The notes under the pieces were generated by a model, which made no database searches, was not told where the DNA came from, and saw nothing but the letters and a program-made list of their open reading frames with translations. Below, piece by piece: positions 1 through 64,000 of a DNA stretch of 64,000 bases. The stretch is from contig NZ_PZJQ01000005.1 of assembly GCF_003206065.1 (NCBI RefSeq), positions 341,977-405,976 on the forward strand, written 5' to 3'. The first letter of the stretch is position 1, and the number at the start of each line of letters is the position of its first letter. This DNA is from Salinicola halimionae. Lineage in GTDB: Bacteria > Pseudomonadota > Gammaproteobacteria > Pseudomonadales > Halomonadaceae. A program made the translations under genes and the position numbers.

Positions 1-1007
1 GCGTCGAGCACGGCGTGTTCGGCTACGGCGGGGTGCCGGAGAGTTTAAAGCAAGCGCTGAACGATTGGAGCCGTCACCACTACGACTGGGCGATCGACAC
101 CGAGTGGCAGCTGTGGGTTCCTGGCGTGGTCCCGGCGCTCAATCTGGCGGCGATGGCATTGAGCGAGCCGGGTCAGGGCGTGCTTACCGCGACCCCGATC
201 TATCCGCCGTTTCTGAGCGTGGCCAAAAATACCGGCCGCGAGGCGCAGACCTTCGAACTGACTGAACCCGCGACCCCCGGCGGGCCCTGGCGACTCGATC
301 TCGAGGCGCTGGAGGCGGCGATCCAGGCCAATACCCGCGTGCTGCTATGGTGCCATCCGCACAACCCCACCGGACGTGTGTGGAATGCCGACGAGCTCAA
401 GGGGCTGGCCGAGCTGGTGGTACGCCACGATCTGATCGTCATTTCCGACGAGCTGCACTGCGATCTGATTCTCGATCCTTCGCGGCCGCACCGTCCACTG
501 GGCCAGCTGTGCCCGGAATTGGCGGATCGATTGATCACGCTGTGGGCGCCGTCCAAGACGTTCAACATTGCCGGACTGTCGGCCGCCTGCGCGATCATTG
601 CCGACGACGATCTGCGTCGGAGGTTCCAGACAGCGGCTGCCGGCCTGCTGCCCGGCGTCAACGTGCTCGGATTGAGCGCATCGCTGGCGGCCTACACGGA
701 CTGCGAGGGGTGGCGCCAGGCGTTGCTGGGCGAGCTGCGAGATAATCTGGCCATGGTGGAAGCGCACGTCTTGCGTTGGCCGGGCGTAACGATGTCGACA
801 CCGGAGGCGACGTATCTGGCGTGGCTGGATTTTCGCCATAGCGCACTGGTCGATTCGCCGCAGCAGCGTCTGCTCGAGGAAGCGCGGGTAGCGCTCTCCG
901 ACGGTGCTGATTTCGGCTGGCCGGGATTCGTCAGGCTCAACTTCGGCATGCCGCGGAGCTGGCTGGAAGAAGCGCTACTGCGGCTGGATCGTTTACTGTC
1001 CGATTGA
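1..1007 (+). CDS. PLP-dependent aminotransferase / C-S lyase, MalY-PatB type (5' truncated)
   Basis: The reading frame is open from the first base of the window (…VEHGVFGYGG…), so the N-terminus, probably some 50-60 residues, lies outside. The 'GVFGYG' block near the visible start, 'HPHNPTGRVW' and the PLP-lysine context 'WAPSKTFNIAG' are typical of fold-type I aminotransferases of the MalY/PatB cystathionine beta-lyase group. These cytosolic enzymes cleave the C-S bond of cystathionine or cysteine conjugates, or act as aminotransferases. The gene converges on the cnoX-like gene, with a hairpin between them. Substrate is not predictable from sequence; family assignment is firm. Confidence 0.85.
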   Translation, partial: VEHGVFGYGGVPESLKQALNDWSRHHYDWAIDTEWQLWVPGVVPALNLAAMALSEPGQGVLTATPIYPPFLSVAKNTGREAQTFELTEPATPGGPWRLDLEALEAAIQANTRVLLWCHPHNPTGRVWNADELKGLAELVVRHDLIVISDELHCDLILDPSRPHRPLGQLCPELADRLITLWAPSKTFNIAGLSAACAIIADDDLRRRFQTAAAGLLPGVNVLGLSASLAAYTDCEGWRQALLGELRDNLAMVEAHVLRWPGVTMSTPEATYLAWLDFRHSALVDSPQQRLLEEARVALSDGADFGWPGFVRLNFGMPRSWLEEALLRLDRLLSD

Positions 1008-1015
1008 GGCAACAA

Positions 1016-1051
1016 GATGCCCGGCGCCGAGAACGTTCGGCCCCGGGCATC
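1016..1051. terminator. Hairpin between convergent genes, terminator-like
   Basis: GATGCCCGG (1016-1024) pairs with CCGGGCATC (1043-1051), with an inner CCGA/TCGG stem. It lies 8 bases after the aminotransferase stop and 17 bases before the opposing stop. No T-run follows on either strand, so intrinsic termination is uncertain. Confidence 0.45.
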
Positions 1052-1067
1052 ATCACCGGTACGGCGT

Positions 1068-2003
1068 TCAGTAGAGCATGGCGAACAGTCGGCGACGGTA
1101 GGTGACGGTCAGCGGATGCTCGGCACCCAAGGCGTCGAAAACACGCAGTAGCGTCTTGCGTGCGGCGTCTTCGCCGTAAGCGCGATCGCGTTTCATCACC
1201 GCCAGCAGAGCCTCGAGGCCGGTCTCATACTGGCCGTCGGCAATCTGGCGCATGGCGCGCTGATACTGTGCTTCACTGTCGTCGCGTTCGCCCAGGGCGT
1301 CGATCTCGGCCTGACTCAAGGCTTCTTCACCAAATTCGATGCGCGCACGCACGCCGCGTGCCTTCGCCGCATCGCGGTGTTCCGGCGGCAAGTTATCGAG
1401 AATCTGCTTGGCATCGTCGGTTCGGCCGGCGGCCACCCGTACGCCGGCCAGATCGATCTGGTAATCGTGATGTTCCGGATACTGCTGGATCAGTTCCTGG
1501 TAAATCGCCTCGGCGGTTTCGGTGTCGCCAGATGCCAGAGCCGCTTCGGCCATCTCTTCAGGACTTTGAGACGCCTCTGCCGGCGCCTCGAGATACTTGC
1601 CGAGCCATTCACGTATCTGCTTCTCGGGCAGCGCGCCCTGGAAATGGTCGTAGAGCTGACCCTGGGAAATCAGTTTGACGTCCGGCACCGAGCGCACGCC
1701 CAGCTGCGAGGCGATCTGGGGAAAGGCCTCGGTATCGAGGCGCGCCAGCACGAAGGCCCCGGCATACTCCTGGGCGAGTTTCTCCAGCACCGGTTTCAGC
1801 GTCTGGCACGATTCGCTCGAGTTGGCCCAGCTTTGAAGTAGCACCGGGTGCTGCATCGAACCATCGAGCACGACCTGCTGAAAGTTTTCCAGCGTGACGT
1901 CGACGATGACGTCTTCCGCGGCAACTGTGTTGCCGGCGCCATTCTGGCTGCTTTCTTCGGGGCCGGTCAGCGGCTGTCCGGTACGGGGATCGACGATAGC
2001 CAT
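1068..2003 (-). CDS. cnoX: Thioredoxin-fold TPR co-chaperone, CnoX/YbbN type
   Basis: 311 residues. The N-terminal two fifths form a thioredoxin-like domain in which the usual WCxxC becomes 'WANSSESC': the first cysteine position is Ser63 and only Cys66 remains, as in the SxxC motif of Escherichia coli CnoX. The rest is helical with TPR-like repeats ('AEAIYQELIQQYPEHHDYQIDLAGV'-type helices, roughly 150-290). CnoX-family proteins are cytosolic holdases that protect clients from oxidation and hand them to GroEL or DnaK. Length is slightly above the 284 of E. coli. The gene is divergent from the DUF3750 gene. The molecular role is transferred from the family. Confidence 0.85.
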   Translation of the reverse strand: MAIVDPRTGQPLTGPEESSQNGAGNTVAAEDVIVDVTLENFQQVVLDGSMQHPVLLQSWANSSESCQTLKPVLEKLAQEYAGAFVLARLDTEAFPQIASQLGVRSVPDVKLISQGQLYDHFQGALPEKQIREWLGKYLEAPAEASQSPEEMAEAALASGDTETAEAIYQELIQQYPEHHDYQIDLAGVRVAAGRTDDAKQILDNLPPEHRDAAKARGVRARIEFGEEALSQAEIDALGERDDSEAQYQRAMRQIADGQYETGLEALLAVMKRDRAYGEDAARKTLLRVFDALGAEHPLTVTYRRRLFAMLY

Positions 2004-2110
2004 GTGAAAAACCCTTGATGTTCGATTCGAGATTGATAAGTGTTATGTGGGTCATGATGCGTCGATTCAACCCCCGGCGTGCGACTCACTCTCAGGAATC
2101 CGCTATTTCC

Positions 2111-2917
2111 ATGGATTTATCTCGCCTACTCAAGCGCGCGCTGGCTTTCGTGCTGGCGCTCGTTGTCTTCGTCGTCGTGCTGCTGTTGGGGCCTGGCTAC
2201 ATGCTGGCCTCCCAGCAGGTGCCGATGCATGCCGACTGGCAGGGCGCCGATCGTTCTTCGAGCGGATTGGCGCCGGATCCGGGAGAGGTCCGCGAGGCGG
2301 TCGTTCAGGTCTATGCGGCGCGCACCTTCGAGTGGCGCGGCGCATTCGGGGTGCATACCTGGATCGCGACCAAGGCCGAGGGCGCCAGCCGTTACCGGGT
2401 CTATCAGGTATTGAGTTGGCAACGGCCAACGGTGGAAACGGGCTATGCGCAGCCGGATCGCCAGTGGTATGGCAATCCGCCGACGCTGCTGGCGGATGTT
2501 CGAGGAGACAAGGCGGCGCGGGCGATCAGTGAGATCGCGCGTGTCGTGCCCGACTATCCTTATCCTGATCGTTATCGGATCTGGCCCGGACCCAACAGCA
2601 ACACCTTCATCGCCTGGGTGGCACGGCGGGTTCCCGAACTGCCGGTGGACTTTCCGCCCAACGCGATCGGCAAGGATTATCTCCCCGGACAGATCGTGGC
2701 GAGAACGCCCACTCACACGGGATACCAGCTGTCGCTGGGCGGTCTGTTCGGCGTCATGCTGGCCTGGGACGAGGGCTTCGAGCTCGACCTGCTGGGGTTG
2801 ACGGTCGGCGTCGATTGGCAGTCACCGGCGCTTAAGCTCCCCGGGATCGGCCGAGTCGGCATGGCGCAGCCCACCGGCAGTGCAGGAGAGCGCGAGGTCG
2901 AGCAGAAGATCCCGTGA
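2111..2917 (+). CDS. DUF3750 domain protein, membrane-anchored
   Basis: 268 residues from the ATG at 2111, chosen because the longer frame to 2015 adds an unlikely arginine-rich leader and because CAGGA lies about 12 bases upstream. Residues 8-35 form one strong hydrophobic segment (signal anchor or uncleaved signal). The remainder carries the DUF3750 hallmarks: 'VHTWIATKAEG', 'WPGPNSNTFIAWVARRVP' and 'GYQLSLGGLFG'. The NSNTF block resembles conserved segments of uncharacterised periplasmic or inner-membrane proteins. No function is known to me; the topology suggests a periplasmic soluble domain. Confidence 0.8.
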   Translation: MDLSRLLKRALAFVLALVVFVVVLLLGPGYMLASQQVPMHADWQGADRSSSGLAPDPGEVREAVVQVYAARTFEWRGAFGVHTWIATKAEGASRYRVYQVLSWQRPTVETGYAQPDRQWYGNPPTLLADVRGDKAARAISEIARVVPDYPYPDRYRIWPGPNSNTFIAWVARRVPELPVDFPPNAIGKDYLPGQIVARTPTHTGYQLSLGGLFGVMLAWDEGFELDLLGLTVGVDWQSPALKLPGIGRVGMAQPTGSAGEREVEQKIP

Positions 2918-2956
2918 GGCACTGCCCCCTCGGTCCTCCTCGCGACGCTCTGTTTC

Positions 2957-2994
2957 GCCCGTCACGCCGACCATGTCTACGGGGCTCTTTTTAT
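2957..2994 (+). terminator. Terminator after the DUF3750 gene
   Basis: GCCCGT near 2958 can pair with ACGGGGC near 2979 (one bulged G), followed by TCTTTTTA. It lies between convergent genes and touches the transporter stop codon at 2991. Confidence 0.5.
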
Positions 2995-3929
2995 TGGGTA
3001 GCGGCAGCCTGAGGAATTGCGTCGACGCCGGCCCGCGCTTCGGCCTCGACGAAAACCCGCTTGACGCTCTCGTGTGTTTGCTTGATCTCGCTGTCGAGTT
3101 TGGCGATGGTACGTTCGATACGCTCGGCGGGCGTGCCGCGAGCGAAACGCACGCTGAGATTGACCAGGATGAAATTCGGCCCCATGTGCATGGTCAGCAC
3201 TTCATTGACGCCTTCGACGCCATCAGCGTCGGCGGCAAGCTGGCGGATGTTCTCGACGACGTTCGTATTGGCGCTCTCGCCGATCAGCAGACCCTTGGTC
3301 TCCATTGCCAGCCAGATCGCGGTACCGCCGAGGATCAAGCCGATGACTACCGACGCGATGCCGTCGAAGATCAATATGCCTGTCCACTGAGACAGCGCCA
3401 CGCCGGCTAATGCCACTACCAAGCCAAGCAGGGCGGCCGAATCCTCGAAGATTACCACGAACATCGAGGGATCCTTGCCACGATGCACCGCCTCGAGATA
3501 ACCCCATTTTCCCTTGGTCTTGCGGAATTCGTTGAGCGCGAAGGCCCAGGAAGCGCCTTCGAAAAGAATGCCCAGACCGAGCACGATATAGTTGACCAGC
3601 GGCGACTCGATCGGCTCGGGATGCAGAATGTGCATCACCCCTTCGTACAGGGAAACGCCGGAGCCGACCGCAAAAATCAGCAGTGCGACCACGAAGCTCC
3701 AGAAGTAGATTTCCTTGCCGTGGCCAAAGGGGAATTGCGGACTGGGTGGGCGTTTGGCCCGATGCATGCCGAACAGCAACAATACCTGGTTGCCGGTATC
3801 CACCACCGAGTGGATACCTTCGGAGAGCATCGCCGAGCTACCGGTGATGGCGGCTGCGACGAACTTGCTGATCGCAATGAGCAAGTTGCCGCCCATGGCG
3901 GCGTAGATGACCGGCTTGGATTCCGCCAT
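2991..3929 (-). CDS. Cation diffusion facilitator family transporter
   Basis: 312 residues, inner membrane. Hydrophobic segments recur through residues 8-215, with the CDF metal-site signature in 'SEGIHSVVDTGNQ' (TM2, HxxxD) and acidic residues in 'IFEDSAALLG' and 'IFDGIAS' further on, then a cytoplasmic C-terminal domain (about 215-312). The overall pattern, including the long 'KRPPSPQFPFGHGKEIYFWSF' segment, resembles the SLC30A9-like bacterial branch. CDF proteins export Zn2+, Fe2+, Co2+ or Mn2+ in exchange for protons; the ion cannot be read from the sequence. AGGGAG is well placed before the ATG. It is transcribed in the same direction as the dap genes, 49 bases downstream of the small unknown gene. 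Confidence 0.9.
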   Translation of the reverse strand: MAESKPVIYAAMGGNLLIAISKFVAAAITGSSAMLSEGIHSVVDTGNQVLLLFGMHRAKRPPSPQFPFGHGKEIYFWSFVVALLIFAVGSGVSLYEGVMHILHPEPIESPLVNYIVLGLGILFEGASWAFALNEFRKTKGKWGYLEAVHRGKDPSMFVVIFEDSAALLGLVVALAGVALSQWTGILIFDGIASVVIGLILGGTAIWLAMETKGLLIGESANTNVVENIRQLAADADGVEGVNEVLTMHMGPNFILVNLSVRFARGTPAERIERTIAKLDSEIKQTHESVKRVFVEAEARAGVDAIPQAAATQ

Positions 3930-3978
3930 ATCTTTGACTCCCTGTCAGATGGGTTGCATTGCGGCGGTTACGGCGTGA

Positions 3979-4371
3979 TTAGCGACCCGAATCCGGCCAG
4001 TCGATGGTGTTCTCGCGGCCGTCCGGCAGTACCTGCCAGAAACGGTCGGGGTCGTCGCCGGGTTGCCAGCCGCCGAGCGAACAGCGCGCCTCGCAGCCCA
4101 GCTCGCGAGCGGCGTCGCGGGCGCAGTCGGTATCTCTCGGCCAGGGCGTGGCGTCGCAATCGAACCACAGGCTGGCATAGCGATCTGCCGCACGCTCGAC
4201 GAGCATGACGCCGATGGTGCGCTTGGTGCCCATCGCCTTGCCGCGCCAGATTCCCTTGCCGGCACGGTCGAGCGTCATCTCACCGTCGCCGAGTGTCTCG
4301 CGCAGCCAGCGGGTAATGGCGTCGATATCGGCGACCGCCAGGTAGATTTCGATGTCAGGAAAACGCTCCAT
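3979..4371 (-). CDS. Conserved-looking protein of unknown function, 130 aa
   Basis: Start ATG at 4371, preceded by TGAGGA lying inside the end of dapE; the two coding regions touch (dapE stop at 4379-4381), so translational coupling is likely. Composition is acidic and tryptophan-rich, with three cysteines in the middle ('DCDATPWPRDTDCARDAARELGCEARC'-type stretch, four Cys near residues 77-100) and a C-terminal 'GGWQPGDDPDRFW' block. There is no signal peptide or membrane segment. I do not recognise a family. The tight link to dapE suggests co-expression with lysine biosynthesis but gives no function. Confidence 0.7.
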   Translation of the reverse strand: MERFPDIEIYLAVADIDAITRWLRETLGDGEMTLDRAGKGIWRGKAMGTKRTIGVMLVERAADRYASLWFDCDATPWPRDTDCARDAARELGCEARCSLGGWQPGDDPDRFWQVLPDGRENTIDWPDSGR

Positions 4372-4378
4372 GGGTTCC

Positions 4379-5551
4379 TCAGGCAAACAGCCGCTCGAGT
4401 GTGGCTTCGTAGATGCGGCTCAGGGTATCGAGGTCGTCGGCACGGATGCGTTCGTTGACCTGGTGGATAGTGGCATTGACGGGACCCAACTCGATCACCT
4501 GTGTGCCTAGTGTAGCAATGAAGCGACCGTCGGACGTGCCGCCGGAAGTCGATAGCGTCGGACGATGCCCGGTGATCGTCTCGCAGGCGTCCTGCGTTGC
4601 CTCGAGCAGCTCGCCCGCCGCGGTCAGGAAAGGCTCGCCATTGAGCGTCCAGTCGAGCTGGTAATCGAGGCCGTGCGCGGCGAGCTTCTGCTCGACACGC
4701 TCGCGCAGCTGAGTCTGCGTGACCTCGCTGGAGTAGCGAAAGTTGAACGTCACCTCCAGCTCGCCGGGTACGACATTGGTGGCGCCGGTCCCTGCATAGA
4801 GATTGGAAATCTGGAAGCTGGTCGCCGGGAAAAAGGCGTTGCCGGCGTCCCAAGGCTCGTTCACCAGTTCGGACAGCACCGGCAGTGCCTGGTGGATCGG
4901 GTTGCGCGCCAGATGCGGGTAGGCGACGTGCCCTTGAATGCCGCGGACGCGCAGCACGCCACCCAACGATCCGCGGCGCCCGTTCTTGATCACGTCGCCG
5001 AGATGACGGGTTGAAGAGGGCTCGCCGACAATGCAGTAGTCCAGCGGCTCGTGGCGCTCGCGCAGACGTTCGACGACCGCGCGCGTGCCGTGGATCGCGG
5101 GTCCTTCCTCGTCGGCCGTGATCAGAAACGCGATCCTGCCATGATGATCGGGATGGGCGGTGACGAAGCGCTCGACCGCCGTCACCATGGCCGCCAGGCT
5201 GCCTTTCATGTCGGCGGCGCCGCGGCCGCAGAGAAAGCCGTTGTCATCAATGATCGGTTCGAACGGCGGATGATCCCATTCGCGCTCCGGGCCGCTGGGC
5301 ACCACGTCGGTATGACCGGCGAAGGCCAGCATCGGGCCGTGCTGACCGCGCGTTGCCCAGAAGTTTTCGATGCCGCCGATCGTCATCCGCTCGATCTGAA
5401 AGCCGATGTGCTCCAGGCGTTCGATCATCAGTGCCTGACAGCCGTGATCGTCCGGGGTCACCGACGGTCGCTCGAGTAGTTCGAGCGCCAGCGCCAGCGT
5501 GGCCGAGTGGGCAGTGGGCGATGACGCGCCCGTCGGTGACGCTTGAGGCAT
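4379..5551 (-). CDS. dapE: Succinyl-diaminopimelate desuccinylase
   Basis: 390 residues from the ATG at 5551, which has GGAG six bases upstream; a longer in-frame extension lacks such support. DapE hydrolyses N-succinyl-LL-diaminopimelate to LL-diaminopimelate and succinate in the lysine/peptidoglycan pathway, using two Zn2+. M20 metallopeptidase motifs are visible: '[14 protein letters not shown]' (His ligand and Asp), '[14 protein letters not shown]' (bridging Asp), 'ITADEEGPA' (catalytic Glu-Glu) and a C-terminal '[13 protein letters not shown]' His. The gene follows dapD by 35 bases on the same strand, giving two consecutive-pathway enzymes in one transcript. Confidence 0.97.
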
Positions 5552-5586
5552 GCGGTTCTCCGGAATGGGCTGTCGGGACAGCCGAA

Positions 5587-6612
5587 TCAGTTGTGGGCGT
5601 GCAGAGCTTCGTTGAGGGCAACGGCGCTCTTGTTGGTACGGCATTCCAGACGACCCGTCACCGAGTGACGAATGAACAGCAGGTCGTTCTGGCCAGCGAG
5701 TTCGCGTGCGGCCACGGTCTGGACCGCTTCACCCCGATCGTCAAGCACGGTGACCTTGGAACCGGCCGTGACGTAGAGACCGGCTTCGACCGTGCAGCGA
5801 TCGCCGAGCGGGATGCCCAGCCCGGCATTGGCACCGATCAGGCAGTTCTCGCCGATCTTGATCACCACGTTGCCGCCGCCGGAGAGCGTGCCCATCGTCG
5901 AGCAGCCGGCGCCCAGATCCGAGCCCTTGCCGACGAAGACGCCGGCGGAGATACGGCCTTCGACCATTCCCGGCCCTTCGGTGCCGGCATTGAAGTTGCA
6001 GAAACCTTCATGCATGACCGTGGTGCCTTCGCCCAGATGCGCACCGAGACGCACGCGGGCGGTATCGCCGATCCGGATCCCCTTGGGCACGACGTAGTCG
6101 GTCATCTTGGGAAACTTGTCGACGCAGTCCACGGAGAGCGGGCGTCCGGCGAGACGGGCCTTGAGACGACGTGCCGGCAGCTCTTCGACATCGATGGCGC
6201 CTTCGTTGGTCCAGGCGATGTTCTTGAGCAGACCGAACATGCCATCGAGCTGGGTGCCATGCGGCTTGATCAGTCGATGAGAGAGCAGATGCAGCTTGAG
6301 ATAGACCTCCGGCACGCTGGTCGGCGCATGATCTTCATCCAGAAAGACCGCGACCAGCGGACGCTGCGCGTCGGCAAAGGCCTCGGCGATCTCGGCCTGA
6401 TCACCGGCACCAGCATCGCGCAACGCGGTCGCGAGCTTGGCGGCGTGTTCCGGCAGAAAGCTGACGACTTCCGTGGACTCGTCGGCGTCTAGCGCCTGGC
6501 GTGCGGCCGCGACAAGGGCCGCGGCAGGCTGGTGCAGCGGGGCCGGATAGTAGATTTCGAGCCAGTCGCCCTGGCTGTTCTGGGTGCCGATTCCTAGCGC
6601 GAAGCTCAGCAT
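5587..6612 (-). CDS. dapD: Tetrahydrodipicolinate N-succinyltransferase, long form
   Basis: 341 residues, the longer DapD type seen in pseudomonads and relatives rather than the 274-residue enteric form. It transfers succinyl from succinyl-CoA to tetrahydrodipicolinate in lysine and peptidoglycan synthesis. The C-terminal half is a left-handed beta-helix of hexapeptide repeats ('[25 protein letters not shown]', '[21 protein letters not shown]'); the N-terminal half is the alpha/beta domain. GGAGGA sits directly before the ATG. It leads the dapD-dapE-unknown transcription unit, with the Spx/ArsC-like gene 67 bases upstream. Confidence 0.97.
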
Positions 6613-6679
6613 CGCAGGTTCCTCCTGATGGTCGAAAAGTCGTCGAGATCGTCAATGCGGGCGGCATGCTCAAGCCTCT

Positions 6680-7060
6680 CTAGGAGACGAGGGCCGCGTA
6701 GCGGTCGGCGTCGAACCCGGCGATGATCAAGGTGTCGTCGCTGCCGCTCCCGGTGCGCTGCAATACCGTTCGTTGCAAGATCGGGCGCTTGATCAGGGTC
6801 GGGTGGGCGAGCATCAACTCGCGGGCGCGTTCGGCGTCGAAAGGCTGCTTGTCCGCGGGGTCGAGCTGGCGCCAGGTGGTGCTGCGGGTGTTGAGCAGCG
6901 TCTGCCAGTCGGCACCGGCGAGAAAGGCATCCAGTTGCCGTGGATCGAGGCCATCCTCGCGCAGATCGTGAAATCGATACGCCACGTCCATCGCATCGAG
7001 TTGGCGCCGGGCCTTGCGGCAGGTATCGCAGGTCTTGATGCCGTAAACGGTGATGGTCAT
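6680..7060 (-). CDS. Spx/ArsC-like (YffB family) thioredoxin-fold protein
   Basis: 126 residues from the ATG at 7060; the longer frame to 7384 is rejected because it crosses the divergent DUF305 promoter region. The start 'MTITVYGIKTCDTCRKARRQLD' carries a C11xxC14 pair in the arsenate-reductase/Spx position, and 'KRPILQ' near residue 92 matches the conserved family block. Members of the YffB branch sit beside dap genes in many gammaproteobacteria and probably act in glutathione-linked thiol chemistry rather than arsenate reduction. The exact activity is unknown. It is upstream of dapD on the same strand. Confidence 0.85.
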   Translation of the reverse strand: MTITVYGIKTCDTCRKARRQLDAMDVAYRFHDLREDGLDPRQLDAFLAGADWQTLLNTRSTTWRQLDPADKQPFDAERARELMLAHPTLIKRPILQRTVLQRTGSGSDDTLIIAGFDADRYAALVS

Positions 7061-7214
7061 GTCACGAGCCCGTTGTGCGCTTCTCAGAAAGCGGCCGATT
7101 ATAGGCGCCTGCGGACGGGAGCTCAAAAAAGTCGTCGGTTCGACGCCCGGCAGGTCTGGCAGTATTCGGCTTGCCAGTGCAGGCGATGCGGTAGTCCAGC
7201 GCCGCAGGTTGCGC

Positions 7215-7244
7215 TTGACCTGGAGGCTACACCTTGGTGATAAC
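7215..7244 (+). promoter_or_regulatory. Promoter of the DUF305 gene, possibly MerR/CueR type
   Basis: TTGACC (7215-7220) is followed after 18 bases by GATAAC (7239-7244). The lengthened spacer with CCT/AGG-rich halves, and the TTGACCT start, resemble MerR-family metal promoters such as CueR sites, but the dyad is imperfect. The promoter call is moderate; the CueR reading is weak. Confidence 0.45.
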
Positions 7245-7270
7245 GTCGGTTTTTTCTCGGGAGAGAACGG

Positions 7271-7669
7271 ATGACAACTTCCAAACGTCTGATGGCGGGG
7301 ATCGTAGGGTTTTCCGCGCTGGCTTTCGCCGCCAGTGGTTTTGCGCAGTCGGATAGCGACAGTCATGAAGGCCACCAGGCGCATTCAGCATCGAGTTCCC
7401 GGTCCGGTGATGCCGGCGATGCCTACCGTGAGGCGGCGAAGGCCATGCAGCACGACATGGATCTGGCGAATAGTGGCAATCCAGACGTCGATTTCGCTCA
7501 GGGTATGCTGGCTCATCACCAGGGCGCGGTCGCAATGGCCAAGGTTGAACTGGAGTATGGCAAGGACCCCGAGATGCGGGCGCTGGCTCGAAAGATCATT
7601 GCGGCCCAGCAGGCCGAGATAGAACAGATGCAGGCGTGGCTGAAAGCCAACCCTGCACCGGTCGATTGA
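7271..7669 (+). CDS. Secreted DUF305 protein, CopM-like
   Basis: 132 residues. Residues 1-26 are a Sec signal peptide ending 'SGFAQS'. A low-complexity His/Ser stretch (about 30-50) follows, then the DUF305 helical core with 'MQHDMDL' and 'FAQGMLAHHQGAVAMAKVEL', whose Met and His residues are the metal-ligand candidates. DUF305 proteins such as CopM bind copper in the periplasm. GGGAGAG precedes the ATG. The gene stands alone between divergent spx-like and convergent glnD genes. A copper role is inferred from the family and a possible MerR-type promoter. Confidence 0.85.
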   Translation: MTTSKRLMAGIVGFSALAFAASGFAQSDSDSHEGHQAHSASSSRSGDAGDAYREAAKAMQHDMDLANSGNPDVDFAQGMLAHHQGAVAMAKVELEYGKDPEMRALARKIIAAQQAEIEQMQAWLKANPAPVD

Positions 7670-7697
7670 GAGTATTTCGAGCTGGCTGGCCCCTGAG

Positions 7698-10373
7698 CTA
7701 CACGTCGAGCACCTCGTACAGTCGCGCCCGCAGGCGTGCCTGAGCTTCCGGATCGGTCAGTGGTTGACCCCGTTTGTCGGTAATGAAGAATACGTCCTCG
7801 ACGCGCTCGCCGAGCGTGGCGATCTTGGCCGTCGACAGCGCAATGTCCTGCTCCATGAAGATACGCCCGACGCGGGCCAGCAAGCCGGGACGGTCGGGCG
7901 CGATCAGTTCCAGCGAGGTGCGGGCGTTGGCCGGATCCTGCTCGATGATGACTTCGACAGGGACGCGGAAATGCTTGAGCTGGCGCGGGGTGTGGCGGCT
8001 GACGATCTGCGGATAGTCGTCCGGGTCGTCGAGTTCTTCCACCAGATGGCGTCGGATCGCCTCCAGGCGGGCGGGTTCGCGAATGGCCTCATCGTCATCG
8101 TCCAGCAGAATGAAGGTGTTGAGCGTCCAGTCGTCACTGGAGGTGGCGATACGGGCATCGTGGATCGACAGGCCCAACTGCTCGATGGCTGCCGCCGTGG
8201 CGGCAAACAAGTCATCGGCAGAGCGGGTATGGATGAACAGCTTGGTGCCGCCCTCGGTCATGTCCTCGCTGGGCGCGCTGACCAGAATCAATGGCAGATG
8301 GTCGTCGTGGTGGGCGAGGATGCCCTGAGTCTGCCAGGCGACTTCGCTGGGCGTGTATTGCAGGAAGTAGTCCTCACCGAAGGTTTGCCAGAGCTGGGCG
8401 ACGCATGCCTCGTCGGCGCCGACCGCCCGCAGTAACCCCAGTGCTTCCTCGCGGGTTTCGCTGACCCAGCCCTGGCGATCGACGGTGTTGTCGAGACCAC
8501 GGCGCAACACGCGCCGGGTCTCGGTGTAGAGCTGGCGCATCAGTGACGCACGCCAGCCGTTCCACAGCGTCGGATTGGTGGCGCTGATATCGGCGACGGT
8601 CAACACGTAGAGATAGTCGAGGTGGGTCTCGTCCCGCACCGTGCGGGCGAAACCGTGGATGACGTCCGGATCGGAGATATCCCGTTTCTGAGCCGTCTTC
8701 GACATCAGCAGATGATGTTCGACCAGCCACGCGACCAGGCGGGTGTCCCAGTTCGACAGCGCGTGGCGACGACAGAATTCGGCGGCATCGACCGCGCCGA
8801 GCTCGGAGTGATCACCGCCTCGCCCCTTGCCGATATCGTGGTAGAGCCCGGCGATCCACAGAAGCTCCAGCTTGGGCAGCTTCTGGATGACGTCGATGGC
8901 GACGGTGTATTCATCGGTGTCTCGCTCCTCACGGAAACGCTGAAGGAAGCTAAGAAGGCGCAACGTGTGTGCGTCAACGGTATAGATGTGGAAAAGATCA
9001 TGCTGCATCAGGCCGACGGCTTCGCCGAACTCGGGAAGATACTTGCCCAGAACCCCGTACCGATTCATACGGGTCAGTTGGGTCGGAACATCGCCGCCGC
9101 TGCGCAGCAGCTCCATGAACAGGCTCTGATGACGCAGGTCATCACGGAACGTATCGTCGATCAGATGACGGTGATCGCGGATCTGGCGAATGGTGTCGGC
9201 CCGCACGCCTTCGATTTCCGGGTGCTGGGCCATCAACAGGAACAGCTCCAGCAGTGCGTCGGGTCGGTGCAGAAAGACATTGGGGTGGCGGTGCTGGATG
9301 TAGCCGCCTCGAATTTCGAAGCGCGTGTTGATCGGCTTGATCTCCAGCGATTCACCGGCGTGCAGGATCACCTCGTCGAAATGCTGCAGCAGCATATCGT
9401 TGAGTCCCGCCAGAGCGGTGACGTGCCGGTAGTAGGCTTTCATGAACTGCTCGACGGCAAGCCGCTGGGGAGTATCGACATAGCCGAATAGCTTGGCCAG
9501 AGCGCGCTGATGATCGAACAGCAGCCGGTCCTCGGCGCGACCGGCGATCATGTGCAGGCCGTAACGAACCTGCCACAGGAACGCCTGACCCTGGCTCAGA
9601 ATCCTGAGTTCAGCATCGTTCATGAAGCCCTGTGCGACGACGTCTTCGTAGCGCAGCGGCCCGAAATGGCGCTTGGCGACCCAGCCGATCATCTGGATGT
9701 CGCGCAGTCCGCCCGGGGCGCTCTTGAGGTTGGGTTCCAGGTGGTATTCGGAATTGTTGTGCTTGTAGTGACGGGTGATCTGCTCCTGCCACTTGCCTTC
9801 GAAAAAAGTCGCCGATGACCACATTTGCTGCGTCGACAGCCGTTCTCTCATGGCTTCGCGCAGGCTTTCCGGGCCCGCGAGCGTCCGCGTTTCCAGCAGG
9901 TTGGTGATGACGGTGATGTCACCCCGTGCCTCGCGCTCGCAGTCGTCGAGCGAGCGCACGCTCTGGCCGACTTCGAGACCGATATCCCACAGGAAGGTGA
10001 TGAAGCCGGTCAGCGATTCGCGGTAGGACGTATCGTCGTTCTGCCCCAGCAGCAACAGCAGATCGATATCGGAGTGAGGATGCAGCTCGCCACGACCGTA
10101 ACCGCCCACGGCGAGCAGTGCGACGTTGGCGTCCGGCCAGTCGAAACGCTCCCAGGCGATTTCGAGCAGTCGATCCAGGCACCAGGCGCGACCGTAGACC
10201 AGGTCGCGCACATCAGCTCCGTTCCGGAAGCGTTCGTCCAGGCGCTCGCGGATCGTCCTGAGCGCCTGCTTGAACAGCGGGATCGATTGCCGCTCAAGCG
10301 CCAGCGTCTCGCGAAAGGCCGCTGCATCGAAAAGGGTCGTGTCCGGGTGAAAACGGTAGTGATGCAGCAGCAT
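7698..10373 (-). CDS. glnD: Bifunctional PII uridylyltransferase / uridylyl-removing enzyme
   Basis: 891 residues, normal for GlnD. Order: nucleotidyltransferase domain with 'GGYGRGELHPHSDIDLLLL' (metal-binding GDxDxD-type site, about residues 88-106), the GlnE/GlnD helical region, an HD hydrolase domain with 'LYHDIGKGRGGDHSELG' near residue 513, and two C-terminal ACT domains that sense glutamine (the last in 'TSLELIAPDRPGLLARVGRIF'). GlnD uridylylates or deuridylylates PII proteins and so sets the nitrogen response. It is cytosolic and lies 39 bases downstream of map on the same strand, a common gammaproteobacterial order. Confidence 0.98.
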   Translation of the reverse strand: MLLHHYRFHPDTTLFDAAAFRETLALERQSIPLFKQALRTIRERLDERFRNGADVRDLVYGRAWCLDRLLEIAWERFDWPDANVALLAVGGYGRGELHPHSDIDLLLLLGQNDDTSYRESLTGFITFLWDIGLEVGQSVRSLDDCEREARGDITVITNLLETRTLAGPESLREAMRERLSTQQMWSSATFFEGKWQEQITRHYKHNNSEYHLEPNLKSAPGGLRDIQMIGWVAKRHFGPLRYEDVVAQGFMNDAELRILSQGQAFLWQVRYGLHMIAGRAEDRLLFDHQRALAKLFGYVDTPQRLAVEQFMKAYYRHVTALAGLNDMLLQHFDEVILHAGESLEIKPINTRFEIRGGYIQHRHPNVFLHRPDALLELFLLMAQHPEIEGVRADTIRQIRDHRHLIDDTFRDDLRHQSLFMELLRSGGDVPTQLTRMNRYGVLGKYLPEFGEAVGLMQHDLFHIYTVDAHTLRLLSFLQRFREERDTDEYTVAIDVIQKLPKLELLWIAGLYHDIGKGRGGDHSELGAVDAAEFCRRHALSNWDTRLVAWLVEHHLLMSKTAQKRDISDPDVIHGFARTVRDETHLDYLYVLTVADISATNPTLWNGWRASLMRQLYTETRRVLRRGLDNTVDRQGWVSETREEALGLLRAVGADEACVAQLWQTFGEDYFLQYTPSEVAWQTQGILAHHDDHLPLILVSAPSEDMTEGGTKLFIHTRSADDLFAATAAAIEQLGLSIHDARIATSSDDWTLNTFILLDDDDEAIREPARLEAIRRHLVEELDDPDDYPQIVSRHTPRQLKHFRVPVEVIIEQDPANARTSLELIAPDRPGLLARVGRIFMEQDIALSTAKIATLGERVEDVFFITDKRGQPLTDPEAQARLRARLYEVLDV

Positions 10374-10412
10374 GCGGTGAGCGTCTCCGAGGGCGAGGCG
10401 GTGGCGGGGTGA

Positions 10413-11204
10413 TCAAGCCTTCAGAAAGTTGAAGTCTTCGTCGGAACGAGCCGTCAGGACTTCCACTCCGGAGGCGGTAACCAGCAGGGTGTGCTCCCAC
10501 TGCGCCGAAAGGCTCTTGTCCTTGGTCACCGCTGTCCAGCCATCCTTCAGCACCTTGGTGCGATAACCGCCGGCGTTGAGCATCGGCTCGATGGTCAGAC
10601 ACATGCCTTCGGCGAGTTCGGCATCGGCCTCTTCGGCGTAACCATCGTAGTGCAGCACCTGGGGCTCTTCGTGGAATCCGGCGCCGATCCCGTGGCCGCA
10701 GAAGTCCCGGACCACGGAGTAGCCGGCCTTCTCGGCGTGAGCCTGGATGACTCGGGCGATGGTCGACAGCCTGACCCCGGGACGGACCTCGGCGATACCT
10801 TTATACAAGCTCTCCTGGGTGACTCGGCTCAAGCGCTCGCCCTGAATGGTGTCGCCAACGACGAACATCATGCTGCTGTCACCGTGGTAACCGTCAGCGG
10901 TCTTCACGGTGATATCGATGTTCATGATATCGCCGTTCTTGAGCTTCTTGTCGAAATCGGGGATGCCGTGGCAGACGACGTGGTTGATCGAGGTGCAGAT
11001 CGATCGGGGGAAGCCGTGGTAGTCGAGTGGCGCGGGGGTGGAACCGAGCTCCTTGACGATGAAGTCGTGGCACAGACGATCGAGCTCGCCGGTGGAGACG
11101 CCGGGTTGAACGTGTGGAATGATCATTTCGAACACTGCGGCGGCCTGATGGCCCGCTTCGCGCATCTTTTCGATTTCGTCAGGCGTCTTGCGTGGAATGT
11201 TCAT
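10413..11204 (-). CDS. map: Type I methionine aminopeptidase
   Basis: 263 residues from the ATG at 11204 (MNIPRKTPDE), chosen over an in-frame TTG at 11216 because GAGAG lies 5 bases upstream. It removes the initiator methionine from nascent proteins using two divalent metals. Ligand blocks are visible: 'GDIMNIDITVKTADGYHGDSSMMF' (two Asp), 'DFCGHGIGAGFHEEPQVLHY' (His, conserved His) and 'LTIEPMLN' / 'QWEHTLLVT' (two Glu). Divergent from rpsB, as in many gammaproteobacteria; the 355-bp spacer holds both promoters and the rpsB leader. Confidence 0.98.
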   Translation of the reverse strand: MNIPRKTPDEIEKMREAGHQAAAVFEMIIPHVQPGVSTGELDRLCHDFIVKELGSTPAPLDYHGFPRSICTSINHVVCHGIPDFDKKLKNGDIMNIDITVKTADGYHGDSSMMFVVGDTIQGERLSRVTQESLYKGIAEVRPGVRLSTIARVIQAHAEKAGYSVVRDFCGHGIGAGFHEEPQVLHYDGYAEEADAELAEGMCLTIEPMLNAGGYRTKVLKDGWTAVTKDKSLSAQWEHTLLVTASGVEVLTARSDEDFNFLKA

Positions 11205-11296
11205 GCGCTCTCGCAATGGGGGTCGATAGGAAAGATGAGGGATCGCGAAACAGGGTGGATGCCCACGCGGCTGCCGGGGTTTAGACGCCCGGTGGC

Positions 11297-11325
11297 TTCA
11301 TCTTACGTGCGTTCTATGGTATAAA
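11297..11325 (+). promoter_or_regulatory. Candidate rpsB promoter
   Basis: TATAAA (11320-11325) lies 17 bases after TTCATC (11297-11302, a weak -35) and is followed by a GC-only discriminator (CCGCGCGC), as expected for a stringently controlled ribosomal promoter. It implies an rpsB leader of about 225 bases. Confidence 0.45.
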
Positions 11326-11457
11326 TCCGCGCGCTTGACTGCAATTGCCCGTCTATCAGTCTCCGAGACGAGATGGTCAATATGGACTGCGACAGCATTT
11401 CATCGGCACGAGCGAGTAGCGACGACGGCATTCGAGTGAGTGTCGCGTCATAAAAAA

Positions 11458-11529
11458 CACACACGCACCGGCACATGGTCCCGGGTGCCGCGCTGGCTTA
11501 GCCAGGCGGTCGGATCCATGGGGTGTGTG
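11458..11529 (+). ncRNA. Structured rpsB leader, candidate S2 autoregulatory element
   Basis: CACACAC (11458-11464) pairs with GTGTGTG (11523-11529), enclosing two hairpins: 11469-11474 with 11485-11490 (10-base loop), and CTGGC/GCCAG at 11493-11497 with 11501-11505 (TTA loop). The first loop (11475-11481, ATGGTCC) is complementary to 11512-11519 (GGATCCAT) with one bulged T, allowing a pseudoknot. S2 represses its own rpsB-tsf transcript in E. coli through a leader, and the enteric t44/tff RNA maps to this place. Whether this fold is the same element cannot be checked here. Confidence 0.6.
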
Positions 11530-11559
11530 GAAGCCTAACCCGATTCTTCAGGAGTCATC

Positions 11560-12300
11560 ATGGCACAAGTCAATATGCGTGACCTGCTCAAGGCAGGCGC
11601 ACACTTCGGTCACCAGACCCGTTACTGGAACCCGAAGATGAGTCAGTACATCTTCGGCGCACGTAACAAGATCCACATCATCAACCTCGAGCACACGCTG
11701 CCTGCACTGCTGGAAGCGACCGGTGTCGTCGAGAAGATGGCTTCTTCCAGCAACAAGATCCTGTTCGTCGGTACCAAGCGTTCCGCCAGCAAGATCATCA
11801 AGACAGAAGCCAATCGTGTGGGTCAGCCGTTCGTCAACCATCGTTGGTTGGGCGGCATGTTGACCAACTTCAAGACCATCCGTCAGTCGATCAAGCGTCT
11901 GCGCGAGCTCGAGACCATGCGCGAAGATGGCACGTTCGAGAAGCTGACCAAGAAAGAAGTCTTGATGGCGACTCGCGAGCAGGACAAGCTCGAGCGTTCT
12001 ATCGGCGGTATCAAGGACATGGGCGGCCTCCCGGACGCGCTGTTCGTGATCGACGTCGACCATGAGCGCATCGCGATCAACGAAGCCAACAAGCTGGGTA
12101 TTCCGGTGATCGGTGTCGTTGATACCAACTCCAACCCGGACGGCGTCGATTACGTCATTCCGGGTAACGACGACTCCATTCGCGCCATCCAGATCTATGT
12201 GCAGGCCATCGCCGATGCCTGCGGCAAGGCAAAGGAAGGCAGCCCCGACGAATTCGTCGAGGTGAACGAGACGGATGAGACAAGCGACGCCGCCCAGTAA
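11560..12300 (+). CDS. rpsB: 30S ribosomal protein S2
   Basis: 246 residues, close to the 241 of E. coli. The start '[27 protein letters not shown]' and '[19 protein letters not shown]' are diagnostic S2 blocks, as is '[24 protein letters not shown]' near the C-terminus. S2 binds late to the 30S body-head junction and helps recruit S1. CAGGAG precedes the ATG. First gene of the long plus-strand cluster; followed by a structured spacer and terminator before tsf. Confidence 0.99.
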
Positions 12301-12321
12301 TACGGGATAGAAACGGCATCG

Positions 12322-12420
12322 AGTCTGCGCCGCGCGTCCTCCTGCAGGGCGGTAATCGGTCTGCCGATATCGGTCAGGCCATTGGCGCAGACTACAGGGG
12401 GCTCGAGAGCCCCCTTTTTA
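12322..12420 (+). terminator. Structured rpsB-tsf spacer ending in an intrinsic terminator/attenuator
   Basis: A perfect 10-bp helix (AGTCTGCGCC 12322-12331 with GGCGCAGACT 12384-12393) closes a domain that contains an internal palindrome at 12364-12373. Three bases later GGGGGCT/AGCCCCC (12397-12403 with 12408-12414, CGAG loop) is followed by TTTTT. Partial termination between rpsB and tsf is known in E. coli; the large upstream domain could modulate it. Confidence 0.8.
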
Positions 12421-12484
12421 CACCCGCGGCGACGCACTAGTCGCGTCGTTGTTAGATGAAACCGCAATTCTCAGGGGTTAGAAC

Positions 12485-13354
12485 ATGGCAGCTATCAGCG
12501 CTTCTCTAGTCAAGGAACTGCGCGAGCGTACCGGTCTCGGGATGATGGAGTGCAAGAAAGCACTGACCGAAGCCGACGGTGACATCGAGCGCGCGATCGA
12601 TGATCTGCGCAAGAATTCCGGTCTGAAGGCCGCCAAGAAGGCGGGCCGTATCGCTGCTGAAGGCGCGATCCTGACCCAGGTTGCCGAAGACGGCAGCTAC
12701 GCCGCGATGCTGGAAGTCAACTCAGAGACTGACTTCGTGTCTCGCGACGACAACTTCAGAGGCTTTGCCACCAAGGTGCTGGCCAAGGTTTTCGAGACCA
12801 AGTCCGAAGACATTGCCGCGATCATGGATGGCGAGCTGGAAGACGCTCGCAACCAGTTGGTACAGAAGATCGGCGAAAACATCTCCGTGCGTCGTGCAGT
12901 CGTCGTCGATGCGCCGGAAGGCGGTGTCGTCGGTGGCTACGTCCATGGTGACCGTATCGGCGTTTTGACCGTGCTCAAGGGCGGCAACGCGGAAGTGGCC
13001 AAGGATATCTCCATGCACGTGGCCGCGATCAACCCGGTCGTCGCGCGTCCGGACGAGATGCCGCAGTCTCAGCTCGACAGCGAGAAAGCGATCATCCTGG
13101 CCCAGCCGGACATGGCCGGCAAGCCGGAGCAGATCGCCGAGAAGATGGTTCAGGGTCGACTCAAGAAATACCTGGCGGAAAACAGCTTGACCGAGCAGCC
13201 ATTCGTCAAGGATCCGAACCAGACTGTCGCCGAGTATGCCAAGACGGCTAGCGGTGAAGTCGTCGGGTTCACGCGCTTCGAAGTCGGTGAAGGTATCGAG
13301 AAAGAGGAAGTCGACTTCGCCAAGGAAGTGATGGAACAGGCTCGCCGCAGCTGA
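12485..13354 (+). CDS. tsf: Elongation factor Ts
   Basis: 289 residues (E. coli 283). The N-terminal UBA-like segment with '[16 protein letters not shown]' and the 'GRIAAEGAI' and '[13 protein letters not shown]' blocks are family signatures. EF-Ts exchanges GDP for GTP on EF-Tu in the cytosol. It follows rpsB after a 184-base spacer carrying a terminator, so it is expected to be expressed by read-through or from an internal promoter I could not place. Confidence 0.99.
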
Positions 13355-13417
13355 GCTTCTTCAAGCAGTGCCCGGAGCGAGGGTGTCAGGTATTATCGCC
13401 TGGCCCCGGCTCCATCG

Positions 13418-13443
13418 ATGGCGTGCGCGAGAGCGCACGCCAT
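13418..13443 (+). other. Strong GNRA-capped hairpin in the tsf-pyrH spacer
   Basis: ATGGCGTGCGC (13418-13428) and GCGCACGCCAT (13433-13443) form a perfect 11-bp stem around a GAGA loop. No T-run follows, so it is not a standard terminator. It could protect or position an mRNA end before pyrH. Confidence 0.65.
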
Positions 13444-13515
13444 TGCGTATCCGGTAGATGAGAAGATCATCTGTCCGACCTGCCGAACCGACTCGTCATC
13501 CCAGGAGAGAGCGAT

Positions 13516-14271
13516 ATGACTGACGTCATCGACCGACCCACCAAGCCCAATGAGCGTAGCGACAAGTCGAAGTACAAGCGCATATTGCTGAAGTTGTCGG
13601 GTGAGGCGCTGACCGGAGAGCAGGAGTTCGGTATCGACCCCAAAGTGCTCGACCGCATGGCATTGGAAATCGGGCAGTTGGTGGGTATCGGTGTCCAGGT
13701 CGGTATCGTGGTCGGCGGTGGCAACCTGTTCCGCGGCGCGGCATTGCATGCGGCGGGCATGGACCGGGTTACCGGTGATCATATGGGTATGTTGGCCACG
13801 GTAATGAATGCGCTGGCGATGCGTGACGCTCTCGAGCGCTCCAATATCCGCTCGCGCGTGATGTCGGCGATCCCGATGAGTGGTGTCGTCGAGCACTATG
13901 ACCGACGCTCCGCGATTCGTTATCTGACCTCCGGTGACGTGGTCATCTTCTCGGCGGGTACGGGTAACCCGTTTTTTACCACCGATTCGGCCGCTTGCCT
14001 GCGTGGCATCGAGATCGATGCCAACGTGGTGGTCAAGGCCACCAAGGTGGACGGTGTCTACGACAAGGATCCGGTCAAGCACCCGGATGCCGTCAAATAT
14101 GAGCAGCTCAGCTACGATGACGTGCTGGATCAGAAGCTGGGGGTGATGGATTTGACCGCTATCTGTCTGGTGCGTGACCATGACATGCCGGTTCGTGTCT
14201 TCGACATGACCAAGCCTGGCGCCCTGTTGAATCTGGTGGTCGGTGGGCGAGAAGGCACGCTGATTGATTGA
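13516..14271 (+). CDS. pyrH: UMP kinase
   Basis: 251 residues, about ten longer than E. coli because of an N-terminal '[19 protein letters not shown]' extension. '[11 protein letters not shown]' (nucleotide-binding Lys), '[10 protein letters not shown]' and '[14 protein letters not shown]' are the amino-acid-kinase-fold signatures of bacterial PyrH. It phosphorylates UMP to UDP and is usually allosteric (GTP, UTP). GGAGAG is upstream. The order tsf-pyrH-frr is conserved across bacteria. Confidence 0.98.
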
Positions 14272-14281
14272 GGTTTAGGAC

Positions 14282-14839
14282 ATGATCGACGATATCAAGA
14301 AAGACGCTGGCGCGCGGATGCAGAAGAGTCTGGAGGCGCTCCAGAGCAATTTCCACAAGATCCGTACGGGGCGAGCACATCCGAGCATCCTCGACGCGGT
14401 CATGGTGGAGTATTACGGCAGCCACATGCCGATCAACCAGGTCGCCAATATCATCATCGAAGATGCGCGTACTCTGGCCGTAACGCCTTGGGAACGCTCG
14501 ATGGTGGGGAAAGTCGAGAAGGCGATCATGACGGCGGACCTGGGGCTGAACCCCGCCACCGCCGGCACGGTGATTCGCGTACCGATGCCGCCGCTGACCG
14601 AGGAGACGCGTCGCCACTATATCAAGCAGGCACGTGCCGAGGCCGAGAACGCGCGCGTGGCGATCCGCAATGTTCGGCGTGATGCCAATGGCGATCTCAA
14701 GACGTTGCTCAAGGATAAAGAGATCACCGAGGACGATCAGCGTCACGGCGAAGAGGAAGTCCAGAAGTTGACCGATAAGCACGTCAGCGAAATCGATCGT
14801 CTTCTGGAAACCAAGGAACATGACCTGATGCAGGTGTGA
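14282..14839 (+). CDS. frr: Ribosome recycling factor
   Basis: 185 residues, the standard RRF length. '[21 protein letters not shown]' and '[31 protein letters not shown]' match the family's domain I/II pattern. With EF-G it splits post-termination ribosomes. It starts 10 bases after pyrH stops, implying co-transcription. Confidence 0.98.
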
Positions 14840-14898
14840 GGTTCCGGGCGTCCCGGTTCGTTGCCGGGCGCCGCCAATCACTTGTCTTGCGAGCTATC

Positions 14899-15660
14899 AT
14901 GACAGACATGCAGTCGCGTGACGCTCAGGCGATGCCGTCGGTTCCACGCCATGTGGCAATCATCATGGACGGCAACAACCGCTGGGCGCGCGCTCGGGGT
15001 CTTTCCAGTGCACAGGGACATCGTGCTGGTGTCGAATCGCTGCGCGCGGTCATCCGGCGTGCGGCAGAGCAGCGTATCGAGACCCTTACGCTATTCGCCT
15101 TTTCCAGCGAAAATTGGCGCCGGCCGTCGGCCGAAGTCGGGGCTCTGATGGAGCTTTTCATGCTGGTGCTCAAGCGCGAGGTCAGGAAGCTCCACGAGAA
15201 CGGCATTCGGTTGACCATCATCGGTGATCGTCGGCGCTTTTCGTCATCCTTGCAGAAGCACATGAGCCGCGCCGAGGCGCTGACGCGCGACAATTTCGGG
15301 ATGCACCTCGTGGTGGCTGCCAACTACGGCGGTCGCTGGGATATTGCGTCTGCGGCCCAGCGTCTGGCGCGCAAGGTCGCCGATGGCAGGATGAGCGCCG
15401 AAGCGATCGACGAGGCGGCCCTGGACCGGGAAGTGTGTCTGAGTCAGGAGCCGCCGATCGATCTCTGCATTCGTACCAGTGGGGAGCAACGAATCTCAAA
15501 TTTTGTGCTATGGCAGCTGGCCTACGCGGAGTTCGTCTTCGCCCCTGAGCTGTGGCCCGACTTCAACGGTGCGGCGTTCGATGCCGCGCTCGAGACATAT
15601 CAGCAGCGCCAGCGCCGATTCGGCATGAGCCAACAGCAAGCCGAGGTCCAAGGTGCTTAG
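14899..15660 (+). CDS. uppS: Undecaprenyl diphosphate synthase
   Basis: 253 residues from the ATG at 14899; an upstream in-frame start would overlap frr and adds a non-family leader. The conserved block 'HVAIIMDGNNRWARARG' holds the catalytic Asp24 of cis-prenyltransferases; 'GHRAGVESLR', 'TLFAFSSENWRRP' and 'IRTSGEQRISNF' follow. The enzyme extends FPP with isopentenyl diphosphate to the C55 lipid carrier for peptidoglycan and O-antigen. It overlaps cdsA by 8 bases. Confidence 0.97.
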   Translation: MTDMQSRDAQAMPSVPRHVAIIMDGNNRWARARGLSSAQGHRAGVESLRAVIRRAAEQRIETLTLFAFSSENWRRPSAEVGALMELFMLVLKREVRKLHENGIRLTIIGDRRRFSSSLQKHMSRAEALTRDNFGMHLVVAANYGGRWDIASAAQRLARKVADGRMSAEAIDEAALDREVCLSQEPPIDLCIRTSGEQRISNFVLWQLAYAEFVFAPELWPDFNGAAFDAALETYQQRQRRFGMSQQQAEVQGA

Positions 15661-16453
15661 ACAGCGCATACTCACGGCGCTGGTTCTGGCCCCGCTGGCG
15701 CTGGCCGGTCTGTTCGGGCTTTCAGGCGGCAGCTTTGCGGCATTCACCGCCTTGGTCCTGTTGCTCGGTGCCTGGGAATGGGCTCGACTGGCCGGCTTCG
15801 ATGACCATAAGTCCAGGCTGCTTTATACCGCCGGGTTGGGGCTGGTACTGCTGGTCGCCTGGTGGGCGGGCTGGATTTCGGCGCAATGGCCACTCTGGAT
15901 CGCTGCCGCCGGCTGGCTGGCCAACGCCTGGTGGGTCTCACGCTATCCTCAAGCGAGCGATCAGTGGCAGCCGCCATGGCGGCGCTTGGCCATGGGTGGC
16001 TGGGTGCTGGTTCCTTGCTGGGTCGGGCTCTATCAGTTACGTCAGGACGGCAGCGAGTGGCTGCTGTTCGTGCTGCTGCTGGTCTGGGTCGCCGATATCG
16101 GCGCGTACTTTTCCGGACGTCGTTTCGGGCGTCGCAAGCTGGCGCCTCACGTCAGCCCGGGCAAGTCATGGGAAGGGGTCTACGGCGGCTGGGTTGCGGT
16201 TGCCGTCCTGGTCTTCCTGTATGCGCTATGGCTCTCGCTCGACCTTCATCAGACGCTGGGACTACTGATCGTCGCGCTGATCGTGGCGTTCATTTCCGTC
16301 GTCGGCGATCTGCTGGAAAGTATGCTCAAGCGCTTCCGGGGCTTGAAGGACTCCAGTCATCTGCTGCCGGGTCACGGTGGCATTCTCGATCGTATCGATA
16401 GCCTGACCGCTGCCGTTCCGCTCTTCGCACTGATTCGCCCCTGGCTGGGATAG
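15653..16453 (+). CDS. cdsA: Phosphatidate cytidylyltransferase (CDP-diglyceride synthase)
   Basis: 266 residues starting at GTG 15653 inside the end of uppS, with GAGG upstream. The protein is a multi-pass inner-membrane enzyme with about seven or eight hydrophobic segments. The C-terminal signature '[26 protein letters not shown]' is the CDP-DAG synthase motif with the metal-binding Asp residues. It makes CDP-diacylglycerol, precursor of all phospholipids. Translationally coupled to uppS. Confidence 0.97.
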
Positions 16454-16460
16454 CGTGCCG

Positions 16461-17669
16461 ATGTCTTCATCTTCTCCGCAACAGGTCACGCTGCTGGGCG
16501 CGACGGGCTCCATCGGTCGCAGCACACTGGATGTGATCGCCCAACACTCCGCAAGCTATCGGCTTCATGCAGTGACGGCATACCGTTCGCGTGACGCACT
16601 GCTCGAAATCTGTCTCCAGCATGAACCCGCGAGAGCGGTGATCGGCACCGAGTCCGATGCCCAATGGCTGCGAACGCGACTTCGCGACGCAGGGCGTGGC
16701 CATGTCGATGTCAGTCATGGCGAGGCGGCGCTACTGGAAGTGTCGCGCGCAGCCGAAGTGGACGTCGTGATGGCGGCGATCATGGGGGCGGCGGGGCTGT
16801 TGCCGACGCTCGCGGCAGTGGAGGCGGGCAAGCGAGTGCTGCTGGCCAACAAGGAAGCGCTGGTGATGTCCGGCGGGCTGTTCATGGATGCGGTTTCGCG
16901 TCATGGAGCGACACTTTTGCCCATCGATTCGGAACATAATGCCATCTATCAGTGTCTTCCTATGCAGCGTGCTGGTCGGCATCGCGAGTTGATCCGTGAT
17001 GGCGTGTCGCGGTTGCTGCTGACGGCATCGGGAGGACCGTTTCGAAACTGGTCGCTGGAGGCGCTGGCGAACGTCACTCCAGATCAGGCGTGCGCGCATC
17101 CCAACTGGTCGATGGGCCGCAAGATTTCCGTCGATAGCGCCACCATGATGAACAAGGGGCTCGAGCTGATCGAGGCATGTTGGCTGTTTGATACGGCGCC
17201 TGCGCAGGTCGAGGTGGTAGTGCACCCGCAGAGTATCGTGCATTCGATGGTCGGGTACGCCGATGGTTCGGTGCTGGCGCAGATGGGCAATCCCGACATG
17301 CGCACGCCGATCGCCTACGGTCTGGCTTGGCCTTCTAGAGTCGATGCGGGAGTCGAGCCGCTGGATCTGTTCGTGATATCGCGCCTCGATTTCGAGGCCC
17401 CGGACGATGTTCGTTTCCCCTGTCTGCGGCTGGCTCGTGAGGCGATGGAAGCTGGTGGCACCGCGCCGGCGAGTCTCAACGCGGCCAACGAGGTGGCGGT
17501 ACAGGCGTTTCTCGACGGAAAGCTTTCTTTTCTCGGGATCGCTCGGCTGGTGAGCGCCACCTTGCAAGCGACCGAGGTGTGCGCGGCGGATTCGCTCGAC
17601 GTGGTATTGTGCGAGGATGCTCGGGCGCGGCAATTGGCCGAACGCCTGTTGCATCAACGGTCTTTCTAG
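16461..17669 (+). CDS. dxr: 1-deoxy-D-xylulose 5-phosphate reductoisomerase
   Basis: About 402 residues. Two starts are possible: ATG 16461 (GGGA ten bases upstream) or GTG 16455 (GGGA four bases upstream); the difference is two residues. '[15 protein letters not shown]' binds NADPH; '[13 protein letters not shown]' and '[13 protein letters not shown]' are catalytic/metal blocks, and '[19 protein letters not shown]' follows. It is the second enzyme of the MEP pathway, forming 2-C-methylerythritol 4-phosphate, which supplies the isoprenoids used by the neighbouring uppS. Confidence 0.97.
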
Positions 17670-17683
17670 AGGGGGCGGGCGTG

Positions 17684-19039
17684 ATGGATGCGATCCAGAA
17701 CGTGCTGGCGGTCATTGTCGTACTCGGCCTGCTGATCACGTTTCACGAGTTCGGACACTTCTGGGTGGCCCGACGCTGCGGGGTCAAGGTACTGCGCTTC
17801 TCGGTAGGATTCGGCAAGCCGCTGTGGTCGCGATTCGATCGCCAAGGCACGGAATTCGCCATTGCCGCAATCCCTCTTGGCGGCTACGTCAAGATGCTCG
17901 ATGAGCGCGAAGGACCGGTCGCACCGCAGGAGCTGGACCGAGCGTTCAATCGCAAGAGCGTGTGGGCTCGGATCGCGATCGTGGCGGCAGGGCCCGTCGC
18001 CAATTTGTTGCTGGCGCTGGTCGCCTACTGGGCGCTATTCGTTTACGGCTCGACCACGGTGGCACCGGTCATCGGTGACGTGGCTACGAATTCGCTCGCC
18101 GCGCAGGGCGGTTTGCGCAGCGGTCAGGAAATCGTCAGCATCGAAGGGCGAGAGACGCCGTCATGGAATGAGGTCAATCTGCAGCTGATCTCGGCGATCG
18201 GTGCCAACGGCGAACTGCGCTTCACGACTCGAGATCCTGCGGGTGGCGCGACTCGGACGCACGACGTGCCGGTGCGGCAGTGGCTGGTGCGCCAGGATCC
18301 GCCGGAGCCAATGTCCTCATTGGGTATCACGCCATGGCGTCCCGATGTCCCGGCGGTACTGGGTCGCGTGCTCGAGGATGGCCCGGCGAGCCGCGCCGGG
18401 CTGCAGGCGGGGGATAAGGTCGTGAGCGTCGATGGCAAGCCGGTCGATGACTGGGTCGCGTTCGTCGATGTCGTCCGCAGCCATCCCGGCGTCGATCTTT
18501 CCCTGTCGGTCGAGCGGGAAGGTGTGGTTCGCAGCGTATCGCTCACGCCCGAATCGAGGAAGGCGGAGGACGGCGAGAGCATCGGTTACGTCGGTGCTGC
18601 CTCACGGACGGTCGAGTGGCCGGAGTCCTACCGCCGCGAAATTCGCTATGGGCCGGTCGCGGCGATAGGTCAGGCGCTGAGCAAGACGGGTGAAATGACC
18701 TGGCTGACCGCCGACTCGATTCGCAAGATGATCGTGGGCTGGATCTCGCCCTCGAATCTGTCGGGGCCAATCACCATTGCCCGTATCGCGGGTGACTCGG
18801 CGCGCAGCGGCGTCGAGACCTTCGTCGGTTTTCTGGCCTATCTGTCGATCAGTCTGGGCGTGCTCAACCTGCTGCCGATCCCGGTGCTCGACGGCGGCCA
18901 TCTGGTCTACTATCTGATCGAGCTGATTCGAGGTAAACCGGTGTCGGAAACGGCGCAAGCCATGGGCCTGCGCTTCGGTGTCGCTCTGGTGGGATGTCTG
19001 ATGGTGATGGCGCTCTATTTTGATTTGATGCGGCTTTAG
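17684..19039 (+). CDS. rseP: Site-2 intramembrane protease, sigma-E pathway
   Basis: 451 residues from ATG 17684 (GTG at 17681 is an adjacent alternative; AGAGGGGG is upstream). Zinc-metalloprotease motif H21-E22-F-G-H25 lies in the first membrane segment; two PDZ domains occupy about 120-310; the second active-site element 'NLLPIPVLDGGH' lies near residue 400 in a C-terminal membrane segment. RseP cleaves the anti-sigma RseA after DegS, and trims signal peptides. Its place between dxr and bamA is the conserved gammaproteobacterial arrangement. Confidence 0.97.
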   Translation: MDAIQNVLAVIVVLGLLITFHEFGHFWVARRCGVKVLRFSVGFGKPLWSRFDRQGTEFAIAAIPLGGYVKMLDEREGPVAPQELDRAFNRKSVWARIAIVAAGPVANLLLALVAYWALFVYGSTTVAPVIGDVATNSLAAQGGLRSGQEIVSIEGRETPSWNEVNLQLISAIGANGELRFTTRDPAGGATRTHDVPVRQWLVRQDPPEPMSSLGITPWRPDVPAVLGRVLEDGPASRAGLQAGDKVVSVDGKPVDDWVAFVDVVRSHPGVDLSLSVEREGVVRSVSLTPESRKAEDGESIGYVGAASRTVEWPESYRREIRYGPVAAIGQALSKTGEMTWLTADSIRKMIVGWISPSNLSGPITIARIAGDSARSGVETFVGFLAYLSISLGVLNLLPIPVLDGGHLVYYLIELIRGKPVSETAQAMGLRFGVALVGCLMVMALYFDLMRL

Positions 19040-19137
19040 TGACAGGCCTGTAACGCGACGCTGGCATGGCGAGCCGTCAGCAGTCGGCGCCGCAATGGTG
19101 GCGCATGGAAAGACCCCAGGCATGGCAAGCGATGAGC

Positions 19138-19165
19138 TTGTCAGTCGTAGGGAGAAATGTATAAG
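19138..19165 (+). promoter_or_regulatory. Promoter for bamA
   Basis: TTGTCA (19138-19143), 16-base spacer, TATAAG (19160-19165), 46 bases before the bamA ATG. A good sigma-70 match. I see no sigma-E type GGAACTT/TCTGA pair here. Confidence 0.6.
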
Positions 19166-19211
19166 GTGCCTGTTCGATACGCGGGCGGACCCCACAGAAG
19201 CGACTGATTGA

Positions 19212-21548
19212 ATGAAACTCAAGACCATCGGATTGGCAGGACTACTGCTGGCCAGCTCTCCCGTTGCGCTGGCAGCACCTTTTGAGATTTCGGATATTCG
19301 TGTAGAGGGGCTGCAGCGCGTCTCGGCCGCATCCGTTTTCAACGCTTTCCCCGTCAGTGCGGATCAGACGGTAGACGATCAGCAGCTGGGCCAAGCGGCA
19401 CAGAAACTGTTCGATACCGGATTGTTCGATGACATTCGTCTCTCCCGTGATGACGATGTATTGATCGTTAACGTGGTCGAGCGGCCGTCCATTGCCGAGA
19501 TCAACATCGACGGCAACTCCCAGATATCAGACGACGATCTGCGCAAAGGACTGACCGACGCCGGCCTGGCCGAAGGCCAGGTGTTGCAGCGGTCGACGCT
19601 GGAGGAGATGCAGCGTGAGCTGGAGCGCCTGTATCAGTCTCAGGGGCGTTACAGCTCGAACATCAAGACCTCGGTCGAGCAACTGGAGCGCAACCGCGTC
19701 CGTGTCAACATCAATATCAACGAAGGGGAAGTGGCGAAGATTCGCCAGATCAACGTCGTCGGCAATGAGGCTTATGACGACGGCACCCTGAGCGATCTGT
19801 TCCAGCTCGAGGACAAGCCCGGCTGGTTCTTCGGCTGGTTCTCCGACGACGAATACTCTCGCGAAGCGCTCTCCGGCGATCTGGAAACGCTGCGTTCCTG
19901 GTATCTCGATCGCGGCTACGTCAACTTCGCCATCACCTCGACCCAGGTGTCGATCAGCCCGGACAAGTCACGAATCTTCGTCACCATCAATGTCGACGAG
20001 GGCAAGCGCTACAAGCTCGACAAGATCAATTTTGCCGGCGATCTGAAAATCGACGATGCGACCGCGCGTTCGTTGGTGACGGCCAAGTCGGGTGAGTATT
20101 TCTCTCAGAGCAAGCTGACCGAATCATCGGAGGCGCTACGTCAGAAACTGGGGGCCGAAGGTTTCGCCTTTGCCGACATCCAGGCGGTGCCCACCGTCAA
20201 CGACGCTGGCGATACCGTCGATATCACCTTCCGCGTCGATCCGGGCCGTCGTGCCTACGTGCGCCGGATCAACTTCGAAGGTAATACCACGACCCAGGAC
20301 GAGGTACTGCGCCGCGAGATGGTGCAAATGGAGGGCGCGCCGGCTTCCACCGATCAGATTTCCCAGTCGCGTCAGCGTCTCGAACGACTCGGTTTCTTCA
20401 AGCAGGTCGATGTCGACACCCGTCCGGTAGCCGGCGAGCCTGATCAGCTGGACGTGACCTACAACGTTCAGGAACAGCCGTCGGGGTCGATCTCGGCAAG
20501 CGTCGGGTTCTCGCAGACAGCCGGCGTGATCTACGGCGCGGCGCTGTCACAGAGCAACTTCCTGGGCACGGGCAACCGCGTCAATATCGGCGCGCAGAAG
20601 AGTGATACGTTCACCAATATCAACTTTGGTTTCACCGATCCGTACTGGACGCTCGACGGTATCTCGCGCGGTTATAACGTCTTCTATCGCGAGACCGATT
20701 ACGAAGACTCCGATATCTCGACCTACTCGACCGACTCCTACGGCGGCAACATCAACTTCGGTTATCCGATCAACGATCTGTCACGCCTGAATTTCGGTGT
20801 CGGCCTCGAGAATCTGTCAATCGATACCTACGACGATACACCGGCGGAGATCGTCCAGTACACCGACGATCAGGGCGAGGACTTCTTCAACTATAAAGTG
20901 ACGGCCAGCTGGACCCGGAACGATCTGAACCGCGGTATCATGCCGACGGCCGGCAGCTACCAGCGCGTGTCGCTGGAGGCCGCTGTCCCTGGCTCTGATG
21001 CCGACTACTACAAGCTGCGTTACCGTGGGCAAAAGTTGTTCGAACTCAATCCCGACTGGTCGCTCAAGTTCAGTTCCAACCTCGGTTACGCCGATACGCT
21101 AGGCTCTAACGATCCCTATCCGTTCTACGAGAACTTCTACTCGGGCGGTCTGGGCTCGGTACGTGGCTACACGGGTAACACCCTGGGGCCAAAGACTACC
21201 AAGCGCGGCGACGGCGACGACGATACCCTGGGCGGTAACGTGCTGGTCGAAGGATCCGCGGAGCTGATCTACCCGTTCCCGTGGGTCGAGGATCGCCGTT
21301 CGCTACAGACCAGCATCTTCCTCGATGGCGGTAATACTTTCCTGACCGATTGCTACGATGTCCCTGACGACTTCACTTCGAGCTGTAACAGTGGTGTCAA
21401 TCTCGATGATCTGCGCTATAGCGTGGGTCTGGGGCTTTCCTGGCTGACGCCGGTAGGGCCGTTGACGTTCAGCGTGGCCAAGCCGCTGAACGACAAGGAA
21501 GGCGACGATCCTCAGGTCTTCCAGTTCTCGCTGGGACAGACCTTCTAG
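19212..21548 (+). CDS. bamA: Outer membrane protein assembly factor BamA
   Basis: 778 residues. A Sec signal peptide (about 1-21, ending 'PVALAAP') precedes five POTRA domains (about 22-420) and a C-terminal 16-strand Omp85 beta-barrel. The barrel carries 'SGGLGSVRGYTGN', the conserved L6 'VRGY' motif. The C-terminus ends '…FQFSLGQTF' with a terminal Phe as in outer-membrane barrels. It inserts and folds other barrels with BamBCDE. Downstream skp gives the matching periplasmic chaperone. Confidence 0.98.
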   Translation: MKLKTIGLAGLLLASSPVALAAPFEISDIRVEGLQRVSAASVFNAFPVSADQTVDDQQLGQAAQKLFDTGLFDDIRLSRDDDVLIVNVVERPSIAEINIDGNSQISDDDLRKGLTDAGLAEGQVLQRSTLEEMQRELERLYQSQGRYSSNIKTSVEQLERNRVRVNININEGEVAKIRQINVVGNEAYDDGTLSDLFQLEDKPGWFFGWFSDDEYSREALSGDLETLRSWYLDRGYVNFAITSTQVSISPDKSRIFVTINVDEGKRYKLDKINFAGDLKIDDATARSLVTAKSGEYFSQSKLTESSEALRQKLGAEGFAFADIQAVPTVNDAGDTVDITFRVDPGRRAYVRRINFEGNTTTQDEVLRREMVQMEGAPASTDQISQSRQRLERLGFFKQVDVDTRPVAGEPDQLDVTYNVQEQPSGSISASVGFSQTAGVIYGAALSQSNFLGTGNRVNIGAQKSDTFTNINFGFTDPYWTLDGISRGYNVFYRETDYEDSDISTYSTDSYGGNINFGYPINDLSRLNFGVGLENLSIDTYDDTPAEIVQYTDDQGEDFFNYKVTASWTRNDLNRGIMPTAGSYQRVSLEAAVPGSDADYYKLRYRGQKLFELNPDWSLKFSSNLGYADTLGSNDPYPFYENFYSGGLGSVRGYTGNTLGPKTTKRGDGDDDTLGGNVLVEGSAELIYPFPWVEDRRSLQTSIFLDGGNTFLTDCYDVPDDFTSSCNSGVNLDDLRYSVGLGLSWLTPVGPLTFSVAKPLNDKEGDDPQVFQFSLGQTF

Positions 21549-21559
21549 CATCAGCGCAC

Positions 21560-21598
21560 GGGATCACGGCACCCTGGGGGTGCCGTGAATTCGATCCC
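21560..21598 (+). other. Hairpin in the bamA-skp spacer
   Basis: CACGGCACCC (21565-21574) pairs with GGGTGCCGTG (21578-21587) in a 10-bp stem, and flanking GGGATC (21560-21565) and GATCCC (21593-21598) add an outer dyad. No T-run follows. It could act as a partial terminator or an RNA stability element adjusting skp relative to bamA. Confidence 0.6.
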
Positions 21599-21641
21599 GA
21601 TGATTTCACCAGCAATCAGATTTATTTCAAGGAGATGCCGT

Positions 21642-22145
21642 ATGCGCAAGATCGCAGGAGTTCTCGGACTCGGTTTGTTGACCATGGTCTCCGTGCCAGC
21701 CATGGCCACGGAAGTAGGTGTGCTCGATTGGCGTGAAGCGTTGATGTCCTCCAATTCCGCTCAGGCATCGATGAATCAGTTGAAGAACCGTATCAGCGCA
21801 CAGCAGCAGCAGGCGAAGTCGCTGAGTCAGCAGCTTCAGCAGCTTCAGCAGCGGCTGCAGAAAGACGGTGATGTGATGTCCGAATCCGAGCGCAACTCGG
21901 TGACACAGCAGTTGCGCGAGAAGGGCGGAAAGTTTCAGCAACTGCGTGGCCAGATCTCTCAGGCACAGCAGCAGGCCGAGCAACAGTATCTGAAAAGTGC
22001 CAAGCCCCAGCTCGATCAGGCGATTCAGCGCGTTGTCGACGAGCATGACCTCGACATGGTCGTTGACCGTGATGCCGTGGTCTATTCGGGTGACAGCCTC
22101 GATATCACCGATGAAGTGACGAAGATATTCAACTCGCTCAAATAA
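21642..22145 (+). CDS. skp: Periplasmic chaperone Skp/OmpH
   Basis: 167 residues from the ATG at 21642, which has AAGGAGA upstream; an earlier in-frame ATG would precede the signal peptide needlessly. Residues 1-22 are a signal peptide ending 'PAMATE'. The rest is the long coiled-coil arm, very rich in Gln ('SLSQQLQQLQQRLQ'), then the C-terminal strand region. Skp is a trimeric jellyfish-shaped holdase carrying unfolded outer-membrane proteins to BamA. Confidence 0.95.
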   Translation: MRKIAGVLGLGLLTMVSVPAMATEVGVLDWREALMSSNSAQASMNQLKNRISAQQQQAKSLSQQLQQLQQRLQKDGDVMSESERNSVTQQLREKGGKFQQLRGQISQAQQQAEQQYLKSAKPQLDQAIQRVVDEHDLDMVVDRDAVVYSGDSLDITDEVTKIFNSLK

Positions 22146-22167
22146 TGGTTCAACCCGGCGCCCGTTC

Positions 22168-23208
22168 ATGAACAGAGATGCTGCTACCTCCTACACGCTC
22201 GGTGAACTCGCCGAGCGTATAGATGCACGCGTGGTCGGTGATGCTGACGTGCGTGTCAGCGGACTGTCGACGCTGACCGACGCCGGCCCGACGGATTTGG
22301 CGTTTCTCGCCAACCGGGCTTACCTGAAGTATCTAGCCGAGACTCATGCGGCTGCCGTTCTGGTGCATCCCGCGCATGGCGAAAGTTGCCCCTGTCCGCG
22401 GCTGGAGCTGGATAACCCTTACCTGGGTTATGCCAAGCTTTCGCGGCTGTTCGACCCGTTGATCAATCAGCCCTCACGTGGGGTGCATCCGACGGCGTCG
22501 GTATCGACGACAGCGGTCATCGGAGAGCGAGTCGAGATCGGCGCCTACTGTGTCATCGAGGACGGTGTCGAGGTTGCCGACGACTGTGTCGTTGGAGCGG
22601 GGTCTTTCGTCGGTGCCGATACGCTGATCGGCAAAGGGTCTCGACTGCACGCCAACGTCACGCTTTACCACGGCGTGGTCATCGGTGAACGTGCCATCCT
22701 TCACAGTGGCTGCGTCATCGGGGGGGACGGGTTCGGTTTCGCCCACGATGGCAAGCAGTGGGAAAAAATCGCGCAGTTGGGTGGCGTTACCCTGGGCGAC
22801 GATGTCGAGGTCGGCAGCTGTTCCAGCATCGACCGTGGTGCGCTGGGCGACACCTTGATCGGCAATGGGGTCAAGATCGACTCCCAGGTGCAGATCGCCC
22901 ATAACGTGCAGATCGGAGATCATAGCGCGTTGGCGGGTTGCGTCGGTATTGCGGGGTCTACCAAGGTGGGCCGCCACTGCCTGCTAGGCGGCGGCGTCGG
23001 TCTTTCCGGGCATCTTACTCTGACCGACGGCGTGCAGGTGACCGGCATGAGTCTGGTGACGAACTCGATTCTCGAGTCCGGTGTTTACTCTTCCGGCACC
23101 GGTTCGATGTCGAATAGTCAGTGGCGAAGGAACGCGGTACGCTTCAAACAACTCGATGAGATCGCCAAGCGGCTGACGCGGCTCGAGCGCGATATCCGCG
23201 ACGCTTGA
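22168..23208 (+). CDS. lpxD: UDP-3-O-acyl-glucosamine N-acyltransferase
   Basis: 346 residues. An N-terminal uridine-binding domain (about 1-100, 'LAFLANRAYLKYL') precedes a left-handed beta-helix of hexapeptide repeats ('IGERVEIGAYCVIEDGVEV', 'GGDGFGFAHDGKQWEKIAQLGGVTLGDDVEVG') holding the catalytic His region, and a C-terminal helix. LpxD adds the N-linked 3-hydroxyacyl chain, the third step of lipid A synthesis. It starts 22 bases after skp. Confidence 0.97.
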   Translation: MNRDAATSYTLGELAERIDARVVGDADVRVSGLSTLTDAGPTDLAFLANRAYLKYLAETHAAAVLVHPAHGESCPCPRLELDNPYLGYAKLSRLFDPLINQPSRGVHPTASVSTTAVIGERVEIGAYCVIEDGVEVADDCVVGAGSFVGADTLIGKGSRLHANVTLYHGVVIGERAILHSGCVIGGDGFGFAHDGKQWEKIAQLGGVTLGDDVEVGSCSSIDRGALGDTLIGNGVKIDSQVQIAHNVQIGDHSALAGCVGIAGSTKVGRHCLLGGGVGLSGHLTLTDGVQVTGMSLVTNSILESGVYSSGTGSMSNSQWRRNAVRFKQLDEIAKRLTRLERDIRDA

Positions 23209-23254
23209 GAGCTTGGGCCACTCTCTTGGCAATCCGGGCCCGGCGCCCGGAAGG

Positions 23255-23283
23255 CTGGTAGTCGCTAGGTGCGCCTGTATAAT
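23255..23283 (+). promoter_or_regulatory. Candidate promoter for fabZ-lpxA-lpxB
   Basis: A perfect TATAAT at 23278-23283 with a weak -35 (CTGGTA, 23255-23260) 17 bases upstream, in the 202-base lpxD-fabZ gap. The initial transcript would include the 18-bp tandem repeats. Confidence 0.55.
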
Positions 23284-23321
23284 GCCCGCCCACACGGGTC
23301 ACCGCTTTTTCTGCCCGGTGC

Positions 23322-23375
23322 CTGCCCTTGGCCAAAGCCCTGCCATTGGTCAACGTTCTGCCCTTGTCAAAGTAT
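23322..23375 (+). repeat. Three tandem 18-bp repeats before fabZ
   Basis: Units start at 23322, 23340 and 23358, each beginning CTGCC(C/A)TTG and continuing with a TCAA/CCAA core. A partial unit (CTGCCC) starts at 23311. The third unit's CTGCCC pairs with GGGCAG (23377-23382), forming a hairpin just before the fabZ ribosome-binding site. Confidence 0.7.
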
Positions 23376-23410
23376 AGGGCAGGCATTTCGTTATTCTAGA
23401 GGTCGTATTG

Positions 23411-23854
23411 ATGATAATGGACATCAACCAGGTTCGTGAGTATCTACCGCATCGTTATCCGTTTTTACTGGTAGATCGCGTGATGGAAATCACGCAGGGC
23501 GAGTCGATCGTCGCGCTCAAGAACGTTAGCATCAATGAGCCCTTTTTCAACGGCCATTTTCCGCACCACCCGATCATGCCCGGCGTGTTGATCATTGAGG
23601 CACTGGCTCAGGCCTGCGGTATTCTCGGCTTCAAGACCGTCAACAAGATGCCGGCGGATGGCTATGTCTACTATCTGGTCGGTAGCGACAACGTACGCTT
23701 CAAACGCCCGGTCATGCCAGGCGATCAGCTACGACTCGAAGCCAATGTCATCAAGGGCAAACGCGGTATCTGGAAGTTTGCCTGCCGCGCCACTGTCGGC
23801 GGCGAGCTGGCCTGTGAAGCTGAAATCATCTGTGCCGAGAGGAAAATCGCTTGA
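23411..23854 (+). CDS. fabZ: 3-hydroxyacyl-ACP dehydratase
   Basis: 147 residues from ATG 23411 (AGAGGT eight bases upstream; another ATG at 23417 is possible). '[14 protein letters not shown]' and '[26 protein letters not shown]' contain the hot-dog-fold catalytic His and Glu. FabZ dehydrates beta-hydroxyacyl-ACP in fatty-acid elongation and competes with LpxA for 3-hydroxyacyl-ACP, the reason the two genes are usually adjacent. The stop codon overlaps the TTG start of lpxA. Confidence 0.98.
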
Positions 23855-24618
23855 TTCATCCTACCGCCATCATCGACCCTTCCGCCCGACTGGCCGATGA
23901 CGTCGAAGTCGGCCCTTATAGCGTGATCGGACCCGACGTCGACATCGGCGCGGGGTGCGTGATCGGTCCGCACGTGGTGATCAAGGGGCCCACACGACTC
24001 GGCAAGCGCAACCGGATATTCCAGTTCGCATCGGTCGGGGAAGATTGTCAGGACAAGAAGTACGCTGGCGAGCCGACGCGCCTCGAGATGGGTGACGACA
24101 ACGTCGTACGCGAGAGCGTGACCATCCATCGCGGCACGGTCCAGGGCCACAACGTGACCACCATCGGTCATCGCAATCTGTTCATGGCCTATTCCCACGT
24201 GGGTCACGACTGCCTGATCGGCAACGATTGCATCCTCGCCAATCAGGCGACGCTGGCTGGCCACGTGACGCTGGGTGATTTTGCCATCATCGGTGGGTTG
24301 TCGGCGATCCATCAGTTCGCCCATATGGGTGAACATGCCATGGTTGGAGGTTGCTCGGCCATCACCAAGGACATCCCGGCTTTCGTCATGGTCAATGGCA
24401 ACCCTGCCGCTGCCCACGGTTTGAACTCGATTGGACTCAAGCGTCGTGGTTTTTCGGCCGAGGCCATCAAGGCGTTGGGTGAAGCCTATCGCCTGGTTTA
24501 CCGCAAGGGATTGACGACAGAGCAGGCCATTAGCGAAATCGAGAGTCGCTTTTCACTCGAGGAGACGCAGCGTTTCGTCGACTCCCTGAAAGTCTCCGAG
24601 CGTGGCATCACTCGCTAA
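23851..24618 (+). CDS. lpxA: UDP-N-acetylglucosamine acyltransferase, TTG start
   Basis: 255 residues. The start is TTG at 23851, overlapping the fabZ stop by four bases (TTGA), with GAGAGGA upstream; the first residues '[14 protein letters not shown]' are the family N-terminus, so no later start fits. Hexapeptide repeats fill the first two thirds; '[29 protein letters not shown]' contains the catalytic His region; the C-terminus is helical. First step of lipid A synthesis. Translationally coupled to fabZ. Confidence 0.97.
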
Positions 24619-24628
24619 ACGCTATCCG

Positions 24629-24708
24629 GCCTGGGTTTATCCAGGCGGGCTTGTTTAGCCTGGTTCTACTTCGCCAAGCCCATTTACCAAGCCCTATTTA
24701 GCCAGGTC
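24629..24708 (+). repeat. Hairpin and degenerate direct repeats before lpxB
   Basis: GCCTGG (24629-24634) and CCAGGC (24641-24646) form a hairpin after lpxA. Downstream, CCAAGCCC occurs at 24674-24681 and 24687-24694, and a TTTA(g)CC motif recurs at about 24636, 24654, 24683 and 24697. The units are imperfect; function unknown. Confidence 0.55.
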
Positions 24709-24729
24709 TTATCGGACAGGAGACGGCGC

Positions 24730-25896
24730 ATGCGCGTCTATCTCATAGCGGGAGAGCTGTCGGGGGATATCTTGGGCGCTGGCTTGATGCAGGCGCTCAA
24801 GCACCGCCATGCTGATATCGAGTTCCGCGGCATCGGCGGCCCTCGTATGCGGGCCCAAGGCCTCGATTCGCTCTATCCGTTGGAAACGTTGTCGGTCATG
24901 GGCTTTGTCGAGGTGTTGAAGCACCTGCCGCGTTTGATCAAGGTGCGACGTCATCTCAAGCGCGACGCGCTGGCCTGGCAGCCCGACATCATGGTGGGCA
25001 TCGATTCACCGGACTTCAATATTGGTCTCGAGCGCCAGCTGCGCGAGCAGGGTATCCGTACCGCGCACTACGTCAGCCCGTCGGTATGGGCGTGGCGACA
25101 GGGCCGAGTGAAAACGATCGCCAAGGCGGTCGACGGAATGTTGACCTTCCTGCCGTTCGAAGCGGATTTCTATGCCGAACATCGGGTGCCGGTCGCCTAC
25201 GTCGGTCATCCGCTGGCCGACGAACTGCCGCTGGTCAATGATCGAGCGTTGGCTCGCAATGAGCTTGGGCTTGCCATCGGGGTGCCGACATTGGCGGTGC
25301 TGCCTGGCTCGCGCAGCAACGAGATCCGCTTTCAGGGGGAGATGTTCCTGCGGGCGGCATCCGCGCTGCGCCAGCATCTTGGTGCGCTGCAGGTGGCGAT
25401 CCCTGCGGCATCACCGGAGCGGCGTCGCGAGCTCGAGGCGTTGCTCGTGGAGTTCCCGGACCTTGCCGCCAACACGGTCATCGTCGAGGGCCGCTCGCGC
25501 GAAGTGATGACGGCCGCCGATGCGGTGCTGCTGACCTCCGGTACCGCGACTCTGGAAGCCATGCTCTGCCATCGGCCTATGGTAGTCGCCTATTGCATGG
25601 CGCCAGCGACCTACTGGCTCGCACAGCGGCTGGTCAAGACGCGCTGGATTGCGCTGCCGAATCTGATCGCCCAGGAAACGCTGGTGCCGGAGCTGGTCCA
25701 GGAGGCGGTGACTCCCGAATCGCTGGTCGAGACATTGATGCCGTGGTTCGAGGACGAGCAGGCGCGCTTGGCGCTCGAGCAGCGCTTCGCGGCACTGCAT
25801 GCCGAGCTTCAGCGGGGTGCCAGCGAGCGAGCTGCCACAGCCATTAGCACGCTGGTCGAGCATGGGACGCTGAATTCCGAAATCGGAAGCGTTTGA
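24730..25896 (+). CDS. lpxB: Lipid-A-disaccharide synthase
   Basis: 388 residues, a GT19 glycosyltransferase. '[16 protein letters not shown]', '[11 protein letters not shown]', '[13 protein letters not shown]', '[13 protein letters not shown]' and 'LPGSRSNEI' are conserved blocks. LpxB joins lipid X and UDP-2,3-diacylglucosamine at the inner face of the inner membrane. AGGAGA is well placed. A 111-base repeat-bearing spacer separates it from lpxA. Confidence 0.98.
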
Positions 25897-25906
25897 CGAG
25901 GAAATC

Positions 25907-26530
25907 ATGTCATTGAAATCTTCGATATCCGCTTGGCCGGACATTATCATCGAGTATGATGGTCATCTGCTTGCCGGTGTCGACGAGGTTGGGCGAGGGC
26001 CGCTGATCGGATCTGTGGTGGCCGCAGCGGTGATTCTCGATCCCGACCGTCCGATCGACGGGCTGACGGATTCCAAATGCCTGAGTGCAGCGCGCCGCGA
26101 GGCGTTCGACCTGCAAATCCGCGAGTGCGCGCTGGCATTCGCGATTGGTCAGGCTTCGCCACGGGAAATCGACTCGCTCAACATCTATCACGCGACGCAT
26201 CTAGCCATGCGACGCGCGATCGATTCACTGCCGATGGCCGCCGAGTACCTGCTGGTCGATGGTAATCGTCTGCCCGGTCATGCCTGCCCGGGGCAGGCCG
26301 TCGTCAAGGGCGATCTGCGCCACCCCGCGATCAGCGCGGCTTCGATTCTGGCCAAGGTGGCGCGGGATGCTCAGATGGTCGAGCTGGACGCGCGCTATCC
26401 GGGTTATGGCTTCTGCCGTCACAAGGGCTACCCGACGCCGGAGCATCTCGACGCGCTGGCGCGGCTCGGGCCACTGACGGAGCATCGCTGCTCCTTTGCG
26501 CCGGTTCGCGAACGACTGATGCCGGTATGA
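25907..26530 (+). CDS. rnhB: Ribonuclease HII
   Basis: 207 residues. '[17 protein letters not shown]' gives the first catalytic Asp-Glu pair; '[10 protein letters not shown]' the next Asp; '[16 protein letters not shown]' the conserved RNase HII block. It nicks RNA-DNA hybrids and single ribonucleotides in DNA. GAGGA precedes the ATG, 10 bases after lpxB. The lpxB-rnhB-dnaE order is conserved in gammaproteobacteria. Confidence 0.98.
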
Positions 26531-26636
26531 GCGGGCGGGCCTGATAGGATCGTTCTGGTCGATTCGCGCCGACCGATTCGCAACTCAAATACGCCCCATC
26601 GCCCATTGTGGCTCGTGTGACGTTTAGGCATGCTGA

Positions 26637-26666
26637 TTTTCACGAATCGCCGGTCGCTGTCATTAT
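26637..26666 (+). promoter_or_regulatory. Candidate dnaE promoter
   Basis: TTTTCA (26637-26642), 18-base spacer, CATTAT (26661-26666) in the 215-base rnhB-dnaE gap. Modest match; nothing else is visible in that gap. Confidence 0.35.
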
Positions 26667-26745
26667 CTTCCTGCCGGTGACCGCGAGCACCCCGGGATTT
26701 TGTGCCCAACGTCTGATTTCATTCGCCGCCTGACTCGAGTTCGTC

Positions 26746-29700
26746 ATGACAACACCCTTCGTTCACCTTCGTGTCCACAGCGAATACTCTCTGGTCGACG
26801 GTCTGGTTCGCCTCAAGCCGCTGATCAAGGCAACGGCCGAAGCCGGCATGCCGGCGGTAGCCGTGACCGACGACACCAACCTGTTCGGACTGGTCAAGGT
26901 CTACAAGGCAGCTCAGGGCGCCGGGCTCAAGCCAATCATCGGTGCCGATCTTTGGCTGCACAACGCTCACGACGAGAGCCATCCCTATCGTCTGACCCTG
27001 CTGGCGATGAGCGATACCGGCTACCGTAATCTGACCGAATTGATTTCGCGGGCCTGGACCGAGGGTCAGCGGCAGAACATGGCGATCCTCGACAAGACCT
27101 GGGTGTTCGAGCAGAGCGAGGGGTTGATCGCCCTTTCCGGCGCTCGTGAAGGCGAAATCGGGCGTTTTCTGATTGCCGAGCATATCGACACCGCGCGCCA
27201 GCTGCTGGAAGAGTGGCGCCAGCATTTTCCGGGACGCTTTTATCTGGAGTTGCAGCGCACCGGCCGGCAGTACGACGAGGAGTGCGTGCACCATTCGGTC
27301 AGGCTGGCGAGCGAGAGCGGTACACCGGTGGTGGCGACCAACGACGTACGCTTTCTCCAGCGTGAGGACTACTGGGCCCACGAGACGCGCGTCTCGATCG
27401 GCGAAGGAAAGGCGTTGGAGGACCCCCGGCGCGAGCGACGCTATAGCGAAGAGCAGTATCTCAAGACCCCCGAAGAGATGGCCGAGCTTTTCGCCGACGT
27501 GCCCGAGGCGCTCGAAAACAGTGTCATGATCGCGGCGCGCTGTAGCGCCAGTGTGCGTCTGGGCGAGATATTCCTGCCTGAATATCCGATCCCCGAAGGG
27601 CTGACCCAGGACGAATTCTTCCGCAAGATATCCCATGACGGCCTCACCGACCGCTTGAACAAGCTATTCGAGGGCGATCCGCCGATCTACCCGGGACGGT
27701 CGCTGGCCGAGCACGAGCCCGCCTACCGCGAGCGGCTCGATTTCGAGCTCGATATCATCCTCAAGATGGGGTTCCCCGGTTACTTCCTGATCGTGATGGA
27801 CTTCATCCAGTGGGCCAAGGACAACGATATTCCGGTCGGTCCGGGGCGAGGGTCCGGCGCAGGCTCGCTGGTCGCCTACGTGCTCAAGATCACCGATCTC
27901 GATCCGTTGGAATACGACCTGCTGTTCGAACGTTTCCTCAATCCGGAACGTGTCTCCATGCCCGACTTCGACGTCGATTTCTGCATGGAAAAACGCGACC
28001 GGGTCATCGATTACGTCGCCGATCGCTACGGCCGTAATGCGGTCTCGCAGATCGTCACCTTCGGCACCATGGCCGCCAAGGCGGTAGTGCGGGATGTGGC
28101 GCGTGCCCAGGGCAAGCCTTACTCGATGGGCGACAAGCTCTCCAAGTTGATTCCATTCGAGGTCGGCATGACCTTGGCCAAGGCGATCGAGCAGGAGCCG
28201 CAGCTCAAGGAGTATCTCGAGTACGACGAGGAGGCCGCCGAGATCTGGGAGATGGCGCTCAAGCTCGAGGGGATCACTCGCGGTACCGGCAAGCACGCTG
28301 GTGGCGTGGTGATCGCGCCGACCAAGTTGACCGATTTCTCGCCGCTGCTGTGCGACGAGGACGGCTCTGGCTTGATGGTGCAGTTCGACAAGAACGACGT
28401 CGAGGATGCCGGGCTGGTCAAGTTCGACTTTCTCGGTCTGCGCACGCTGACCATCATCGACTGGGCGCTGGAGATGGTCGATGTGGTGCGTGCCCGCGAC
28501 AATGTCGGTCCGCTCGATATCAGCACCATCCCGCTGGATGACAAGCCGACCTTCGACATGCTCAAGAAGGCGGAAACCACGGCGGTATTTCAGCTCGAGT
28601 CGCGCGGTATGAAAGAGCTTATCAAGCGCCTGCTACCCGATTCGCTGGAGGACATGATCGCGCTGGTCGCGCTGTTCCGTCCCGGTCCGTTGCAGTCGGG
28701 CATGGTCGACGACTTCATCAACCGTAAACACGGCCGAGCCGCCATCGCCTATCCCAGCGCCGACTATCAGCATGAGCTGCTCAAGCCGGTGCTGGAGCCG
28801 ACCTACGGCATCATCCTGTATCAGGAACAGGTGATGCAGATTGCGCAGGTGCTGGCCGGCTACACCCTGGGGCAGGCCGACATGCTGCGTCGCGCCATGG
28901 GCAAGAAGAAGCCCGAAGAGATGGCCAAACAGCGCCAGGGCTTCATGGATGGCTGTGCCGACAAGGGGATCGACAAGAATCTTGCCGGCAACATCTTCGA
29001 CCTGGTGGAGAAGTTTGCCGGTTACGGGTTCAACAAGTCACACTCGGCGGCTTACGGCCTGGTTTCCTACCAGACTGCGTGGCTCAAGGCGCATTATCCG
29101 GCACCATTCATGGCGGCGGTGCTCTCCACCGAGATGGACAACCTCGACAAGGTCGTGCCGCTGATCGAGGAGTGCCGCCACCTTGGGCTCACGGTGACGC
29201 CGCCGAATGTCAACGTCGGTGCCTACAAGTTCACCGTCGACGAGGACGGGCAGGTCGTCTACGGGCTCGGCGCGATTCGTGGCGTCGGCGAGGGGCCGAT
29301 CGGCGCCATCGTCGAAGCGCGCGAGGCGGGCGGGGAGTTCACGGACCTGTTCGACTTCTGCCGTCGCATCGACGGCAAGCGCATGAATAAGCGAACCCTC
29401 GAGGCGTTGATTCGTTCCGGTGCGGTGGACACGCTGGGGCCCTCTCGCGCGGTGCTGGCAGCTTCGCTCGAGGCCGCGATCAAGGCCGCCTCGCAGAATC
29501 AGACCAACCAGAACCTGGGCATGATAGACATGTTCGGTGAGGCCTTTGCCGACGCGGACGACAGCGCCGATATCTACGCCGACTATCGCCATGCCCGCGA
29601 CTGGAGCGACAAGGAGCGCCTGGCGGGCGAGAAGGATACGCTCGGTCTCTATCTCACTGGACATCCGATCGACGAATACGAGCACGAGCTCAAGCGCTTC

Positions 29701-30255
29701 GTGGCGACCCGAATCGTCGATCTCAAACCGTCCCGCGAGCCGCAGCGTGTCGCCGGCCTGGTTGTCGCAATGCGCACCATGAAATCGAAGCGTGGCGATA
29801 CCATGGCGTTTCTCACGCTGGATGATCGCACCGGACGGATCGAGGCGTCGCTGTTCGGGGAGCTTTACGATCAGGTTCGCGGGCAGTTGACCGCGGAGCA
29901 GGTGCTGATCGTCGAGGGGGAGGTTTCCAGCGACGACTACTCCGGTGGTCTACGTCTGCGCAGCAAGGACATCACCTTGATGGCCGATGCCCGTGCCCGC
30001 TTTGGCGAGGCGGTGGAACTGTCCGTCGATGGTGCCCAGCTCAATGGCCGGTTTTCTCGATCGCTGCACGACAGTCTTTCCCCATGGCTGAGCGACACCG
30101 GCCTGCCGGTGCGAGTTCGCTATCGCAACGCCAGCGCCAGCGGCTGTTTCGAGTTGGCGCCATCCTGGAAAGTTTCACCCAGCGATGAATTGATGACCGC
30201 GCTTCGCGGGGTCGAAGGTTACGAGCAGGTGGCGCTTCGTTACCGCGGCGGCTAA
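26746..30255 (+). CDS. dnaE: DNA polymerase III alpha subunit
   Basis: 1169 residues (E. coli 1160). N-terminal PHP domain ('FVHLRVHSEYSLVDG'), then the C-family polymerase core: 'PVGPGRGSGAGSLVAYVLKI' and 'MPDFDVDFCMEKRDRVIDY' with the catalytic aspartates (about 400-425), 'GKHAGGVVIAPTKLTDF', fingers and helix-hairpin-helix, then an OB-fold ('VAGLVVAMRTMKSKRGDTMAFLTLDD') and the C-terminal tau-binding region. It is the replicative polymerase, working with the beta clamp and epsilon. Confidence 0.99.
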   Translation: MTTPFVHLRVHSEYSLVDGLVRLKPLIKATAEAGMPAVAVTDDTNLFGLVKVYKAAQGAGLKPIIGADLWLHNAHDESHPYRLTLLAMSDTGYRNLTELISRAWTEGQRQNMAILDKTWVFEQSEGLIALSGAREGEIGRFLIAEHIDTARQLLEEWRQHFPGRFYLELQRTGRQYDEECVHHSVRLASESGTPVVATNDVRFLQREDYWAHETRVSIGEGKALEDPRRERRYSEEQYLKTPEEMAELFADVPEALENSVMIAARCSASVRLGEIFLPEYPIPEGLTQDEFFRKISHDGLTDRLNKLFEGDPPIYPGRSLAEHEPAYRERLDFELDIILKMGFPGYFLIVMDFIQWAKDNDIPVGPGRGSGAGSLVAYVLKITDLDPLEYDLLFERFLNPERVSMPDFDVDFCMEKRDRVIDYVADRYGRNAVSQIVTFGTMAAKAVVRDVARAQGKPYSMGDKLSKLIPFEVGMTLAKAIEQEPQLKEYLEYDEEAAEIWEMALKLEGITRGTGKHAGGVVIAPTKLTDFSPLLCDEDGSGLMVQFDKNDVEDAGLVKFDFLGLRTLTIIDWALEMVDVVRARDNVGPLDISTIPLDDKPTFDMLKKAETTAVFQLESRGMKELIKRLLPDSLEDMIALVALFRPGPLQSGMVDDFINRKHGRAAIAYPSADYQHELLKPVLEPTYGIILYQEQVMQIAQVLAGYTLGQADMLRRAMGKKKPEEMAKQRQGFMDGCADKGIDKNLAGNIFDLVEKFAGYGFNKSHSAAYGLVSYQTAWLKAHYPAPFMAAVLSTEMDNLDKVVPLIEECRHLGLTVTPPNVNVGAYKFTVDEDGQVVYGLGAIRGVGEGPIGAIVEAREAGGEFTDLFDFCRRIDGKRMNKRTLEALIRSGAVDTLGPSRAVLAASLEAAIKAASQNQTNQNLGMIDMFGEAFADADDSADIYADYRHARDWSDKERLAGEKDTLGLYLTGHPIDEYEHELKRFVATRIVDLKPSREPQRVAGLVVAMRTMKSKRGDTMAFLTLDDRTGRIEASLFGELYDQVRGQLTAEQVLIVEGEVSSDDYSGGLRLRSKDITLMADARARFGEAVELSVDGAQLNGRFSRSLHDSLSPWLSDTGLPVRVRYRNASASGCFELAPSWKVSPSDELMTALRGVEGYEQVALRYRGG

Positions 30256-30274
30256 CCGGTCCCCAGGGGCCTCC

Positions 30275-30302
30275 TTGCGAACACACATGAAGGTGCGATA
30301 AT
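30275..30302 (+). promoter_or_regulatory. Candidate accA promoter with flanking dyad
   Basis: TTGCGA (30275-30280), 16-base spacer, GATAAT (30297-30302). AACACAC (30280-30286) and GTGTGTT (30304-30310) form an inverted repeat around the spacer and -10, a possible operator. Confidence 0.5.
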
Positions 30303-30376
30303 GGTGTGTTTCGCCGCACGCCAGTCGCTCGTATTTCAGACACCGAAGCTTGCCAGGATCACACAGTAGAAGCTCT

Positions 30377-31330
30377 ATGAATCCCAATTACCTAGACTTT
30401 GAACAACCGATTGCCGAACTCCAGGCCAAGATCGAAGAACTGCGTCTGGTCGGTAACGATAGCCGCATCAGCCTGAGTGAAGAGATCGGCAAGCTCGAGG
30501 AGAAAAGCCGTAAGCTCACCGAGCAGATCTTTCGCGACCTGACCGCCTGGCAGGTGACGCAGCTGTCACGCCATCCTCAGCGCCCCTACACGCTCGACTA
30601 TCTCGATAGCATCTTCACCGACTTTGACGAGATGCACGGCGATCGTCATTTCGCCGACGATGCCGCCCTGGTCGGCGGTGTGGCACGTCTCGACGACAAG
30701 CCGGTGATGGTCATCGGCCATCAGAAAGGTCGTGACGTCAAGGAGAAGGTGCGACGTAACTTCGGCATGCCACGGCCTGAAGGCTATCGCAAGGCGTGCC
30801 GCCTGATGGAGACGGCCGAGCGCTTCAAGATGCCGGTGCTGACGTTCATCGACACCCCCGGAGCCTATCCCGGCATCGATGCCGAGGAACGCGGACAGTC
30901 CGAAGCGATTGCCTACAATCTGGCGGTGATGTCGCGTCTGAAGACGCCGATCATAGCCACGGTGATCGGTGAAGGGGGTTCCGGCGGGGCCTTGGCGATC
31001 GGCGTCTGCGACGAGTTGCAGATGCTGCAGTACTCGACCTATTCGGTGATCTCGCCGGAAGGCTGCGCCTCGATCCTGTGGAAGAGTGCCGAGAAAGCCT
31101 CCGATGCGGCGCAGGCCATGGGTATCACCGCCTCGCGCCTCAAGGAGCTCGGCTTTGTCGATACGTTGATCAGCGAGCCGCTCGGCGGCGCCCATCGCAA
31201 TCCGCACAAGACCGCCAATCAGGTCAAGGAAGCGCTGACGGGTAGTCTCGATCGGTTGCAGGCGATGGATACCGAGAGTCTTTTGGAAACACGTTATCAA
31301 CGCCTGATGAGTTACGGCGCTCCGCAATAA
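30377..31330 (+). CDS. accA: Acetyl-CoA carboxylase carboxyltransferase subunit alpha
   Basis: 317 residues from ATG 30377, matching the usual N-terminus '[23 protein letters not shown]'. Crotonase-fold blocks '[15 protein letters not shown]', '[22 protein letters not shown]' and '[13 protein letters not shown]' are the carboxyltransferase signatures. With AccD it transfers carboxyl from biotin to acetyl-CoA, the first committed fatty-acid step. It is followed after 8 bases by copy 1 of the dispersed 105-bp element. Confidence 0.99.
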
Positions 31331-31338
31331 AGACGGCC

Positions 31339-31443
31339 GGCTGCGTTCGATCATACGGTGCCGAGCACTCGCTCGGCCTGCTCATGTAGCGATCTACACT
31401 GCGCGTCTTTGCTCGCTCTCGCTTTGTCTGAGTATCGCTTGCG
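31339..31443 (+). repeat. Dispersed 105-bp intergenic element, copy 1
   Basis: Aligns without gaps to 36478-36582 (about 66 of 105 identical by hand count). A central hairpin TGTAG/CTACA (31385-31389 with 31394-31398, CGAT loop) sits where copy 2 has TTTAC/GTAAA. It also has a GCCGAG/CTCGGC hairpin upstream (about 31361-31378). It begins 8 bases after the accA stop. I do not recognise a named repeat family. Confidence 0.8.
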
Positions 31444-31501
31444 CGGTTACGCGGCGATACTGGTTCGGCTGAAAGAGTTGAGCTTTCAGGAGGGCTGGGC
31501 G

Positions 31502-32794
31502 TTGCAGTATTCCTTGGAAAATCTCATCGATAATGCCTTGGCACATCATGTGCCGGGGCGCGTCGTCTGGGTGGCGCTTTCCGGCGGTCTCGACTCTTCT
31601 CTGCTATTGAGCGTGGCGGCGCCGCTGGCGCGTCGCCGCGGTATCGATCTGCGTGCGATCCACGTCAACCACGGCCTGCAGGCGTCAGCGAGCGACTTCG
31701 AGACATACTGTCGGGAGCTGTGCGGTTCGATGGCCGTGTCTCTGGTCGTTGCTCATGTGTCCGTCAGCCCGGCAGGACAGGGCGTCGAGGCGTCCGCGCG
31801 AGACGCCCGTTATCAGGCATTTTCCCACCATCTCTCTGCGGGTGACCGCCTCTGGTTGGCGCAGCATGCCGACGATCAAGCCGAAACGCTCATGCTGGCG
31901 GCACTCCGTGGCAGTGGGGTGCGTGGTCTGGCGGGCATGCCTGTGGTGCGCCAATGGCGGGGAATATCCATCGAGCGCCCTTGGCTGAGTCTGGGGCGAT
32001 CCGCACTAGCGAGGGAGGCGCAGCGTCGCGAACTGGCCTGGTGCGAGGATCCCACCAATGCCGAGGTGAGATTCGACCGCAACTATCTGCGCCATCGCGT
32101 GCTGGCACCGTTGCGACAGCGCTGGCCACACGCGGTCGAGGCTTTGGCGCGGAGTGCCGATCATCTGCAGGAGGCCGACGAGCTGCTGGGAGAGCTCGCC
32201 GAGATCGACTTGGCGGAAGCGGGGAGTGATCCCGGCTGCCTGCGGCTGTCAACGCTACGCGGGCTCCGCTCCTCGCGCCGACGCCTGCTGATTCGCCATG
32301 CGCTCGAGCGTCTCGGATTGCCGATGCCGCCGGAGACGCGCCTGTTCGAGCTGGAACGCCAGCTATCCGCGGCAGCGCCCGATCGCCAGCCATTGCTCTA
32401 CTGGGCGGGGGGGGAGGCTCGGATCTGGCGGCATCATCTCTACTTGATGGCGCCACTGTTCCCGGTCGATCCCGGATGGCAAGTGGCCTGGGACGGGGTT
32501 TCATCGCTGGAAACGCCCTGGGCGCGCTATTCATATGAGTTGCGGCCGTTACAGGGCGGCACGACATCGCCGCTGTGTGTCAGCCTGCGCCAAGGCGGAG
32601 AACGATTGCGTCTGGCCGGACGCGGCACTCGCGATCTCAAACGGCTGTTACAGGAAGCCGGCATACCGCCCTGGCAGCGAGATCGCTTGCCGCTAGTGTG
32701 GTGCGGGGACGAGTTGGTGGCCGTGCTCGGCGTTCTGTCAGCGCAGGGCTGGAATCAGGCGCCGTATGTCAGCGTCAGCCCGGCGGCTTCTTGA
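31502..32794 (+). CDS. tilS: tRNA(Ile)-lysidine synthetase, TTG start
   Basis: 430 residues from TTG 31502, chosen because AGGAGGG (31488-31494) stands 7 bases before it; the frame continues upstream into the repeat element but without a good start. The PP-loop motif SGGLDS is at residues 27-32; 'HVNHGLQASASDFE' and 'LAQHADDQAETLML' follow; the C-terminal part is the TilS substrate-binding domain. It converts C34 of tRNA-Ile(CAU) to lysidine, allowing AUA decoding. The last 40 bases overlap the 3' end of ppx on the opposite strand. Confidence 0.95.
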   Translation: MQYSLENLIDNALAHHVPGRVVWVALSGGLDSSLLLSVAAPLARRRGIDLRAIHVNHGLQASASDFETYCRELCGSMAVSLVVAHVSVSPAGQGVEASARDARYQAFSHHLSAGDRLWLAQHADDQAETLMLAALRGSGVRGLAGMPVVRQWRGISIERPWLSLGRSALAREAQRRELAWCEDPTNAEVRFDRNYLRHRVLAPLRQRWPHAVEALARSADHLQEADELLGELAEIDLAEAGSDPGCLRLSTLRGLRSSRRRLLIRHALERLGLPMPPETRLFELERQLSAAAPDRQPLLYWAGGEARIWRHHLYLMAPLFPVDPGWQVAWDGVSSLETPWARYSYELRPLQGGTTSPLCVSLRQGGERLRLAGRGTRDLKRLLQEAGIPPWQRDRLPLVWCGDELVAVLGVLSAQGWNQAPYVSVSPAAS

Positions 32795-34263
32795 TAGGCG
32801 GCTTCCTGCTCGAGGTCGTTGAGCAGTAGTGCCTGAGGCTTGGCTTCCAGCAACATGAGTTGCAGCTCGTCGCCCTGGCAGACGAGACGAAAGTCGACGG
32901 GGGCCTGTTCCGGGCGAGCGTGATTGAGTATCACTGCCAGCCGTAGCAGGCGAGCCAGACGCCGATAGGTAAGTTGCACGGTTTCTGGCAGGGCTTCCAG
33001 CTCCTTCTGAGCGAATTTACGCCGATGAGCACGGACCAGAAACGCCAGCGCTTGCTGCTCGGGGCGCGAGAATCCGGTCAAATCGGAATATTCGAGCAGG
33101 TAAGCGCCGTGGCGGTGGAATTGGCTATGAGAGATCGCTAGCCCAATCTCGTGCACCTGGGCGGCCCAGAACAGGAACAGACGCTGCTCTTCAGTCAGCG
33201 ACCAGGCCTTGCTGACCTGATCGAAGGCGATCATGGCGCTTTTCGCTACATGATCGGCGTGGGCCGTCTCGACGCTGTAGCGCCGCATCAGCAGCTCGAT
33301 GGTATGTCGACGGGAATCTTCGGGAGTACTGCGGCCGATCAGATCGAATAGCACGCCTTCGCGCAGCGCGCCGTCGGAATATCGCATGCGCTCCAGGCCG
33401 AAGGCCTCGAAAACGGCACACAGAATCGCGACGCCAGCGGGAAATACGCGCGCGCGATCTTCCTTCAGGCCCTCCATCGCGATCTTGTCCAGAGCGCCGA
33501 AGCCGATCAGCGTCTTGCGCAGTTTCATCAGCGCGTCGCGCTCGATCAGCGTGGCATCGCCATCGCCTCTGGCTCCGATCACGGCGGCGACAGCCTTGAT
33601 CGTGCCGCTGGAGCCGATCGGATCCTGCCAGCCCAAATGGCAGTAGTGTCGCTGGATATTGGCCAGTTCCGACATCGCCGCCATCTCGGCGCGTCTAAAG
33701 CGCTTTTCGCTGATTTCGCCGCTGGCAAAAAAGGTGCCGGTGTAGGCGACACAGCCCATATGAAGACTCTCCAGCGCCTGGGGCTCGAAGTCTTCGCCGA
33801 TAATGAATTCGGTTGAGCCGCCACCGATGTCGACGATCAGGCGTCGACCATGCACTTCGGCCAGGGCATGCGCAGCGCCCAGGTAGATCAGACGCGCTTC
33901 TTCGCGCCCGCCAATGATCTCGATCGGGTGTCCGATCAGGGCCTCGGCGCGGTCGATCAATTCGCGGGCATTGTAGGCGGCACGCAGCGCGTTGGTACCC
34001 ACGATGCGCAAGTTGGCAGCCGGGACGCCGTCGAGAAAAGGTGCGAAACGCTCAAGGCATGCCAACGCTCGCTCCATGGCCGCATCGGTAAAATTCTCGT
34101 TCTCATCGAGGCCGGCGGCGAGCTGGACTTTCTCGCCCATCTTGGCGACGACCTGTAGCTGGCCGTCCTGGTAGTTGGCGACCAACAGATGAAAACTGTT
34201 GGAGCCAAGATCGATTGCGGCCAGGCGACGCGTCGCGTCTTTGGCGGTCGACTTCCCGCTCAT
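32755..34263 (-). CDS. ppx: Exopolyphosphatase / pppGpp phosphohydrolase
   Basis: 502 residues from ATG 34263 (GAGGA nine bases upstream); a longer frame to 34413 is rejected. ASKHA-fold blocks 'AAIDLGSNSFHLLVA', 'EIIGGREEARLIYLG' and 'LIVDIGGGSTEFIIG' lie in the first third; the C-terminal HD-like domain includes 'AAQVHEIGLAISHSQFHRHGAYLL'. It hydrolyses polyphosphate from the ends, and family members also turn pppGpp into ppGpp. Here it is about 10.6 kb from ppk1 and divergent from the thioredoxin-like gene. Confidence 0.96.
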   Translation of the reverse strand: MSGKSTAKDATRRLAAIDLGSNSFHLLVANYQDGQLQVVAKMGEKVQLAAGLDENENFTDAAMERALACLERFAPFLDGVPAANLRIVGTNALRAAYNARELIDRAEALIGHPIEIIGGREEARLIYLGAAHALAEVHGRRLIVDIGGGSTEFIIGEDFEPQALESLHMGCVAYTGTFFASGEISEKRFRRAEMAAMSELANIQRHYCHLGWQDPIGSSGTIKAVAAVIGARGDGDATLIERDALMKLRKTLIGFGALDKIAMEGLKEDRARVFPAGVAILCAVFEAFGLERMRYSDGALREGVLFDLIGRSTPEDSRRHTIELLMRRYSVETAHADHVAKSAMIAFDQVSKAWSLTEEQRLFLFWAAQVHEIGLAISHSQFHRHGAYLLEYSDLTGFSRPEQQALAFLVRAHRRKFAQKELEALPETVQLTYRRLARLLRLAVILNHARPEQAPVDFRLVCQGDELQLMLLEAKPQALLLNDLEQEAAYQEAAGLTLTYGA

Positions 34264-34365
34264 GGCGTAGCGTCCTCGAAAGCGGCATGAAAGATTGGTA
34301 TCTACAGCGTGTCGTCCGCACTCGTGACGCTCATGGCGAGCGCCGGGAGAACACCGGACGGGCCA

Positions 34366-34394
34366 AGATTGCGGGGGTCTTCGGGCCTTGTCAA
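34366..34394 (-). promoter_or_regulatory. Candidate ppx promoter
   Basis: On the minus strand TTGACA (34394-34389), 17-base spacer, CAATCT (34371-34366). The -35 overlaps a plus-strand TTGTCA (34388-34393) that could serve the thioredoxin-like gene with a poor -10 (CATGCT, 34411-34416). No Pho-box repeat is visible here. Confidence 0.45.
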
Positions 34395-34455
34395 TTACCT
34401 GCGCTGCGGGCATGCTAGCGTTAGGGAAGATGCCAACCGATAGGGGCGCGAGTTC

Positions 34456-34788
34456 ATGCAGTCACAGCGGCGCCATCTGGATAGTGAGGCTTTCGAGCGT
34501 CAACGCGAGGAACGGCAGACACCGTGGCTCGCGGTTTTCGTCGCCGACTGGTGTCAACCCTGTGAAACGCTGCTGTCGCGCCTTTCCTCGGCGACGCCTG
34601 AGTCGATTCGTGACCTGACCGTGGGTGTCGTCGATGTCGATCGCGAATCAGCGCTGGCGGAGCGTTACGGAATCAAGGGTACACCGACGCTGATTCTATT
34701 CATCGAGGGCGAGCCTCGTCTCACGCGGGTGGGCGCATTATCGGAAGCGCAGTTGTTGCAAATCGGCGAAGAGAGTCTGCGCAATTGA
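34456..34788 (+). CDS. Thioredoxin-like protein with a WCQPC active site
   Basis: 110 residues. The thioredoxin fold is clear: 'PWLAVFVADWCQPCETLL' (active site near residues 32-36), 'VGVVDVDRESALAERYGIKGTPTLILF' with the cis-proline, and a C-terminal helix. It occupies the place of trxA between ppx and rho in pseudomonads and E. coli-like orders, but differs from classical TrxA by Gln in place of Gly in CGPC and by low similarity elsewhere. It may be a diverged TrxA ortholog or a specialised paralog; redox activity is inferred from the intact CxxC. Confidence 0.88.
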   Translation: MQSQRRHLDSEAFERQREERQTPWLAVFVADWCQPCETLLSRLSSATPESIRDLTVGVVDVDRESALAERYGIKGTPTLILFIEGEPRLTRVGALSEAQLLQIGEESLRN

Positions 34789-34798
34789 TCGAACGCAC

Positions 34799-34827
34799 TT
34801 GATATGGCGGCAGAACGTCACTATTTA
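34799..34827 (+). promoter_or_regulatory. rho promoter
   Basis: TTGATA (34799-34804), 17-base spacer, TATTTA (34822-34827). It begins right after the thioredoxin-like stop codon and would give a rho leader of about 375 bases. Confidence 0.65.
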
Positions 34828-34833
34828 GGGGCT

Positions 34834-35209
34834 TGCTTTCGGCAGATAGCTTGTCTACCATCTGGACGTTCACCTGTTCCGAATGCTTCTCGACCGCGCC
34901 GCGGTCCCCCAAGTCGTCAGTCAATCCCAGTCCCAATCTTCGGTCAGTTTCGATCTTTGGACAGTGACAACGCTCCCGGATGACTCTTTCCGTGAGATTG
35001 CAGGCGAATCAAATCGCTCTCCCGGCATCCTCGCAACATGGCAAGTCGGTATCCGGCCTGTTTCGACGTAGCGCCTAGAGGCCATGCGAAATGTCTGCCC
35101 CTGGGACGACTGAACGCGCCGCGCGGCGTTTGAATTGACCGCCTCTTGTCCTCCTTTTCTATCTCGGCAAAAGTCATTGCCTGCGACACGAGCCATCTTT
35201 GACGAACTC
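34834..35209 (+). promoter_or_regulatory. Long rho leader
   Basis: No convincing gene lies here. A hairpin at 35113-35130 (AACGC…GCGTT) precedes a pyrimidine-rich stretch (35142-35165, mostly C and T), the type of unstructured C/U-rich RNA that Rho binds. E. coli rho is autoregulated by Rho-dependent attenuation in its leader; the layout here fits that. There is no clear Shine-Dalgarno before the rho ATG. Confidence 0.45.
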
Positions 35210-36469
35210 ATGAATCTAACCGAACTCAAGCAAAAATCCGTTCCTGAACTGCTGGATATCGCCCGTGAAATGGGTATCGATAATCTGGCTCGCTCGCGCA
35301 AGCAGGACATCATCTTCGCCATTCTGAAAAAGCACGCCAAGAGTGGTGAAGATATCTATGGCGATGGCGTCCTGGAGATTCTGCAGGACGGTTTCGGTTT
35401 CCTGCGTAGCGCGGATTCCTCCTATCTGGCTGGCCCCGACGACATTTATGTCTCGCCTTCACAGATTCGTCGCTTCAACCTGCGCAAGGGCGACTCGATT
35501 TCCGGCAAGATTCGTCCGCCGAAAGAAGGCGAGCGCTACTTCGCGCTATTGAAAGTCAACGAAATCAACTTCGACAAGCCGGAAAACGCCAAGCACAAGA
35601 TCTTGTTCGAGAACCTGACGCCGCTGTTCCCGCAGGAACGTCTGCCGATGGAGATCGGCAACGGCTCCACCGAGGACATCACGGCCCGCGTGATCGACCT
35701 CACGTCACCGATCGGCAAGGGCCAGCGTGGCCTGATCGTATCGCCGCCCAAGGCCGGCAAGACCTTGATGCTGCAGAACATCGCCGCCTCGATCACGCGC
35801 AACAATCCCGAATGTCACATGATCGTGCTGCTGATCGACGAGCGGCCGGAAGAAGTGACGGAAATGTCGCGCACGGTGCGTGGCGAAGTGGTGGCCTCGA
35901 CCTTCGACGAGCCGCCGGCGCGTCACGTTCAGGTCGCCGAGATGGTCATCGAGAAGGCCAAACGCCTGGTCGAGCACAAGAAGGACGTGGTCATTCTGCT
36001 CGACTCCATCACCCGTCTGGCGCGCGCCTACAATACCGTGGTGCCGTCCTCCGGCAAGGTTCTGACCGGTGGTGTCGATGCTCACGCCCTCGAGAAGCCC
36101 AAGCGCTTCTTCGGTGCGGCGCGAAACATCGAAGAGGGTGGCAGCCTGACCATCATCGCCACGGCGCTGGTCGATACCGGCTCGAAGATGGACGAAGTGA
36201 TCTTCGAGGAGTTCAAGGGTACCGGCAACATGGAAGCCCACCTCGACCGCAAGCTGGCCGAGCGTCGTGTCTACCCGGCCTTCAACATTCGTCGTTCCGG
36301 TACGCGTCGCGAGGATTTGATCGCCTCCGAGGAAGAATTGCAGCGCATGTGGATCCTGCGCAAGCTGCTCAACCCGATGGACGATGTGGCAGCGACGGAG
36401 TTCCTGATCGATCGCCTCAAGGATACCAAGACGAATCTGGAATTCTTCGAAGCCATGAAAAGACGTTGA
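35210..36469 (+). CDS. rho: Transcription termination factor Rho
   Basis: 419 residues, the same length as E. coli Rho. N-terminal helix bundle '[23 protein letters not shown]', cold-shock-like RNA-binding domain ('[23 protein letters not shown]'), P-loop '[12 protein letters not shown]' near residues 178-189, Walker B region '[16 protein letters not shown]', and '[11 protein letters not shown]' of the secondary RNA site. The hexameric helicase ends untranslated transcripts. It is followed by copy 2 of the 105-bp element and then an intrinsic terminator. Confidence 0.99.
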
Positions 36470-36477
36470 TTCTGGCT

Positions 36478-36582
36478 GGCTGCACTCGATGATACTGCGT
36501 TGGAAAATCGCTCAAGCTGCTCATTTACTCCCGTAAACTCCGCGCTCTCGCAATTTTCCGCCTTGTCTCATCATCGCTCGCT
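36478..36582 (+). repeat. Dispersed 105-bp intergenic element, copy 2
   Basis: Same orientation and same placement (8 bases after a stop codon) as copy 1. The arms are strongly self-complementary: GATGAT (36488-36493) with ATCATC (about 36570-36575), GGAAAAT with ATTTTCC, and a central TTTAC/GTAAA hairpin (36524-36528 with 36533-36537). This copy can fold into one long imperfect hairpin of about 90 bases. Confidence 0.8.
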
Positions 36583-36636
36583 CAGTCACCTTTCAACGTC
36601 TATCTCCATGGGTAGGTGCCAAGCGGGCCGAAAATA

Positions 36637-36664
36637 AAGGGCAGCATGCTATGCTGCCCTTTTT
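36637..36664 (+). terminator. Intrinsic terminator after rho
   Basis: AGGGCAGCAT (36638-36647) pairs with ATGCTGCCCT (36651-36660) around a 3-base loop, followed by TTTTT (from 36660). Strong match, placed after the repeat element and 33 bases before ubiD. Confidence 0.9.
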
Positions 36665-36696
36665 GCGTTCTTGAATAGCGGGATACGGGCAACGTC

Positions 36697-38214
36697 ATGA
36701 AATATCACGATTTGCGGGATTTCATCACGGCGCTGGAGCAGCGTGGTGAGTTGAAGCGCGTCAGTGTCGAAGTGGACCCGTATCTGGAAATTACCGAAAT
36801 CTGCGATCGCACCCTGCGGGCTGGCGGACCAGCGCTACTGTTCGAGAACGTCAAGGGCAGCGAGATGCCGGTGCTGGGTAACCTGTTCGGAACCCCCGAT
36901 CGGGTTGCCTTGGGGATGGGGCAGGAGAGTGTCGAATCGCTGCGCGAGGTCGGCAAGCTACTGGCTTTTCTGAAGGAGCCCGACCCGCCCAAGGGGCTCA
37001 AGGATGCCTGGGACAAGCTGCCGATCTTCAAGCAGGTCATGAGCATGGGGCCGAAGACGGTACGGTCCGCACCCTGTCAGCAAGTCGTGTTCGAGGGCGA
37101 GGACGTCGATCTCGCCCGGCTGCCGATTCAGCATTGCTGGCCAGGCGACGTGGCGCCGCTGGTGACCTGGGCGCTGGTGGTCACCAAGGGGCCGCACAAG
37201 ACGCGGCAGAATTTGGGCATCTATCGCCAGCAGAAGCTGGGGAAAAACCGATTGATCATGCGCTGGTTGAGCCACCGGGGCGGGGCGCTGGATTTCCGCG
37301 AATGGCAGCAGGTCCATCCGGGTGAACCATTTCCCGTGGCCGTGGCGTTGGGTGCCGACCCGGCAACGATTCTTGGCGCGGTAACGCCGGTACCGGATAC
37401 GCTCTCCGAATACGCTTTCGCCGGGCTGTTGCGAGGTTCGCGTACGGAGCTGGTCAAATGCGGCCACGCCGATCTGGAAGTCCCGGCCTCGAGCGAGATC
37501 GTGCTGGAAGGCTTCATTTATCCGGATGACATGGCACCTGAAGGGCCCTATGGCGACCATACCGGTTACTACAACGAAGTCGAATCCTTCCCGGTGTTCA
37601 CCGTCGAGAGAATTACCCACCGGCGCGATCCGATCTACCATTCCACCTATACCGGACGGCCGCCGGATGAACCAGCAGTGCTGGGGTTGGCGCTCAACGA
37701 GGTATTCGTGCCGATTCTGCGCAAACAGTTCCCCGAGATCGTCGATTTCTATCTGCCGCCGGAGGGATGCTCCTATCGCATGGCGGTAGTGACCATGAAG
37801 AAGCAGTATCCCGGCCATGCCAAGCGCGTGATGATGGGAGTCTGGAGTTTTTTACGCCAGTTCATGTATACCAAGTTCGTGATCGTGCTGGATGACGATG
37901 TCGATGCGCGCAACTGGGAAGATGTGATCTGGGCCATCACCACGCGCATGGATCCGGCCCGCGATACTGTCATGGTCGAGAATACGCCTATCGACTATCT
38001 CGATTTCGCATCACCGACGGCGGGGCTTGGTTCCAAGATGGGTCTGGACGCCACCAACAAGTGGCCGGGCGAAACCACTCGAGAGTGGGGTGAGCCCATC
38101 GTCATGGATCCGCGAGTCAAATCACGTGTCGATGAGCGTTGGGAGAGTTACGGTATCGATATCGCAGCGCCGCCGGCGCGAACGGGAACCTCGAGCAAAG
38201 ATGGGGCGGCATGA
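36697..38214 (+). CDS. ubiD: 4-hydroxy-3-polyprenylbenzoate decarboxylase
   Basis: 505 residues (E. coli 497). Family blocks include '[22 protein letters not shown]', '[32 protein letters not shown]' and '[26 protein letters not shown]', the latter with the E-R-E type catalytic environment for prenylated FMN. UbiD decarboxylates the polyprenylated ring in ubiquinone synthesis and needs the prenyl-FMN synthase UbiX, which is not in the window. The stop overlaps the flavin reductase start (ATGA). Confidence 0.97.
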
Positions 38215-39056
38215 CGGCAAGTAGCGAAGTAGACATGACGGTCAGGACGTTGACCTGCCAGGTCGAGACGGTCGAGGATCTGACGCCCGATGTGTTCCGG
38301 GTCATGCTCGAAGGGCGGGTCGAGGCGATCGGCCATGCGCCGGGTCAATATCTGGAACTGGAATTGCATGAAGGCACCTGGGTGCCTTTCTCGATCGCCT
38401 GCGCCGAAAACGGTAACGGGCAGCTGGAGTTGCATATTCAGCACTGGCCGGAACGTACCCACTCGGCGCGGTTGCGCGAACTGTTGACCCATCGCAATAG
38501 ACTGTCGGTGCGTCTGCCCAGTGGCAATTGCTTTCTGCCGACGGGAGGATCACAGCCGCTGCTGTTGATCGCGGCCGGTACGGGCTTCGCTCAACTCAAG
38601 GCGATCGTCGAAGCGGCGCTGGCGGAAAACCGCAATCGGGAAATATCGCTCTGGTGGGCAGTGCGCGAGCGCCGTGATCTGTATGCGGAGTCATTGGCGC
38701 GGGAATGGGCTCAGGGGTATTCGAACGTCCATTTCCACGCTGTGGTCGAAACGCCGGAGACCGAGCTCGAATCGGTGCCGGGACTTCACTGGCATCCGGG
38801 ACGTATTGACGAGGCGCTGGCGGCAACGCTGGAGACGCTCGAAGGCATCGAGATCTATATCGCCGGCTCACCGGGCATGGTTTACGCCTGCGTCGATACA
38901 CTGGCTCCGCTGGGTCTTCTCGAGCAACAGGTGCATTCGGACGTCTTCAACTACGCACCGAGAGTGCCATTTCTGCCACTGCCCGAGGGCGGCCCGACGC
39001 AGGCGCTACTGACCCCGGGCGAAGCGCTCTCGACATCGAAGAAGAGAAATCCATGA
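38211..39056 (+). CDS. fre: NAD(P)H-flavin reductase, Fre family
   Basis: 281 residues from ATG 38211, which overlaps the ubiD stop by four bases; ATG 38235 is an alternative. The ferredoxin-reductase-like fold shows '[23 protein letters not shown]' (FAD/flavin-binding RxxS-type position, here PFSIA) and the NAD-binding '[21 protein letters not shown]', then '[18 protein letters not shown]'. Fre reduces free flavins; next to ubiD it may supply reduced FMN for prenyl-FMN synthesis, which is inference. About 45 residues longer than E. coli Fre, mainly at the C-terminus. Confidence 0.85.
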
Positions 39057-39757
39057 GTCAGTCCCCGATTCTGATCACCGGTGGCGCTCAGCGTTTGGGG
39101 CGTCACTGTGCCGAGCGGCTGCTCGACGACGGTCATCCGGTCATCGTCACTTACCGACGCGAGCGCGATACGCTGACGGCGTTGCGGGAGCGAGGCGCGA
39201 TCACGCTGTCTGCGGATTTCGCCAGCGAAGCGGGTATACATGATTTCATCGCCCGGCTGCGCGACACTACCTCAAGTCTGCGCGCCGTCATTCACAATGC
39301 CGGCGAGTGGCTATCGGATCCCGAGCCATCGGCGGCGGGCGAAACTCTGGAGCGACTGTTTCGGGTCCATATGCAGGCGCCGTATCTGATCAACCTGAAC
39401 GTCAGAGATCTGCTGGAAGCGTGTCAGGAACCTCAGTGCGATATCGTGCATATCACCGATAATATCGTTCGGCATGGGGTGGCGCGTGGTGCGGCAGGGC
39501 AGGCGGCTTATGCCGCCACCAAGGCGGGGCTCGAGAGTCTGACCCGGTCGTTCGCGGTACAGTTTGCTCCCCGGATTCAGGTCAACGCGATTGCGCCGGG
39601 TCTAGTGATGCTCAATGGGGACGAGGGTCTCGCCGGTGACAGCGAACGGCGAGTGCCCGGGCCCGGGGTGGTCTATCAGACTCTGCGTTATCTGCTCGAT
39701 AACGATTTCGTCACCGGGACCATCGTCGCGGTGGATGGCGGCCGTCATCTCGATTGA
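39053..39757 (+). CDS. folM: Short-chain dehydrogenase, dihydromonapterin reductase FolM-like
   Basis: 234 residues, overlapping the preceding gene by four bases (ATGA). 'ILITGGAQRLGRHCAERLL' is the Rossmann nucleotide site (TGGxQRxG form favouring NADPH), 'VIHNAGEW' the NAG-type motif, and 'YAATKAGLESL' the catalytic YxxxK. The QRLG and terminal 'VDGGRHL' resemble FolM, which reduces dihydromonapterin or dihydrofolate. Substrate specificity is inferred from this resemblance. Likely third gene of a ubiD-fre-folM operon. Confidence 0.8.
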   Translation: MSQSPILITGGAQRLGRHCAERLLDDGHPVIVTYRRERDTLTALRERGAITLSADFASEAGIHDFIARLRDTTSSLRAVIHNAGEWLSDPEPSAAGETLERLFRVHMQAPYLINLNVRDLLEACQEPQCDIVHITDNIVRHGVARGAAGQAAYAATKAGLESLTRSFAVQFAPRIQVNAIAPGLVMLNGDEGLAGDSERRVPGPGVVYQTLRYLLDNDFVTGTIVAVDGGRHLD

Positions 39758-39833
39758 CGGTCGTGCCGGTCGGCGTTGAGGCCCCGGCGCCCGTCAAGAG
39801 ATGGCCGGGTCTGTTATCGACTACGAGATTTGA

Positions 39834-40541
39834 CTACAGCGATACGGTGTTGCTGCGGATCTGAATCAACTTGCCCTCATCGATCACCGGTCCGGATGGT
39901 TTGCCTTCCGGTGCCCCGGCGCTGGGTTCCATGCTCACGGCGAAGTCGGCGGTCTTCATCAGATTCAGCATCTTGGCGGGAAGCTGCATGGTGGCTTCGC
40001 CGTGGTTCGGCAGCATGCCCAACGAGACCGGCGTGCCATTCTCCATCATCCATAGTTCGCCGCCCTTGCCGGCGGGCATCGGATCCGGCGACACCGCTTG
40101 TACCATCATCTTGCCGTTCAGGGTGGCGTTGAGAATCCACGCTGTCTGTCCACTGGCCTGGTTGATCACGAACACGTACTCGCCCGGCATCATGCCCGAC
40201 TCCTTCGGTGTCAAAGTCAGCACGGCCAGCGCTAGCGCCGCGGCAGTCGCGAGACCGCTGAATGCGCGCCAGAAGCCGAGGCGCTGTATCAGGCCGGTGC
40301 TCAGCCCGAGGCGTGAGCTGATGCCGCTCCACAGGCGAGAGGGCGGTGGAACGGGCGCAAGCTGCTGATTGAGCAGCTGCAGGTGCTCGCGCCAGGCATC
40401 GACGCTCTGCTGTAGCTCGAAACTGACCGCAAGCAATGCCTCGAACTCGGCACGCTGATCGCGGTCAAGCGTGCCGAGGACATATTCCCCGGCTGCCATC
40501 TCGCGCTCATCCGGGTCGCTCAAGCGAAACGTGTCATGCAT
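39834..40541 (-). CDS. Anti-sigma factor, RskA-type
   Basis: 235 residues. A cytoplasmic N-terminal segment with 'MAAGEYVLGTLDRDQRAEFEALL' (anti-sigma contact region) precedes one membrane segment (about 93-110, 'ATAAALALAVLTL') and a periplasmic RskA domain ('GEYVFVINQASGQTAWILNATLNG', 'GGELWMMENGTPVSLGML'). There are no cysteines, so it is not a zinc (ZAS) redox sensor. Its start lies inside the 3' end of the sigma gene (22-base overlap), implying coupled translation. The signal it senses is unknown. Confidence 0.88.
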   Translation of the reverse strand: MHDTFRLSDPDEREMAAGEYVLGTLDRDQRAEFEALLAVSFELQQSVDAWREHLQLLNQQLAPVPPPSRLWSGISSRLGLSTGLIQRLGFWRAFSGLATAAALALAVLTLTPKESGMMPGEYVFVINQASGQTAWILNATLNGKMMVQAVSPDPMPAGKGGELWMMENGTPVSLGMLPNHGEATMQLPAKMLNLMKTADFAVSMEPSAGAPEGKPSGPVIDEGKLIQIRSNTVSL

Positions 40542-41074
40542 TCTTTCAACCTCTCGAGGCCTCTCCGGACCCAGCTCTTGACGGTTCCCAGCGGTTTGGT
40601 CATATGCGACGCTAGGTCGTGGTGAGTCAGCCCTTCGAAAAACGCGAGTTCAAGCGCTTGGCGCTGTTGCGACGTCAATTCTGTCAGGCACTGCTGCAGC
40701 GTTTCTGCCTGCTGATTGATATCGCTCTCGCTTTCGACATCGGATTCGCCCGGTAGCGAATCGATGATGGCATCACCGTCGGATTCCTGGGGGCGCTGAC
40801 GCCTGAGCCAGTCGATACCGATATTGCGCGTGAGCGTCGATAACCAGGTCATCGGCCGGGCGCGCGAGGCATCGTACTGACCGGCTACCTGCCAGACACG
40901 CAGGTATACCAGTTGCAGGCAATCCTGAGCTGCTGCTTCCTGTCGTACGATACGCAGCAACTGGGCGTATAGATGCGGACTGGTCGCACGGTATAGCTTC
41001 TCGAAAGCGGAACCGTCGCCACGGGCGCTGGCGTGGAGATTGTCGATCAGCACGTCATGAGGCGGGTAGGCCAT
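40520..41074 (-). CDS. ECF sigma-70 factor, SigK-like
   Basis: 184 residues. Region 2 ('AFEKLYRATSPHLYAQLLRIVRQEAAAQDCLQLVYLRVW') recognises the -10; 'PMTWLSTLTRNIGIDWLRR' completes it. Region 4 ('LTSQQRQALELAFFEGLTHHDLASHMTKPLGTVKSWVRRGLERLK') is the helix-turn-helix for the -35. AAGGA precedes the ATG. Partner of the RskA-like protein downstream. It is divergent from the aromatic leader/DAHP synthase unit. Target genes are unknown. Confidence 0.92.
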   Translation of the reverse strand: MAYPPHDVLIDNLHASARGDGSAFEKLYRATSPHLYAQLLRIVRQEAAAQDCLQLVYLRVWQVAGQYDASRARPMTWLSTLTRNIGIDWLRRQRPQESDGDAIIDSLPGESDVESESDINQQAETLQQCLTELTSQQRQALELAFFEGLTHHDLASHMTKPLGTVKSWVRRGLERLKECMTRFA

Positions 41075-41177
41075 GGAAGTCCTTAGAATGCTTTCTTTTT
41101 CTTGCCCTCAGTCTCGCCAACGGGCTCGAACAAGTAAAGCTCGGATAAAGGCTGGGCATCCTATCGGCGCAAAAGAC

Positions 41178-41205
41178 TTGTCAAAACTCATCGGCAGGTT
41201 AGGAT
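41178..41205 (+). promoter_or_regulatory. Promoter of the aromatic leader-DAHP synthase unit
   Basis: TTGTCA (41178-41183), 16-base spacer, TAGGAT (41200-41205), 43 bases before the leader peptide ATG. On the minus strand TTGACA (41184-41179) and TAGGAT (41163-41158) face the sigma gene with a 15-base spacer. CCTATC (41160-41165) and GATAGG (41203-41208) make the whole region a dyad. Confidence 0.55.
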
Positions 41206-41247
41206 AGGGGTACGACATTTCGAATAGAACGTCTGCGAGAGAACGTC

Positions 41248-41373
41248 ATGACCGAACGCCACGACTCACGTTTCATCGACACGGCCCAAGCTTGCGGCAA
41301 TGCGGTGACGTTTGCGTTCTTTGGTTATGGCTATTGGTTTAGGACTGGCGTGCCCGCCGGTTGGTCACATTGA
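41248..41373 (+). CDS. Aromatic-rich leader peptide of the DAHP synthase gene
   Basis: 41 codons, ATG 41248 to TGA 41371-41373, with GAGAG 7 bases upstream. Residues 21-31 read TFAFFGYGYWF: seven of residues 22-31 are Phe, Tyr or Trp, encoded at 41311-41340, and a further Trp is at residue 39. Such a run has no plausible structural role in so short a peptide, but is what amino-acid attenuators use to stall ribosomes when charged tRNAs are scarce. DAHP synthase feeds all three aromatic amino acids, and codons for all three are present. Hairpins and a terminator-like stem follow before the enzyme gene. Not annotated by size-limited gene finders. Confidence 0.8.
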   Translation: MTERHDSRFIDTAQACGNAVTFAFFGYGYWFRTGVPAGWSH

Positions 41374-41456
41374 CCTGAACCCGCGAGGCACGCCCGGAAC
41401 CGGGCTGCCTCCTCGCATCAAGAACCCCCGGATGGCTGCCCACCCGGGGGTTCTTG
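41347..41456 (+). promoter_or_regulatory. Transcription attenuator of the DAHP synthase gene
   Basis: Terminator-like stem: 41419-41431 pairs perfectly with 41444-41456 (13 bp, CCCCCGG/CCGGGGG core), the 3' arm ending TTCTT. Before it, a hairpin at 41385-41411 (GAGGCA/TGCCTC and GCCCG/CGGGC). An alternative 8-bp helix, GGCGTGCC (41347-41354) with GGCACGCC (41387-41394), would break that hairpin and free CCGGG (41400-41404) to compete for CCCGG of the terminator arm. A further hairpin (41359-41381) spans the leader stop codon. The T-run is short and interrupted, the weakest point of the model. Confidence 0.65.
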
Positions 41457-41502
41457 CGTATCGGGTCTCGCTTCTTGAATTCAATCCTGGAATGAGATCG
41501 TT

Positions 41503-42579
41503 ATGGACGCTGCCACATCCGAGCTGAAACCGACCCCGTCGACACCGGCGTCATCGCCCGCCGTGAGGATACTGCCGTTACCGACGGCCGATGAGCTGCG
41601 CCAGCGCCTGCCGTTGAGCCCGGCACTGCAAACCCGGATCGGCGAGCAGCGTCGAGCCATACAGGCGATTCTGGACGGCAAGGACGACCGCCTGCTGGTG
41701 GTGGCCGGACCCTGTTCGGTGCATGACCCTGTCGCAGCCCTGGAATATGCCCAACGCTTGGCGGCGCTCAATGCGGTCGTCGAGGACCGATTGCTGCTGG
41801 TGATGCGGGTCTATGTCGAGAAGCCGCGGACTACCGTCGGCTGGAAGGGCATGGCCTACGATCCGCATCTCGATGGCAGCGACGATATGGCCGCGGGCCT
41901 GGCCATGGCGAGGCGGCTGATGCGGGATATCGCCGAGCTGGGCCTGCCGGTCGCGACGGAGCTGCTCCAGCCGATGGCGGGAGCCTATTTCGATGATCTG
42001 CTGAGCTGGGTGGCGATTGGTGCGCGCACCACGGAATCGCAGATTCATCGCGAGCTGGCCAGCGGGCTGGCGGCAGCCGTCGGCTTCAAGAATGGTACCC
42101 AGGGCAATGTCGATGTCGCCATTGCCGCGATGCAGTCTGCTGCCCACCCGCATCGCCATTTCGGTGTCACGACGGCCGGCGGCCCGGCGATGATCGAGAC
42201 ATCGGGGAATCCGGCCACACATCTGGTGCTTCGAGGGGGGCAAAACGGGCCCAATCACGATGCCGAAAGCGTGGCCGCCAGTCGCCGCGCCATGGAGCAG
42301 GCCGGGCTCAGGGCCAATGTCATGGTGGACTGCAGCCACGCCAACTCGTGCAAGGATCATCGGCGTCAGACGGAAGTGCTGTTCGATGTGCTGGAACAGC
42401 GGCTGAAGGGCGATCGGAGCCTGATCGGAGTGATGCTCGAAAGCCATCTGTTCGAAGGTAAGCAGGCGCTCAACCCTGCGACGCTGCGCTACGGCGTATC
42501 GATCACCGACGCCTGCCTGGGCTGGGAGGCCACTGGCGCGTTGTTGACGCGAGTTGCCGACCGTCTACGCGGCGGATGA
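41503..42579 (+). CDS. 3-deoxy-7-phosphoheptulonate (DAHP) synthase, class I
   Basis: 358 residues, the AroF/AroG/AroH size. Active-site blocks are intact: 'LLVVAGPCSVHDPVAA', 'VEKPRTTVGWKG', 'AIGARTTESQIHRELASGL', 'VGFKNGTQGN', 'MVDCSHANSCKDHRRQ' and 'GVSITDACLGWE'. It condenses phosphoenolpyruvate and erythrose 4-phosphate, the entry to the shikimate pathway, and is metal-dependent. Isozymes differ in feedback by Phe, Tyr or Trp; the blocks 'FGVTTAGG' and 'MEQAGLRANVMVDCSH' lean to the AroF/AroH side, but I cannot assign sensitivity. Expression is probably controlled by the upstream aromatic attenuator. Confidence 0.96.
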   Translation: MDAATSELKPTPSTPASSPAVRILPLPTADELRQRLPLSPALQTRIGEQRRAIQAILDGKDDRLLVVAGPCSVHDPVAALEYAQRLAALNAVVEDRLLLVMRVYVEKPRTTVGWKGMAYDPHLDGSDDMAAGLAMARRLMRDIAELGLPVATELLQPMAGAYFDDLLSWVAIGARTTESQIHRELASGLAAAVGFKNGTQGNVDVAIAAMQSAAHPHRHFGVTTAGGPAMIETSGNPATHLVLRGGQNGPNHDAESVAASRRAMEQAGLRANVMVDCSHANSCKDHRRQTEVLFDVLEQRLKGDRSLIGVMLESHLFEGKQALNPATLRYGVSITDACLGWEATGALLTRVADRLRGG

Positions 42580-42610
42580 GCGCCGCGGAAATGGGTGATG
42601 CTGCGCTCGC

Positions 42611-42650
42611 TCGACATCATTTTGTCACGCCCTCGGCATAGTCTCGTCAC
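42611..42650 (+). promoter_or_regulatory. Pho-box-like array upstream of phoX
   Basis: Four 7-base half-sites at exact 11-bp spacing: TCGACAT (42611), TTGTCAC (42622), TCGGCAT (42633), TCGTCAC (42644), each separated by 4 bases as in the PhoB consensus CTGTCAT-N4-CTGTCAT. Individual matches are 4-5 of 7; the spacing is the stronger evidence. The array ends 34 bases before the GTG start of phoX. PhoB control would make the phosphatase phosphate-starvation inducible. Confidence 0.6.
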
Positions 42651-42684
42651 GACAATCAATCCGTGGCGAGTCAGGGGATATAAC

Positions 42685-44811
42685 GTGAGCCGAGACGTCG
42701 AAGATCATCGAATTCACAATCGCAGTCAAAATCTGCCTTTTGACGAGGTGGTCGCGCGCCATCTTTCACGTCGACAGATTCTGCAAGGTGGCCTGGGGCT
42801 GGCCGCACTCTCGATGATGGGAGGATTCGGCCTCGGTGGCAGCAACGGCGCCCGGGCACAGGACAAGACGCCGTTGGCACTGGCGTTCGAGTCTATTCTC
42901 GGTTCCCGTACCGATGCGGTCGTGGTGCCAGCCGGGTATCGGGCACAGGTGTTGATTCCGTGGGGAACGCCACTCAACGCCCGGGCCAGCGACTGGCACA
43001 GGGAGCTTGTCATGACGCCGGCGCAGCAGGCGAACAGCGTGGGGATGCATCACGATGGAATGCACGCCTTTCCGCTGGACTTGGAGAATGCCTCCCGACG
43101 CTTCTTGCTAGCGCTCAACAATGAATACATCGACCAGGATGCACTGTGGGCGCCCCGAGGCCCGACCCAGCCGGACGGCGTAAGACCAGCCGACGAAGTG
43201 CGCACCGAGATCAATGCCCACGGTGTCACGATCGTCGAGATCCAGCGCCAGAACGACGGTGGCTGGGCGCATGTGATCGATTCCCCCTACAACCGCCGAA
43301 TCACCACCGCCACGCCGATACGGCTCTCCGGGCCAGTGGCGGGTAGCGATTACGTCAGGACGCGCTACTCCGCCGACGGTACCCGAACGCGAGGCACCAA
43401 CAACAACTGTGCCAATGGCTATACGCCTTGGGGTACCTACCTGACCTGCGAAGAGAACTGGCCGGAAGTGTTCGTCAATACCGGTGAGCGTTTTAGTGAC
43501 GATGCCCGTTTGGGGCTGCCGACCGATCGCGGGCGTTATGGCTGGGAGACGGCGGCCGGCGACGGCGAGCAGGATGACGAGTTTGCCCGTTTCGATGTCA
43601 CGCCCGGCGAGGGCGAGGCCAGCGAGGACTACCGCAACGAGGCGCGCACATTCGGCTACGTGGTCGAGATCGATCCCTACACCCAGGCAATGGCAATGAA
43701 GCGCACCGCCCTGGGACGCTTTCGCCACGAAGGCTGCTGGCCGGGGCTCGTTCGTGCCGGAGAGCCGCTGACGTTCTATACTGGCCACGACTCGCGCAAC
43801 GAGTACATCTACAAGTTTGTCAGCGCCGCCAATTGGGATCCCGCCGACGCCCCCAAGCCGGGCAGCGAGGCGGACCGTCTGGCGATCGGTAGCCGTTATC
43901 TCGACGAGGGTACGCTCTATGTGGCGCGCTTCGATGAGGATGGCCGGGGTGAGTGGCTGGCGCTGACGCCGGGTGCCGCAACGCCTACTGGCCAGACATT
44001 GGCCGCGGCGCTGAACCTGGAGGCCGACGATGCTGCTGGCGTCATCATCCACACCTGTGACGCCGCCGACCTGATGGGGGCAACGCCGATGGACCGACCG
44101 GAGTGGTCGAGTGTCGATCCCGTCTCCGGCGAGGTCTATTTCACGCTGACCAACAACTCCAAACGTACCGCAGATGGCACCGACGCCACTTTCACCAACG
44201 AAGGCGCGGCACTTGAGGCATCAGGCGCGGGTTATGCCACCGCGCCGACCAATAGCGCCAACCCGCGCGCCGATAACGAGAACGGTCACATCATTCGCTG
44301 GCGCGAACAGTCGGATAATCGTTTTGCTTGGGAGATCTTCGTGTTCGGCAGCGACGCCGGCGCCAACGATAACCGCTCTGGCCTGACGCCGGGCAACCAG
44401 TTCGCGAGTCCCGACGGCCTATGGTACGACGAGCGCGGCGAGGGCCAGGGCATCCTCTGGTTCCAGACCGACAACAGCGATAATGCCGTGGCCGAATACA
44501 CCAACGACCAGTTACTGGCAGTGGTGCCGGGGGCGCTCGATTCCGGTCGTGGGTCCGACTCGGTCATCGATGCCGACAATCAGGATCAGCTCAAGCGCTT
44601 CGCCGCGGGGCCCAACGACTGCGAGGTGACCGGTATCTTCGCCACGCCCGATCGCACGACGCTGTTCATCAATATCCAGCACCCCGGCAACTGGCCTGCG
44701 GATGGCGATGCGTTGACTCAGGATGCGACGCAGGTCGCTGCCGGGAAGGTGCGTCCACGAGCGGCGACGGTAGCCATCTGGAAAGAGGATGGCGGGCAGA
44801 TCGGCGTCTAG
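42685..44811 (+). CDS. phoX: PhoX-family phosphatase, Tat-exported (DUF839)
   Basis: 708 residues from GTG 42685, which has AGGGGA six bases upstream; ATGs 90 bases earlier would place the Pho box inside the gene. A Tat motif S28-RRQIL followed by 'LGLAALSMMGGFGLGG' marks export of a folded protein. The DUF839 domain shows 'NNNCANGYTPWGTYLTCEENW', 'KRTALGRFRHEGCWPGL' and 'DSRNEYIYKFVS', with Ca2+/Fe3+ ligand candidates. PhoX enzymes hydrolyse phosphate monoesters in the periplasm. tatABC lies about 4 kb downstream. A Pho box precedes it and a strong terminator follows. Confidence 0.92.
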   Translation: MSRDVEDHRIHNRSQNLPFDEVVARHLSRRQILQGGLGLAALSMMGGFGLGGSNGARAQDKTPLALAFESILGSRTDAVVVPAGYRAQVLIPWGTPLNARASDWHRELVMTPAQQANSVGMHHDGMHAFPLDLENASRRFLLALNNEYIDQDALWAPRGPTQPDGVRPADEVRTEINAHGVTIVEIQRQNDGGWAHVIDSPYNRRITTATPIRLSGPVAGSDYVRTRYSADGTRTRGTNNNCANGYTPWGTYLTCEENWPEVFVNTGERFSDDARLGLPTDRGRYGWETAAGDGEQDDEFARFDVTPGEGEASEDYRNEARTFGYVVEIDPYTQAMAMKRTALGRFRHEGCWPGLVRAGEPLTFYTGHDSRNEYIYKFVSAANWDPADAPKPGSEADRLAIGSRYLDEGTLYVARFDEDGRGEWLALTPGAATPTGQTLAAALNLEADDAAGVIIHTCDAADLMGATPMDRPEWSSVDPVSGEVYFTLTNNSKRTADGTDATFTNEGAALEASGAGYATAPTNSANPRADNENGHIIRWREQSDNRFAWEIFVFGSDAGANDNRSGLTPGNQFASPDGLWYDERGEGQGILWFQTDNSDNAVAEYTNDQLLAVVPGALDSGRGSDSVIDADNQDQLKRFAAGPNDCEVTGIFATPDRTTLFINIQHPGNWPADGDALTQDATQVAAGKVRPRAATVAIWKEDGGQIGV

Positions 44812-44828
44812 TTCTTCGACGATAGTTG

Positions 44829-44857
44829 AGCCGGATGCGCCTGCATCCGGCTTTTTT
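44829..44857 (+). terminator. Intrinsic terminator after phoX
   Basis: AGCCGGATGC (44829-44838) pairs with GCATCCGGCT (44843-44852), GCCT loop, then TTTTTT. It also lies downstream of the convergent ppk1 gene. Confidence 0.92.
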
Positions 44858-44904
44858 GCGATCCATCACTCGATATTGACGGATAGTCCGGACTCGTGGC
44901 GCGC

Positions 44905-47115
44905 TCAGGTCTGGCTGGCGTAGGCATAGAGCAGAGTCTCCTGCGCGCTGATCGGTTCGGCCTCCCCCGGATCGCGCAGATGATACTGCCCTTCGGTGTC
45001 GAGCTCCCAGCTCTGGCAATTGTCCAGCAGATAGGTATCGAGGTCCTTGCGTACCTGCTGCGCGACTTTCTTGTCCAGCAACGGGAAGCATGTCTCCACG
45101 CGATGGAACATGTTGCGTTCCATGGCGTCGGCGCTGGAGCACCAGGTTTCGTGCTTGCCGTCATTGTGGAAGTAATAGACGCGGGTATGCTCGAGGAAGC
45201 GACCGATGATCGAGCGAACTCGAATGTTGTCGGAGATACCCGCAATGCCGGGGCGTAGGCAGCACATGCCGCGAATGATCAGATCGCAGGTCACGCCTGC
45301 CTGGGAGGCCCGGTAAAGCGCGCGAATCAATTTGGGCTCGGTAATCGCATTGCACTTGATGACGATCCGGGCCTTCTTGCCACCTTCGGCCAGCTTGGCC
45401 TCTCGATCGATCATCTCGACCAGTGTCCTGTGCAGCGTGAACGGGGCGTGCAGCAAGGTATGGATCTTGCGGGGCTTGCCCATGCCGGAGAGCTGCTGGA
45501 ACACCTTGTGCACGTCTTCGCACAAGGCATCGTTGGCGGTCATCAGGCTGTAATCGGTATATAGCCTGGCGGTCTTGGCGTGGTAATTGCCCGTGCCGAG
45601 GTGAGCGTAGTGGCGTAGCTCGCCTTTCTCACGCCGCACGATGTGCATCATCTTGGCGTGGGTCTTGTAGGCCATGACGCCATAGATGACGATGGCTCCG
45701 GCCTCCTGCAGACGTGAGGCCAGCGCCAGATTGTCGGCCTCGTCGAAGCGCGCCCGTAGCTCGATGACCACGGTCACCTCCTTGCCGCCTCGTGCTGCCT
45801 CCACCAGCGCGCCCACGATCGAGGAGTCGGCGCCGGTCCGATAGAGCGTCTGCTTGATCGCCATCACGTCGGAATCGCGTGCCGCCTGACGCAGCAGGTC
45901 CTCTACCGGTGTGAACGACTGAAACGGGTGATGCAGCAGAATATCGCCCTGGCGGATGGCGGTGAACAGATTGACGTCGCCGCGTACCGACTTGGGCAGG
46001 CCGGGCGTGAAAGGGCGATAACGCAGATCCGGACGCTGGACATCGCCGAGCACGGCCATCATCCGGGTCAGATTGACGGGGCCGTTGACCCGATAGAGAT
46101 CGTCTTCCCCCAGTTCGAACTGCTTGAGCAGAAAATCGATCAGGCTGTCGGGGCAGTTGTCGGCGACTTCGAGCCGTACGCCGCTACCGTAGCGCCTCGC
46201 CAGCAGTTCGCCGCGCAGCGCCGAGGCCAGGTCGGAGACTTCCTCGGGATCGACCGATAGATCGGCATTGCGTGTCAGTCGGAACTGGTAGCAGCCTTCC
46301 ACCTCCATGCCGGGGAAGACCTCGTGGGCATGGGCGTGAATCATCGATGACAGGAACACGTAATCGGTGAAGCCGACGTCGCATAGTGCTTCCGGCAGGC
46401 GGATCAGTCGTGGCAACGAGCGCGGCGCGGGTAGAATCGCCATGCCGCCTTCACGGCCGAAGGCATCGGTGCCCTCGAGTTCGACGATGAAGTTGAGGCT
46501 CTTGTTGACCAGGCGAGGGAAAGGATGCGAAGGGTCGAGCCCGATCGGGCTGATCACTGGGGCGATTTCATCCTCGAAGTAGTCCGCCACCCAGGCGGCC
46601 TGCTCAGGAGTCCACTGGGCGCGACGCCGGAAACGGATCTTCTGTTCTTCCAGAGCGGGCACCAGGACATCGTTGAGGATGCGGTACTGGCGCTCCACCT
46701 GTTCGTGGCCAATGCGCGAAACCTCGCTCAGCACCCGAGCGGGTGTCATACCGTCGGCGCCTGTCTCCTCGTGAAACGAGGCCAGTTGATGCTTGAGTCC
46801 GGCGACCCTGATCTCGAAGAACTCATCGAGATTGGAAGAGACGATCAGCAGAAACATCAAGCGGTCGAGCAGCGGATGCGAAGCATCCAGCGACTGCTCC
46901 AGCACGCGGATATTGAACTGCAGGTGGGACAGTTCACGATTGAAGTAGAGCGTCGGGTCGTCGAGATCCGCCTGAGAAGAGGGTGTCTCCTTGGCGTGAA
47001 TGCCCTTGCGCGTACGATTGACGCGCAGGGGCGAGGCGTTGATCTCTTCACCACTGAGCGACAACGGTGTATCAGTGGAAGCGCTGGGCGTGTCTGGCGT
47101 GCCTGAGTCTGTCAT
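44905..47115 (-). CDS. ppk1: Polyphosphate kinase 1
   Basis: 736 residues from ATG 47115 (GGAG seven bases upstream). The first 50 or so residues are a variable, low-complexity extension; the PPK1 N domain starts at 'LYFNRELSHLQFNIRVLEQSLD'. The head domain, then two phospholipase-D-like catalytic domains follow: 'RFDEADNLALASRLQEAGAIVIYGVMAYKTHAKMM' with the autophosphorylated His, and 'GTGNYHAKTARLYTDYSLMT'. It makes polyphosphate from ATP, reversibly, at the membrane. It follows hemB by 38 bases and is probably co-transcribed with it from a Pho-box promoter. Confidence 0.97.
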   Translation of the reverse strand: MTDSGTPDTPSASTDTPLSLSGEEINASPLRVNRTRKGIHAKETPSSQADLDDPTLYFNRELSHLQFNIRVLEQSLDASHPLLDRLMFLLIVSSNLDEFFEIRVAGLKHQLASFHEETGADGMTPARVLSEVSRIGHEQVERQYRILNDVLVPALEEQKIRFRRRAQWTPEQAAWVADYFEDEIAPVISPIGLDPSHPFPRLVNKSLNFIVELEGTDAFGREGGMAILPAPRSLPRLIRLPEALCDVGFTDYVFLSSMIHAHAHEVFPGMEVEGCYQFRLTRNADLSVDPEEVSDLASALRGELLARRYGSGVRLEVADNCPDSLIDFLLKQFELGEDDLYRVNGPVNLTRMMAVLGDVQRPDLRYRPFTPGLPKSVRGDVNLFTAIRQGDILLHHPFQSFTPVEDLLRQAARDSDVMAIKQTLYRTGADSSIVGALVEAARGGKEVTVVIELRARFDEADNLALASRLQEAGAIVIYGVMAYKTHAKMMHIVRREKGELRHYAHLGTGNYHAKTARLYTDYSLMTANDALCEDVHKVFQQLSGMGKPRKIHTLLHAPFTLHRTLVEMIDREAKLAEGGKKARIVIKCNAITEPKLIRALYRASQAGVTCDLIIRGMCCLRPGIAGISDNIRVRSIIGRFLEHTRVYYFHNDGKHETWCSSADAMERNMFHRVETCFPLLDKKVAQQVRKDLDTYLLDNCQSWELDTEGQYHLRDPGEAEPISAQETLLYAYASQT

Positions 47116-47153
47116 CAAGAGTCTCCGGTGCCGGGGCAGACACGCCCGGGACC

Positions 47154-48344
<1,191 letters not shown>

Positions 48345-49118
48345 TCAATCCGCGGGATCGGGCTCGTCGTGCCGGCGGCGCTGGACGATACGACCAAAGA
48401 TGATGCCGACCTCGAACAGCAGCCACATGGGTACGGCCAGCAGGCTCTGCGAGATGATGTCCGGCGGGGTCAGCAGCATGCCGATGATGAAGCAGATCAG
48501 AATGACATAAGGCCGCTTCTTGCTCAGGCTAGCGACATCGGTGATGCCGGTCCAGATAACCAGGAAAGTGGCAATCGGAATCTCGAAGGCCACGCCGAAG
48601 GCGAAGAACATCTTAAGCACGAAATTGAGATAGGCATTGATATCCGTCATGACCGTCACGTCCTGCGGTCCGGTATGCACGAAGAAGCTGAACAGCAGCG
48701 GGAATACCACGTAGTAGGCGAATGCCGCACCGCCGTAAAACAGCAGGATGCTGGAGGCGAGCAGCGGAAAGGCCAGCGCCTTTTCATGCTTGTAGAGTCC
48801 CGGGGCAATGAACGCCCAGGCCTGATAGAGAATGAACGGGATGGCCGCAAAGATGGCGACCACCATGGTCAGCTTGAACGGTGCCAGGAAGGGCGACGTG
48901 ACCTCGGTGGCGATCATCTTGGAACCCGCCGGTAACAGCGCCACCAGCGGATCGGCCACGAAACGGTAGATATCGTTGGAGAAGGCGTAGAGGCCGATGA
49001 AGATCACCACGACGAGGATCACTGCCTTCATCAGCCGTGAGCGCAGTTCGATCAGGTGCTCGATCAGTGGGGCTTGCGACTGCTGTTCTTCTGGCGGTGG
49101 CGTATGGACATCGCTCAT
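48345..49118 (-). CDS. tatC: Sec-independent translocase subunit TatC
   Basis: 257 residues with six membrane segments. Conserved blocks: '[16 protein letters not shown]' at the cytoplasmic N-terminus (Glu that binds the twin-arginine signal) and '[20 protein letters not shown]'. TatBC forms the receptor for folded Tat substrates such as the nearby PhoX. Its ATG overlaps the tatB stop (ATGA). Confidence 0.98.
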
Positions 49119-49570
49119 CGGGAAGCCGGATCCTTGTCCGCGGGAGAGGTGTCGGCAGGCTGGGCATTCGACGCCAATGACCGATCGTCACGCGAAGACG
49201 ATTCGACGGGATCGAGCTCTGCCACCGGGTCGTGGCTATCGGTGGCGGCGGGAGGCGGCGCCGAGGCACGTGCTGGCGTCGAGGTGCCCGACTCGCCGGA
49301 CTTGGCGCCAGCCCCGAGACTCGACTCGACACCGCGTCGCGCCTGATTGACGCCTTCATCCAGTTTTTTCTGCTGCTCGGCCAGTTTCTGACGCAGTTCC
49401 TCCGCCTCGAGCTGAGAGGTGATCTCGCGCTGCATGGTCGAGACGCTGCGTTTGATTCGGCCGACCCACAGGCCGGCCGTACGCGCGGCCCTGGGCAGGC
49501 GCTCGGGGCCGAGTACCAGCAATCCGACGATGCCGATCAGCAACAGTTCGAAGAAACCGATATCGAACAT
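49115..49570 (-). CDS. tatB: Sec-independent translocase subunit TatB
   Basis: 151 residues. The N-terminal membrane helix '[30 protein letters not shown]' has the TatB-type Glu8 and 'LGPERLP' hinge, then an amphipathic helix and a long charged, probably disordered tail. It bridges TatC and TatA. Starts 5 bases after tatA. Confidence 0.96.
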
Positions 49571-49575
49571 AGGGG

Positions 49576-49854
49576 TTACTGGTGCCCGGCCTTGTCGTTG
49601 GAAGGCTGCTTCGTCTCGTCGGGGCGATTCTCGAAGTTGTGATCCTGGGTCTTGTTGTGGCCCGCATCTTCGGAATGGTTGATGCTGTGCTGCGTCGTGC
49701 TCTCTTTCTTGTCGTCGTCATCGATGGCTTTCTTGAAGCCTTTGACGGCGCCGCCTAGATCGCTGCCGACATTGCGCAGTTTCTTGGTGCCGAAAATCAG
49801 GATGATGATCCCGAGAACGATCAACAACTGCCAGATACTGATTCCACCCAGCAT
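49576..49854 (-). CDS. tatA: Sec-independent translocase subunit TatA
   Basis: 92 residues. '[44 protein letters not shown]' is the canonical TatA transmembrane plus FGTKKL hinge and amphipathic helix; the rest is a hydrophilic His/Asp/Lys-rich tail. AAGGAGA precedes the ATG. TatA oligomers form the transient conduit. Confidence 0.98.
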
Positions 49855-49893
49855 GACTTTCTCCTTACCGATGCGCCTTGGCGCGATGATGAT

Positions 49894-50235
49894 TCATGCG
49901 TCCTGCTGACGCGACGCTTTTTCGTCCAGTCCGGAGACATTGAACCGTCGGGCCAGCTCCGCGAGAACTTCGCGATGATCGATGTCGAGATGCGACAGCA
50001 TCACCAGGCTATGAAACCACAGATCGGCGACTTCACCGATCAGAGCCTGGCGACTTTGAGCATCATCTACCTCGACATCCTTGGCGGCAAGCAGCGTTTC
50101 CGTGGCTTCTTCGCCAACTTTTTCCAGAATCTTGTTGAGGCCGCGATGATGCAGCTGAGCCACATAGGAGCTATCCGGGTCCGCGCTGCGGCGCGCATCC
50201 AACACCGCCGCCAGTTGTTCGAGAGTATCACTCAT
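49894..50235 (-). CDS. hisE: Phosphoribosyl-ATP pyrophosphatase
   Basis: 113 residues from ATG 50235. MazG-like all-alpha fold with '[18 protein letters not shown]' and '[14 protein letters not shown]', the metal-binding Glu/Asp pattern of HisE. It is the second step of histidine synthesis, here as a stand-alone gene rather than fused to hisI. hisE next to tatABC and ubiB is common in gammaproteobacteria. Confidence 0.95.
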
Positions 50236-50317
50236 GACATGACATTCCTGCTTATAAGGCGAGTTTAGCTTGGCGCTTAGCACTCAGCGACCCCAGCAAT
50301 CGGGTCGTATCATACAC

Positions 50318-51940
50318 TCACCGCCAGGCCAGCAGCAGCGCGCCCAGACCAGCTGCAACCAGTACCGGCCACGGCTGCTGTTCCGCCCACGCCAGCATCG
50401 GTTGCCAAGCCAGCGCTAGCGCCAGTAGCACGGCGCCCAGGCGCAGCCGCCTGGCGCGTGGCGCCGCTCGCTGAAAGCGGGCCTCCAGCCCCGTCAACGC
50501 CTCGGTTTGCTGACGGTAGAGCCGACGCTGCTGATCGCGATCGGCAAGCGCCTGATGGGCGAGTACCGGCAGCTCCGGAATCTGATGCGCCAGTTCGGGC
50601 GCGTGCTTCTGCAGGGTCTTCCAGAAGCCCTTGGGTCCAGCGCGCTCTCGCATCCAGCGCTCCAGATAGGGTCTGGCGGTGCTCCAGAGATCCAGATCCG
50701 GGTAGAGCTGACGACCCAGGCCTTCGATATTGAGTAGCGTCTTCTGCAGCAACACCAGCTGTGGCTGGACTTCCATGTTGAAACGCCGTGCAGTCTGGAA
50801 CAGGCCCAACAGCACCTGACCAAACGAAATGTCCTTGAGCGGCTTCTCCAGAATCGGCTCGCAGACGGCACGAATCGCCGAGGCGAACTCGTTGGCCCGA
50901 GTCCCTTCACCGACCCAGCCGGATTCGATGTGCAGCACCGCAACCTCGTAATAGTCCTGGCGGAAGAAGGCCAGCAGATTACGTGCCAGGTAATCCTGGT
51001 CTTCGCGGGTCAGACTGCCGACGATGCCACAGTCGATGGCGATGTAACGGGGCTCGGTAGGATTTTCCCGCGAGACGAAGATGTTGCCGGGGTGCATGTC
51101 GGCATGGAAGAAGTTGTCACGAAAGACCTGGGTGAAGAAGATTTCGACGCCGCGCTCGGCCAGCTTCTTGAGATCGGTACCCTGGGCACGAAGCGCGTCG
51201 ATATCGGCCACGGGAATGCCGTTGATACGCTCCTGAACCATTACCTGACGGTGGGTCAACGACCAGTGAATGGCCGGCACGTAGAGCAGCGGCGAGCTCT
51301 GGAAGTTGCGCTTGAGCTGCGACGTGTTGGCGGCTTCCTTGTTGAGATCGAGCTCGTCGAACAGGGTCGCCTCGTAATCCTTGACCACCTCGACCGGGCG
51401 CAGGCGGCGAGCTTCCGGCACGCGACGCATCAGGCGTGCAAAGGTATAAAGCAGCCCGATGTCCTCGCGCATGATGCGGTCGATGCCGGGGCGGATGATC
51501 TTGACCACGACCTGTTCGCCGCTATGCAGCTCGGCGGCATGAACCTGGGCGATCGATGCCGAGGCCATCGGCTCGGTCTCGAAGGCGGCGAAAGCTTCCT
51601 CGACGGTCTTGCCGAGTTCGACCTCGACCATGGCGCGGGCGGTCTCACCGGGGAAGGGTGGTACTTGATCCTGAAGCCGCTTCAGTTCGTCGGCGATATC
51701 CGGGGGTAGCAGATCGCGGCGGGTCGACAGCATCTGGCCGAACTTGACGAAGATAGGCCCGAGGGACTCCAGCGCCAGGCGTAGCCGTTTGCCGCGAGAG
51801 TGATCGCCGATCGGAATCAGCCGAACGGGCGCGAAGCGCCATAGCCAACGGATGACAGGCGGCAATCGTTCCGGGGGAACCAGACTGTCGAGACGGTAGC
51901 GCGAAACGGTCCAGGCGATGCGAAATAGCCGCAGGCTCAT
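50318..51940 (-). CDS. ubiB: Ubiquinone biosynthesis kinase-like protein UbiB
   Basis: 540 residues from ATG 51940, overlapping ubiJ by four bases. The ABC1/ADCK fold shows '[36 protein letters not shown]' (KxGQ motif), '[12 protein letters not shown]' (invariant Lys), '[13 protein letters not shown]' and '[10 protein letters not shown]'. Two C-terminal hydrophobic stretches (about 497-540) anchor it in the inner membrane. It is an atypical ATPase needed for coenzyme Q synthesis. Confidence 0.97.
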
Positions 51941-52560
51941 GAATGAGGCTCCTGGCGGCGTTGCAATCGATCGATGCGGGCACCAAGACGATCGACGGTC
52001 TGCTGGAGCTCGGTCAGATGATCGCGGGCGACGGCGAGCTGGTTGCGCCCGGCCAGCCAACGGCGCTCTTCGAACAGATATTCACGCATGTCCTGTTGCC
52101 ACTCGCTGGCCATGAAGCGTGCCTGTCGGCCCAGGTGGTGAACTCCTGTCGCGACGCCGTGGGCATTACGGCTACCCAGCCCCTTGGCCAACGCGCCTTC
52201 CCAATCGAGATCGAGGTCCATGAACAGGGTCTGGATCGAGGGCAGGAGCGCTGTCTGGCCGGTGACCGGCAACTGCCCGCTGAACAGCAGGCGCTCGGGA
52301 GAATCGCCTGCCATCAGGCGGGTCATGGCGTGTCGGGTCAAGGTGACCTCGAGATCGTCTGTGTCATGCCACTCGAGCGCTCGGCTCAAGATGAGACCGT
52401 CAGCGTGGAACGCCACCCGAAATCCGATCCGGGCGTCGTCGAGGGTGAGCCGCAGGGTAGTGTCGGACAGCGCCGCCAGCCGCGCAGACGCAGCCGGATC
52501 GCGGCGCAGCAAGGTATTCAGCGAGCGTTCGAGAGCGACCAGGGCGAAAGTATCCAGCAT
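51937..52560 (-). CDS. ubiJ: Ubiquinone biosynthesis accessory factor UbiJ
   Basis: 207 residues. An SCP2 lipid-binding domain covers about residues 15-115 ('[24 protein letters not shown]'); a C-terminal coiled coil follows ('[21 protein letters not shown]'). UbiJ is part of the soluble Ubi metabolon that carries hydrophobic intermediates. The ubiE-ubiJ-ubiB order is the standard one. Confidence 0.93.
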
Positions 52561-52571
52561 GACGCGCGCCC

Positions 52572-53318
52572 TCAGAGCTTGATGCCGCGATGTAGCGCGA
52601 CGATCCCACCGGTCATGTTGGTATATTCGACGCGCTCCAGCCCGGCCGCCTGCATCATGCCTTTCAGCGTTTCCTGATCGGGATGCATGCGTATCGACTC
52701 GGCCAGATAGCGGTAACTGTCGGCATCGTTGGCCACCAGCCGACCCATCTGCGGCAGCAATCGAAATGAATACTGATCGTAGGCTTTCGACAGCAAACCG
52801 TTGACCGGTTTAGAAAACTCCAGCACCAGCAGGCGTCCGCCCGGCTTGAGAACGCGGGTCATCGAGCGGAGCGCGGCATCCTTGTCGGTGACATTGCGCA
52901 AGCCGAAAGCGATGGTAATGCAGTGAAAGCTGTTGTCGGGGAACGGCAGGCTCTCCGCGTTGGCCTGCACGTATTTGACGTTGTCGCCGACCCCGTGGTC
53001 GATCAGCTTGTCGCGGCCGACACGCAGCATCGACTCGTTGATATCGGCCAGTACGACGCGACCTTGGGGGCCGACACGTTTGGCAAATTGGCGGGTCAGA
53101 TCGCCGGTGCCGCCGGCGATATCGAGCACGCTATGCCCGGGGCGGACGCCGCTGCGCTCGAGCGCGAGCTGTTTCCAGAAGCGATGGATGCCGAATGACA
53201 TCAGATCGTTCATGACGTCGTAGCGCGCGGCCACCGAATGAAAGACGTCGGCCACGCGGGCGGCCTTCTCGTCGACCGCGACCTTCTCATAGCCAAAGTC
53301 GGTCGTGCGCTTGTCCAT
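52572..53318 (-). CDS. ubiE: Ubiquinone/menaquinone C-methyltransferase
   Basis: 248 residues from ATG 53318 (GGAGA upstream). SAM-binding motif '[19 protein letters not shown]' is motif I; '[15 protein letters not shown]', '[25 protein letters not shown]' and '[17 protein letters not shown]' follow. It methylates the demethoxyquinol ring carbon in ubiquinone synthesis. First gene of ubiE-ubiJ-ubiB-hisE-tatABC. Confidence 0.98.
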
Positions 53319-53463
53319 GTGCTTTTCTCCGAGATGACGCGAGCGGCGATCATTTTGCTGTCTAAGCGATCGTTCAGCTGTCGAGAGGATTGCCAGGTGG
53401 TTCGAGCCCTGCGAGTGACGCGCTCGAGACCGGGGCGAGTCGATGTGAGCCGATCGAGCCAGC

Positions 53464-53492
53464 ATTGTAGCGTCTGGGTGCAAACTTGTCTT
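53464..53492 (-). promoter_or_regulatory. Candidate promoter of the ubiE operon
   Basis: On the minus strand AAGACA (53492-53487), 17-base spacer, TACAAT (53469-53464), giving a 5' leader of about 140 bases before ubiE. Confidence 0.5.
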
Positions 53493-53556
53493 TGCGCATC
53501 ACCGCCGGTAGGCCTGGAGAGCTACCCGATGGTGGTGGCAGGTATCCAGTGCCGCC

Positions 53557-53940
53557 TCAAACCTGATGAATCTGAATCACGCTGGCTTCGCGCGATGCGC
53601 CGGCGCGCTCCAGCCGGGCTAGGTAATCGTCCCACCAGGCCTGCCGGTGGAGGGCCATGTCGTGAAGGTATTCCCAGGTATAAAGGCCCGTGTCGTGGCC
53701 ATCGTCGAAGTGCAGCTTCAGCGCGTAACGGCCGGTTTGAGAGATGTCCAGCAGTCCGACATGACGCTTGCCGGTCTGCAGCACGGCTTCGCTGGGATGA
53801 TGGCCCTGGACTTCCGCCGAGGGCGAATAGACGCGCAACAGCTCTATCGGCAGGCGATAGCTCTCGCCATCGGGATAGCCCAGTTCGAGCTCGCGATCGC
53901 CCTTGTGATAGTGGACTCGAGTGGGAATGGGTGCGGGCAT
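53557..53940 (-). CDS. DUF971 protein (gamma-butyrobetaine hydroxylase-like N-terminal domain)
   Basis: 127 residues from ATG 53940 with AGGAGAT upstream. 'YHKGDRELELGYPDGESYRLPIELLRVYSPSAEVQGH' and 'GRYALKLHFDDGHDTGLYTWEYLHDMA' are the DUF971 hallmarks. Members are small cytosolic proteins often encoded beside hslUV or ubiE, and the same fold occurs in iron-sulphur and hydroxylase contexts. No function is established that I know of. It lies between hslU and ubiE on the same strand. Confidence 0.88.
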   Translation of the reverse strand: MPAPIPTRVHYHKGDRELELGYPDGESYRLPIELLRVYSPSAEVQGHHPSEAVLQTGKRHVGLLDISQTGRYALKLHFDDGHDTGLYTWEYLHDMALHRQAWWDDYLARLERAGASREASVIQIHQV

Positions 53941-54004
53941 CGGTATCTCCTGCGGTAAGGAAGCGCTGATGTCTCGAATAGACAATGACGCCGCTACGCA
54001 ACGG

Positions 54005-54037
54005 GAAGAGAGAAGAGGTCCGCTCTCTTCTCTCTTC
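54005..54037. terminator. Perfect 13-bp hairpin downstream of hslU
   Basis: GAAGAGAGAAGAG (54005-54017) pairs perfectly with CTCTTCTCTCTTC (54025-54037), 7-base loop. It is 19 bases after the hslU stop, with no T-run on the transcribed strand. Probably a terminator or 3'-end stabiliser separating hslU from the DUF971 gene. Confidence 0.55.
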
Positions 54038-54056
54038 GTTCAGATCTCTTTGCGCT

Positions 54057-55481
54057 TTAGAGAATATACCGCGAGAGATCTTCGTCCACGGCCAGCTCTC
54101 CGAGCTTTTCGTTGACGTAGTCGGCGTTGACGACCAGCGGACTCGGATAGTCACCGCCCTGGAAGGAGGCTTCCTCGAGCAGCCGCTCCATGACCGTATG
54201 CAGACGGCGGGCGCCGATGTTCTCGGTACCGTCGTTGACCTGCCAGGCAATCTCGGCGATCCGCGAGATACCGTCTTCGGTGAACTGCACCTCCAATCCT
54301 TCGGTATCGAGCAGTGCCTGATACTGCTTGGTCAGCGCCGCCGATGGCTCGGTCAGGATGCGCTTGAAATCGTCCGGGGTCAGCGCGGTCAACTCTACGC
54401 GGATCGGAAGGCGGCCCTGCAGCTCCGGGATCAGATCCGAAGGCTTGGCAAGGTGGAAAGCACCGGAGGCGATGAACAGGATGTGATCGGTACGCACCAT
54501 GCCGTGCTTGGTGGAGACGGTGGAGCCTTCGATCAGTGGCAGCAGATCGCGCTGCACGCCTTCCCGGGAAACGTCACCGCCGCTACCGCCAGATTCGCCG
54601 CGCTTGGCGACCTTGTCGATCTCGTCGAGGAACACGATACCGTTCTGCTCGACCGCTTCCAGCGCGCGCTGCTTGATCTCTTCCTCGTTGACCAGCTTGG
54701 CGGCTTCTTCGTCCTGCAGCAGTTTCCAGGCATCCTTGACCGCCACGCGGCGCGTCTCGGATTTCTGCTTGCCCATGTTGGCGAACATGCTCTGCAGCTG
54801 ATTGGTCATTTCCTCCATGCCCGGCGGGGTCATGATGTCGACGCCCTGGCTGGCCGGGGTCACCTCGATATCGATTTCCTTGTCGTCGAGCTGGCCTTCG
54901 CGCAGCTTCTTGCGGAAGACCTGACGCGTCGAAGTGTCGTCGCGGCCCGCGTCGTACTCGCTGCCACGCGGGCGCGGCAATAGCGCATCGAGGATACGAT
55001 CCTCGGCAGCATCCTGAGCCTTGTGACGGACTTCGACCTTGGCCTGCTCGCGAACCATCTTGATCGCCATTTCCATCAGGTCGCGAATGATCGATTCGAC
55101 GTCGCGGCCGACGTAGCCCACCTCGGTGAACTTGGTCGCCTCGACCTTGAGAAACGGCGCGCCGGCGAGCTTGGCCAGACGCCGTGCGATCTCGGTCTTG
55201 CCGACGCCGGTCGGGCCGATCATCAGGATATTCTTGGGCACGATCTCGCCGCGCATGTCCTCGCCGAGACGCATACGGCGCCAGCGGTTGCGCAGCGCCA
55301 CGGCGACGGCGCGCTTGGCGTCGTGCTGGCCGATGATGTACTGGTCGAGAGAATGCACGATTTCGCGCGGAGTCATCGCAGACTGGGTCAGTGCCGGTAC
55401 GGCGCCGACGTTTTCCTGACCGGCACCGTTCTGGGAAGAACTTTGAGACGGGGTATTCGCAGACGTAGTGTTCGCAGACAT
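54057..55481 (-). CDS. hslU: ATP-dependent protease ATPase subunit HslU
   Basis: 474 residues from ATG 55481, supported by GAGG upstream and by close spacing to hslV. The first 35 residues are a Ser/Asn/Gln-rich extension absent from E. coli HslU (443 aa); the family start '[24 protein letters not shown]' is at 36, but that ATG (55376) has no ribosome-binding site. Walker A '[19 protein letters not shown]', the pore 'GYVGRD' motif, I-domain, Walker B '[11 protein letters not shown]', and C-terminal 'RYIL' tail that docks into HslV are all visible. Confidence 0.97.
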
Positions 55482-55494
55482 GGATTCGGCCTCG

Positions 55495-56013
55495 TTACAG
55501 CTCTTCGAGCGTGATCTGGTGATTGGTGAAGACGCAGATGTCGGCGGCGATATTGAGTGATTTCTCGGTGATCTCGCGGGCGCCGAGCTCGGTGTTCTCG
55601 AGGAGTGCACGCGCCGAGGCCTGGGCGAAGTGACCGCCGGAGCCGATGGCGATGATGCCGCGTTCGGGCTCGACCACGTCACCGTTGCCGGTAATGATCA
55701 GTGAGGCGGTCTTGTCGGCGACGGCCAGCATGGCCTCGAGGCGGCGCAGGGCGCGGTCGGTGCGCCACTCTTTTGCCAGCTCGACCGCGGCTTTGGTCAG
55801 GTGACCCTGGTACTTTTCCAGCTGCGCTTCGAAGCGCTCGAACAGAGTGAAGGCGTCGGCAGTACCGCCGGCGAAACCGGCCAGAACCTGGCCGCGATAA
55901 AGTCGGCGGACCTTGCTGGCGTTGCCTTTCATCACCGTGTTGCCCAGTGAAACCTGGCCATCGCCGGCCAGAGCGACCTGGTCGCCACGGCGCACTGATA
56001 CGATTGTGGTCAT
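55495..56013 (-). CDS. hslV: ATP-dependent protease peptidase subunit HslV
   Basis: 172 residues from ATG 56013. After Met removal the N-terminal nucleophile is Thr2 in '[29 protein letters not shown]', the proteasome-beta-like active site. '[27 protein letters not shown]' and '[13 protein letters not shown]' are conserved. Dodecamers pair with HslU to degrade misfolded proteins during heat shock. hslU follows after 13 bases. A sigma-32-like promoter precedes it. Confidence 0.98.
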
Positions 56014-56032
56014 GCAATTGACTCCCAATGGC

Positions 56033-56119
56033 GCGCCGCCAAACCTCCCGGCGGCGCCGAAAACGGGTGCGATCGCGTCCGTTGAAAGCTCTGGAGAGCG
56101 TTGCCCGGAACGACGCGAT
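56033..56119 (-). other. Structured 5' leader of hslVU
   Basis: Two stems lie in the leader: GCGCCGCC/GGCGGCGC (56033-56040 with 56050-56057) just before the start region, and ATCGCGTC/GACGCGAT (56072-56079 with 56112-56119). A leader stem-loop stabilises hslVU mRNA in E. coli; whether these are equivalent is not known. Confidence 0.5.
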
Positions 56120-56137
56120 GCGGCATGAACAATCAAG

Positions 56138-56163
56138 TATGGGCGAGAAAGGGGGAAATCAAG
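56138..56163 (-). promoter_or_regulatory. Sigma-32 heat-shock promoter of hslVU
   Basis: On the minus strand CTTGAT (56163-56158), 13-base spacer, GCCCATAC (56145-56138), against the sigma-32 consensus CTTGAA-N13-15-CCCCATnT. Its place about 125 bases upstream of hslV and the known heat-shock control of hslVU support it. Confidence 0.7.
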
Positions 56164-56307
56164 CCGACGGTGAACGTCGAAGGTCATGAACGGACGGACG
56201 GCAGGGTGCCGGCCGCCATGACGCCTGATAATGGCGCGTGATCGCGGCGCCTATTGAGGGCGCGAATTTCTGGCCCTGAGACGCCGCGGGCCTCGATGTC
56301 GAAGGCG

Positions 56308-57009
56308 CTAGTTCTGCAAGCGCAGCAGCAACGGTTCGATACCCTGGGTCACCATCAGGTCCTGAGCACGCGACAGCTCGCGCTTGTCTTCGTAGGGACC
56401 GACCTGAACGCGGTGCCACAGCTGATCCCCGTTGGCACGCACGTCGGTGATCTTGGCCAGCAGGCCGAAATCCTTGAGTCGGTTGGCGAGGCGTTCGGCA
56501 TCGCCGAGATCACGGAACGAGGCGGCCTGCAATACGTAGCGGCCACCGCTGGGCGTCGGCTGCTTGGTCTTGTTGGCGGCATCGTCGGCCGCCGCCTCCT
56601 GAGCGGCCTTGGCCGATGGCTCCGGAGACGAACTGTCGCTGTTGGGGGCGATGACTTCGGTTTCCGGCAGCAGGGTATAGAACTCGAACGTGGGCGTTGC
56701 CGGCTGCTGCGCGCCGCCGTCTTTACTGCCCCTGCCGGCGTCACTGTTGGCGCTCTGATTGCCGCCACTGTTGGCTGTCTGGTTGGACGTGGGTCGAGGT
56801 ACGACCGCGGCTACCGGTTCGGGTGAGGAACGATCCAGATACTGCGACAGTACAAAACCGGCGATCAGGCCGGCAATGGCCCATAACCACCCTGGAATGC
56901 TCCCGAGTCCGCCGCCGCTTGACTGGCGTGATCGGGATTTCGTCGTCGCGCCTTTAGGAGAAGGGCGATTAGCGGACGGACGGCTGTTCTGAGCGGGTCG
57001 GCGTGCCAT
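56308..57009 (-). CDS. SPOR-domain protein, FtsN-like
   Basis: 233 residues. A basic cytoplasmic N-terminus (1-38) precedes one membrane helix ('IPGWLWAIAGLIAGFVLSQYL', about 38-58), a low-complexity Ser/Gln/Asn/Ala linker, a 'FEFYTLLPETEV' block seen in FtsN-like proteins of this neighbourhood, and a C-terminal SPOR domain (about 155-233, 'GGRYVLQAASFRDLGDAERLANRL') that binds denuded peptidoglycan at the septum. The location next to argS-priA and hslVU is the usual one for ftsN-like genes. A role in division is likely but unproved. Confidence 0.9.
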   Translation of the reverse strand: MARRPAQNSRPSANRPSPKGATTKSRSRQSSGGGLGSIPGWLWAIAGLIAGFVLSQYLDRSSPEPVAAVVPRPTSNQTANSGGNQSANSDAGRGSKDGGAQQPATPTFEFYTLLPETEVIAPNSDSSSPEPSAKAAQEAAADDAANKTKQPTPSGGRYVLQAASFRDLGDAERLANRLKDFGLLAKITDVRANGDQLWHRVQVGPYEDKRELSRAQDLMVTQGIEPLLLRLQN

Positions 57010-57012
57010 GTT

Positions 57013-58698
57013 CTACATCTCCTCCGGGGCGCTGACGCCGAGCAGCGCCAATCCATTGCCAATGACCTGGCGTGTTGCCAGACCCAGTGCCAGCCGTGCA
57101 TTACGCAACTCGGTATCGTCGACCATGACTTTCTGGGCGTTGTAGCAGGTGTGGAAATCACTCGCGAGATCGGTCAGGTATTGCGCTATCTGATGCGGCT
57201 CGCGGGCGCGGGCGGCACGCTCGACGGTATCCGGGTAGCGCGCCAGCCGATTCATCAGCGCCTTTTCCTGGGCGGCATCGAGGCACTCGAGGTTGGCCAT
57301 GGCAACCGTATGATCGAACGTCAGACTGTCGCTTTCGGCCTTGCGCAACACGCTGCAGACGCGGGCATGAGCGTATTGAATGTAGTAGACCGGGTTGTCG
57401 TTGGTCTGCGAGCGCGCGAGATCGATATCGAAGGTGAGCTGGGAGTCGGCGCGGCGCGCGGCCAGGAAGTAGCGCGTGGCGTCACGACCTACCTCGTCGA
57501 TCAGGTCACGCAGCGTAACGTAACTACCGGCGCGCTTGGATAGCTTGACCTCGACGCCGGAGCGGGTCACCAGCACCATCTGGTGCAGCACGTAGTCCGG
57601 CCAGCCCTGCGGTATTCCCGCCTCCAGTGCCTGCAGCCCGGCGCGCACGCGGGTCACGGTCGAATGGTGATCGGCGCCCTGTTCGTCGATGACGGTAGCG
57701 AAGCCGCGCTGCCACTTGTTGAAATGATAGGCGACGTCGGGCACGAAGTAGGTGTAGGCGCCATCGGTCTTGCGCATCACCCGATCCTTGTCGTCACCGA
57801 AATCGGTGGTACGAAGCCACAGCGCGCCATCCGCTTCGTAGGTGTGTCCGCCGGAAATCAGGGCCTCGACGGTCTGCTCCACCCGGCCTTCGGCATACAG
57901 CGAGGATTCGAGGAAGTAGACGTCGAATTCGACCCCGAAAGCCTTGAGGTCGAGATCCTGCTCGCGACGCAGATAGGCCACGGCAAAGGCTCGAATGGCA
58001 TCGCCGTCATCGGGATCGGCCTTGGCCGTGACCTCGCGATCATCGGCGGTCACGGTATCGCCGGCCAGATAGGCTCTGGCGACATCACTGATGTAGTCGC
58101 CGCGGTAACCGTTCTCGGGCCAACCGTCGTCCTCCGGCCCCAGACCCTGGACTCGGGCCTGAACTGAAAGCATCAGGTTGTTGATCTGCGCGCCGGCATC
58201 GTTGTAGTAGAACTCGCGAGTCACGTCATGGCCGGTTGCTTCCAGCAGGCGACAAAGGCAGTCGCCAATGGCGGCGCCACGACCATGGCCGACGTGTAGT
58301 GGCCCGGTGGGGTTGGCGGAGACGAACTCGACCTGCACTTTCTCGCCGGCGCCGATCATGCTGCGGCCGAAGGTGTCACCGGCATCCAGGATCTGGCTGA
58401 CGATGCCGGCAATGGCGTCGGTGGCGGCGAAGAAATTGATGAACCCCGGGCCGGCGATTTCGGTTCGGCGAATGACGTCGTTGGCGGGCAGTGCCGCAAC
58501 CAGCTTGTCGGCCAGATCACGCGGCTTGCCGCCGGCCGGTTTTGCCAGTACCAGCGCGAGATTGGTGGCGTAGTCGCCATGGGCCTTGTCGCGAGTCGGA
58601 TCGACCTTGATCGCGGGATGCACGTCCGCCGGGAGATCGCCGGCCTGTTGCAGGGTGGCGACGGCGGCGTCGAGCAGTTGGGTAATCGTCTCTTTCAT
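57013..58698 (-). CDS. argS: Arginyl-tRNA synthetase
   Basis: 561 residues. The ArgRS additional N-terminal domain (about 1-110) is followed by '[26 protein letters not shown]' with the class I HVGH motif, and '[14 protein letters not shown]' in the KMSKS position. The C-terminal anticodon-binding domain ends the protein. It charges tRNA-Arg. Four bases separate it from the downstream SPOR gene on the same strand. Confidence 0.98.
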
Positions 58699-58742
58699 GG
58701 GCTACTTCGTCGTCGTGGGGCCAGGCTTGGGGCTCGCAGCCC

Positions 58743-58767
58743 GACCCGGCGCGGGGTTCCGCGGGTC
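58743..58767 (-). other. Hairpin in the argS leader
   Basis: On the minus strand GACCCGCGG, four-base loop and CCGCG-CC-GGGTC form a strong GC stem, 45 bases before the argS ATG. Function unknown. Confidence 0.5.
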
Positions 58768-58811
58768 AGAACGCCGTGAACCTGCCGCCACGACGCTGGA
58801 AAAAGGCGGCC

Positions 58812-58840
58812 ATTATCAGGGATTGCGCCAACGCTTTAAA
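58812..58840 (-). promoter_or_regulatory. Candidate argS promoter with flanking dyad
   Basis: On the minus strand TTTAAA (58840-58835), 17-base spacer, GATAAT (58817-58812). ATCAGGG (58815-58821) and CCCTGAT (58841-58847) are inverted repeats flanking the core promoter, a possible operator. The rest of the 247-base argS-priA gap shows nothing clear. Confidence 0.5.
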
Positions 58841-58945
58841 CCCTGATGCGCGAGCTTGCGACTTTCTGGGGCAAGCCCGGCGCCTACCGCATGGCGGATA
58901 TGAATGCTGTGCTTAGGCTCGCGATGGTTGGCGCGGCTCTTGGCG

Positions 58946-61204
58946 TCAGCTCAAAGTCATCGGATCGATGTCCAGCGACCACCGAACCTTGCGCGATGTG
59001 CTGCTCTCCAGCCAGCTGCCCAGCCAGGCGCCGGCCTCGTGCAGGGCGCTACGTTTTTCCGACGACAGCATCAACTGCAAGTGGTAACGATTCTGGCGCC
59101 GCTCCATGGGAGCGGGCACGGGGCCTAGACAGTGCACGGACGACTGGCGTTCGGCGAGCCACCTGCGCATGGCCTCGCCGGCGCTTTCGGCGGCCTGAAG
59201 GGCATCCTCCTCGCGGGTCGCCTCGAAGCGCGTCAGCGCCAGGTGGCGGTACGGGGGCAGGCCGGCCAGGCGTCTTTCCTCCAGCATCTGATAGGCCAGG
59301 GCGTCGTAGCCGCTATCGGCCAGCAGGCGAAGATTCGGATCATCGGGGTGCAATGTCTGGACCAGTACGCGGCCCGCGCGATCGGCGCGTCCGGCCCGCC
59401 CTGCTACCTGTACCAGTAGCTGCGCACTCTGCTCGAGAGCGCGAAAATCACTGGCGTAAAGGCCGGCATCGGCATTGACCACGACGACCAGTGTCACATG
59501 AGGTAGATGATGGCCCTTGGCCAGCATCTGGGTACCCACCAGCAGGCTCGGCTCGCCGCGACGAATCTCGGTCAGGATCTGGTCGAAAGCCTCCTTGCGC
59601 CGCGTGCTGTCGCGGTCGATACGATAGACCGGGACATCGGGGAACAGCGTGGTCAGGGTTTCTTCGCTGCGCTCGGTGCCGGCGCCGAGTGGCCTCAGGT
59701 CGGCGCTACCGCAGCCGGGGCAGGCATCCGGCTGCGGCGTCTGGTGCTCGCAGTGGTGACAGACCAGGCGCGGCGGTTGGCGATGCAGGGTCATGCGTGA
59801 ATCACAGTGACGACACTCGGCGATCCAGCCGCACTGGTGGCAGGCCAGCGAAGGCGAAAAGCCGCGCCGGTTGATGAATACCAGCACCTGGCCTTCCGCT
59901 TTCAGCGCCTGGCGAATGGCATCGATGGCCGGGGGAATCAAGCCGCCCTGACGCAGGCGCCCTCGCAGGTCCACCAGTTCCAGCTTGGCGGGGGCGTGGC
60001 GGCTGGGGCGTTGGGTTAGTCTCAGGTGCCGATAGCGACCGCTGCGCGCCTGGGCAAGGCTCTCCAGCGACGGTGTCGCGCTGCCCAGCAGAATGGGCAC
60101 GCCATCGCGGTGCGCCCGCGCAATGGCCAGGTCGCGAGCGTGATAGCGCAGGCCATCCTGCTGCTTGAACGAGCCATCATGTTCCTCGTCGACGATGATC
60201 GCGCCGGGGCGTGCCAGCGGCGTGAAGATAGCGGACCGTGTGCCGATGACGATGGGCGCGCGGCCGCTGCGCGCGGCTTCCCAGGCATCGAGACGCTCCA
60301 GGTCGGTCAGCCCTGAGTGCAACGCCACCACCGGCGCGCGAAAGCGTTTGCGGAAGCGCGACAGTGTCTGCGGCGTCAGACCGATCTCCGGCACCAGAAT
60401 CAGGGCCTGACGACCTTGACCGAGCACGCCCTCGATCAGCTGCAGATAGACTTCCGTCTTGCCGCTACCGGTAACGCCATGCAGCAGGCACGGATGAAAT
60501 CGGTCCAGCCCCTCATGCAGGGCGGCCAGCGCTGCTGCCTGCTCCCGGTTGAGGGGTAGGGCCGGCTCGGCCAGCAGGGCGCCTGACCAACCCTCGCTGG
60601 CGGTCAGCGGTTCCTGAGTCCGGGTGACGAGCCCCTTGTCGAGCAGGCCTTGGAGTTGAGCGCGGGTATACCCCTGGGCCGTGATCGCGGAGGTGATCAT
60701 GCCGTGGCGATGCTGGGCCAGCAGCAGGATCAGCTCGCGTTGGCGAGGCGCACGACCGAGGGTATCGAGGGCGGTCGCTTCCGGGCCGTTCAACTGCCAG
60801 CGTTCGCGAATTCGGGCCTCGAGCGGGCGTCCCTGACGCAGCGGCCCGGGCAGGGCGTGATGCAACGTATCTCCCAGCGAATGTTGGTAATAGCGGGCAG
60901 TGAATTGGCACAGCCATAGCCAGTCTGCCGGCAAGGGTTCGTTGTCCAGACGCGAACTGATTGGCTTGAGTTGCTGAGCAGGCAGCTCGCTCTCCTCCGC
61001 GCACGCCATCACGATGCCGACCAGTTGGCGCCGGCCAAACGGCACCTTGACGCGAAGGCCCGGCTGCCAGCCACCTGCGGGCGGCTGCCCGGCAGGGCGA
61101 TAATCGAACAGACGTCTCAGCGGGGTGGGAACGGCAACGCGAAGCACCCGGGGCACGGGGGGCGGTGCCGTGCGCTTTTCGGGCGCTATTTCGGAATCAG
61201 CCAA
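58946..61204 (-). CDS. priA: Primosomal protein N' (replication restart helicase), TTG start
   Basis: 752 residues from TTG 61204, chosen because GGAGG stands four bases upstream (in the rpmE promoter region) and because the frame has no ATG near the family N-terminus 'RVAVPTPLRRLFDYR'. The order is the 3'-DNA-binding domain, winged helix, helicase lobes with 'LLHGVTGSGKTEVYLQLIEGVLGQG' (Walker A) and 'VDEEHDGSFKQQDGLRYHARD', and two zinc sites in 'CHQCGWIAECRHC' and 'CHHCEHQTPQPDACPGCGS'. PriA reloads DnaB at stalled forks. The promoter overlaps that of divergent rpmE. Confidence 0.97.
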   Translation of the reverse strand: MADSEIAPEKRTAPPPVPRVLRVAVPTPLRRLFDYRPAGQPPAGGWQPGLRVKVPFGRRQLVGIVMACAEESELPAQQLKPISSRLDNEPLPADWLWLCQFTARYYQHSLGDTLHHALPGPLRQGRPLEARIRERWQLNGPEATALDTLGRAPRQRELILLLAQHRHGMITSAITAQGYTRAQLQGLLDKGLVTRTQEPLTASEGWSGALLAEPALPLNREQAAALAALHEGLDRFHPCLLHGVTGSGKTEVYLQLIEGVLGQGRQALILVPEIGLTPQTLSRFRKRFRAPVVALHSGLTDLERLDAWEAARSGRAPIVIGTRSAIFTPLARPGAIIVDEEHDGSFKQQDGLRYHARDLAIARAHRDGVPILLGSATPSLESLAQARSGRYRHLRLTQRPSRHAPAKLELVDLRGRLRQGGLIPPAIDAIRQALKAEGQVLVFINRRGFSPSLACHQCGWIAECRHCDSRMTLHRQPPRLVCHHCEHQTPQPDACPGCGSADLRPLGAGTERSEETLTTLFPDVPVYRIDRDSTRRKEAFDQILTEIRRGEPSLLVGTQMLAKGHHLPHVTLVVVVNADAGLYASDFRALEQSAQLLVQVAGRAGRADRAGRVLVQTLHPDDPNLRLLADSGYDALAYQMLEERRLAGLPPYRHLALTRFEATREEDALQAAESAGEAMRRWLAERQSSVHCLGPVPAPMERRQNRYHLQLMLSSEKRSALHEAGAWLGSWLESSTSRKVRWSLDIDPMTLS

Positions 61205-61233
61205 TTGGCCTCCATAAAGAGTTCTGCTAAAAT
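61205..61233 (+). promoter_or_regulatory. rpmE promoter
   Basis: TTGGCC (61205-61210), 17-base spacer, TAAAAT (61228-61233), followed by a GC-rich discriminator. The -35 is contiguous with the priA start codon on the other strand. Confidence 0.6.
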
Positions 61234-61350
61234 ACTCCGCCTTCCGACGTAGGGCGCGTCTTTTATCCGTGGTGTCATCCGCTTGGGTGCGGTGCACTTC
61301 GGGATTCCAGGCGTTCCGGTCGCGCGGGAGTGAACCGCGATTCCCTATCC

Positions 61351-61388
61351 GTGTACGGTGCCTGGCAACAGACCAGGTGGCGGTACAC
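61351..61388 (+). ncRNA. Stem-loop in the rpmE leader, candidate L31 regulatory element
   Basis: GTGTAC (61351-61356) pairs with GTACAC (61383-61388) and inner CCTGG (61361-61365) with CCAGG (61373-61377). It lies just before the rpmE ribosome-binding site in a 165-base leader. Autoregulatory L31 leaders are described in gammaproteobacteria; correspondence is untested. Confidence 0.5.
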
Positions 61389-61407
61389 CGCAAAGCGAGG
61401 CTTCACG

Positions 61408-61632
61408 ATGAAACAGTCTATTCATCCCGAATACAAGAAAGTCACTGCGACTTGTTCCTGTGGCGCGACCCACGCGATCGGCACGACAGCGAATGACGAT
61501 TTTCACGTCGACGTTTGCTCTGAGTGCCACCCTTTCTACACCGGTAAGCAGAAGCAGGCGACGACCGGTGGTCGGGTCGAGCGTTTCAACAAGCGTTTCG
61601 GTGCTGCCGTGCGACCCACCAAGAGCTCGTAG
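61408..61632 (+). CDS. rpmE: 50S ribosomal protein L31
   Basis: 74 residues from ATG 61408. '[27 protein letters not shown]' and '[16 protein letters not shown]' give the zinc-binding cysteines (CxC and CxxC) of the C+ form of L31, and the C-terminus is basic. L31 bridges the ribosomal subunits. Followed by a strong terminator. Confidence 0.97.
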
Positions 61633-61654
61633 TATCAGGCGCGATCGGTTGTCG

Positions 61655-61684
61655 AAAAAGCCCGCCTCGATGGCGGGCTTTTTT
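61655..61684 (+). terminator. Intrinsic terminator after rpmE
   Basis: AGCCCGCC (61659-61666) pairs with GGCGGGCT (61672-61679), TCGAT loop, flanked by A5 upstream and T6 downstream. The 268 bases between it and maeB hold no convincing gene; the stretch is visibly AT-richer than its surroundings. Confidence 0.93.
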
Positions 61685-61900
61685 GTACCTGCTCGGTGGC
61701 TTTTCAAGTTTAAAAAGGCATGGAGTATGACTTCGATCGCTGGAGTGGAAGGGAGGATAAGTAATGTTTTATGGCTGAGCGCTCAGGCATAAGTGTTGCC
61801 AAATGCATCTAAGTGGTTCAAACAAGCGCTTAAAATTCATGAAAGAGAGAAAACGGGCGCAAGTTGTACGGTGGGTTGTTTTTCGATAATCTGGCGCGAC

Positions 61901-61929
61901 TTGTCGGCGAACGACGTCGAAAATATCCC
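61901..61929 (+). promoter_or_regulatory. Candidate maeB promoter
   Basis: TTGTCG (61901-61906), 17-base spacer, TATCCC (61924-61929), 24 bases before the ATG. The -10 is weak. Confidence 0.35.
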
Positions 61930-61952
61930 CTTATTGTCTTTGGAAAACTTCC

Positions 61953-63224
61953 ATGAATGACGAGAAAAGACAGGCGGCGCTCGATTATCATGCCAAACCC
62001 ATTCCGGGAAAGTTATCGGTCGAGCTGACCAAGCCGACCGAGACCGCCAAACACTTGGCGCTGGCCTATAGTCCCGGCGTGGCGGAGCCGTGCCGGGAGA
62101 TCGCGTTGGACCCCGAGAATGCCTATCTCTATACCGGAAAAGGCAATCTGGTCGCTGTAGTTTCCGACGGCAGTGCCATTCTGGGGCTGGGTAATCTGGG
62201 TCCATTGGCCAGTAAACCCGTCATGGAAGGCAAGGGCGTGCTATTCAAGCGTTTTGCCGGCATCAATTCCGTCGATATTGAAGTCGAAGTCGACTCTGCT
62301 CAGGCGTTCATCGATACCGTCGCTAACATCGCCAACACCTGGGGCGGTATCAACCTGGAAGATATCAAGGCGCCGGAGTGCTTCGAGATCGAGGCGGAGC
62401 TCAAGAGGCGCTGCAATATTCCGGTGTTCCACGACGATCAGCACGGTACCGCGATCGTGACGACCGCCGGGTTGCTCAATGCACTCGATATCGCCGGCAA
62501 GACGCTGGGCAATGCACGCATCGTCTGTCTCGGTGCCGGGTCTGCCGCGATCGCCTGCATGAAGCTGCTGATCGAGTGCGGCGCCAGAGCCGAAAACATC
62601 TTCATGCTGGATCGCAATGGCGTGATTCATAGCGGGCGCAGCGACCTCAACCAGTACAAGGCGCAGTTCGCGACGGAAACGCCCCTGCGTACCCTGGATG
62701 ACGCGATCGAGGGCGCTGACGTTTTCGTGGGGCTGTCCGGGCCTAACCTGTTCACGCCCGAACAGCTCAAGAAGATGGCAGCCAATCCGGTGGTCTTCGC
62801 CTGCTCCAACCCGGACCCGGAGATTCACCCCGACGTGGCTCGAGCGACGCGCAGCGACGTGATCATGGGTACAGGGCGCTCCGACTACCCCAATCAGGTC
62901 AACAACGTGCTCGGATTTCCGTTCATTTTCCGCGGCGCTCTGGATGTCCGGGCTACGGCGATCAACGAGCAGATGAAGATTGCCGCCGTTCACGCGTTGA
63001 AGGATCTGGCGCGCGAGCCGGTGACGAAAGAAGTGCTGGATGCCTACGAAATCGACTCACTGACGTTCGGCCGTGAATACATTCTCCCGACGCCGGTGGA
63101 TTCCCGCCTGCTCGAGAAGATTCCGGCAGCGGTGGCGCAGGCAGCAGTGGAGTCCGGTGTAGCGGGCAAACCGTATCCGGCGCACTATCCGCTGAAAAGC
63201 GTCAAGGAAATCTACGGGCAGTAA
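61953..63224 (+). CDS. maeB: Malic enzyme, short form
   Basis: 423 residues: the catalytic and NAD(P) domains only, without the phosphotransacetylase-like C-terminal domain of the long E. coli MaeB. 'LALAYSPGVAEPCREIALDP', 'VAVVSDGSAILGLGNLGPLASKPVMEGKGVLFKRFA' (metal/malate site), 'VFHDDQHGTAIVTTAGLLNAL' and 'RIVCLGAGSAAIACMKLL' (dinucleotide site) are clear. It decarboxylates malate to pyruvate with reduction of NADP or NAD; cofactor is not certain. Single gene with its own terminator. Confidence 0.95.
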   Translation: MNDEKRQAALDYHAKPIPGKLSVELTKPTETAKHLALAYSPGVAEPCREIALDPENAYLYTGKGNLVAVVSDGSAILGLGNLGPLASKPVMEGKGVLFKRFAGINSVDIEVEVDSAQAFIDTVANIANTWGGINLEDIKAPECFEIEAELKRRCNIPVFHDDQHGTAIVTTAGLLNALDIAGKTLGNARIVCLGAGSAAIACMKLLIECGARAENIFMLDRNGVIHSGRSDLNQYKAQFATETPLRTLDDAIEGADVFVGLSGPNLFTPEQLKKMAANPVVFACSNPDPEIHPDVARATRSDVIMGTGRSDYPNQVNNVLGFPFIFRGALDVRATAINEQMKIAAVHALKDLAREPVTKEVLDAYEIDSLTFGREYILPTPVDSRLLEKIPAAVAQAAVESGVAGKPYPAHYPLKSVKEIYGQ

Positions 63225-63253
63225 CTCACCGGTCGTGGAAACGATGAAGGATA

Positions 63254-63289
63254 CGAAGATGCCGCCCTCCGGGGCGGCATCTTCGTTTT
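63254..63289. terminator. Bidirectional terminator between maeB and the DUF481 gene
   Basis: A perfect stem of 14 bp (63254-63267 with 63272-63285, TCCG loop) followed by TTTT. It serves maeB on the plus strand; 60 bases separate it from the opposing stop codon. Confidence 0.88.
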
Positions 63290-63348
63290 CGGTGTCCAGC
63301 ATGTGTCTCTTGACGCTGTCTCGCCAGGGTCCTGTGGTTCGTCGCCCG

Positions 63349-64000
63349 TTACCAGCTATAGAGGAGCGATACCGAAGTCGTGGTATCGGTGCGTGCTTCT
63401 GCGCCCGGCGGCGGATGGGTGTTGCTCCTGGCGTCGTAGGAGACGCGCAGCGCAAGGTGCGAGTTCAATTGCGACGTGATCGACGAGAGTGAGCGGGTGG
63501 TGACGCTGATGTGCGTCGCTTCCGCCGACAGCTCCTGATCGAAGGAGATGTCGTCGCTGAAGTTGTAGGTGTAGTCCAGCGCCGCGTAGGCCAGCGCCAG
63601 ATCGTCGCTGCTGCCGCCTTCATAAGCGTCGCCATCGTCATCGTCACTGTCGTCGGCATAGACGTCATGACGATAACCGGGGCCGGCTTCGGCCGAGAGC
63701 GTATGCGTCGGCCCGGTCAGAATTTGGCGGCCGTAACCCGCGATGGTGGTGAACTGCGAGTCATAGCCGCTGAAACGGTCGCGTTCCCAGCGCGCGAAGC
63801 CGAATAGATAATTGTTGTCCGCGAGCTCATAACGTTCGCGAGCGCCGATCAGGTAGCGTTCCGAGGTGGTATTGTCATTGTCTTGGACACTGCGGGTCTC
63901 GGCCCGAAACGTATGCGTATTGCGTCCGGTCAGCCAGGTCAACCTGCCCTTGGCAAGCAGGGTCTGGGTATTGGTGTTGCCAGTCAGCTTGGTATAGCCC
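63349..64000 (-). CDS. DUF481 outer-membrane protein (5' truncated)
   Basis: The reading frame stays open through the right edge, so the N-terminus and signal peptide lie beyond the window. The visible part reads '…GYTKLTGNTNTQTLLAKGRLTW…', the DUF481 (YdiY-like) pattern of a beta-barrel with alternating strands ('GYGRQILTGPTHTLSAEAGPGYRH', 'ALRVSYDARSN') and ends in 'SVSLLYSW' with a terminal aromatic residue, as in outer-membrane barrels. A very acidic loop (about 'DDSDDDDGDAYEGG') suits a halophile. Function of the family is unknown; some members are salt- or acid-induced. Confidence 0.85.
   Translation of the reverse strand, partial: GYTKLTGNTNTQTLLAKGRLTWLTGRNTHTFRAETRSVQDNDNTTSERYLIGARERYELADNNYLFGFARWERDRFSGYDSQFTTIAGYGRQILTGPTHTLSAEAGPGYRHDVYADDSDDDDGDAYEGGSSDDLALAYAALDYTYNFSDDISFDQELSAEATHISVTTRSLSSITSQLNSHLALRVSYDARSNTHPPPGAEARTDTTTSVSLLYSW

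Follow-up and report, generated by a model that had tools for sequence, protein, structure and literature searches.

A leader rich in phenylalanine, tyrosine and tryptophan codons as a probable attenuator of DAHP synthase in Salinicola and its relatives

Introduction

What controls the DAHP synthase gene of Salinicola halimionae, ahead of which lie a short reading frame crowded with aromatic codons and a chain of competing hairpins? We examined this locus within a window of 64,000 nucleotides, the whole stretch of DNA analysed here, and followed the element through genomes of the family, the order and the class. Very probably (about 0.88, by our estimate), it is a ribosome-mediated transcription attenuator of DAHP synthase built from competing segments A-B-C-D-E. 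Conservation of the leader, drift elsewhere in the leader, covariation of four helices and folding consistent with a switch support this. In what follows, we describe the leader and its helices, consider which amino acids it may sense, and discuss its relation to the Rfam family P15 and to known leader-peptide systems.

The leader frame and its gene

The element occupies a 428-base region between a leftward frame (40520-41074), which we take to resemble a sigma factor, and the rightward DAHP synthase gene (Table 1). The preliminary description of this DNA had reported a 41-codon frame preceded by GAGAG and holding seven aromatic codons in ten, all of which we recovered; purine-rich tracts also lie close to the GAGAG position in most Salinicola leaders (leaders of 18 loci). 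The run, TFAFFGYGYWF at 41308-41340, marks the single place in the window, across all six frames, with at least six aromatic codons in ten. Twenty simulated first-order Markov windows held a mean of 0.05 such places and none with seven or more, and a chance run was dismissed on this ground. The region thus appears to contain one hallmark of an attenuator, a short translated frame with clustered codons for end products.

The gene downstream reads as a class-I DAHP synthase, presumably of type I-alpha. Its closest solved structures are those of a Tyr-sensitive DAHP synthase (6agm/6agl, E 1.3e-114), and its closest named relatives are Salinicola species, with S. halophyticus at 91%.

Table 1. Features of the DAHP synthase leader region, in window coordinates
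Feature	Position	Strand	Evidence
Putative promoter-like site, TTGTCA-16-TAGGAT	41178-41205	+	consensus scan, 1 against a shuffle mean of 0.2
Putative ribosome-binding site of the leader, GAGAG	41237-41241	+	sequence
Leader peptide frame, MTERHDSRFIDTAQACGNAVTFAFFGYGYWFRTGVPAGWSH, ATG, 41 aa	41248-41373	+	reading frame and relatives
Control codons F-A-F-F-G-Y-G-Y-W-F, 7 aromatic in 10	41311-41340	+	
Segment A, GGCGTGCC	41347-41354	+	A:B 95.0% paired, 5 of 8 pairs with changes on both sides, 70 sequences
Segment B, containing GGCACGCC (41387-41394); pairs with A or C	41385-41395	+	covariation
Segment C, GGGCTGCC (41402-41409) plus TC; pairs with B or D	41402-41411	+	B:C 87.3% paired
Segment D, GGCTGCCC, apical part of the terminator	41434-41441	+	covariation
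Terminator-like 13-bp stem, tail TTCTTGCG after a G run	41419-41456	+	91.1% paired, 11 of 15 pairs with changes on both sides
DAHP synthase, 358 aa, ATG at 41503	41503-42579	+	PF00793, 267.7 bits

Conservation of the leader among orthologues

Each of 151 genomes of the family gave a DAHP synthase match at E <= 1e-60, and 133 of them hold a complete or almost complete close orthologue (E no higher than 7.4e-121). The upstream DNA was examined for all 133 (L017, L018, L019-L148 and L259), and a Phe/Tyr/Trp leader precedes the gene in every one (133/133). An in-frame match to a Tyr-Trp core pattern occurs in 129 of these leaders; three others (L088, L096, L104) carry GFWYGYF, read by eye, and the leader of L259 reads GGQYWYWF. 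The pattern matched 141 of 144 regions, including 12 P15 loci from outside the family (see below). Phe, Tyr and Trp are all present in 141/141 pattern-matched leaders, Tyr and Trp by construction because the search pattern requires Tyr-Trp, with Phe lying outside the pattern; the mean is 5.9 aromatic residues in 14 positions.

A second search covered the other 18 family genomes and G310. In G198, a DYWYWF leader precedes a DAHP synthase (L286/L287, G198:C18:70260-71281; 67-68% identity) that appears as two overlapping pieces, through a frame break or a sequencing error. Six genomes of one genus have a divergent second DAHP synthase, with a GYWFS leader in five (L277, L279, L282, L283, L284) and none in L281. 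Upstream of the remaining paralogues, no Phe/Tyr/Trp leader was found; L271 and L285 have only a frame of the second type (WRF; see below). In the window's own genome, the other close class-I enzyme of this kind (L001) likewise lacks such a leader, its best stretch holding 4 aromatic codons in 10.

Within the genus of the window, the frame is 40-44 codons long in 17 of 18 loci; for the eighteenth, L035, an ATG was not found within the length range tested. Nine Salinicola leaders of equal length allow codon columns to be compared: 16 of 18 N-terminal columns vary, none by synonymous change only; 10 of 14 vary in the block containing the run, 3 of them synonymously only; and 3 of 10 vary in the tail, 1 synonymously only. 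The preliminary description had proposed aligning orthologous upstream regions and had held that orthologues without an aromatic run would speak against it. No such close orthologue was seen among the 133, and in the aligned regions the run is kept, the N-terminal codons drift and the helices covary.

Competing helices and covariation

Structure was assessed on 70 non-redundant sequences, family orthologues and outside P15 loci together, which remained of the 141 regions after a similarity filter; L088, L096 and L104, where the pattern failed, were left out. The helices were read by eye from the 70 aligned sequences before any counting. The window has a stop-codon hairpin region at 41359-41381 and a further hairpin at 41385-41411, and the 8-bp helix A:B (41347-41354 with 41387-41394) is Watson-Crick in all eight pairs. 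These hairpins, the 8-bp alternative helix, the 13-bp stem and the position of DAHP synthase had been described beforehand and were confirmed, and the terminator stem is kept in the 70 sequences. The earlier helix set was nevertheless incomplete: A:B, the B:C hairpin and the terminator stand, whereas a fourth helix, C:D (41402-41409 with 41434-41441), had been overlooked. This helix, the predicted antiterminator, is 90.0% paired in the 70 sequences, with changes on both sides in 6 of 8 pairs; the window's own copy has one U.U mismatch.

Because B, C and D each take part in two helices, a read-through set (A:B with C:D) and a stop set (B:C with the terminator) exclude each other. Across the 70 sequences, 92.4% of cells are paired in the read-through set, against 84.5 +/- 0.4 after shuffling and 34.5-49.4% when the set is slid, and 11 of 16 pairs have changes on both sides. 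The stop set is 89.7% paired, against 81.8 +/- 0.5 shuffled and 38.3-61.6% slid, with both-side changes in 15 of 24 pairs. The shuffle control leaves relatedness in; the slide control removes relatedness but favours a structure read from the same sequences. RNAalifold, unprompted, chooses A:B and the terminator, and the RNA of 41300-41470 folds 3.66 s.d. below 200 dinucleotide shuffles. A second hallmark of attenuators, mutually exclusive antiterminator and terminator helices, is thereby found with covariation on 70 sequences.

A short T-run had been conceded as the weak point of the attenuator reading, and the weakness is real: a terminator scan of the window requiring 5 T in 8 found none, and the window's tail holds 4 T in 8. 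Of the 141 regions, 82 have at least 5 T in 8 in the tail and 53 have fewer, with 6 unscored.

A proposed switch and ribosome-aware folding

When Phe, Tyr and Trp charged tRNAs are plentiful, the leading ribosome would reach the stop codon and cover A. B:C would then pair, D would stay available for the terminator stem with E, and transcription would end before the gene. A ribosome held up at any of the aromatic codons between the first Phe and the Trp, these two included, would instead leave A free to pair with B; C, so released, would pair with D, the terminator would be blocked and the gene transcribed. From the features above we infer that the leader is translated, that transcription does terminate and that each of the three aminoacyl-tRNAs elicits a response.

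Folding the RNA up to D with a masked ribosome, whose footprint was assumed to extend 13 bases past the start of the A-site, is broadly consistent with such a switch. For the window, a ribosome placed on a Tyr codon or on the Trp codon is predicted to give P(C:D)=1.0, and one placed on the stop codon P(B:C)=1.0 with P(C:D)=0.0. With the last Phe codon occupied, B:C already reaches a predicted 0.92, and this codon gives no switch in the window because it is too near A. During a stall, the early fold is divided between A:B (0.71-0.74) and B:C (0.58-0.76), and the window RNA is predicted to read through when no ribosome is present, in contrast to the classical trp case.

Among the 70 sequences, a Tyr stall gives A:B above 0.5 in 57 when C has just emerged and C:D above 0.5 in 65 later on, and a ribosome at the stop codon gives early B:C above 0.5 in 58. 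Taking as a switch a stall that leads to late C:D together with a stop or free RNA that leads to early B:C, 57 of 70 sequences are predicted to switch. A stricter early definition (A:B at the Trp stall plus B:C at the stop) holds for 43 of 70. Counting against the switch, late C:D is still above 0.5 with the ribosome at the stop in 46 of 70 sequences.

Which aromatic amino acids may be sensed

The codons suggest that all three aromatic amino acids are sensed. One constraint in the run concerns nucleotides instead of residues, to judge from the aligned leaders. Phe codons earlier in the run are both TTT and TTC, whereas the Phe codon that follows Trp (window 41335-41341 and the corresponding positions of the other leaders) is TTT in 141/141 pattern-matched leaders, fixing UGGUUU, although in 31 long window frames TTC outnumbers TTT about fourfold (402 vs 103). 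A reason was not found; a processing site, a pause signal or a pairing are possibilities.

This invariance lends weight to a narrower account, namely a true attenuator that responds chiefly to only one or two of these amino acids, with Trp and the last Phe kept for RNA reasons. In the same direction, the available part of PMC11802643 says that the Phe-Tyr-Phe leader AroR of Corynebacterium glutamicum answers to Phe and not to Tyr. For the window, however, the antiterminator is still predicted in the later fold when the ribosome stalls at Trp, and the occurrence of all three residues in every pattern-matched leader argues for three-way sensing, though Tyr and Trp are part of the search pattern. 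We regard the narrower account as quite possible, if on balance doubtful.

Relation to the Rfam family P15

RF00627 (Pseudomonas sRNA P15) matches 41316-41450 of the window over its full model at 34.8 bits (E 1e-5), below the curated gathering cut-off of 70 bits. The preliminary description had not pointed to this family. Across the order, P15 matches occur in 15 of 194 genomes (10 over the cut-off), and all 15 sites, the window included, are upstream of a DAHP synthase with the leader present. Genomes taken for Pseudomonadaceae contain P15 in 40 of 59 cases, 37 over the cut-off. Thirty of these 40 sites were examined, 7 earlier and 23 new; the 23 further loci all precede DAHP synthase and have a leader such as YFFYGYWFSQRRA. 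Altogether, at 38/38 P15 sites, window included, the leader core and the gene share a strand, with 171-435 bases between the core and the point where the DAHP synthase match starts (the sites examined being L004-L018 and L288-L310).

Sharing the gene ahead of which they stand, the leader and the helices, the window element and P15 are, as their sequences indicate, of common descent. Since 38/38 P15 sites precede DAHP synthase with a leader, P15 is most likely the terminated leader RNA of the attenuator, the same device operating in Pseudomonas, a statement that rests on genomes taken for Pseudomonadaceae. On this view, P15 appears to act in cis as the leader of DAHP synthase, and its Rfam entry could be re-annotated.

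The entry itself suggests otherwise: Rfam gives RF00627 the type 'Gene', an sRNA, and P15 is named among the sRNAs detected by Livny et al. (available part of PMC2375449), so that a short transcript might act in trans on other mRNAs, its leader frame being incidental. We consider this improbable, given the invariable position of P15 sites before DAHP synthase on the gene's strand with a leader, the covariation of the alternative helices and the use of both TTT and TTC for Phe within the run. Less probable again is a functional small protein followed by ordinary end-of-transcript structures; GYWFS residues are indeed conserved in many leaders, but the N-terminal codons drift, the peptide tails vary by group (GVPAG.., QRRA, HA), and segment A, within the coding tail, covaries with downstream RNA. 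The slightest chance falls to a riboswitch for a small molecule in front of the gene, an idea that the available part of PMC2527527 raises for P15 because of its synteny with a TPP riboswitch: an Rfam scan at E up to 5 gave 10 matches, none of them to a riboswitch family, and conservation sits in the coding run and the competing helices. A T-box or metabolite riboswitch was likewise rejected, no curated family model having matched in that scan. A reverse-strand His_leader match (27.1 bits, cut-off 49) was also set aside and ascribed to the strong inverted repeat.

Distribution of the probable attenuator

In a maximum-likelihood tree of 90 DAHP synthases, the leader, scored by a loose criterion, occurs in 43 of the 44 rows of one clade (support 100/99) and in 3 of the 46 rows outside it. 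The sole exception within the clade, L173, has just 322 bases upstream. Clade members come from Halomonadaceae, Pseudomonadaceae and Alcanivoracaceae, the last two labels being inferred with the tree among the grounds, and include a Marinobacter. Nine near-duplicate Salinicola rows and four that were too short (L065, L105, L116, L142) were left out of the tree. One of the three rows elsewhere, L206 (the gammaproteobacterium SB0665_bin_27), has a GGYWFF frame upstream of a more distant DAHP synthase. L216 (Marinobacter) has an aromatic-rich frame, YGWFGYGFYF, also upstream of a more distant DAHP synthase. The two frames may be versions that diverged or that arose independently.

A covariance model made from the aligned sequences matched 27 of 369 genomes of the class at E <= 0.001. 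The six loci at E <= 1.3e-11 each combine an aromatic leader with a DAHP synthase: L230 (the window), L231 and L232 come from model sequences, L229 is a near-copy of one, and L233 and L234 are new, from a family outside the order. Weaker matches (E 6.5e-6 and above) were discarded, the 24 loci examined lacking a DAHP synthase.

A second leader in relatives

Between the terminator and DAHP synthase, 111 of 144 loci contain a second aromatic leader frame, for example at 305-388 of L119 (- strand) and 1349-1432 of L037 (+ strand). Its Trp-Arg-Phe core is TGGCGATTT in 106 loci, with Trp-Arg added before it in 5, and UUUA, like that following the first leader's Trp, is found at this core too. The second leader was not found in any of the 18 loci of the window's genus (the Salinicola group).

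It is followed by two helices in H-type pseudoknot order, CGGUCGG/CCGACCG and GCCACC/GGUGGC. On the 57 of 111 loci that remained after a similarity filter, these are 92.0% paired, against 82.9 +/- 0.6 shuffled and 26.8-52.1% slid, and 11 of 13 pairs have changes on both sides. An Rfam scan of 6 second-leader loci returned no family there at E <= 0.1. By eye, CUCCG in this second element could pair with CGGAG ahead of the gene. A role of the second leader and pseudoknot in the translation of DAHP synthase is our guess. In a combined picture, the first leader would be an OR gate for all three aromatics at the entry of the shikimate pathway and would be what P15 really is; in the 111 loci it would be the upper stage of a tandem arrangement, with the second leader and its pseudoknot as a further stage that controls translation of the same gene and that Salinicola has lost. 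We hold this picture tentatively, at somewhat less than even odds.

Comparison with known systems

The nearest precedent is aroR-aroF of C. glutamicum, where, according to the available parts of PMC11802643 and PMC4046766, a Phe-Tyr-Phe leader precedes DAHP synthase and ribosome stalling raises transcription. The likeness lies in an aromatic-codon leader ahead of the same kind of gene; Trp is not mentioned there. The preliminary description knew of no attenuator combining the three at a DAHP synthase gene; for aromatic codons in a leader at such a gene, this Phe-Tyr-Phe case is a precedent. In the literature searched, which covers subscription papers thinly and is hence no proof, neither a Phe-Tyr-Trp leader at DAHP synthase nor a description of P15 as a DAHP synthase leader was found. 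The available main text of PMC2965389, on premature terminators, does not contain aroF, DAHP or P15. In a table of PMC2659441 (available part), aroF is entered with an 'attenuator sensing tyr-tRNA' and a reference to older work on E. coli.

P15 and the window element have in common the Gly-Tyr-Trp-Phe leader codons, the related DAHP synthase downstream, the B:C hairpin and the terminator; Salinicola differs in its longer peptide tail (GVPAGWSH) and weak U-tract, and Rfam files P15 as an sRNA gene whereas the window element reads as a leader. Attenuators in gamma-proteobacteria were reportedly surveyed by Panina 2001 and Vitreschak 2004, and an earlier description may be contained in either.

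If the attenuator reading is true, a family filed as a Pseudomonas sRNA and once guessed to be a riboswitch gains a mechanism, and attenuation would span at least four families of Gammaproteobacteria. Moreover, all three end products of the shikimate pathway could then be integrated by attenuation at its first committed step, offering a concrete target for engineering strains for aromatic compounds in Pseudomonas and halophiles.

In enterobacteria, the his, phe and trp operon leaders each respond mainly to a single amino acid and govern terminal branches. With them the window element shares the stalled-ribosome logic and competing helices, the logic of known leader-peptide attenuators, and its five-segment chain seems to resemble the his leader. 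The window element differs in carrying codons for three end products and in the control of the first common enzyme.
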